From a virus, in IMG/VR virus record IMGVR_UViG_3300042566_000222, positions 1 through 31,244 of that record: a stretch of DNA of 31,244 nucleotides; one strand, written 5' to 3'. Made by a program: the position numbers and the translations under genes. Shown here in pieces: positions 1 to 31,244 of this stretch. Position 1 is the stretch's first letter. Each line of letters begins with the position of its first letter. The notes beneath the pieces were generated by a model. It had not been told where the DNA came from, did not search any database, and was given only the letters and a program-made list of their open reading frames with translations.

Positions 1-742
1 TGTAGCGAAGATCGTCTAGCTTCTCGCGTGCCTGCTTGAAAGACATGCCAGCCATTGGGCTTGTTGCGGCTTTGGCATTTCCCTTCGGTAGGAACATTCC
101 TTGCCAGCCACCATTGATGTTGTGGTCAATTATCTGGCGAACCGACAGCCCTGCCTCTACGCCTTCACGCAGGACGTTGATCGCTAGCTTCCGCGCCTGA
201 TCCGTCAGCGGTTTTTTGATCTGCTTGCGCTGCTCTTCCCAATCGGACCATGCATCTGCATCAATCCAATCAGGCACAGAGAAGGCGTCAGCCTTCTTAC
301 TATTCCCTTTATTCTCTTCCTTATCTTTATTCCCTTTATTGTTCTGTGTCGCGGTGGTGTCGCGGTCCTGTCGCGCCGCTGTCGCGGTCCTGTCGCTCTG
401 CCCTTTAGGATCGAGCTGGAAAGCATTGTAATTGTTGATAGAAATGATGGTGACACCTGTCGCGCTGTCGACACTAACCATGTCGCGGTCAACGAGACGT
501 GTGAGAAAGCGATTTGCCCAATCTTTGCTGCGTTCTAGGTGTGTAGCCATGTCCCGTACTGACATCGCAAGCTGTCCGCGCTGCAGTTTGATGGGGCGAT
601 CTTTGTAGCGAACATCTACCTCTCTCCACGATGCTCGCAGCACCATCCATGCAAAGGCCATAGCCTCAGCATCAGTGCGAAAGATCGAGTGATCCAATAG
701 ACGGCGGTAAATAAGGACGTACCCGCCCAACTCATGTGACAT
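1..742 (-). CDS. Phage replication initiator-like protein (partial, C-terminus off the left edge)
   Basis: An open minus-strand frame starts at ATG 742, with GGAG about 8 nt upstream, and is still open at base 1 (247 codons visible). Residues 1-100 (MSHELGGYVLIYRRLLDHSI..., then SVRDMATHLERSKDWANRFL) look like a winged-helix DNA-binding domain of the kind found at the N-terminus of phage replication initiators. Residues about 112-150 are a polar, low-complexity linker. Residues about 155-225 (DWIDADAWSDWEEQRKQ... IIDHNINGGWQGMF) resemble the C-terminal helical region of phage replication or DnaT-like proteins, where a GWQGxF signature is common. Its likely role is to bind the origin and load the replicative helicase; this comes from family resemblance and the adjacent recombination operon. 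The iterons lie inside the linker-coding part. A helicase-loader or primosomal assignment is equally possible. Confidence 0.7.
   Translation of the reverse strand, partial: MSHELGGYVLIYRRLLDHSIFRTDAEAMAFAWMVLRASWREVDVRYKDRPIKLQRGQLAMSVRDMATHLERSKDWANRFLTRLVDRDMVSVDSATGVTIISINNYNAFQLDPKGQSDRTATAARQDRDTTATQNNKGNKDKEENKGNSKKADAFSVPDWIDADAWSDWEEQRKQIKKPLTDQARKLAINVLREGVEAGLSVRQIIDHNINGGWQGMFLPKGNAKAATSPMAGMSFKQAREKLDDLRY
298..397. other. Candidate phage replication origin: 11-bp iterons plus AT-rich stretch
   Basis: TGTCGCG recurs at 347, 358, 369 and 380, with a TGTCGCT variant at 391. The exact 11-bp step is about one helical turn. The flank at 298-346 is strongly AT-rich and pyrimidine-biased on the plus strand. 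More TGTCGCG copies lie at 458 and 481. The cluster falls inside the coding sequence of the putative initiator, in the part encoding its low-complexity linker. This matches the lambda layout, where O-binding iterons and an AT-rich unwinding region lie inside gene O. The origin function is inferred from layout only. A simple coding repeat (Arg-Asp/Thr-Ala rich linker) is the alternative. Confidence 0.5.
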
Positions 743-962
743 TCAAAACCTCCAATATCTGCGGCCCTTCACCGCGCTTGTTTGTTCGCTTAAAACTATG
801 ACGGCAAGACCAATGCGAAATTTGGAGGTTTCGCACAAGCGAACATTGGTCGGTTCCCGTCGCGATACGGTAGCCGTCACATGCTGCACATATTTCCGCT
901 TTTCGAATTGCGCAAGAGGAAATGTGTTGGCGTTCTACGTGTGCTGTGCATAAGTTTTCTAC
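732..962 (-). pseudogene. Cys-rich open frame with no start codon, upstream of the replication gene
   Basis: The minus-strand frame ending at TGA 732-734 overlaps the replication gene start by 11 nt and stays open for 77 codons back to about 962. It has protein-like character with possible zinc ligands: CTAH...H near the start, ICAAC (Cys-x-x-Cys), then further Cys and His residues. It ends in a Lys/Arg-rich tail. The frame has no ATG, GTG or TTG before codon 43, so I cannot assign a normal start. It may be a decayed zinc-ribbon gene, a gene using a rare start such as ATT, or chance. The hairpin at 808-851 lies inside it. Confidence 0.25.
808..851. promoter_or_regulatory. Nested inverted repeats in the divergent control region
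   Basis: GACCAA (808-813) pairs with TTGGTC (846-851). Immediately inside, TGCGAAA (814-820) pairs with TTTCGCA (829-835) around an 8-nt loop, leaving a 10-nt bulge on the 3' side. A further pair, GTTCGCTT (784-791) and AAGCGAAC (837-844), overlaps it. The element could be an operator cluster or an RNA structure in the leader of the minus-strand replication gene. No function can be assigned from sequence alone. Confidence 0.35.
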
Positions 963-1014
963 GCGGCTTTATATGTGTAGTGCAGAAATGACACAGCCGT
1001 AAACTTTTTCCACA

Positions 1015-1026
1015 TGTTTCGAAACA
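1015..1026. promoter_or_regulatory. Perfect 12-bp palindrome, candidate operator
   Basis: TGTTTCGAAACA is a perfect palindrome ending 6 bp before the -35 hexamer of the promoter for the recombination operon. The position suits an activator site or a repressor operator shared by the divergent early genes. The small ribbon-helix-helix-like protein at 2654-2836 is one possible ligand, but that link is speculative. Confidence 0.4.
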
Positions 1027-1032
1027 CAGGAA

Positions 1033-1060
1033 TTGACGTTGGGAAAATAGTCTCTATGTT
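1033..1060 (+). promoter_or_regulatory. Sigma70-like promoter of the recombination operon
   Basis: TTGACG (1033-1038) and TATGTT (1055-1060) are separated by 16 bp. The -35 matches the consensus at five of six positions and the -10 at four of six. Transcription would start near 1067, leaving a leader of about 35 nt before the annealing-protein start at 1103. Confidence 0.55.
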
Positions 1061-1102
1061 GTGCATCGACACGACGATACGTGTTCGCAGAAAGGAATGT
1101 AT

Positions 1103-1738
1103 ATGGAGACTGCTTCAACTCCCAAGACGAAGACTGTTTGGGAAACTCTCTCAGCCATAAACGTCAATGAGAACATCGAGAAGAAGAATGGCTTCTCGTA
1201 TCTCTCGTGGTCGTGGGCGTGGGCTACGCTTATGGATCACTACCCGCATGCTGAGTTCTACTTTGAGAACCAGTCGGGAGAGAACGGTGATCTAAATAAC
1301 GATGGCGTTATCCGCTATCCGGATGGGACGGCAGAGGTTCGCTGTGTTCTGACTGTTGAAGATGTCAGTCACACGATGTGGTTGCCGGTGATGGACTACA
1401 AGAACAACGCCATCAAGAACCCCAACGCACGCGACATCAATGATGCGAAGATGCGTTGCCTCGTAAAGGCGATGTCGCTGTTTGGTCTTGGCCTCTACAT
1501 CTACGCTGGTGAGGATCTTCCTGACGCCAGCAAGCAGAAGCCTGCTCCTGTTCCAGAGACTGGTCTGGTCGACGATAAGGTTCAGCTACTGAAGGCTGTC
1601 ACTGATGCCGCGACCCTTGATGATCTGAAGGCAGCGTTCACCAAGGCCAGTAAGTACGCACGCAATCGCAACGATGACGTGCTCTTAGCGGAGATCACGA
1701 AGACTAAGGACACACGCAAAGCTGCGCTCTCGAAGTAA
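1103..1738 (+). CDS. Single-strand annealing protein, Sak/DUF1071 (Rad52-like) type
   Basis: It probably anneals complementary single strands during phage recombination, working on 3' tails made by the nuclease encoded next. The family signatures are FSYLSWSWAWATLMDHYP near the N-terminus, the PDGTAEVRC strand, and the highly characteristic LPVMDYKNNAI followed by DINDAKMRCLVKAMSLFGLGLY and YAGEDLP. About 45 C-terminal residues are a charged helical tail. The start at ATG 1103 is preferred because AGGA (1093-1096) lies 6 nt upstream. The frame extends to a GTG at 1061, but that would sit on the promoter. The pairing with a YqaJ-type exonuclease 11 nt downstream is a classic phage recombination cassette. 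Confidence 0.87.
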   Translation: METASTPKTKTVWETLSAINVNENIEKKNGFSYLSWSWAWATLMDHYPHAEFYFENQSGENGDLNNDGVIRYPDGTAEVRCVLTVEDVSHTMWLPVMDYKNNAIKNPNARDINDAKMRCLVKAMSLFGLGLYIYAGEDLPDASKQKPAPVPETGLVDDKVQLLKAVTDAATLDDLKAAFTKASKYARNRNDDVLLAEITKTKDTRKAALSK

Positions 1739-1749
1739 GGATCGATTGA

Positions 1750-2652
1750 ATGGAACAGAGAAGTGACGAGTGGTTTAAGGCGCGTGTAGGCGTCATCACT
1801 GGGAGTCGCGTCGGCGGTATCCTTGGAGTGAACCCATTCCAGAAAGCTGAAGATGTGATGCGCGATATGGTTCGTGAGCACTTCGGAGCTGAGAAGGAAT
1901 TCACTGGCAACGCCGCTACAAATCATGGCGAGCGGATGGAGCCTGTGGCCTTGTCGTTCTACGAGTCTGTGGCAGGTGTCACAGTTACGCAGACCGGCAT
2001 CGTCAAGCACGATGACTACGACTGGCTTGGTGCATCACCTGATGGACTGATCGGTCTTGATGGTGGCTTGGAGATCAAGTGTCCGTACTGGGCTAAGATT
2101 CCCTATTCCGTACACGAAAAGCCAAGCTATTACGCGCAGTGCCAGCACGTTATGGAGGTGTGTGATCTGCAGTGGATGGACTTCTTCTGCTACATCAGAG
2201 AAGACCTGTACTTGCTGGAGCGGCTGGAACGGAATCCAACTTGGTTCGCCGACAACTTTCCAAAGCTTGAAGCGTTCCGCAAAAAGTACCTCGAGACAAT
2301 CGAGGATGAATCTAAGGCAAAACTTTATCTCGATACGGAACTCTCTGTCGTATCAAACGTGCGCAGTGAGTTGATGTCGGATCTCTTTCTTCAGATCAAG
2401 GAGAAGGAGGCGGAGATGGCTCCATTGAAGGAGGCATACGAAGCTCTCAAAAAGGAACTGGGCTCTGAGTTCGGCTCCTTCCAGACGGGCCGCATCAAGG
2501 TCTTGAAGGTAGAGAAAAAAGGGGCGGTAGATCATGCCGCCATTTATAAAACCGTAGACGTTGACAGTCTGCTAGCTGCAAAGGGTAAGTCCGTTGAAGC
2601 TTTCAGAAAAGATCCTGTCATCAGCTACATCGTCAAAAGCATAGAGGATTGA
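1750..2652 (+). CDS. YqaJ/lambda-exonuclease-like recombination nuclease
   Basis: This PD-(D/E)xK nuclease would resect double-stranded ends to feed the annealing protein encoded upstream. The motifs are in family order: QRSDEWFKARVGVITGS (residues 3-19), GERMEP (60-65, acidic residue of motif I), GASPDGL with D98, EIK with E108 and K110, and YYAQCQHVM with Q130/Q132. The catalytic set looks complete. Residues about 205-245 are a heptad-like Glu/Lys-rich segment, and the remaining tail is unassigned. Its 300 residues exceed the roughly 200-230 of the minimal domain because of this C-terminal extension. An AAGGAT Shine-Dalgarno overlaps the stop of the upstream gene, suggesting coupled translation. 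Confidence 0.9.
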   Translation: MEQRSDEWFKARVGVITGSRVGGILGVNPFQKAEDVMRDMVREHFGAEKEFTGNAATNHGERMEPVALSFYESVAGVTVTQTGIVKHDDYDWLGASPDGLIGLDGGLEIKCPYWAKIPYSVHEKPSYYAQCQHVMEVCDLQWMDFFCYIREDLYLLERLERNPTWFADNFPKLEAFRKKYLETIEDESKAKLYLDTELSVVSNVRSELMSDLFLQIKEKEAEMAPLKEAYEALKKELGSEFGSFQTGRIKVLKVEKKGAVDHAAIYKTVDVDSLLAAKGKSVEAFRKDPVISYIVKSIED

Positions 2653-2653
2653 C

Positions 2654-2836
2654 ATGGGACGACCTAGAAAAGACCACCAGAACCGTCTGGTGCAGACAAC
2701 GATTGACGACGTGATGTATCGCGCACTGTGCGAGATGTCCATTAAAGAAGACCGGCCTATCGCAGGCGTCGTGCGACAGGCAATCAATCTCTACCTTGCG
2801 CACATTGATCGTATGCGCAAAGTAGAACTCTCATAA
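2654..2836 (+). CDS. Small ribbon-helix-helix-like DNA-binding protein
   Basis: This 60-residue basic protein starts one base after the exonuclease stop. After a basic N-terminus (MGRPRKDHQNR), LVQTTIDDVMYRALCEMSIK reads as a short beta strand and helix. It continues into EDRPIAGVVRQAINLYL, the typical strand-helix-helix pattern of CopG/Arc/MetJ-type dimers. The expected role is a transcriptional regulator of early genes, possibly this operon. The assignment rests on pattern and size, because short RHH proteins diverge widely. Confidence 0.6.
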   Translation: MGRPRKDHQNRLVQTTIDDVMYRALCEMSIKEDRPIAGVVRQAINLYLAHIDRMRKVELS

Positions 2837-2849
2837 GAAAGGCACAAGG

Positions 2850-3146
2850 ATGGCTTACGAACAAAAACCAAATACGTTTTCTCTTTTCCGCGACAGCGAT
2901 GAGCGCATCGAGGAACGCAAGAAGTTCTATCGCGAGAAGGATTGGGATCCAGAGGGCGTTCCTATCTACAGCGGCAGGATGCTACTCGAGAACGGTGAGG
3001 AGCTGAACATCGAAGCTCGCGTGATCGACGGTGCAAAGGGTAAGTTCTTTGCCGGTCGCGTGTGGAAGAAGAAGCTCGTTGATGCACCAGCACAGCGTCA
3101 GGCTCCGCCGCCACAAGACGATCTGGACGACGACGTACCGTTCTGA
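2850..3146 (+). CDS. Putative single-strand DNA-binding accessory protein with SSB-like C-terminal tip
   Basis: This 98-residue protein is the last gene of the recombination operon, with AAGG upstream of its ATG. Its middle is predicted beta-rich (IYSGRMLLENGEELNIEARV, then GKFFAGRVWKKK). A Pro/Gln linker leads to an acidic end, DDLDDDVPF. That tail closely resembles the DDDIPF tip by which bacterial SSB recruits RecQ, PriA, Exo I and others. With its operon position, this suggests a small ssDNA-binding or SSB-mimic protein. A complete OB fold is not obvious from the sequence, so the core fold is uncertain. Confidence 0.5.
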   Translation: MAYEQKPNTFSLFRDSDERIEERKKFYREKDWDPEGVPIYSGRMLLENGEELNIEARVIDGAKGKFFAGRVWKKKLVDAPAQRQAPPPQDDLDDDVPF

Positions 3147-3161
3147 TGAATAACAAATTGG

Positions 3162-3188
3162 GAGGGGTGGCTTCGGTCACCCCTTCTT
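3162..3188 (+). terminator. Intrinsic terminator of the recombination operon (UUCG tetraloop)
   Basis: GGGGTG (3164-3169) pairs with CACCCC (3178-3183), closing on a G-T pair and a C(TTCG)G tetraloop at 3171-3176. TTCTT follows. It lies 16 nt after the stop of the SSB-like gene. The U-tract is short, so read-through into the downstream genes is plausible. Confidence 0.7.
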
Positions 3189-3199
3189 AGGTAAATGGA

Positions 3200-3337
3200 A
3201 TGACACTACTAATTGCTTGTTTGTTGATCCACGTAGGCGGCTTGCACTCTGGATGGTACCTGCTAGCTGTTTGGCTCTGGGCTACGAAGTGGTTCCTTAA
3301 ATATTGGGGTTCTTTAACTGATGTTGGTGATTGTTAG
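3200..3337 (+). CDS. Possible small membrane peptide (45 aa)
   Basis: ATG 3200 opens 45 codons ending at TAG 3337, overlapping the next gene start by 17 nt. The peptide is strongly hydrophobic and Trp-rich (LLIACLLIHVGG..., GWYLLAVWLWATKWFLKYW), consistent with one or two membrane-spanning segments and a short polar tail. The Shine-Dalgarno is weak, and the ORF sits between the terminator and the next gene. No family is recognised; it could be non-coding. Confidence 0.4.
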   Translation: MTLLIACLLIHVGGLHSGWYLLAVWLWATKWFLKYWGSLTDVGDC

Positions 3338-3674
3338 AAACGAAGGATCTCTTGTTTATGGAGGCGAGAACCTGACGGAAGACTTGGAGCATACCTTCGA
3401 CCACGCAATTGGTGTGCGGAGGATCGGCCATAGTGCGGCTGGTGAGTTCGCTGAGATCTCCGTTAAGCGCGGAGATGGATCAGAGGTGCTCTTCCAACTG
3501 GATCATGAGCGCAAGGAGTACACCGTCGACGGCATCGTCGTGGTTGCGCTCGTTGGCTTTATTAAATGGAAAGCTGAAGACCGCGAACGGCGGAAGCCAG
3601 CAGTCAGGCTGGGGTTCGATGCCCCCCGCTCCTACAGATTGGTAAGGGATAACGCTATTAAGCGGACGGAATAA
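3321..3674 (+). CDS. Phage protein of unknown function (117 aa)
   Basis: I do not recognise a family. The protein is mixed alpha/beta with alternating hydrophobic segments (LVIVRNEGSLVYGG, FAEISVKRGDGSEVLFQLDH, YTVDGIVVVALVGFIKW) and a basic C-terminus. There is no signal peptide. The first residues faintly recall CsrA (MLVxxR...G), but the rest does not fit. It sits between the recombination operon and the integrase on the same strand. Its start codon overlaps the end of the small membrane ORF, and its own Shine-Dalgarno is poor, so translation may depend on coupling. Confidence 0.55.
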   Translation: MLVIVRNEGSLVYGGENLTEDLEHTFDHAIGVRRIGHSAAGEFAEISVKRGDGSEVLFQLDHERKEYTVDGIVVVALVGFIKWKAEDRERRKPAVRLGFDAPRSYRLVRDNAIKRTE

Positions 3675-3719
3675 GTTAAATAGGAAGGTTGTGGTCGAAA
3701 TGGATTGTATGATGACGAC

Positions 3720-3736
3720 TGTGGGTGCCTCCAACC
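3720..3736. repeat. Copy 1 of a 17-bp inverted repeat shared with attP (integrase leader)
   Basis: TGTGGGTGCCTCCAACC lies just upstream of the preferred integrase start and is repeated, inverted, at 4711-4727 beside the tRNA-like att core. A related GATTGGAGGG follows at 3744-3753 and overlaps the integrase Shine-Dalgarno. Its placement suits an integrase arm-type site, or an operator through which integrase or its directionality factor controls int expression. Confidence 0.45.
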
Positions 3737-3756
3737 GTTCACCGATTGGAGGGTTT

Positions 3757-4584
3757 ATGGAAGGTAAGACTTGGGACGAAGCCGCAAAGCGGTGGCTGAA
3801 TGGACGGACCACCAAGCACATTAAGCAAGAGCAGCACTATATAGAGGTGCTCTCGCATTACTTGGGTGGTCTGCCTCTTGGCCGTATTACAAAGGGGGTG
3901 TTGGCGGATCTTCGCGATGACATGCTGAAGACCCGCGCCGTGTCTACCGTCAACCGTTACCTGACCGTGCTGCGGTCAGTGCTCAACATGGCGAGGGACG
4001 AGTGGGAATGGATCGACACCGTACCCAAGATCAAGAGGATGGAAGAGACCTCGAGGGTTCGGTACATCGACAAGGACGAAGCCCGTCGCTTGATCAGAGA
4101 GCTGCCGTCACATCTGAAGGATAAGGTTATCTTCGCCCTCACCACTGGACTTCGGGACGCCAACGTCCGCGAGCTTCGCTGGGAAGAGGTTGATCTTCAG
4201 AACAGGATGGTGACGATTGTCGGCGAGAAGATGAAGAACGGAAAGCCGCTCTCCATCCCTTTGAACGACACCGCCTACGACGTTCTCTGGAAACGATTCA
4301 GGGCCAAGGACAAGAACGCTGAGTGGGTGTTTGCATACGGCGGTCGGCCAGTGCAGCGCAGCAATACGAAGGCGTTCAGGAAAGCTCTGAAGAGGGCTGG
4401 GATCGAGAACTTCAGATGGCACGACCTGCGGCATACGTGGGCCTCGTGGCACATCCAGAAGGGTACTCACACCGCAGCCGTTCGGGAGATGGGTGGTTGG
4501 TCGGATGACAGGATGGTCCAACGCTACGCGCACTTGTCGACAAAGCACCTGCGCAAAGTGGCGGACAACGTCGGATCGCTGTAA
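3757..4584 (+). CDS. int: Tyrosine-type site-specific integrase
   Basis: It catalyses integration and excision between attP and a host tRNA gene. Counted from ATG 3757, the catalytic set is R133 (TTGLRDANVREL), K163 (GKPLSIPL loop), H222 and R225 (WHDLRHTW), W248 in place of His (GGWSDDRM) and nucleophile Y257 (QRYAHLS). The N-terminal part (residues 1-95) is the helical SAM-like core-binding domain. The 275-residue length is short for phage integrases, and no obvious separate arm-binding domain is present. The start at 3757 is chosen because GGAGGG (3748-3753) is just upstream. The same frame extends to ATG 3700 or GTG 3691, behind AGGAAGG, so a 294-297 residue form is possible. The att site begins about 80 bp downstream. 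Confidence 0.93.
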   Translation: MEGKTWDEAAKRWLNGRTTKHIKQEQHYIEVLSHYLGGLPLGRITKGVLADLRDDMLKTRAVSTVNRYLTVLRSVLNMARDEWEWIDTVPKIKRMEETSRVRYIDKDEARRLIRELPSHLKDKVIFALTTGLRDANVRELRWEEVDLQNRMVTIVGEKMKNGKPLSIPLNDTAYDVLWKRFRAKDKNAEWVFAYGGRPVQRSNTKAFRKALKRAGIENFRWHDLRHTWASWHIQKGTHTAAVREMGGWSDDRMVQRYAHLSTKHLRKVADNVGSL

Positions 4585-4634
4585 GAAAATGGGGGCTGAA
4601 TATCTGTGGATAAACAACCCCCGTATTCCATAAA

Positions 4635-4656
4635 TTACGTGAGTAAAACCACGTAA
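4635..4656. repeat. Inverted repeat next to the att core
   Basis: TTACGTG (4635-4641) and CACGTAA (4650-4656) form a perfect 7-bp inverted repeat with an 8-bp spacer. It lies 9 bp from the att core. A related CTTACGCG lies on the other side of the core near 4755. It could be an accessory protein or excisionase site within attP; this is inferred from position only. Confidence 0.35.
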
Positions 4657-4665
4657 GTTATTGAT

Positions 4666-4714
4666 TGGAGCGGGTAACGAGGCTCGAACTCGTGACCTCG
4701 ACCTTGGCAAGGTT
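4666..4714 (-). other. Probable attP core: 3' half of tRNA-Gly(GCC)
   Basis: Read on the minus strand, the segment contains a tRNA 3' half in canonical order. It has an anticodon loop TTGCCAA (anticodon GCC, Gly) with its 3' stem GGTCG, a variable region, a T-arm ACGAG-TTCGAGC-CTCGT, the acceptor 3' strand TACCCGC, discriminator T and CCA. The matching 5' half (acceptor GCGGGTA and a D-arm) is absent, so this is not a working tRNA gene. Temperate phages that integrate into tRNA genes carry exactly such a 3' half to restore the gene. It lies next to the integrase, with phage genes on both sides. Confidence 0.8.
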
Positions 4715-4727
4715 GGAGGCACCCACA
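4711..4727. repeat. Copy 2 of the 17-bp inverted repeat (attP flank)
   Basis: GGTTGGAGGCACCCACA is the exact reverse complement of 3720-3736. It overlaps the edge of the tRNA-like core by about 4 bp and extends into phage-specific sequence. This is the expected zone for an integrase-binding site flanking the crossover region. Confidence 0.45.
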
Positions 4728-4825
4728 ACGAGGAAACCCCTTGCCGCTCCAGTACTTACGCGATAAACCTAACGGGACTGTGATGCGCTTTGGAAGTCAG
4801 TGTATCACAGTCACTTTTCAAGAAT

Positions 4826-4864
4826 AAAAAGCCCCCGTTCCAAGTGTGGTTCGGGGGCTTTTTT
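4826..4864. terminator. Bidirectional terminator between integrase region and late operon
   Basis: AAAAAGCCCCCG (4826-4837) pairs with CGGGGGCTTTTTT (from 4852) around a 14-nt loop. There is an A-run on one side and a T-run on the other, so it can work on either strand. It lies immediately after the stop of the giant late gene (4866) and ends the late operon. From the other side it would stop transcripts coming from the integrase. Confidence 0.9.
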
Positions 4865-4865
4865 A

Positions 4866-7800
4866 TTAGCGCTTCTTGTAGTCGGCTATCTTCTGATTGA
4901 ACTCGACCATCAACATCTGCATTTCTTCGGTGACGTAGTCGATCTCTTGCTGCGGCGCACCATCTTCCTTGAGCTGCTTCTTCTCCTTGCGTAGCTTGCT
5001 GATGTCGCTCTCGTAGTCCTGTGCCTCCGCAAAGAAGTCTGCCTCTGGATACTTTTCGAAGTACGAGGTCGTGTCCTTGCCGTCCTCCTCCATTCCTTCG
5101 ACCGTCTTCTTGTGGCCGTTCATTTCCTTGATGCCATCATAGAACCGGCCAGAGATAGCTGAGGCCTCGTTGGCGTCACCGATCATGCGGCCCACTACTG
5201 GGATCTTGTAGTTAGGTAGGTCTTCACCAGTGACCGCAGCCTCTGCTGTAGAAGCGGTGTTCAGGACAAGGCGACCGACACCGCCAGTGAACTGACCAAT
5301 CAGGTAGTCGACTTGGTCACCGGTCGGGCTGAGTGCTCCAGCGGTATACCCATTGCCACCCGCTACATAATCTATGGCTCGAGCAACATAGTCGCCAACA
5401 GCGCTGACGCCTTCCTTGTTCCGCTCGTACCCTGCTGTGGGGTCCAGACTATTGAAGTCCTCACGAGCGATCTCCCGACCCGCAAAGTCCACGTTCTCAC
5501 CCAGTGCCACAATCGGATCGATGACGGTGGGGGTCAGGGTCTGAGCCGACAGGCCAGCGTTACCGATTGGGTTGAAGGAGTCCGCCATCATTCCCAGCAA
5601 GCCAATGATCTGCTCCGGAGCCTTCTCACCACCAGACATGAAGAACTCGACCGACCGGCGTCCAAAAGATGGGATGACGTGCAGGCCCAACGGCATAGGA
5701 ATGGCGAAGTACTTCTTGCCCCCAAGCGGGATCACGAGGTTCTTGTCCTTCAGCCAGTCTGGGATCTCGTCGTCGATACCGGCTGCGGCCAGAGCCACCG
5801 CCTGAGCAACGCCAAGGAGCAGGCCACCGGCAATAATCTTCTTGCCAGCCGGTCCCTTTAAGGTTTCGGCTAGACGCGCTGTACCCTGAACGCTGGCGTT
5901 GAAGAAGGCATAGAAGGCACCAGCCTGAGATCCAACCACACCCTTGCGGTTGAAGTTGACGGTGAGGTTCTTGGCAATGCTTGCCGCCTCAGCCTTGGAT
6001 AGGCCAGCTTCCTTTGCTGTCTTATAAGCAGACAGGCGGACGCCGTTCTCGATTGCTTCGTTGAAGTCCGACAGCCAGTCAAAGACAGGACCACCGACCT
6101 TGGTCGCCACTTGGCGAAGCTTGCTACCGCCAGTAAGCTCGATCTCGATTGCGTCTGCACGATCCTGTGAGGTGGTGAACAGGTCGCGGAAACCGGTCTT
6201 GCCACCCTCGAGCTCGAACTCATCAGCAAGCGCTGCCCAATTTGTGGTGGCTGTCTTACCGCTGCGCTCCGACCGGAGATCTCGATACATGCCCAACGCC
6301 GCAGGCAGTGCATTGCCGATCACCTGCCGCTGCTTACCAGCGATAGGGGTCGAGGACAGGTTGATCGATGCGCCGCCAAGGTCTCGTATTAAGTTGTAGA
6401 GACCGAAGGCAGGGTTGTATTGCGTGTTGATGGCGGCGAAGTAGCGAGTGAACTTAGCAACACCGCTGACAAAGGCGCCCATTTGGAATGCATCGATGTT
6501 CTTCAGCGCGGTCACCATACGCTGCGAGCGTGGGTTGCGGCTGTTGAAGGCGATGAACTTGTCTTCGCCATTGATGCGGGTAGCCATGACAAACGGCGAG
6601 CTCATGAACAGGCTGTTCGGACGCTTCACAAGACGACCGCTGTTAGTGTCCATGTAGCTGGTCATTGGAGCGCCCATGACGTTTTCTGCGTCAGCAGGGT
6701 CCATGCCGAAGTCGATCAGCTTCTGCTTAGCCTTAGCTGCGTCAGCGCTCTTTGGATCGATGACGAACCAGAACGAGTCATTCGGATTCTGCAGTGCGAG
6801 TGCGGCCAGTGCATTGCCAACGCGATTGCGTTCGCCGCGACTGATTATACGTTCACGCTGCATTGCAATGTTGGCAAGGATGTCGACGACGCCCAGCTCA
6901 GAGCCAAGTGCGCGTCGGGAAGAAGATCCGCGAACCGACATGCCCTGACCACTTGATCCAGCACCGCCGTCCTCGAAGCCTTCACGCTGCAGAGGTACAT
7001 AGTACTTGTACGTCTTATTCCAGTTGTCGATGGTCTCTTGGGTTTCGAGGCCATACTTAACCATCATCTGTTGCGTGCTCTTCGTGATGGCGTCGACACG
7101 ATCAGCGAGCTTCTCGAGCTGCTTACGACGAGCGTTTGGCAGACCTGCGAGATAGCTATCTGCCGCTGCATCTGACATGCCTGAGCCATTGTCCTGCATG
7201 TCTGGATTGATCTTACGGATCTGCGCGTTCCGCTCTTTGGCGTGACGTGCATGCAGGAACTTGTCGAGCGTCTCGAGAGGGACGCCCTTAGTCTTCATTT
7301 CCTCGAGCAGTGGGTTCAGCTCACGCTGGACGAAGTCCTTGGCACGCTTTGCGGCGCGACCATGAAACAGCTCTTCGGCACGATAGACGTCAGTAGTTTC
7401 ACTGATCCTGCCGCCAGCATCCTTAATGTTCTTCTGAATCCGCTTAACGTCGATCAGCTTGTCCTGAAGGTTATAGATAACCTCATCGAGCTTGTTCGGA
7501 GCCTCGCCACCAAAGTTGTAGTTGTCACTGCGGAACGAGTAAGCAGGACGCAGAGCCTGTGGCCCAGCCTGCGCATTGCCCCTACCGCGACGGCCAGAGT
7601 ACTGAACGTCGCCACCCTGCGCAGCCACGGCTTGGTCGTAGCTGTCGGTGTACTCACCCTCATCTGGGCTATACAAGCCCTCGCGGTTCTGGTCGTAGGC
7701 CATAAAGACCACGTCAGGCTCACCGCCATTGAATGCCTTGAAGGTGTCTTTGTTCCAGTCGTCAGGCTTGAACTCTTCATTCCAGCGCATGCGAGCAACG

Positions 7801-10800
7801 GCCTTAAATCCGCTGACGGAGTAGATCGATGGCAGTACTGTGTCGAAGGCGTCTAGTTTGCGACCGCCAAGGGCAACAGCCATGCGGATCATGGAGAATG
7901 CCACGCCGCGATCAGCGCTCTTCGGAGACTTGAAGGCGCTTACGATATCGTCGCCCTTCAGCGCAAAGCCAGACATGCCGTCCTTAGTAAGGAACAGGCG
8001 CATGTCCTGATATTCGTTCTCTGGATAGACATAGACCGAAGCCCCGAAGCGATTGTCCTGCTTCGAGTCGTTGATCAAACGGGTGTATAGCTTGCCTGCG
8101 GCCTTGCCGCGAGTCAGCTCATGGAAGTCTGGAGTGTCAAATCCGTTTTCGTTGAACAGATCTTTGACGGGAGTCGAGTGCGAGTAAGTAGCTGCAACAG
8201 GTACGCGACCAGTTACAGAGTTCGCAAGTACTCCTCCGCTTCGGCGTCCGACATTCCCTTCTGCTGGAGATCCTTCTTCAACTCGAGGAGTCCCTTCGAA
8301 CCGGCTGCGAAGCTTGGTTGCGAGGTCTTGGTCGGCGCGTCCTGTGCGTCCGGAGTACTGTTCAGAAACGCCAGCACCGCCTCGTCCTGCTCCTGCTGAG
8401 CTGACATTGGAACGTAGTCTTGCGTCGACTGCGTCGTTGGCTTGTCTGATTTGTTCATCACTTACTCCTGCGTTTTTCGCGACAAGGATTGCTGCGTTTG
8501 CATAATCCGGCGCGTTGTCGTCGTCGTAGCCTTCATTGACTTCGTCGGTTTTCGCGGCCTCATATAACCTTTTTTCAGGGTACCACAATAGTGCCTGAAG
8601 GTCAGCCGTCGTTAGCTTTGGATACTTCTTCTTAAGAGTGGCAAGCGTGCTCTGGAATACGCTGCGGATGTACTTCCGCTCGTTCGCTCCAGCAGGCGCT
8701 TCCTTCTGACCGTCAAGATAACCGGCAAGTCCGTTGCCTTTCTTGCGGATTTCGTCGCCAAGGCCAACCTGCTCGAAGCGGCCCTTCTGTTTGCCGACAA
8801 TGTCTTCGAGACCAGATGTATTGCCACGACCAATGTCGCTGATCTTGGTGCGGTTCGCTGGCTTTATCGATGACTTCTGTACAGCCAGAGCAATCGTGTC
8901 GGCATCTGCTTCAGCGACGTCAACACCAATGATCTTGCCAAGCTCTGAGCGCTGCTCATCACTGAGCGCAGCAACAAGACGCGACAGGATGTCCCTGCCC
9001 TTCTCTACGTTCTGCTCTTTGACAGAGACAAGCGTGCCGGTCCAGCGACCCCATGTCCGCATCAACCAGCGGTCCATTGTTAGCTGGTCAAAGTGTCCGT
9101 ACAGGTTCGCAAAGAAGCCGTTGCCAATCTTTGGTCCCAGTATCGCAGCGCCAAACACGACTTCCGCCTTGCCTTCACCGCTTACAGGAATGCCGGTCTC
9201 GCTCTCGATTTCTTTAACCGTCGCCTTCGTTGTCATGAGGCGCTCAAGATCATCAAACCCAAGCTTCTCCATCATCACGTTGAACAGCTTCATGTGGCCG
9301 TTGATCGCGTCAGCGGCTGTACCGATACCAATATCGGTCGGCATCTGCCCCGTTTCTTTGTAGATACGGTAAGCCTTCTCAGCGATCTCAAAGTTCGGAT
9401 TAACCTTCAATCCGTTCGAAGAAACAGCAAGAGCCCAGATGAAGGCAAACTTAGACTGCCTGTCCGTCGCGATCTCTGGATGCACGAGGCTGAGAACGGC
9501 AAGTGCTTTCGAAACCTTTTCGTCGTACCAGCCGATAGCATTAGCGTTCTCTTGAAGGGCGTATTCAGCATCCTTCACCGCCATCTTGGTGAGGTACTTG
9601 AACGTGTCCTCTGCATCGTAGTTTTCAGCGTTTATGCCTGACTCGTCCAAGGATGACTTGACACGTTCCTGCATAAACATCTTCAGATCACGACCTTTGC
9701 GGAAGGACTTGTTCTGCAGGATGTTGAAGTTGTGCTCGAGAGATGACGTAACCGCTGGGTTCTTGGGTACGCGACCAGAGTACTGCACGCCGTAATCAGA
9801 TTCTGCAAACGGCGCAGGCTCAGTAAATCCTTGAGATATCTCGCCGGTACGAAAACCTTCAAAGATCTCAGCAACGGAATCAACGCGATTTACGCGGAAG
9901 ATATTGCGGAAGCCACGAAGCATATCGCTTATGAAGTCGACATAGCGAATGAAGCTAGCCTTCAGACCCTTCATGTCAACGCCGCGATCCTTAGCATCTA
10001 CCAAAGCGCCAAACGCTACGGCCTGAGCCTCAAAGCCACCAAGCGGGGTGTCACCAAAGTCTTCGATAAGGCTGTCGTATACGCTGCCCTCGCGGTCCGT
10101 CTTCAGCGTCTTCAGCTTACGCAGAATGCTGGCGTCCAGATCCTTAATCCGCATGCCATCGTAGAACGATGCATTGATAGTGTCGTAGAGATATGGAGCG
10201 TCGACGCGAAGGAAGTCTTGAATGACGTGGAATGCCTCATGTGCCGCATTCTCTCGAGCAACATTCGTGAGGTTCTCGCTAAGAGACAGTGTGATCAGAC
10301 CACGAAAACCGTTCTGACTTAAGCTGTAGGCGCGATAGGCTCCGCTGGCTTCTGCACCCAGATCAATACCGCTGGCTGCTGCCGCACCGGCATCAGTTGC
10401 TGTGATTGATGGAACAAAGAGAACGTCAACCTTTGAATTGCTAGGCAATACACGAGACACGACCTCGCCCATCTGGAACGCATAGTAGAGCTGTGTTGGG
10501 TTGTAGTCGTTCTTCTTCAGCAGAGAGCGTAGGCGGTTGGCAACAATCCTGCCTTGACCACCACGAGCAGCAATCTTGTCGAGACGGTCTTGGATAACTG
10601 CCTCGTAATCAATCTCAGGCTTTGCTTCAGCTTCAGGAGCTGCCTTAGCATCCTTCGTCAGCGGCGTATCGCGGACAACGTCACTAGCTTTCTTTGCCTT
10701 GGGGCGAACAACGTCGCGACGGCCAGAGTATTGAGTACCACCATCACCGCGCTTGGTATTGAGCTGACTGATAAGCTCTGGCCCAATATCCTCAGCCCCC

Positions 10801-13580
10801 ATGTCCTTGTCTTTGGACATGCGCTTGATCTCAGCAAGATCTGCGTCGTCGATCAGACCCTCTTTATGAACCTTATTGGCGTAGCGAACGACGCCATTGC
10901 GATCATCGTTAAGGATCTTGTCCTCGATATTCTCGACGTGCTTTTCAACCTTGCGACCAGCATCTTGAGTAGGAGCTTCAGCCTCCGCCTCTTCTTGAGC
11001 CGGAGCTGGTGCCTCTTCCTTAGCTTCTGGAGCTGGAGCCTCTTCCTTAGCTGGAGCTGGCAAAGCATTCTGGGTAGGCGCTTGGATCTGGGCGGGTGCG
11101 CCGCTGATCTCGTTCGGTGCCTCTACATTGCCCTCGAGATTTATGGGACGCTCTTGCTGCGGATTAACCTGTGCATTCTGTGCTTGCTGCTCCACCGGCA
11201 TTTGATCGGTGTTGGCTTCAAAGCCCGTCATGCGGGTAGGCGAGATCGTGGCAGGTAGTCCGCTTTCGGTCGGTACTAAAGCTCGCGTGCTGGTGCGATC
11301 CACTGACTGACGTGGGTTCAGGTCGGTACCCGTCCCCTTACGTGGTTTACGCACGTCGCCAGCAAGCTCCTGCGTCATGCGTGCTGTGCCACGAACGACA
11401 CGATCAAACATTGCAGTTGGGTCTACGTCCTCTGAGATGATCACGGGTGCGCCGTTACCATCTAATTCTGTAGGCGACTCGTATTGAATGCGGACCTTGC
11501 CGCCTTCTGCGCCGACAATCGTTGCAGCAATGCCGCCAAGATCTTCGCCATAGACTGCTGGGTTGAGGAAGAACTGGGCCTCTGGCTCTGGAGCACCGGC
11601 ACGCAGATCTTCGCGCTGTGTGAGCTCGCCTGTGGCTGTGTCAAACCGGCGTTGACGCACGTCTGCCAAGCGGAAAGCTTGCTGTGCTTCGCGCTCACGC
11701 TGAGCTTCGTTTGTGACGTCCTCTTGCGACATGATGACGCTGCCTTCGCCGCCACGTTCTGGACGTGCGAATAGAGTGCCGGTCTGTGCGGTCGGCTGGT
11801 AATTGCTGACGGCGTTACGCAAGCCGCTGACGAACTGCTTGCCAGTCGACTCTAGCGACTGAGCTATGGCTGAAAGAGTTGGGCTCTCAGCAATGATTTC
11901 AGGACTGATCTTTGAAAGCTCGTCGGCAATCATCTGCTTAGAATTACTTACGGAATTTGTACCGCCAAACATTCCAGAGATACGGCGAACGGCTTCAGGT
12001 TCGACTCGAGCTACCTCTTCCTGATTAAGGATGCGAGCAACCTGCTGGACCTTCGCCACGTCGCTCACTGGTTGCGACATGATGTCGGCAATGCGTGGGT
12101 TCGACTCGTTGTTACGAGCAATATCAAGGATCTGCGCAGGCGTGTAATTCATACCGCCAGCAGAGATGTTGCCAAGGCCGCGAAGCGCTACAGCATTCTG
12201 GTCTTCAAGTAGACCGCCACCCTCGCGAACAGGGTTAGCTTCGCCTCGAGCAGCAAGTGCTGTGGCAAGCTCTTCATCTTCCATTGGACTTGGCTGATTA
12301 TCTTCGACATTTCCTGTAAGTCGATTAACAGCGCTGCTACCAGCACCAATGCCGCCACCCATTAGTCCGCCAACGATTGCGCCTTCGCCAGCCGCTTTAG
12401 CTACACCTTCAAATGTACCGACATCAGATCCAACCTTCTGCAGTGCCACGTTACCTATGAGTTGCTCAAAGCCTGACTGTGGAGCTTCCTGCGCAGCCTC
12501 TGCTGCGGTACCAATGCCCAGTTCTTTGAGTGTTCCACGCGATGCCCCGCCACTCAGGATTCGTGCTTCAAACACCGAAGCCGGAATTGACATCAGAGCG
12601 GTCGTTGCTCCAGTGCTTAGCGCAGCCGCACGACCAACTTGATTTGCCGCAGCAATTTTGGCGGCTTCAAAATCCCCGTTGTTTTCGGCGATAAGCTTTT
12701 TACCAAAAGAGCTTTGAGCAAATGCTTCTGGATTACTCTCGATCTGTTCAAGAGCCTGCGCGGTAACGTCAGAACCTGCGCTAAGTCCTGCTTGTGTACC
12801 CTCGACGCCCATACCAGCAACCGTCATGATTGCTCGTTGACCAACAACTTTCGCTGCCTCTCGACCGCCCATTGCTGCTGTTGCGCCAAACAACTGTGCC
12901 AAGCGCGGAGTTTGCGAAATGATCTTTGCGCCGATTGCAGCGACAGCCGCTTCTGGAGCCAAGGCACCTACTGCTGCAGTTGCAATAGCCCCGCCTATAA
13001 GTTCTGGAGTTGATTCTGCTACACCAAGCATGGCGGCATAGGCACGCTGACCAAGACCCATGTCTTCGCCAAGCACGCCTTTTTCACGAGCCTCGCGACC
13101 GTAGTCGGTCATTTCTGCATTAGCTATTTTCTGGGTACGGCGAGCTTGATTCTGGAGCCTTGCGTTTCCAGTGGCGTAACCAATGCCCTTGTCAATGTTT
13201 GCCATACCGGATGACATGGCGCTGCCAATGTCGCCAAGCGCACCTTGATTCTGACCGCCAGCAGCTTTTGCAAGAAGCCGATCCCTATTCAGCCCCAAGA
13301 TACGCAACTGTCCGTCGCGTGTGCCTTGGATGCCAGTCTGCTTAGTTACCCGTAGACCATCTTGATCTTTTGGAAGAGACTTAAGTAAGTTGATCTTCTG
13401 GTCAATTTGCGCAACTTCTTGGCTGACAAGATTAGAAAGATCGTTGTTACCGGTTCTGCGTTGCGTTGGTGTGGCTTCAATTTGCGTGCGTGCGCTGCTC
13501 TGTGATGCAGGCCTTGCTTGTCCAGACCGAACTTCCGATAGAAGACGATCCATCGCGGACATATTATTATTACCAGCCAT
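4866..13580 (-). CDS. Giant polyvalent virion (ejection) protein, 2,904 aa, with zincin, HhH-glycosylase-like, GNAT-like and LPD38-like regions
   Basis: Likely packaged in the virion and delivered with the DNA, by analogy with phage polyvalent proteins. Residues about 177-413 are Ala/Gly-rich with membrane-active helices. A Pro/Glu/Ala linker lies near 836-870. Residues about 985-1250 hold a zincin motif, H1114-E-A-F-H1118, with E1184 as candidate third ligand. Residues about 1347-1510 look helix-hairpin-helix-like (LGPKIGNGF with K1484, then LTMDRW with D1503). Residues about 1800-1960 are GNAT-like. Residues about 1997-2904 match LPD38-type C-termini (NPAFGLYNLIRDLGG near 2389; hydrophobic helix about 2577-2602; coiled coil at the end). 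QYSGR at Q950, Q1266, Q1741 and Q1993 separates these regions. It is the last gene of the late operon. The HhH and GNAT calls are by pattern; zincin and LPD38 are firmer. Confidence 0.85.
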   Translation of the reverse strand: MAGNNNMSAMDRLLSEVRSGQARPASQSSARTQIEATPTQRRTGNNDLSNLVSQEVAQIDQKINLLKSLPKDQDGLRVTKQTGIQGTRDGQLRILGLNRDRLLAKAAGGQNQGALGDIGSAMSSGMANIDKGIGYATGNARLQNQARRTQKIANAEMTDYGREAREKGVLGEDMGLGQRAYAAMLGVAESTPELIGGAIATAAVGALAPEAAVAAIGAKIISQTPRLAQLFGATAAMGGREAAKVVGQRAIMTVAGMGVEGTQAGLSAGSDVTAQALEQIESNPEAFAQSSFGKKLIAENNGDFEAAKIAAANQVGRAAALSTGATTALMSIPASVFEARILSGGASRGTLKELGIGTAAEAAQEAPQSGFEQLIGNVALQKVGSDVGTFEGVAKAAGEGAIVGGLMGGGIGAGSSAVNRLTGNVEDNQPSPMEDEELATALAARGEANPVREGGGLLEDQNAVALRGLGNISAGGMNYTPAQILDIARNNESNPRIADIMSQPVSDVAKVQQVARILNQEEVARVEPEAVRRISGMFGGTNSVSNSKQMIADELSKISPEIIAESPTLSAIAQSLESTGKQFVSGLRNAVSNYQPTAQTGTLFARPERGGEGSVIMSQEDVTNEAQREREAQQAFRLADVRQRRFDTATGELTQREDLRAGAPEPEAQFFLNPAVYGEDLGGIAATIVGAEGGKVRIQYESPTELDGNGAPVIISEDVDPTAMFDRVVRGTARMTQELAGDVRKPRKGTGTDLNPRQSVDRTSTRALVPTESGLPATISPTRMTGFEANTDQMPVEQQAQNAQVNPQQERPINLEGNVEAPNEISGAPAQIQAPTQNALPAPAKEEAPAPEAKEEAPAPAQEEAEAEAPTQDAGRKVEKHVENIEDKILNDDRNGVVRYANKVHKEGLIDDADLAEIKRMSKDKDMGAEDIGPELISQLNTKRGDGGTQYSGRRDVVRPKAKKASDVVRDTPLTKDAKAAPEAEAKPEIDYEAVIQDRLDKIAARGGQGRIVANRLRSLLKKNDYNPTQLYYAFQMGEVVSRVLPSNSKVDVLFVPSITATDAGAAAASGIDLGAEASGAYRAYSLSQNGFRGLITLSLSENLTNVARENAAHEAFHVIQDFLRVDAPYLYDTINASFYDGMRIKDLDASILRKLKTLKTDREGSVYDSLIEDFGDTPLGGFEAQAVAFGALVDAKDRGVDMKGLKASFIRYVDFISDMLRGFRNIFRVNRVDSVAEIFEGFRTGEISQGFTEPAPFAESDYGVQYSGRVPKNPAVTSSLEHNFNILQNKSFRKGRDLKMFMQERVKSSLDESGINAENYDAEDTFKYLTKMAVKDAEYALQENANAIGWYDEKVSKALAVLSLVHPEIATDRQSKFAFIWALAVSSNGLKVNPNFEIAEKAYRIYKETGQMPTDIGIGTAADAINGHMKLFNVMMEKLGFDDLERLMTTKATVKEIESETGIPVSGEGKAEVVFGAAILGPKIGNGFFANLYGHFDQLTMDRWLMRTWGRWTGTLVSVKEQNVEKGRDILSRLVAALSDEQRSELGKIIGVDVAEADADTIALAVQKSSIKPANRTKISDIGRGNTSGLEDIVGKQKGRFEQVGLGDEIRKKGNGLAGYLDGQKEAPAGANERKYIRSVFQSTLATLKKKYPKLTTADLQALLWYPEKRLYEAAKTDEVNEGYDDDNAPDYANAAILVAKNAGVSDEQIRQANDAVDARLRSNVSSAGAGRGGAGVSEQYSGRTGRADQDLATKLRSRFEGTPRVEEGSPAEGNVGRRSGGVLANSVTGRVPVAATYSHSTPVKDLFNENGFDTPDFHELTRGKAAGKLYTRLINDSKQDNRFGASVYVYPENEYQDMRLFLTKDGMSGFALKGDDIVSAFKSPKSADRGVAFSMIRMAVALGGRKLDAFDTVLPSIYSVSGFKAVARMRWNEEFKPDDWNKDTFKAFNGGEPDVVFMAYDQNREGLYSPDEGEYTDSYDQAVAAQGGDVQYSGRRGRGNAQAGPQALRPAYSFRSDNYNFGGEAPNKLDEVIYNLQDKLIDVKRIQKNIKDAGGRISETTDVYRAEELFHGRAAKRAKDFVQRELNPLLEEMKTKGVPLETLDKFLHARHAKERNAQIRKINPDMQDNGSGMSDAAADSYLAGLPNARRKQLEKLADRVDAITKSTQQMMVKYGLETQETIDNWNKTYKYYVPLQREGFEDGGAGSSGQGMSVRGSSSRRALGSELGVVDILANIAMQRERIISRGERNRVGNALAALALQNPNDSFWFVIDPKSADAAKAKQKLIDFGMDPADAENVMGAPMTSYMDTNSGRLVKRPNSLFMSSPFVMATRINGEDKFIAFNSRNPRSQRMVTALKNIDAFQMGAFVSGVAKFTRYFAAINTQYNPAFGLYNLIRDLGGASINLSSTPIAGKQRQVIGNALPAALGMYRDLRSERSGKTATTNWAALADEFELEGGKTGFRDLFTTSQDRADAIEIELTGGSKLRQVATKVGGPVFDWLSDFNEAIENGVRLSAYKTAKEAGLSKAEAASIAKNLTVNFNRKGVVGSQAGAFYAFFNASVQGTARLAETLKGPAGKKIIAGGLLLGVAQAVALAAAGIDDEIPDWLKDKNLVIPLGGKKYFAIPMPLGLHVIPSFGRRSVEFFMSGGEKAPEQIIGLLGMMADSFNPIGNAGLSAQTLTPTVIDPIVALGENVDFAGREIAREDFNSLDPTAGYERNKEGVSAVGDYVARAIDYVAGGNGYTAGALSPTGDQVDYLIGQFTGGVGRLVLNTASTAEAAVTGEDLPNYKIPVVGRMIGDANEASAISGRFYDGIKEMNGHKKTVEGMEEDGKDTTSYFEKYPEADFFAEAQDYESDISKLRKEKKQLKEDGAPQQEIDYVTEEMQMLMVEFNQKIADYKKR
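8213..8458 (-). CDS. Possible overlapping gene inside the giant gene (81 aa)
   Basis: An out-of-frame ORF on the same strand starts at ATG 8456-8458. A canonical AGGAG (8465-8469) lies exactly 6 nt upstream, and a GTG directly precedes the ATG. The product has normal protein composition: a polar N-terminus, then MSAQQEQDEAVLAFLNS, and a charged helical end (LLELKKDLQQKGMSDAEAEE). The giant protein's own frame here is a low-complexity linker around the third QYSGR motif, where a second frame would cost least. It may still be chance; no family is recognised. Confidence 0.35.
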   Translation of the reverse strand: MNKSDKPTTQSTQDYVPMSAQQEQDEAVLAFLNSTPDAQDAPTKTSQPSFAAGSKGLLELKKDLQQKGMSDAEAEEYLRTL

Positions 13581-13615
13581 TTAATATCCCAAAGCCAAAA
13601 AGAATGAGAGCAGTA

Positions 13616-14944
13616 CTACCTGCCAATCGCCTGCAGTACCTTGTTTGGATCGTATCCGCCAGATGAAGAAATGCCAGCGCCCTTCAATATGGATGCGTAG
13701 TATTTTGGGTCTCTAGCAGCTCTCTCGAGCACAGAGTTAATGCCTTTAACAATAGCGTCTGGATTACCACGCACTGTACTAGATGCCCTTGATTCCACGT
13801 TGTCGTATGCGCGTGTGGTGTTCGATTGAACAAACTCACGACCAACTTTTTGCATGCGCGGAAATATGATGCTGCCAATCGTGTTGCTGTCGTTGTTTTG
13901 CAGAAGCGTTACTTCCCTCTGCAACTCAGCCATGTAAGCCTGCGGGTCTTTTACTTTAATTGTGCGGTCTTTAAGACCTTTGATAGCTGACTCACGGCGG
14001 CTAATTTCAAAGCTCACCATATCTTTATATATGTCGGGTTCTGAGGAACGAAATGCGCTGACCAAAGATGAACGTGCCTGTGGATCATTTGTGATCTTTT
14101 GCATTGTGTTGGCAAAGACTGCGGTCTTATCAAACAGACGTGCTGCATCCATGTTGCCGACACGCCTTTCAAGCTTGCCAGTCTTTGGATTAACCCCGAC
14201 AAAGTCCATATCCAGCTTGCCCTTGATCTTTGACGGGCGAATGTCCGCGATAGACACTGACCCGCGACGAAATCCAAGGCCGTCTGCAGTCTTTCCAAGA
14301 TCGATGGCCGCTACGTTAAGTACGGCACGCTTCTGCTTTGGATCTCTTAACCATGCCCCAGTTGGATCTTGCATTGCAGCAAGAAGCGCAGGAGCTCCAG
14401 CGGCAGCTCCAGCCATGCGAAGCACTGCAGATCCTGTCTTTGGATTGTTGGCAATGGCGTTGAAGTCACTGGTCTGTACAGCACTCACCAGCATGCGAAA
14501 AGCATTACGGCTATCGCGATCTTCTTGTTCAGCCCTAGCCTGCTGGCGAGCAAGGTTTATGCGCTCACGATCTAAACCAACCTGCGCCCATCCCCTAGCA
14601 GAAGTATCCTTGCTCGACCGAATGTTTTCCGCCTGTATCTTTGGATACCATTCGTTCTGCTGCTTCTGGCCTTCGTTGTTGAGCTTGAACCCCTCTAACT
14701 GAGTCTCCTCAATCTCTTCCTTTTTTGGCCGTCGACCAATTTGGTATTTGTTTTCTTCAAGAAGAATTTCTTGATTTTGGACAGCACGCGTCTCAGCGCC
14801 TTGAGCTCGCGCCTCTGCACTTAAAGCTAGCTTGCGGTTGAATGTAGTCTCCTCATCCAGACGCGCTTCATCGCGATAGGACTTCATGATCCCAAGGCCT
14901 TGACCAAGGGCGTTAGAGAATGACTGTGCTGGATCTGCTGCCAT
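13616..14944 (-). CDS. Probable internal virion/ejection protein (442 aa)
   Basis: No named family is recognised. The protein is largely helical, with long Glu/Arg/Gln-rich stretches (residues about 25-140, strong coiled-coil character). An Ala-rich segment (VLRMAGAAAGAPALLAAM, about 170-190) follows, then a mixed C-terminal part ending GYDPNKVLQAIGR. It lies directly upstream of the giant gene (35-nt gap) and downstream of Ala/Gly-rich and paralogous helical genes. Podophages place their ejection (inner core) proteins in this position, so a role in DNA ejection is inferred from context. Confidence 0.6.
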   Translation of the reverse strand: MAADPAQSFSNALGQGLGIMKSYRDEARLDEETTFNRKLALSAEARAQGAETRAVQNQEILLEENKYQIGRRPKKEEIEETQLEGFKLNNEGQKQQNEWYPKIQAENIRSSKDTSARGWAQVGLDRERINLARQQARAEQEDRDSRNAFRMLVSAVQTSDFNAIANNPKTGSAVLRMAGAAAGAPALLAAMQDPTGAWLRDPKQKRAVLNVAAIDLGKTADGLGFRRGSVSIADIRPSKIKGKLDMDFVGVNPKTGKLERRVGNMDAARLFDKTAVFANTMQKITNDPQARSSLVSAFRSSEPDIYKDMVSFEISRRESAIKGLKDRTIKVKDPQAYMAELQREVTLLQNNDSNTIGSIIFPRMQKVGREFVQSNTTRAYDNVESRASSTVRGNPDAIVKGINSVLERAARDPKYYASILKGAGISSSGGYDPNKVLQAIGR

Positions 14945-14955
14945 AACTAAAAGCC

Positions 14956-15525
14956 TTAAAAGATATCGAACATGGAGTCGAGAAGAAGTGCAGCGCCTGC
15001 ACCAATTAGTAGAGGCGTTGCGATTGCGCCGATAGTAGCCATAGCGCCGGTCGCTGCTGTTCCACCTGCCGCTGCTCCACCTGCCGCTGCGGTAGTTGCA
15101 GCCGTAGTACCCGCCGCCGTTGTTCCTGCCGCACCCAGTGTCGTCATCCCTGCCGTTGTTCCCGCTCCGGCTCCCAACGCAGTGCTTGTGCCAACTGCTC
15201 CGCCTGTAGAGACGAGCGCTCCAGATGGTAATGCTGCTGGTATCGCTGTTGTTACAGCAGCCGGTGCAGCGGCAGCAGCAGGGGCGGCGACGGTTGCTGC
15301 CGTAGTACCTGCCTTTGCTGCAGCTTGCGCCGCCATGTAGTTGTTCACACCAATGGAACCACCAAGACCGGCACCTGTAGCAACCATGCTTGAGCGCTGT
15401 GCAGAACGAGCCGCATCAAGCTGTTGCTGTGCAGCGTTGCGGTTTGCTTCGAGGCCTGCGCCTTGCTGGAAACCAACAGACGCCTGCCCAAGAGTGTTAC
15501 GGCCTACGCCAATAAGACCAGCCAT
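14956..15525 (-). CDS. Ala/Gly/Thr-rich membrane-active virion protein (189 aa)
   Basis: Residues 1-50 are a normal helical segment (GFQQGAGLEANRNAAQQQLD). Residues about 50-165 are almost only Ala, Gly, Thr and Val, and the end is a hydrophobic helix (MATIGAIATPLLIGAGAALLL). Such sequences are typical of small podophage ejection proteins that enter membranes. Its start overlaps the upstream stop by 1 nt (TAATG), implying coupled translation with the neighbouring virion genes. Low complexity prevents family assignment. Confidence 0.6.
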   Translation of the reverse strand: MAGLIGVGRNTLGQASVGFQQGAGLEANRNAAQQQLDAARSAQRSSMVATGAGLGGSIGVNNYMAAQAAAKAGTTAATVAAPAAAAAPAAVTTAIPAALPSGALVSTGGAVGTSTALGAGAGTTAGMTTLGAAGTTAAGTTAATTAAAGGAAAGGTAATGAMATIGAIATPLLIGAGAALLLDSMFDIF

Positions 15526-16253
15526 TATTGACCTCCTGCTGCGGTTTGCCCTGAACCAGACATGAGTGAAAGAGCACGCTCTTCATCTGCCATACGGGCT
15601 TGGTTCATTGCGGCCACTCGACCGCCAGTAATATCGTTCGAGTTTGCGATAGATGGTCCGCTGTATTGAAGTCCGTATCGACCCATTGAGCGTTGCTGCT
15701 GGCCCTGCATGTTTGCGCCTGCATTGATCACCGATTGGTTTGCTCTAGCAACATCGAGACCAAGATCTCTGGTGTTGCGACCATCAATTTGGCCGACAAG
15801 ATAGTCTTCTACGGGAGCAAATCGGTTCAGGTAATCCTGATACTGAGCTCGCGTAACGGCAGCGCTTAGGTTTGAAGCACCCTCTTTCTTGTCCATTAAA
15901 TAGTTGGATGGATCGATGTTCCCGTATGCGCTGCTTGTTGGATTGTAATTTATGTTACCTCCATACAAGCCACTACCTGCACCGGTAGTGATTGTGTTTG
16001 GATTAGCCGCAGTAAAATTAGTGATTGGATAAGTAAACTCTGTTCCCAAGCCAAGCGGTAGCCTGCGCTGGGTGAACCCATTATTTGATGGTTGAGTGGC
16101 GGGTGCGGTGCTCATCTCAACTGGAACAGTATTCGACGCTGCCGCAGTAGTGCTTGCTTGCATTGGAGAAAACGACTCATACGTTTGCCGCATAGCTGGT
16201 GTGATGTCTGCATCACCGCCCATTACAAATGCAAGGTTGTCAAAAAAGCTCAT
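15525..16253 (-). CDS. Virion-associated protein, paralogue of its upstream neighbour (242 aa)
   Basis: Residues about 1-110 are Thr/Asn/Ser-rich and probably unstructured. From about 130, YQDYLNRFAPVEDYLVGQ and the following helix, then GRYGLQYSGPS and a helical tail, align with the upstream protein at 16257-16874 (RYREVFAPLEDQYIQQ..., QQGVDPSSGAF...). The pair therefore shares one helical module (F-A-P-V/L-E-D and a G-x-x-P/Y-S-G turn). The likely role is an internal or ejection protein, from its place in the block. It overlaps the next gene by 1 nt. Confidence 0.6.
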   Translation of the reverse strand: MSFFDNLAFVMGGDADITPAMRQTYESFSPMQASTTAAASNTVPVEMSTAPATQPSNNGFTQRRLPLGLGTEFTYPITNFTAANPNTITTGAGSGLYGGNINYNPTSSAYGNIDPSNYLMDKKEGASNLSAAVTRAQYQDYLNRFAPVEDYLVGQIDGRNTRDLGLDVARANQSVINAGANMQGQQQRSMGRYGLQYSGPSIANSNDITGGRVAAMNQARMADEERALSLMSGSGQTAAGGQ

Positions 16254-16256
16254 CTG

Positions 16257-16874
16257 TTATCCACCCGTTGTATTAGTGGTGCCGCTGAATGTCGGCGAAG
16301 TAGACCGTGGCCTCTGGAGCCTGCTGTCTATAGCAGGCGCAGCAGCGTAGCCAAGGCCAGACGCCACACCAGATCTGATTGCACTACTCCTTTCAAATGC
16401 AGACTCCGCCGCTGCTGTTGCCCTTTCACCAGACTGACGAGCAAGACCAGCCATGCCTTCAATCGCGTCAGCCGACTGTCCTTGTCCAATCGCCATCACG
16501 CCACGCAGGCCTTGATAGAAGCGATCTGTGTTGGCGACCTTTGCACCAGATACACCAAGACCCTGCCCAACTGCTTGAGCACGCCGTAGAGCTGCACTGT
16601 TTTCTTGGAATGCACCAGATGATGGGTCAACGCCCTGCTGGAACATCTGATCGGTAAGTTTGTCCTGACCTGTCTGGAACTCTTTCTGGAACTGCGCAGC
16701 AGCAATGCCGCCAGCGGTCTCATAGTTTGACTGATTGCGAACATCAAAGACCTGTTGAATATACTGGTCCTCGAGCGGAGCAAAGACTTCCCTATACCGA
16801 TTGAACCGCTGTGCAGCGATTTCAGCGAGAGCTCTTTCTTGCTCTGTCTCGTCTACTTTGGAACCTTTACCCAT
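16257..16874 (-). CDS. Virion-associated helical protein (205 aa), paralogue of 15525-16253
   Basis: The protein is helical throughout: EQERALAEIAAQRFNRYREV, FAPLEDQYIQQVFDV, then QQGVDPSSGAFQENSAAL and a Gly/Ala-rich helical repeat-like region (GQGQSADAIEGMAGLARQSG). The tail is Ser/Thr/Gly-rich. It shares a module with its downstream neighbour. It starts inside the stop of the GNAT-like gene (TAATG), so the two are probably translated together. Proteins of this type are common in podophage late operons near ejection proteins, but the exact function is not assigned. Confidence 0.6.
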   Translation of the reverse strand: MGKGSKVDETEQERALAEIAAQRFNRYREVFAPLEDQYIQQVFDVRNQSNYETAGGIAAAQFQKEFQTGQDKLTDQMFQQGVDPSSGAFQENSAALRRAQAVGQGLGVSGAKVANTDRFYQGLRGVMAIGQGQSADAIEGMAGLARQSGERATAAAESAFERSSAIRSGVASGLGYAAAPAIDSRLQRPRSTSPTFSGTTNTTGG

Positions 16875-17272
16875 TACAGTTTCTTCCTATACGTCGTGCA
16901 GACATTTTGGTAACCATGTTTTTCGGCTACTCTCTTGAATCCCGCACGCGGGGAAGAGAACTCGATATAACCTGATTCCGCAGCTTTTGCTAGCTCTTCT
17001 AGCTCTTGCTGGTGCAGGTCTATCGCATTGCCCGTTTTACTGTACGCAACGTCAACAACAAGTACGGTACGGTCCAGATACGGGTGTTTGTATTGGCTCA
17101 ATACAACAAAACTCTCACTATCAAAAGAATGCATAAACAAAAATGCCTTCCCTGCCAAGAGCGCGTTATAGATATCTTCCGGCGTCCACTCAGCGTCCGT
17201 CTTTTCAGCCACCTCAAGTAGCGCAGAAAGAACGAATTCGCGGCATTCGCGGACATCAATGCTGCTCATCAT
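16874..17272 (-). CDS. GNAT-like phage virion protein (132 aa)
   Basis: The fold pattern is that of small GNAT-like phage proteins such as the T7 gp13 group. A helix (REFVLSALLEVAEK) and strands (KAFLFMHSF, SFVVLSQYK, RTVLVVDVAY) come first. A long helix (LHQQELEELAKAAESG) and a terminal strand-turn-strand (YIEFSSPRAGFKRVAEKHGY) with FKRVAEKHGY as the usual terminal GNAT motif complete it. The acetyl-CoA loop (Q/R-x-x-G-x-G/A) is not clear, so it may be structural rather than catalytic. It leads the block of presumed ejection genes. Its start overlaps the upstream stop within CTATGATG. Confidence 0.6.
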   Translation of the reverse strand: MMSSIDVRECREFVLSALLEVAEKTDAEWTPEDIYNALLAGKAFLFMHSFDSESFVVLSQYKHPYLDRTVLVVDVAYSKTGNAIDLHQQELEELAKAAESGYIEFSSPRAGFKRVAEKHGYQNVCTTYRKKL

Positions 17273-17970
17273 AGGTAAGTCACATCCACAATTAATGCTT
17301 GGCCGTTATTATCGATGGCGGCGTTGTTATCTCGAGACGCAAGTGACCGTTGATCAACTGTCAACGTCACAGATCCGGTGTTGTTCTTTACGTATACCGA
17401 TGACGTGGGTATTTCGTACAGGGCTTCGCCACGGTTATTGACGCCCAAAAACACAGACGCATCTTCCCATCCAAGTTGAGCAGATGGGATGACTGCGTAG
17501 TTTCTGCTCGCGCTTAACCCTATGGTTCCTCCGCCATATCCACGGGTGATATTGATCAGCTCTCTAATTGCCATTGGTTTTGTGCTGAGGCTGAAGGCAA
17601 TTGCACCGGTTGGCGTGTAGATATCGAAGCCAGCGCCGTTGCTTTGACCCTGAACAGCAGGCTCAAACCGATACCAGTTAATAACCGTGCCAATAGGGCC
17701 AAGCACCCACAGTCGGTAGTTGCGAGTAGATCCGCCTACCGGCAACCATTGGCGGCGCACATGCACACCGGCTGTGTCACAGCGGAATGCGTAGAGAGAA
17801 TAAGCATCGACGGTAAACGATGCCACCACGGTGCTGCCGTATATAACTCCTTGGGCGATTATGTTGCTACTCGTTGTAACAGTCCCAGAGCTGGTGCAGT
17901 TGTAGTGAATTCCTTCGCCGTCAATTTGTATTGCGCCAGAATTGTTATAGATCGTCATCCCTGCTGGCAT
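17269..17970 (-). CDS. Tail protein, MPxG family (233 aa)
   Basis: The protein is beta-rich with an N-terminus (MPAGMTIYNNSGAIQIDGEG) like its upstream neighbour (MPQGLQIWDDQGRLLVDLGD). This pattern recurs in tail-tip or fibre-associated phage proteins. The middle contains GAGFDIYTPTGAIAFSLSTKPM, a Gly-rich ITRGYGGGTIGL, and a beta-strand C-terminus. No enzymatic motif is seen. Position after the gpJ-like fibre suggests a distal tail component. Confidence 0.6.
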   Translation of the reverse strand: MPAGMTIYNNSGAIQIDGEGIHYNCTSSGTVTTSSNIIAQGVIYGSTVVASFTVDAYSLYAFRCDTAGVHVRRQWLPVGGSTRNYRLWVLGPIGTVINWYRFEPAVQGQSNGAGFDIYTPTGAIAFSLSTKPMAIRELINITRGYGGGTIGLSASRNYAVIPSAQLGWEDASVFLGVNNRGEALYEIPTSSVYVKNNTGSVTLTVDQRSLASRDNNAAIDNNGQALIVDVTYL

Positions 17971-18251
17971 CAGCGCACTCCGTAGATAAGTGTTCCGGAT
18001 ACAGGAACTGATGACCAGCTCATGGTCGATCCACTAAATGTCACAGATGGCATTGTAGTAGGGCCAGTAACAGCCTCCTCTGTCGACGGCACCCACACAA
18101 AAAAAGGTGTTCCGCTTTGCAGTAGGCTGTTTGTTGTAGAGCCAGCGGTATTTATAGTAACGGCTGCAGATCCAGCCAAGCGTCCTAGCCAGTCTCCAAG
18201 ATCCACCAGCAAGCGTCCCTGATCATCCCAAATCTGCAGACCTTGCGGCAT
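17970..18251 (-). CDS. Small tail protein, MPxG family (93 aa)
   Basis: It begins MPQGLQIWDDQGRLLVDLGDW, the signature shared with the following 233-residue protein, and continues as Ser/Thr-rich beta strands. It overlaps the gpJ-like gene stop by 1 nt (TAATG) and the next gene by 1 nt. It is likely a small tail-tip protein that associates with the fibre, judged from order and N-terminus. It may be a shortened duplicate of its neighbour. Confidence 0.6.
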   Translation of the reverse strand: MPQGLQIWDDQGRLLVDLGDWLGRLAGSAAVTINTAGSTTNSLLQSGTPFFVWVPSTEEAVTGPTTMPSVTFSGSTMSWSSVPVSGTLIYGVR

Positions 18252-19732
18252 TACCAGACACCCATTCGCACACGCATCGTGCCAGCAGAGTCATAGACCC
18301 TGATCTGGTTACTCTCAATCTCCAGCCTTGCACCGGTTGTTGCGGTACGAAGCAGGCCTATGTTCGCTGTGATGGCGGACAGACTGTTTGCTACAATCTT
18401 GTCTGCGTTAAGGCTAACGATCTTTGCAGACTCAATTGTGGCATCGCCGATCTTGGCATTCGTGATCGAGCCGTTTTGAATCGTTGCAGAGTCTATGTAG
18501 ACGCCAGCAGGAACACTGACGCCATTCACTATTGTCGTTGTTGTTGTAACGATGAACGGCGTCTTTGGTGGAATGCTTGGTCCACTTGGGCTGGAGATAG
18601 AAAAGCGATCTGCGCGGACAATGAAACTTGAAAATGGCGTTGCATTGTTTGCCGTCGATGCAAGACCAAAACCTGAGACGTATCCGTTGGTGTCTATCTT
18701 TACTGTGTACTGAGCATTGAGTCCGTTAGTCGTTGAAGTCAGCGTCTGAATTGAAGTTGTGTTACCACTGACCGTTGAGGTAAGTTGGCTGATTGACGTC
18801 GCTTGATTAGCGGTCGTCGTATTTAAGTTGGTAATGCTAGTTTCAGCAGAACCAACGCGTGTGTTTAATGAACTGAGTGACGTTGCCTGATTAGCGGTTG
18901 TCGTATTTAAGTTGATAATGCTGCTTTCAGCAGAACCAACACGCGTATTCAATGAACTTATCGTTATTGCCTGAGCAGATGTTGTTGACTGAAGGTTCGT
19001 AATGTTGCTTTCAGCGATTCCAGTACGCGTGCCAAGCGCAGTGATCTGCGTAGCCTGCGATGAGTTCACATCCTGAACACTTATAATGGCAGAGCCATTT
19101 GCGGTTATCTGTGACTGCAAGTCTGTCTGCACTGCGTTAAGTCGTGCGTTTACGCTTCCTGTTAGCGTGCTCGCCCCATCAATCAGATTAATGCGAGTGC
19201 CAAGCGTTGAATAAAGCTGCGACTCCGTAATGGAATTAGTCAGCGCGTCCAGAATGAACTGCGTATTTGGCAGCGTTACTCCCATCACTCCAGCAGATTG
19301 GCTTGTGGCAGACTCGATTCCGTTGTCGTTTACGTTCGAAACCCAGTAGTAGTACGTCTTATTAGATCCAACTAAGTCCGCATAAATGCGACCCTCGATG
19401 TTTGCCAACACCTCTGCATCAGCAAAGACGCTTGTGTTTGAGCGATAGATGCGAGTGTTGCTGTGACCTACGTAGTCTACGTAGTCCCATGAAATTACGA
19501 TGTTTTCAAACGCGCCATCAGCCTGCAGGTTGGTTGGTATTGTAGGGGCTTGCACTTGGCCTGTAGTAGTACTGGTTCCGACATTGATTCCATTGCGATC
19601 AAAGAAGCCAGCGCTGCGCATGTCTGCAACGGTGACAGCATTATCCTCAACGCTCTCAACCCTCTGGCGGACAGCCTCAAGAAAACGCCTAGTCTCCGGA
19701 TCTCCTTTAATGGGAGTCTTAGGTAAACTCAC
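18251..19732 (-). CDS. gpJ/DUF1983-like tail fibre protein with FN3 domain and coiled-coil repeats (493 aa)
   Basis: A short N-terminal helix leads into a fibronectin type III-like domain (residues about 62-150, with NIVISWDYVDYVG and KTYYYWVSNVNDNGIES). A long heptad-repeat region (about 170-330) is built of near-identical 28-residue units (SLNTRVGSAES... NLNTTTANQAT). A DUF1983-like segment (AQYTVKIDTNGYVSGFGL, about 340) and a GSITNAKIGDATIESAKI beta-helix-like end follow. The C-terminal part of lambda-type J proteins has this order. The expected role is a trimeric receptor-binding fibre. It overlaps its neighbours by 4 nt upstream and 1 nt downstream. Confidence 0.8.
   Translation of the reverse strand: MSLPKTPIKGDPETRRFLEAVRQRVESVEDNAVTVADMRSAGFFDRNGINVGTSTTTGQVQAPTIPTNLQADGAFENIVISWDYVDYVGHSNTRIYRSNTSVFADAEVLANIEGRIYADLVGSNKTYYYWVSNVNDNGIESATSQSAGVMGVTLPNTQFILDALTNSITESQLYSTLGTRINLIDGASTLTGSVNARLNAVQTDLQSQITANGSAIISVQDVNSSQATQITALGTRTGIAESNITNLQSTTSAQAITISSLNTRVGSAESSIINLNTTTANQATSLSSLNTRVGSAETSITNLNTTTANQATSISQLTSTVSGNTTSIQTLTSTTNGLNAQYTVKIDTNGYVSGFGLASTANNATPFSSFIVRADRFSISSPSGPSIPPKTPFIVTTTTTIVNGVSVPAGVYIDSATIQNGSITNAKIGDATIESAKIVSLNADKIVANSLSAITANIGLLRTATTGARLEIESNQIRVYDSAGTMRVRMGVW
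18794..18961 (-). repeat. 84-bp tandem direct repeat encoding 28-residue coiled-coil units
   Basis: Two units, 18794-18877 and 18878-18961, are highly similar in DNA, and a more diverged unit follows to about 19045. Each unit encodes 28 residues (four heptads), so gain or loss of units keeps both the reading frame and the coiled-coil register. Confidence 0.75.
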
Positions 19733-21408
19733 TGGAATTCCTCCGGCGACTCCGCAATAAGAACTTGGTTCACATCATTGGAACCAGTGATGCGGAACTG
19801 AAATTCTTTTGAAAGGTAGCCAGATGGCAGGCGGAACAACGATCCACTTGTTACGGACTGCGTGTGCTTCAATACACCGTCTGCGTATAAATCAAACGTG
19901 ATGGGATAAGCCTCTGCATCGACAATGGCACATGATGGGTTGATTGGTTTTTCCATCCGCACTTCTTTTGACTGCCATATATATGGCGAAGCAGTACCCC
20001 CATCGAACTTGCGAACGGTACTTACACCTGCAGTTTCGATAACTAGATACAGAGCATCGTCGGCGGGATCGTTATAACCGGCCTTGGCGTAGTAATTGAG
20101 GGTGGAGATCTGCGGGTACTCACCGCGACCGTCAAAGACGTAGCCACCGCTCTGAGCCCCGTTCAGCCAAAAGAAAATGTACCGACCTTCGTAGTGATAG
20201 CCGTGAATGCTCGACGGGTTCAGGGCCTGCCACTGGTCGCGTGTGAAGACACCTTCAGTGATTAGGTTAACGCCGTTCTCTCCCGCCGCCACAAGCCCGT
20301 CAGGAGAGGCGTACAGAGCAACCTCACCCATATCGGCTATAGACCTACCAGACACGCACGCTTGGTTGTTGTCGATCTCTGTAGCCGTCATTGCAGCCGG
20401 TGATGATCCAGTCATCAAAACAGGCTTGCCCGTCGTCATAACCATCAAGCCAATGCTTATGCTGGCAAGACCAACTACTCGAGACTTGGTAGTCAATGAG
20501 TAAGATTTAGGGAACGCGTGCGGAAGGTATGCTTCCGAGAAAAATACGGACCGTCCAGAGAAGCCTGCAAGAATGCCATTTGGCATCGACGTCAGCCCAA
20601 GCATGGGGCCATCGGGGTGGTTACCAGTGTTTTCGTCAGGCGGAGGATTCCAATTGGTTGATGGAATTATTTCTCCCAGATCTTCGTCTAGGATTGCGTC
20701 TGTAGTCGACGTGGCGCTGTACGCCATATCCTTAACGAACTGGAACTCACCATTGATGTTGGTGCGATATATGCGGCGCAGCGCTGGCCTCGAGACGGTG
20801 TTGAAGATGTGAGCTGGAACAGCTCCCGTCATCGTTATCGTTACAGTCTCACCAGTCTTTACATCAATGATCCCAGATGCAGGAGATGGGGCAGACTCTT
20901 CGCCAAGCCCCGACACCCACGTATATACATAGGATCGAGAAAGCGGCGTGACGGTGGTGCTAGTGACCGGCGTTGTAACTACAGCCGTTGGAGCGTCCGT
21001 AGGCGCAGGGACGCCAAGTTTGCGAGTTACTGAAGGCTCGTATGTAGGCGCAACAGATCCAGTAACCTCTGTGCCAATCGCCATTCGGGGGTACTGCTGA
21101 CCAGTCCAGTAAAGACGGTCGTATGGATCTTCCGCAATCGGAGATGAAACAGCGTGGACGTCTGTGGTCCACACAAGCCAGTAGGAATTGTTCTGCCGGT
21201 CACGATGCTTGTAGATCGTGCGAGTGTTGTTTGGAACAACAAAGGCGACGTTGTTGTGGTCAAGTCCAGCAATAGGAGCTCGCCAAGCAGATAGACGGCC
21301 AGAATCAAAGCGTGCGTTCTCAGCAATGGTCGCCGCTGTATCCGGCAAAAGGCGCGAAGAAACTTGGGGTAACACACCACCAAATGTCTGCAGTTTGATA
21401 CTAGCCAT
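19729..21408 (-). CDS. Tail nozzle-like structural protein (559 aa)
   Basis: The N-terminus MASIKLQTFGGVLPQVSSRLLP with AENARFDSGRLSAWRAP is typical of a widespread podophage and marine-phage structural family. A long beta-rich body follows, containing SVFFSEAYLPHAFPKSYSL, the hydrophobic strand pair VVGLASISIGLMVMTTGKPVLM and GYHYEGRYIFFWLNG. These are consistent with a beta-propeller-like nozzle or tail-tube-end protein. No catalytic motif is seen. It precedes the gpJ-like fibre gene and follows the fibre cassette. Its start has an unusual leader (separate entry). Confidence 0.7.
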   Translation of the reverse strand: MASIKLQTFGGVLPQVSSRLLPDTAATIAENARFDSGRLSAWRAPIAGLDHNNVAFVVPNNTRTIYKHRDRQNNSYWLVWTTDVHAVSSPIAEDPYDRLYWTGQQYPRMAIGTEVTGSVAPTYEPSVTRKLGVPAPTDAPTAVVTTPVTSTTVTPLSRSYVYTWVSGLGEESAPSPASGIIDVKTGETVTITMTGAVPAHIFNTVSRPALRRIYRTNINGEFQFVKDMAYSATSTTDAILDEDLGEIIPSTNWNPPPDENTGNHPDGPMLGLTSMPNGILAGFSGRSVFFSEAYLPHAFPKSYSLTTKSRVVGLASISIGLMVMTTGKPVLMTGSSPAAMTATEIDNNQACVSGRSIADMGEVALYASPDGLVAAGENGVNLITEGVFTRDQWQALNPSSIHGYHYEGRYIFFWLNGAQSGGYVFDGRGEYPQISTLNYYAKAGYNDPADDALYLVIETAGVSTVRKFDGGTASPYIWQSKEVRMEKPINPSCAIVDAEAYPITFDLYADGVLKHTQSVTSGSLFRLPSGYLSKEFQFRITGSNDVNQVLIAESPEEFQ

Positions 21409-21440
21409 CTGTAAGCCTATCTGCTTACCTCCTCACCTCC
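21409..21440 (-). promoter_or_regulatory. Translation initiation region with a hairpin between Shine-Dalgarno and start codon
   Basis: On the minus strand, GGAGG (21436-21440) and AGGAGG (21428-21433) lie 19 or more nt upstream of the ATG at 21408, too far for normal initiation. The gap holds GTAAGC-AGATAG-GCTTAC, a perfect 6-bp hairpin (21411-21428). Folding it removes the excess and leaves GGAGG about 9 nt from the ATG. T4 gene 38 is a known example of a hairpin shortening the gap. The hairpin shares one base with the inner AGGAGG. Confidence 0.55.
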
Positions 21441-21508
21441 GTACATGGAGAGGCGTTAAATTAGAATTTATGCTTCATCGCCTATGGGGGGCTAAAAAGC
21501 AAGTTAGA

Positions 21509-21874
21509 TCACTTCTCTACTTCAGTGATATCAGTGACCTGTTCCCATGCTAAGGTGTCTTCATCCCAACGATACATTACTGGGCCTTCTGGCCTTGGCG
21601 TTGGTGCGTCCCACAAACAAGTGTCGTCATTCAGCGTCCATGATGGAAATGGCTGTGGCGGAATGAAGGCATCGCGCTCTGCGTCATAGGCAAAGCCAAT
21701 ACCAGCATAGTTTTTACGCAATGGACGGCCTTCGGGATGCTGACCGCCATAAGTGTTGTATGATGTCTGCACCCATAGTGATGGATCACCAAACAAGCCC
21801 GTGTCGATAACGTCCTGCTCAATAACCAGAACCTCTGTAACAATGCCGTCTTCTACTTTTGCAAAATGGCTCAT
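21509..21874 (-). CDS. Conserved phage tail-region protein (121 aa)
   Basis: The sequence matches a pattern widespread in marine and T4-like phages. MSHFAKVEDGIVTEVLVIEQ and LWVQTSYNTYGG are followed by RKNYAGIGFAYDAERDAFIPPQPFPSWTL, and the end reads MYRWDEDTLAWEQV. Members usually lie next to tail-fibre or neck genes. Their function is not settled; structural or fibre-associated roles are usual guesses. It overlaps the upstream glycine-rich fibre gene by 4 nt (ATGA). Confidence 0.7.
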   Translation of the reverse strand: MSHFAKVEDGIVTEVLVIEQDVIDTGLFGDPSLWVQTSYNTYGGQHPEGRPLRKNYAGIGFAYDAERDAFIPPQPFPSWTLNDDTCLWDAPTPRPEGPVMYRWDEDTLAWEQVTDITEVEK

Positions 21875-22563
21875 GCTGTGTAACTCCCAGATGAATTGAA
21901 TTGAAGAATTGTGTTGGAGCCTGATGTTGTGACAACAGGCGAACCAGTAGTAATACCAGTGTATCGTGCAGTTGGTATGGATAAGATAACAACGCCAGCT
22001 TGACCTGAAAAGCCTGTATTTGGGCCACCTGTTCCGCCATCAGCACCTGCATATGCGTCATAAACAGTCATTAAGCTGTAGTCGTATTCTCCGCTGTATT
22101 GGTTATAGTAAACATCTATTGAAAACCCAGCAGCGCCGCCAGCACCTGCGCCATACGTTTTTGTTGTTCCAGTTATGGCAGAATTAAATCCTATGCCTCC
22201 TGTGCCGCTATAGGAAGGGTTGAAAAAAGAACCACTACCCATTTGACCATTACCCCTAGAGCCAGCCTGTCCGCCTAATGCGTAAACTTGCGCTTGGTAG
22301 TTTTGACCTGAACCCTGCCCTTCAATATAAAACACACCACCGTCAGAAAAAGCAGTAAACCCAGAAGATGTGCCGCCAAATGTGCTTACATTTCCACCAG
22401 CAGCGCCAACCGCAACGCTGTAAGTTGTGCTTGGCGATAAAGTTGGAGAACCAGTTACAACACCGCCACCATCATTATTCTGACCCGAACCCACAATAAG
22501 GGTTGAAACAGCATAAGGCGCAGCACCTCCACCACCAACCAATGCACATAGAATACCAGTCAT
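21871..22563 (-). CDS. Glycine-rich tail adhesin (230 aa), free-standing G module
   Basis: The protein is a glycine-rich adhesin domain (VGGGGAAPY..., GAGAGGAAGF, GADGGTGGPN) of the polyglycine-sandwich kind used for receptor recognition. It ends in ITTGSPVVTTSGSNTILQFNSSGS, the same end as the 973-residue fibre. It lacks the N-terminal fibre part found in its relatives, which here sits in the separate upstream gene. The two genes overlap by 1 nt (TAATG). Confidence 0.75.
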   Translation of the reverse strand: MTGILCALVGGGGAAPYAVSTLIVGSGQNNDGGGVVTGSPTLSPSTTYSVAVGAAGGNVSTFGGTSSGFTAFSDGGVFYIEGQGSGQNYQAQVYALGGQAGSRGNGQMGSGSFFNPSYSGTGGIGFNSAITGTTKTYGAGAGGAAGFSIDVYYNQYSGEYDYSLMTVYDAYAGADGGTGGPNTGFSGQAGVVILSIPTARYTGITTGSPVVTTSGSNTILQFNSSGSYTA

Positions 22564-23147
22564 TAACTGACCCCTGCGCCAGAAATGAACCAGCGGTTTG
22601 TGCCAACCTTAATGATTGTGGCCACGCTGCCGATAGCCAGTGTGCGGTTGCCTGTTGTAGCAGCGCCTGTTCCCGCAAGAATTAAAGTGACGCCCGATGC
22701 TGGGGCCAGTGTCTTAATTGCGTCTTCATTGATAATCGTGATTGCTGCCCCTATGGGAAACGCCGTTGTAGCATTCGCAGGTATGGTAATAGTAAAAGCG
22801 CCAGCGGTTGTATAAACATGGTCGCCTATGTCATCCAGCGTCAGCGTGTAAGCTGATAGCTGTTGGTTTTGCGGCAATCCGCGATAACCAATGCTGTTGG
22901 CAGCAATAGTTCCACTGGCAGCAACAGCAACATCTTGTTTGATCGATGTAATGTCAGTGTTCGCGCCAGATGCCGCTGCGCCCAAAGTAGTTCTAGCATT
23001 TGCCGCCGTGGTTGCTCCAGTGCCACCGCTGGCGATTGGTGTGACGTTGCCACCAGCCCAAACAGTGCCACTCCATACCCATGAACCACCATTGGCGGTA
23101 TAGACTTGGCCTACAGTCGGGCTCGTAGGGAAATCAAGTGCTGCCAT
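22563..23147 (-). CDS. Tail fibre shaft protein (194 aa), free-standing A module
   Basis: It starts MAALDFPTSPTVGQVYTANG and has the fibre motif GGTGATTAANARTTLGAAASGA. It then has a beta module (YTLTLDDIGDHVYTTAGAF..., IPANATTAFPIGAAITIIN) that is paralogous to modules in the 483- and 973-residue fibres. Those carry a glycine-rich adhesin after the module in one polypeptide; here the adhesin is the next gene. It is probably a fibre shaft or adaptor that binds the small adhesin. Confidence 0.7.
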   Translation of the reverse strand: MAALDFPTSPTVGQVYTANGGSWVWSGTVWAGGNVTPIASGGTGATTAANARTTLGAAASGANTDITSIKQDVAVAASGTIAANSIGYRGLPQNQQLSAYTLTLDDIGDHVYTTAGAFTITIPANATTAFPIGAAITIINEDAIKTLAPASGVTLILAGTGAATTGNRTLAIGSVATIIKVGTNRWFISGAGVS

Positions 23148-23156
23148 TGCTAATTC

Positions 23157-24608
23157 CTATGCGAATGTAATCGTGCCAGATGAGTTGAATTGGTAAATGG
23201 TATAGCCATTAGCCGTTGTTATCGTTGGCGAACCAGTTGTCGATGCTGCGGCGGTTGGACAGGCAATAATAACTACGCCAGAACCACCAGCAGCACCTGC
23301 ATATGTGCCTCCCCATTGAGTTGATGCGCCACCACCGCCACCGCCGCCTGTGTTATTAGTTCCAGCAACAGGAGGGGAAGCACTGCCAGCCCCAGCGCCA
23401 CCACCACCTGCGCCACCTGCATTCGCAGTAGCACCGAAAGCCCCACCGCCGCCACCGCCAGCCCGTGTTACTGAAGTGCCTGTGATTGATGAAGCAGCAC
23501 CAGCGCCGCCTATAAATCCTGAACCAGTAGCACCCGCCCCGCCGCCGCCGCCGCCGCCTGTGCTACTACCATTATTACCTTGTCCAGCAGTTCCAGAACC
23601 TGCGATGGAGCCATTTTGCCCTGCGCCACCGCCCGAACCGCCTGATTTAGCGTTAGGGCTTCCAGCAATGCCGCTATAACCACCACCACCACCGCCGCCT
23701 ACAGCGGTAGTTGCTCCAGTAAGCGTGGAATTAGTGCCGCTATTGCCTGACTCCCAAGTTGTTCCTGTGGATGCTCCGCCAGCCCCTACAGAAACTGTTA
23801 ATGTTGACGCAGCATAAGCAAATGAACCAGAAACATAACCACCTGCGCCACCACCGCCGCCAGCATATGAACCACCGCTGCCACCACCCGCCACGACAAC
23901 GTAATCAATGGAAACTGGCGAAATTACGCCAAAAGTTGTGTTCCAAGTATTAGTGCCTGTTTTTAGCAACTGCAATGAAACGCCAGCGTTCAAAACTGAT
24001 GTGTTCCCCATCGACGTTTTGCTGCCATTGTTCAAAAGCGAAACACCTGAAGCAGAAAGAAATATCAAAGAAGAACCCATATTTACAATGGTGATCACCG
24101 ATCCAATTGGAAACGCTACTGATGCGTTTGTCGGTATGGTTATTGTCTGTAAGCTAGTGTTTGCAGAATAAATGTGCTTGCCAGCATCAGCCAAAACAAG
24201 CGTGTAGTCGCCGCTTTGGACGTTCTGTTGATAGCTTAATGCCCCAGCCTCACCTTGTGGGCCTTGTGGCCCTTGCGCTCCTGTCAGCCCCGCTGGGCCT
24301 GTCGCGCCAGTTTCGCCCATGCTAAACGACACCCACTGCGCCGTGTTGCCATCATCGTAATAAATATATGGAATGCCAGTGTCGCTATTCCACCAAACTT
24401 TCCCCGCTGTTGGAGATGATGGTGGCGTTTGGCTGATAGTAACGCCACCACCTAAAGCAGGGCTTGACACCCAACCGGTGCCATCGCTGGTCAGGACGTT
24501 ACCAGCAGCGCCAGCCGACGTTAAGCCAGTGCCACCCTTGTTTGCAGGTAACGTGCCTGTTGCCGTGGATACGTTTACAGGTGGAAGGATGCTTGAAAGG
24601 GTTGTCAT
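23157..24608 (-). CDS. Glycine-rich tail fibre with collagen-like segment (483 aa)
   Basis: The order is a fibre N-terminus (GTLPANKGGTGLTSAGAAGN), a WWNSDTGIPYIYYDDG strand segment, a collagen-like Gly-x-y run (GETGATGPAGLTGAQGPQGP, residues about 99-125), an A module (about 124-230; YTLVLADAGKHIYSANTS and TIPTNASVAFPIGS), and a long glycine-rich adhesin (about 236-450). The end TGSPTITTANGYTIYQFNSSG matches its paralogues. It overlaps the 973-residue gene by 4 nt. Likely a receptor-binding fibre. Confidence 0.8.
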   Translation of the reverse strand: MTTLSSILPPVNVSTATGTLPANKGGTGLTSAGAAGNVLTSDGTGWVSSPALGGGVTISQTPPSSPTAGKVWWNSDTGIPYIYYDDGNTAQWVSFSMGETGATGPAGLTGAQGPQGPQGEAGALSYQQNVQSGDYTLVLADAGKHIYSANTSLQTITIPTNASVAFPIGSVITIVNMGSSLIFLSASGVSLLNNGSKTSMGNTSVLNAGVSLQLLKTGTNTWNTTFGVISPVSIDYVVVAGGGSGGSYAGGGGGAGGYVSGSFAYAASTLTVSVGAGGASTGTTWESGNSGTNSTLTGATTAVGGGGGGGYSGIAGSPNAKSGGSGGGAGQNGSIAGSGTAGQGNNGSSTGGGGGGGAGATGSGFIGGAGAASSITGTSVTRAGGGGGGAFGATANAGGAGGGGAGAGSASPPVAGTNNTGGGGGGGASTQWGGTYAGAAGGSGVVIIACPTAAASTTGSPTITTANGYTIYQFNSSGTITFA

Positions 24609-27526
24609 GCCGTGTAGCTTCCTGATGAATTGAATTGCAGAATTGTGTTCGATCCGCTGGTTGTCACTGTTGGCGAACCTGTGGTGATGCCGCTGTAATC
24701 TATCGTGGGGATTGATAGGATGACAACACCTGAACCACCTGCGCCGCCTGTGCGGAATGTGCCGCTGTCGCCCGTGCCAGCGCCACCGCCGCCACCTCCT
24801 CTGTTCGCGGTTCCTGCGCTACCGTTAGCATCTGCGCCGCCGTTTCCGCCACCACCTGTGCCACCAGTTCCAGCCGTTCCAGCGGTGCGCTTGCCGCCGC
24901 CACCACCACCAGCATAAGTTACCGATGAACCAGTTATGGAGTTTGCCGCACCAGCGCCGCCATTGCCACCAGCAAGGCCAGCGTTGACACCGCTTGTGCT
25001 TGCACCGCCGCCGCCGCCGCCACACTGCGCGTTCGCGTCAGATGTGCTGTTTTGTCCAGTGCCGCCAGCATTGCCTTGCCCCGATGTGCCAGATCCTCCA
25101 GCAGTTGTTCCAGCAGCGAATGAGCCAGAGCCACCACCACCAGATGCACCAGCGACACCCGCGCCATTGCTTACACCACTGCCGCCGCCACCGCCGCTTG
25201 CCGTTATGCTTAGTGCAGATGAAGCGGAACCAGAGTTGCCGTTGCCATTACCTGATTGCGTAGCGCCGCCAGCGCCAACCGTAATTGTGTAGGTTGTTCC
25301 AATCGCCAAAGTTGAAGTGCCTGACAGCAATCCACCTGCACCACCGCCACCAGTTCCCATGTTGGTGTTATTTGAGCCACCAGAACCACCGCCGCCGACA
25401 ATCAGGTATGAGGCAGTTGCTGACGTTATGGTTGTCCCGACAAGTATGTTCCATGCGTTCGTGGCAGTTTTTACTATCTGCATTGGGACGCCTGAAGCTA
25501 TCCGTGGGTTGGATAGCGAAGTGAGGCTACCGATGGGAAAAATTGAAACGCCAGTGTTGCTTAATGTGATGGTGCCTGAACCCATGTTGAAGAACGTGAT
25601 TATCGTTCCAATAGGGAAAGCAACCGACGCATTGGTCGGGATAGTAATTGTTTGCGGCGCACTGTTCGTGGAATAAATCTGTTTGCCAGCATCGCTTAAA
25701 ACTAAAGTGTAGTTGCCGCTTTGTATGTTCTGCGGGTAAGCAACTGCTCCTGATGGCGCTGCACTTGATACCCAAGTCGTGCCATTGCTTGTCAAGACGT
25801 TGCCTGAAGTGCTTGGCGCTACAGTTTGCACCGCACTTGTGCCGTTGCCAAGCACCACTGCGTTTGCCGCCAACGATGTCGCGCCTGTACCGCCGCCAGA
25901 TACAGGCAGGGTTTCAGCAGTGCCGCCGCCTGCGCCACCAGCTTGTGCAAATACATCCCAAGTCGTGCCGTTGTAAATAAACTGAACGCTGACGCCAGAG
26001 ATGTCGCAGATCAGGTTGTTTGCATCACCCTCAATGGTCGATCCGTTGCGTCCAACAATCAAGTTGTTTGTGGCCCATGAATTTGCGCTATCGACAACGA
26101 CAACCTGCGCTCCAGCAGCAGGGGAAGCAGGAAGCGTAACAGTAAAGGCCCCACCGCTTGTATCTGTCTGAACACCCGTGTTGACCAAAGCGGTGAAGTT
26201 GGCTGTTTTGACTGTAGTATAGGTTAAGCCGCCAGATGCAGGTAATGACGAAACCCATGCAGTGCCGTCGCTTGTCAAAACATTTCCGGCAGCACCAACC
26301 GCAGTGATGCCAGTGCCACCCTTGGTAGCAGGAAGCGTCCCGTTGACGCCATCGGTAAGCGATACTGTGTTCTTTTCCCAAAGACCCGTCGTGCTGTTGA
26401 ATACGATAGTTTGCCCGTTGCTTGGCGACACTGCCGCAACGTCGTGCAGTTCATCCAGTTCGTATCCGTTCTGGACGGTGACGAACAAGCGGCCAGCAGT
26501 GGCATGGCTTTTAATGCAACGCGCAACATAGACCATATGGATAGGAGCAACAGGCTTGGTTGCAGTCAATCCGCCAGCCGTTGTGCCAGATAGGTAAAGC
26601 TGTGCGCCAGCAGTGAATGCGGATGTGTTGATGTTCTCAATGATGCCAAGGCTGGTTACCCATCCTTCTGCGCCGTTAGCAATGGCTTCCGCAACAATGC
26701 CAAGCGTCCGCGCAGATGTTGCGTCACCCGTTGCAAGCGCCAAAGCAACTGTAGGACGTTGCCCCTGCGCTCCATTGCTGTAAACGACCTGTCCTTTGCT
26801 CAATGCTGCGCCAGTGCCGTTATAGACAAGCACCTGTTGTGATTGCCCTACTTCTTGAACAACATTGCCGCCCTTAAGCGTGTAGGACAGGCCACCTTCG
26901 CCATCGTTGAAATAAAGGCGTCCAGTAGCAGGGGTGACAGTTGCCGTTGTGTCAAACTGCACAAAGTCAGGCGATGATATGCCGCCCGTGATGCCCGTCA
27001 TGGATGTAATGTCAGAGTTAGCACCAGATGCTGCTGGCGTGTAGCCTAGAGCCGTTGTAATCTGACCCGACGTGATGCCGGTGAGGTATCCTGCAGATGC
27101 GTGGTTACCCCAGCCAAACGCCGTGTTCCAGTTACTGATGTTTGTCGTCGTGATTGCCTTGACGTGCGACGGTACAGTTGGATCTGCTTCGGTAAAGCTT
27201 GTTAGGTAACCGACACTCGCATGGTTTCCCCAACTAAATGCAGCGTCCCAATTACTGATGTTTGTCGTCGTAATCGATTTGACGTGCGATGGTACAGTCG
27301 GATCAGCTTCGGTGAAACTGGTTAGATAGCCGCTGTCATTAGCAAACGATGAGACGTTTGTCGGCCTACCAGAAAGATCGGCATACGCACCAGAGGTTGC
27401 GACAGCCGCTAGAGACGAGGCATTAACCTTCGTCCCCAGCTCAGTATTCAAATTTATGAAGTTGGCATCAACTTCATTGTTGGTAAGGGGCGAGCCTTTT
27501 CCGGACCGCGTAACAATAGTTGCCAT
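24605..27526 (-). CDS. Long tail fibre with 40-residue repeats and glycine-rich adhesin (973 aa)
   Basis: The N-terminus MATIVTRSGKGSPLTNNEVD is typical of phage long fibres and probably attaches to the baseplate. Two 40-residue repeats occupy residues 67-146 (YLTSFTEADPTVPSHVK... WGNHAS). A middle region carries DGEGGLSYTLKGGNVVQEVG and later TLPATKGGTGITAVGAAGN. An A module (about 595-700) and a glycine-rich adhesin (about 705-940) follow. The C-terminus matches the 230-residue adhesin. It is the first gene of the fibre cassette and probably the main host-recognition fibre. Confidence 0.85.
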   Translation of the reverse strand: MATIVTRSGKGSPLTNNEVDANFINLNTELGTKVNASSLAAVATSGAYADLSGRPTNVSSFANDSGYLTSFTEADPTVPSHVKSITTTNISNWDAAFSWGNHASVGYLTSFTEADPTVPSHVKAITTTNISNWNTAFGWGNHASAGYLTGITSGQITTALGYTPAASGANSDITSMTGITGGISSPDFVQFDTTATVTPATGRLYFNDGEGGLSYTLKGGNVVQEVGQSQQVLVYNGTGAALSKGQVVYSNGAQGQRPTVALALATGDATSARTLGIVAEAIANGAEGWVTSLGIIENINTSAFTAGAQLYLSGTTAGGLTATKPVAPIHMVYVARCIKSHATAGRLFVTVQNGYELDELHDVAAVSPSNGQTIVFNSTTGLWEKNTVSLTDGVNGTLPATKGGTGITAVGAAGNVLTSDGTAWVSSLPASGGLTYTTVKTANFTALVNTGVQTDTSGGAFTVTLPASPAAGAQVVVVDSANSWATNNLIVGRNGSTIEGDANNLICDISGVSVQFIYNGTTWDVFAQAGGAGGGTAETLPVSGGGTGATSLAANAVVLGNGTSAVQTVAPSTSGNVLTSNGTTWVSSAAPSGAVAYPQNIQSGNYTLVLSDAGKQIYSTNSAPQTITIPTNASVAFPIGTIITFFNMGSGTITLSNTGVSIFPIGSLTSLSNPRIASGVPMQIVKTATNAWNILVGTTITSATASYLIVGGGGSGGSNNTNMGTGGGGAGGLLSGTSTLAIGTTYTITVGAGGATQSGNGNGNSGSASSALSITASGGGGGSGVSNGAGVAGASGGGGSGSFAAGTTAGGSGTSGQGNAGGTGQNSTSDANAQCGGGGGGASTSGVNAGLAGGNGGAGAANSITGSSVTYAGGGGGGKRTAGTAGTGGTGGGGNGGADANGSAGTANRGGGGGGAGTGDSGTFRTGGAGGSGVVILSIPTIDYSGITTGSPTVTTSGSNTILQFNSSGSYTA
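27089..27328 (-). repeat. Two 120-bp direct repeats in the long fibre gene
   Basis: The units encode residues 67-106 and 107-146 of the 973-residue fibre and differ at only a few residues. The period is exactly 120 bp, so copy-number change stays in frame. Confidence 0.75.
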
Positions 27527-27547
27527 CTTAGACTCGCCTCAGAGGAA

Positions 27548-27997
27548 TTACGCAGCGCCGATAGTGACGGTCCAAGTGATCGACATCGTATCAGTTGCCT
27601 CCTTATTAACGACACCAAAGACGGTGCGGCAAAGCATCGTCCCGTTAGAGGCAGCGTTAAACAAGCCTGCTTCAGTTACCGCACCAGTGCCTACACCAGC
27701 ACCAAACGTAGCGACATACGCAACAGAGTTGTTGGTTACAGTGGTCGACACCAGAGCGACACGACCAAGCTCAGTGCCAAGTGCTGTGTTCCCACTTGCT
27801 GCAGCAGCAGTGCCTGAGCCAACGGCCATGTGTGACATAGCGGTAGCGGTTGCATCTTTGATGCGGCTGGCGATGAAGTTCAGACCAACGCTGACAACGA
27901 GGTTGTCTACAGTCTGCTCTTCCTTGATCACGCCATCAGTGCCGATGACTTGGATATTCAGTCGGCCAGTGGCCTTGATCATTTCGTTCGTATTCAT
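27548..27997 (-). CDS. Phage tail structural protein (149 aa)
   Basis: A beta-rich protein with GRLNIQVIGTDGVIKEEQTVDNLVV, a conserved FIASRIKDATATAMSHMAVG segment, and GNTALGTELGRVAL. It ends with TWTVTIGAA. This family is common next to tail-fibre genes in podophages. Its precise role is unknown; a baseplate- or fibre-associated structural protein is the likely assignment. It is separated from the long fibre gene by about 21 nt. Confidence 0.65.
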   Translation of the reverse strand: MNTNEMIKATGRLNIQVIGTDGVIKEEQTVDNLVVSVGLNFIASRIKDATATAMSHMAVGSGTAAAASGNTALGTELGRVALVSTTVTNNSVAYVATFGAGVGTGAVTEAGLFNAASNGTMLCRTVFGVVNKEATDTMSITWTVTIGAA

Positions 27998-28005
27998 GTT
28001 AACCC

Positions 28006-29028
28006 TCAGAATGTTCGTATAGCGCCCACGTAATCCTCCATGAAGTAACTTATATCGCAGTACCCTTGGCTCTTAACAAAGCCTGAGTCCGATGTCACCG
28101 CCTGATCTTCACGCGATTTGTCGAAAGCCTTTGCCGACACCTCTGAGGTATACGCCGTATCGCTATACACTCTTGAGAAGGTAGAGACAATCGCGATGAT
28201 GTCTTGAGCTAATACTGCGTCAGATCTCGACTTGAAGAACTGAATTGTCTGGTCGTCACCCGCCGAAGCGCCGTTAACGTCATCAGTTGCATAAGCAATA
28301 TCTGATAGAACTTTATTCACGTTCAGCAGGCGAGTATCCAATGACTGCACGCTATCTACTGCGTCTTTACCAAACGACTTCGATGAAGCGTCAGCGACAA
28401 CTGGTGCATCAGACAGCGCCCGTACAAAGCTCGTTGTCTTTGAAAGAATGTCTGTTGTAGCCACTGATTCGGTGGACACTTTCCCAATCGATTTGATTGA
28501 GATCTCCGACGCCGACAACATGTCGTTGGGATTCTTGCCAGACGACTTACTTAAAAGATCTGACCCAGTCACAATCTCAGTTAAGGCCTTGCCTGTACTT
28601 CGAGATATAACTTCGCTTGCTACAGCGGCATCACTTCTTGAGCGGCCAAGTGACTTGGATTGAGTATCAGTTGTGGTGGCGTTGTCCGACAATCCCTTGC
28701 CAAAAGCACGACGAATCTGATCTGTAATACCCGCTGCATCCGCAAGCTCGCGGAAGATTAAAAATATGCCAAGAGCAGTTGTAATGACTGGACGGATCGA
28801 GGCCGTGCTAGCGAATAGGCGTACATAAGCCCTCTGCGCAGCGAGCGCGACGTACTTACTTGCGGATGATAGGAACCTATAGCTCGTCTGCGCATCAAGC
28901 TCTACGTAACCTGTAGATGCCGACAGCTCTGTGTACTCGAGCGGAGCAACCTCTAACTTTCTGACGTCCGTCGAGGCATCCATAGGGCCTTCGCCAGTAC
29001 CACCAGTTTCGATACCGGCTATTGCCAT
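28006..29028 (-). CDS. Repeat-rich structural protein (340 aa)
   Basis: The N-terminus is of normal composition and carries a beta-strand stretch (TELSASTGYVELDAQTSY). A hydrophobic segment (TTALGIFLIFRELADAAG) lies near residue 90. From about 105 to the end it consists of about 11 degenerate 18-20 residue units of the form S/T-D-x-V-x-x-S-D/E-x-x-S-K-S-x-G-K. Ser, Asp and Lys dominate. Such arrays form elongated fibres or shafts in phages. It lies between the BppU-like gene and the fibre cassette, so it may be an extended connector. Confidence 0.6.
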   Translation of the reverse strand: MAIAGIETGGTGEGPMDASTDVRKLEVAPLEYTELSASTGYVELDAQTSYRFLSSASKYVALAAQRAYVRLFASTASIRPVITTALGIFLIFRELADAAGITDQIRRAFGKGLSDNATTTDTQSKSLGRSRSDAAVASEVISRSTGKALTEIVTGSDLLSKSSGKNPNDMLSASEISIKSIGKVSTESVATTDILSKTTSFVRALSDAPVVADASSKSFGKDAVDSVQSLDTRLLNVNKVLSDIAYATDDVNGASAGDDQTIQFFKSRSDAVLAQDIIAIVSTFSRVYSDTAYTSEVSAKAFDKSREDQAVTSDSGFVKSQGYCDISYFMEDYVGAIRTF

Positions 29029-29038
29029 TGGCGGCTCC

Positions 29039-29413
29039 TTAAGCGAACTGCTCGCGAATCTGGAGCTTGATCAAGTCGTATACTGTCTGCTTTCCACCGC
29101 CAGCTTCTGTGTATTCAATCTCACCCTCGAAAACACCAGAAGTGTCTAGCGTGGTCGCGTCAAACACGAATACAACTTCACCGCCAACGGCGTTGGTATT
29201 GGTACCGATAAGCGTCGACTTAGTGGTAGATCCGCCAACCTCACGCACACGCAAGCGAACAGTTCCGCCGGTAAGGTTCACCAGAGCCCATGTAGTCGGA
29301 TCTTCTGGGTCGAGCACCTTGCCAGCCGCAGCTAGGTTGCGATCACGCACAGTGACTTTAAGCTGAGGCAACGTGTCGCCTTGAACAAGGTATAGAGTTT
29401 CTGAGTAAGCCAT
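29039..29413 (-). CDS. BppU-like upper baseplate protein (124 aa)
   Basis: YLVQGDTLPQLKVTVRDRN at the N-terminus, then LTGGTVRLRVREVGG, and GEVVFVFDATTLDTSGVFEGEIEY, match the BppU N-terminal domain pattern. That is a beta-sandwich that anchors receptor-binding proteins to a baseplate. Only this domain is present. Downstream fibre genes are its likely partners. It overlaps the adaptor gene by 1 nt. Confidence 0.75.
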   Translation of the reverse strand: MAYSETLYLVQGDTLPQLKVTVRDRNLAAAGKVLDPEDPTTWALVNLTGGTVRLRVREVGGSTTKSTLIGTNTNAVGGEVVFVFDATTLDTSGVFEGEIEYTEAGGGKQTVYDLIKLQIREQFA

Positions 29414-30033
29414 TAGATAAACTCTCTTGATTTGACGGTAAGGGCGGCTCCTCCGTGACCGTACTTGGCCTGCCGCATAGCTGCAGCAACGCCGCGCTCA
29501 TAAAGCTGCCTGTTTGCACCGGCAGCAGCGCCATCCATCCAAGGCTGACCAGACATCATCTGCAGGCGGAATAGAGCTCCAGCCACCAGCGTCTCGCGAT
29601 GCTCGAGGCCAATCGTGTCCGGAATCGTTGTAGATGTCTGCGTAGGCTTCAGCGTGTACAGAACCTTCAGACTCACCTTGCCCTCTGGCTTCGGCCCCAC
29701 CAAGACAGTACGGTTGTCGTATTGTGAGAAGTATGTAGGCGCTCCAAAGTCCGACAGCTCGATCTTCATGAAGGCATCTTCATAAGGAACCGACTCGAGA
29801 GCACGCCCGTCAAGCATGATTGCCTTCACATGATTTGGTTCAGTGCCGCTAGGCGCATCGATCTCGTAGTCCGTTACACCTCGTGAAACAACAAGCGTCT
29901 GTGGCTCTGCGCGATACAAGTCCGTGCGTGCGCAGAAGTCGATGCAAGCGTCCCTGATAGCCCTCTCAGCAGTGAACTCAGGGCAGGACGGAGCCTCACT
30001 CAGGACGTAGACGAAGAGATCGCTGTACTTCAC
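29413..30033 (-). CDS. Head-tail adaptor-like protein (206 aa)
   Basis: An N-terminal helical part (YSDLFVYVLSEAPSCPEFTAERAIRDACIDFC) is followed by beta segments (TDYEIDAPSGTEPNHVKAI..., TVLVGPKPEGKVSLKVLY) and a helical C-terminus. This fits the adaptor proteins that follow the portal and capsid genes in podophages. Its position, two genes from the capsid and 4-nt overlapped with the previous adaptor gene, supports this. The name is by analogy. Confidence 0.65.
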   Translation of the reverse strand: MKYSDLFVYVLSEAPSCPEFTAERAIRDACIDFCARTDLYRAEPQTLVVSRGVTDYEIDAPSGTEPNHVKAIMLDGRALESVPYEDAFMKIELSDFGAPTYFSQYDNRTVLVGPKPEGKVSLKVLYTLKPTQTSTTIPDTIGLEHRETLVAGALFRLQMMSGQPWMDGAAAGANRQLYERGVAAAMRQAKYGHGGAALTVKSREFI

Positions 30034-30701
30034 TGGGTGGTACGCTGTGGTTGTTGTGCAACCATGCTTTCGAGTAAGCCGCCATCAGCCTGCGACTTTA
30101 TACCCAGAGACGTCGTGAAAGCCTGATAGTACACAGCAGCGCGGTTAAGGTTCGCGAACTCGCTATCCTTCTGGTAAGCGCGGTACATCATGTAGTCCAT
30201 CAGCGCATTGGCGTAGATGTCGTCGATGCCGATGACCTGCGTATCAGTCGTAAAGTTCGAGATCACGATATCAACTGGTGACATCGCATACACAATATCG
30301 ATCTGCGCAGATGTCGCAGGCTTAGGAAAGACGTAGAAGTTCTTTGGATCAAGCGCGTCGTACACGTAATGCTTTACGCCGTCTGTGCCAACTGCAGTCT
30401 CGTACCACGCAGGAAGTTGCACATCGAGAATTCCGCGATCTACTTTAGTTATTGCACGACCGCCGGTATTGCGCAGTACATTGATAAGGCGAAGGCCATC
30501 TGCAGGCAGCGTCTGCTTTGCAGAACTAGTACATGTAAACGGAGCGTTAACAGCTTTCGCATCAGGACGAAATAAAACGACCTGCCGCTGGGCATCATTG
30601 AGGTAGTTCAGCAGCTCCTGCTGGGGCCACCGCACAAACGTGGGATCTTGCAGCGTTACCGCCACTCGACTGATTAAATCAATTGCTTTGGTCGTCGCCA
30701 T
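30030..30701 (-). CDS. Phage adaptor protein, DUF6682-like (223 aa)
   Basis: Starts TTKAIDLISRVAVTLQDPTFVRW with a helical continuation (ELLNYLNDAQRQVVLFRPDA). This is the characteristic opening of the podophage adaptor family often annotated DUF6682. The middle is beta-rich and ends in a helix (ALMDYMMYRAYQKDSEF). It would sit between portal and tail in the virion. It shares a 4-nt overlap with the next adaptor-like gene. Confidence 0.75.
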   Translation of the reverse strand: MATTKAIDLISRVAVTLQDPTFVRWPQQELLNYLNDAQRQVVLFRPDAKAVNAPFTCTSSAKQTLPADGLRLINVLRNTGGRAITKVDRGILDVQLPAWYETAVGTDGVKHYVYDALDPKNFYVFPKPATSAQIDIVYAMSPVDIVISNFTTDTQVIGIDDIYANALMDYMMYRAYQKDSEFANLNRAAVYYQAFTTSLGIKSQADGGLLESMVAQQPQRTTQ

Positions 30702-30706
30702 TTAGT

Positions 30707-31009
30707 TTATTCCCACTCAATAACTTCAAGGTCTGGATTACCCTTATATAGAGGACTCCAGAACCATTCCACACCAGTTTTCAAATGGCGCACGATTTTT
30801 GGTTTGCGCTCAGCCTTGACTGCAGCTTCAACAACCTTGCCCTTGTTGTTTACGAGCGTTTTTACGTGCTCAACAAGATCCTCAATGCGTCGACGCTTGT
30901 CGAGCTCTACGGCGAACTTGTCTCGTGCATAGATGTCGAGCTCATCTTTGCTCATATCTTCAATAGCTTTTTCCACGGTGTTCCTCGTTCTCTGCATAGT
31001 AGAAGGCAC
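30707..31009 (-). CDS. Small phage protein with HeH/LEM-like segment (100 aa)
   Basis: The frame begins at GTG 31007-31009, preceded by GAAGG about 9 nt upstream. Alternative starts at ATG 30997 or further in are possible. DELDIYARDKFAVELDKRRRIEDLVEHVK resembles the HeH/LEM-like helix-extension-helix segment of small phage proteins, with the typical ELDxRRR motif. The C-terminus is basic and Trp-containing (WFWSPLYKGNPDLEVIEW). It lies just after the capsid gene and a terminator-like hairpin. Function unknown. Confidence 0.6.
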   Translation of the reverse strand: MPSTMQRTRNTVEKAIEDMSKDELDIYARDKFAVELDKRRRIEDLVEHVKTLVNNKGKVVEAAVKAERKPKIVRHLKTGVEWFWSPLYKGNPDLEVIEWE

Positions 31010-31029
31010 AGTTGCATGCCTTCATCTAT

Positions 31030-31061
31030 AAAGAGTTGGGGGCGAAGTTTCCCTCGCCCCC
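31030..31061 (-). terminator. Terminator-like hairpin after the major capsid gene
   Basis: Read on the minus strand, GGGGGCGA and TCGCCCCC form an 8-bp stem (31038-31045 with 31054-31061) around an 8-nt loop, followed by AACTCTTT. The T-run is weak, so it is probably a partial terminator that raises capsid mRNA relative to the genes behind it. Confidence 0.65.
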
Positions 31062-31068
31062 GCTTCTA

Positions 31069-31244
31069 TTAGGCTGTCGTCTTCAGCTTCATGGTGACGA
31101 GGGCGTTAGGAACAACGACCTTGTAACCGTAAACCTTCAGACCGCGAATGCCGTCGCCGAACGTGTCGGTCAAGCGAACTGTTTCGGTCTTCACGAACTG
31201 CGAAGCGAAGCAGGTAGCTTTAGGGTGACCAGCAAGGCAGAACG
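31069..31244 (-). CDS. Major capsid protein, C-terminal fragment
   Basis: The frame is open at the right edge and ends with TAA at 31069-31071, backed by TAG. The visible residues include VKTETVRLTDTFGDGIRGL and then KVYGYKVVVPNALVTMKLK. This is the usual C-terminal strand of podophage (HK97-fold) capsid proteins. It is the first late gene in the window; the head, portal and terminase genes presumably lie outside. Confidence 0.75.
   Translation of the reverse strand, partial: FCLAGHPKATCFASQFVKTETVRLTDTFGDGIRGLKVYGYKVVVPNALVTMKLKTTA

Follow-up and report, generated by a model that had tools for sequence, protein, structure and literature searches.

The window, the whole stretch of DNA analyzed here, is a viral record of 31,244 bp. 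At its left end lies a minus-strand gene, truncated by that end, of which 247 codons are present. Its product matches PHROG 678 ("replication initiation O-like") with an E value of 4e-23, bearing out the initial annotation, which had thought the ends of the gene initiator-like, and it also matches PHROG 2514 ("DnaD-like helicase loader") at 6e-20. The features of the locus are as follows, with coordinates in the window.

2 to 742, minus strand: initiator gene, 247 codons present, truncated by the left end of the window; PHROG 678 and 2514 matches
413 to 724, minus strand: predicted winged-helix N-domain, residues 7-110 (AlphaFold2 model and matches to solved winged helices)
557 to 559, minus strand: codon of residue 62 (V), which opens helix 62-68 and is coupled to iteron position 5
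527 to 529, minus strand: codon of residue 72 (S), directly before helix 73-85; coupled to iteron position 3
481 to 487, plus strand: outlying TGTCGCG unit in the wing codons, missed by the initial annotation
458 to 464, plus strand: second outlying TGTCGCG unit in the wing codons, likewise missed
347 to 397, plus strand: array of five iterons, units at 347, 358, 369, 380 and 391, step 11 bp, in three frames
298 to 343, plus strand: AT-rich, pyrimidine-biased stretch (72% AT, 85% pyrimidine)
280 to 297, no strand assigned: hairpin AGAAGGC-GTCA-GCCTTCT with a perfect 7-bp stem and a 4-nt loop, also missed
56 to 292, minus strand: C-domain, residues 151-229, placed by homology to the C-domain of mEpX1 O and others

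In the AlphaFold2 model, the winged-helix N-domain is joined to a helical C-domain by a linker (residues 113-152) that is unstructured at pLDDT < 50 and is also predicted to be disordered; the array had been placed in a low-complexity linker, and it does lie there. The C-domain is likely the helicase-recruiting part. Neither Phage_rep_O (PF04492) nor RepA_N gave a Pfam match in the window initiator at E <= 0.1. Named phages yielded no DNA relative by blastn at 1e-5, and among named phages and plasmids no protein relative spanned 80% of the query in one place. By sequence the family is without a solved structure, as is λ O, and Foldseek returned no match to the initiator model at E <= 0.001. 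Among solved winged helices, the N-domain model matches 4pql, 4pt7, 4pta and 5kbj, which we take to be RepA_N proteins, with Z values of 9.0 to 7.7 (4pql, Z 9.0 over 94 residues), but comparable scores are reached by other winged helices, and these values are tied with those of CRP-type folds.

The first four units of the array read TGTCGCG and the fifth, at 391, TGTCGCT, with a spacing of exactly 11 bp, just as initially described. Runs of at least three units at an 11-bp step occur nowhere else in the 31,244-bp window. A step of 11 is not divisible by three and takes the DNA word through all three frames, and repetition in the protein is therefore unable to explain the array. Indeed, in 20,000 synonymous re-codings of the gene with its own codons, a run of five identical 6-mers at this step never appeared (0/20,000); the longest run was four, reached 4 times. 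The DNA itself is constrained. In the closest relatives (L002-L013, n=12, gene DNA 86-99.7% identical to the window), all six full-word units are kept, and in the 10 distinct sequences that these relatives and the window provide, synonymous variation is seen in 1/18 codons under the array and in 109/211 of the other codons (Fisher p 1e-4).

The wider family was gathered by means of protein patterns rather than repeats; one query peptide lay in the AT-rich linker. In 71 linkers (74 representatives less L028 and L034, near-copies of the window, and the fragment L093), 6-mers matched at a lag of 11 in 396 instances, against 11.0 expected from synonymous shuffles, and at a lag of 12 in 176 against 61. 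Far from having linkers with unrelated codons and no iterons, the outcome against which the initial annotation had weighed its reading, the relatives show a signal at lags 11 and 12 together that is significant singly in 56/71 linkers and absent as a significant signal in 15/71. A held-out set of 75 representatives, from loci of which 6/160 lacked the anchor motif, gave 871 lag-11 matches vs 23.1 in shuffles, with the lag 11/12 signal significant in 70/75 linkers and not in 5/75. Lag 11 is low in four other regions of the first-set genes (3 vs 2.0, 8 vs 1.7, 2 vs 2.2 and 6 vs 3.3).

In distant relatives the array stands in the same place with different words (GAGACA, GAGGCA, GGGACA, GCGACA, GACGCA, GATACA, CGGACA and others); the commonest layout has steps of 12, 12, 11 and 11, after the codons of "ICNYDxYQ". 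An alignable array was obtained in 66/71 first-set and 69/75 held-out genes. The word is common to the copies of one gene (5.71 of 7 alike vs 4.66 expected, maximum 4.75, with the register set by a rule favoring G and CA at fixed places that could tidy the words somewhat), so the copies within one gene switch word in concert. Translated in its three frames, the shared word gives the conserved linker motif "ET..ET.ARQ.QDTEQ", which is thus the iterons themselves; where the word is GAGGCA, the motif becomes "EA..EA.ARQ.QGTEQ". The words extend beyond the linker. In 48/66 genes, the gene's own core word recurs exactly within 60 nt over the wing codons, usually at positions -48, -60 or -72 relative to the motif end, vs a mean of 13.6 and a maximum of 25 when words were permuted among genes. 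Part of the wing is thus encoded by what are probably the protein's own binding sites.

These results bear on the proposal that the repeats arise indirectly, from selection on a low-complexity protein linker or from codon bias. The linker is indeed predicted to be disordered, and the 12-bp lag is partly expected from protein repeats (61/176). However, lag 11 spans all three frames at about 35 times the synonymous-shuffle expectation, synonymous sites are frozen under the array, and the word switches in concert in all frames. The synonymous-shuffle test refutes this proposal, to which we give almost no weight.

Two further observations concern the linkers. That of the Salipiger marinus initiator (L113) carries an ACCCAA-like word, unlike all others, partly at 12-bp steps, and is possibly a far branch of the recognition code considered below. 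In most linkers examined, the string AGAACAA is kept after the last unit (window ~337-346, gene strand), and it may be a further fixed origin element.

Beside the repeats, at 298-343, is the AT-rich pyrimidine-biased stretch, as had been pointed out. Of 31,200 windows of 45 nt, only 8 have an AT fraction of at least 0.65 and at least 85% of one base class, and all 8 start at 292-303; it is the sole strongly strand-asymmetric stretch of the window at such AT content. Amino acid changes within it preserve the base make-up in close relatives. It is likely an unwinding element.

On the gene strand, the AT-rich stretch is followed by the hairpin, which there reads AGAAGGC-TGAC-GCCTTCT. Defined by a loop T[AG][AGT][AC] and a stem of 6 bp or more, such hairpins lie 85-150 nt past the motif in 33/70 first-set genes, with 17 distinct stems, and only 2 were counted elsewhere in the loci; an alternative binning put 35 in this slot and 2 in the 395,818 nt outside it. 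The loop class had been picked from the first set, which makes the held-out genes the cleaner test: the slot is occupied in 30/75 of them, and 2 hairpins lie elsewhere in a total of 254,535 nt scanned. When the stem was relaxed to 5 bp or more, 37/72 genes (the 74 representatives less L028 and L093 only) had a hairpin, whereas 300 synonymous shuffles averaged 1.0 and never exceeded 5. Roughly half of the genes are without such a hairpin. Since the stem sequence is free but its pairing is kept, a folded single strand is favored over a sequence-specific palindrome. Moreover, allowing G.T pairs left the slot count at 33 and raised the background from 2 to 19, and allowing A.C pairs added one more. 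That G.T-paired stems add none in the slot leans toward stems of the Watson-Crick type only, and hence toward a hairpin acting as DNA rather than RNA.

The iteron word covaries with the protein. Both residues of interest were readable in 118 genes, of which 90 have a core of the type [GA][AGC]G[AG]C, and both couplings were tested within these 90. Residue 72 is D in 44/45 genes where iteron position 3 is A and in 1/45 where it is not, so that D72 accompanies GAGACA-type words. Residue 62 is Q in 19/21 genes where position 5 is G and in 0/69 where it is A; Q goes with GAGGCA-type words and V, I or T with GAGACA-type words. In the first set, residue 62 agreed with position 5 in 53/53 genes, this being the best column scored (the next, 48), and the held-out genes alone obeyed the two rules in 41/42 and 40/42. 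The exceptions are L095, L272, L176 and L284. In the window, V62 and S72 stand with GCGACA, in agreement with the rule. Outside the tested core type, R62 accompanies CGGACA cores in 8/8 readable genes, and L277 combines a GAGTC core with Q62. Residues 87, 94 and 95 also correlate with the word, but copies of the iteron lie within their codons, and for this reason they were not counted as protein contacts.

In a tree for which residues 62 and 72 were masked, the coupled traits shift on shared branches (joint changes 11 for 10 and 9, and 7 for 7 and 5), which crossed trait pairs do not (15 for 10 and 5, and 15 for 7 and 9). The well-supported branches hold only four independent pairs for each coupling, so that a strict sign test is unable to reach significance. 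Since protein residues and iteron bases change together, it is unlikely that the initiator binds elsewhere than at the array. Rather, this covariation suggests that the N-domain probably reads the iterons, with residues 62 and 72 as candidate specificity residues.

Recognition of the repeats is also what would be expected if they were the sites of a winged-helix protein for repression of its own gene or for copy-number control, with the origin elsewhere. Winged-helix repressors do bind repeated sites, the N-domain model matches CRP-type folds as well, and the residue coupling shows recognition, not replication. The position and company of the array argue the other way: it lies ~350 bp within the gene (gene nt 346-396) and not at a promoter, it has a strand-asymmetric AT-rich stretch and a hairpin beside it, its gene belongs by family match with replication initiators, and the λ ori has the same layout. 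We consider the regulatory reading improbable.

In L009 the gene after the initiator encodes a primase/helicase (phrog_239, 4e-117), and the same order is found in the Rhizobium contig L099 (2.7e-91); in most relatives examined, the next gene is not a helicase. In the window, the intergenic region separates the initiator from genes for a Sak-type annealing protein and a YqaJ exonuclease. Packaging sites can contain repeat arrays, and with recombination genes nearby, the segment might be taken for a packaging or recombination site instead of an origin. However, the coupling involves residues of the initiator itself, and the few neighboring genes scanned included a terminase in L103 alone, ~2.3 kb away. 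The packaging or recombination reading is very unlikely. Cumulative GC skew has its minimum 379, 564 and 379 bp from the array in the stretches read of three longer relatives, but gene direction also switches there and only about half of each contig was read, which makes this support weak; the window alone has no clear turn distinguishable from gene direction. The ~370 bp between the divergent initiator and Sak genes (743-1111), near the GC-skew minimum of the relatives, is probably an early promoter region. Farther along, at 4866-13580 on the minus strand, a 2,904-residue protein is encoded; in its last third it matches PHROG families without an assigned function and has a weak match to a DarB-like antirestriction family.

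The initial annotation had compared the locus with λ O and its ori, which would share the arrangement with different iterons, and a λ control supports this. The same script, applied to λ O, returned lags of 44, 23 and 20, the known iteron spacings, and an AT-rich stretch in the same part of the gene. The iterons of λ (NC_001416) occupy O nt 349-433, at the same distance from the start as the window array (gene nt 346-396), and an AT-rich, purine-biased stretch comes directly past them (from ~O nt 420), as it does in the window gene. In the excerpt of PMC7466680 at hand, the λ iterons, imperfect inverted repeats, and the AT-rich tract are placed in the middle of O. The window thus shares the λ-type layout, with iterons inside the initiator gene and a strand-asymmetric AT-rich stretch adjoining, but not the iteron form: λ iterons are 18 bp (about 18-19 bp, inverted repeats) and 20-24 bp apart, whereas the window units are 7-bp direct repeats 11 bp apart (11-12 bp in the family). 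By eye, the printed λ sequence also has an inverted repeat past its AT-rich stretch; such a palindrome is a described part of ori-λ.

The use of this arrangement had been called convergent, and here the outcome is divided. The window N-domain has no detectable sequence similarity to λ O, which places the initiator outside Phage_rep_O for all its putative λ-ori-like working; the C-domain is shared with the lambdoid mEpX1 O (JQ182727; hhalign E 2e-5, 38% identity). mEpX1 O differs in that its N-domain is Phage_rep_O, matched, as in λ O, at 6e-36, and in that the gene after O is DnaC-like, not a primase-helicase. Plasmids provide a second known example of an origin inside the initiator gene. According to the excerpted text of PMC5703833, pSK41-type RepA_N plasmids have Rep boxes central in rep, a winged-helix NTD, and a dispensable ori-encoded middle region; the window array is likewise central, under the linker.

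Among named phages, the gene of Sulfitobacter phage pCB2047-A (HQ332142, 15957-16814; L117 3001-3858), annotated only as hypothetical, encodes an N-domain 39.6% identical to that of the window, and only this domain matches (residues 5-113). It has an array of the same kind with a different word, GCGGGACA, and 28 lag-11 matches vs 0.34. From this likeness, the origin of pCB2047-A probably lies in that gene. We noticed no report of this origin type in these phages in the open-access literature, which, mostly without subscription papers, is weak evidence of absence.

Taken together, positions 280-397 most probably constitute a phage replication origin inside its own initiator gene, at a probability of roughly 0.87 for the origin and its proposed mode of action, with activity inferred from sequence. 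The best reading is a λ-like build with shorter, helically phased direct iterons, copies in the wing codons, a localized hairpin and a two-residue code. The winged-helix N-domain would bind the five iterons on one face of the DNA, and the outlying units in the wing codons are probably bound too. The initiator-iteron complex would then melt the strand-asymmetric AT-rich stretch beside it. The C-domain, connected through the iteron-encoded linker, would bring the replicative helicase to the exposed strand; the helicase of close relatives is probably the phage primase-helicase from the neighboring gene. After strand separation the hairpin probably folds, marking either the limit of the opened region or the site at which the helicase enters or priming takes place.

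With somewhat better than even confidence, we extend this to a self-encoded origin in a large family of phages and prophages, the named hosts of which are mostly Alphaproteobacteria. In such a family the DNA would dictate part of the protein, through iterons read in three frames across wing and linker. Word and protein would coevolve by a code (residue 72 with position 3, residue 62 with position 5, and R62 with CGGACA), the copies switching together, and the hairpin, free in its stem and fixed in its loop type, would be a further conserved part.

It has long been asked how an initiator can change its specificity in step with several copies of its binding site. In this family, more than 100 natural initiator-origin pairs are each contained in a single gene, the words switch in concert, and two residues are candidates for specificity. 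Natural variants can therefore be used to test the question, and the coupling of the iteron word to two residues constitutes a testable recognition code. The pattern also points to probable origins in many uncultured phages and in the named phage pCB2047-A, where the gene carries only a hypothetical annotation. Moreover, it accounts for the odd conservation of the linker motif ARQxQDTEQ, whose codons are the DNA sites themselves.
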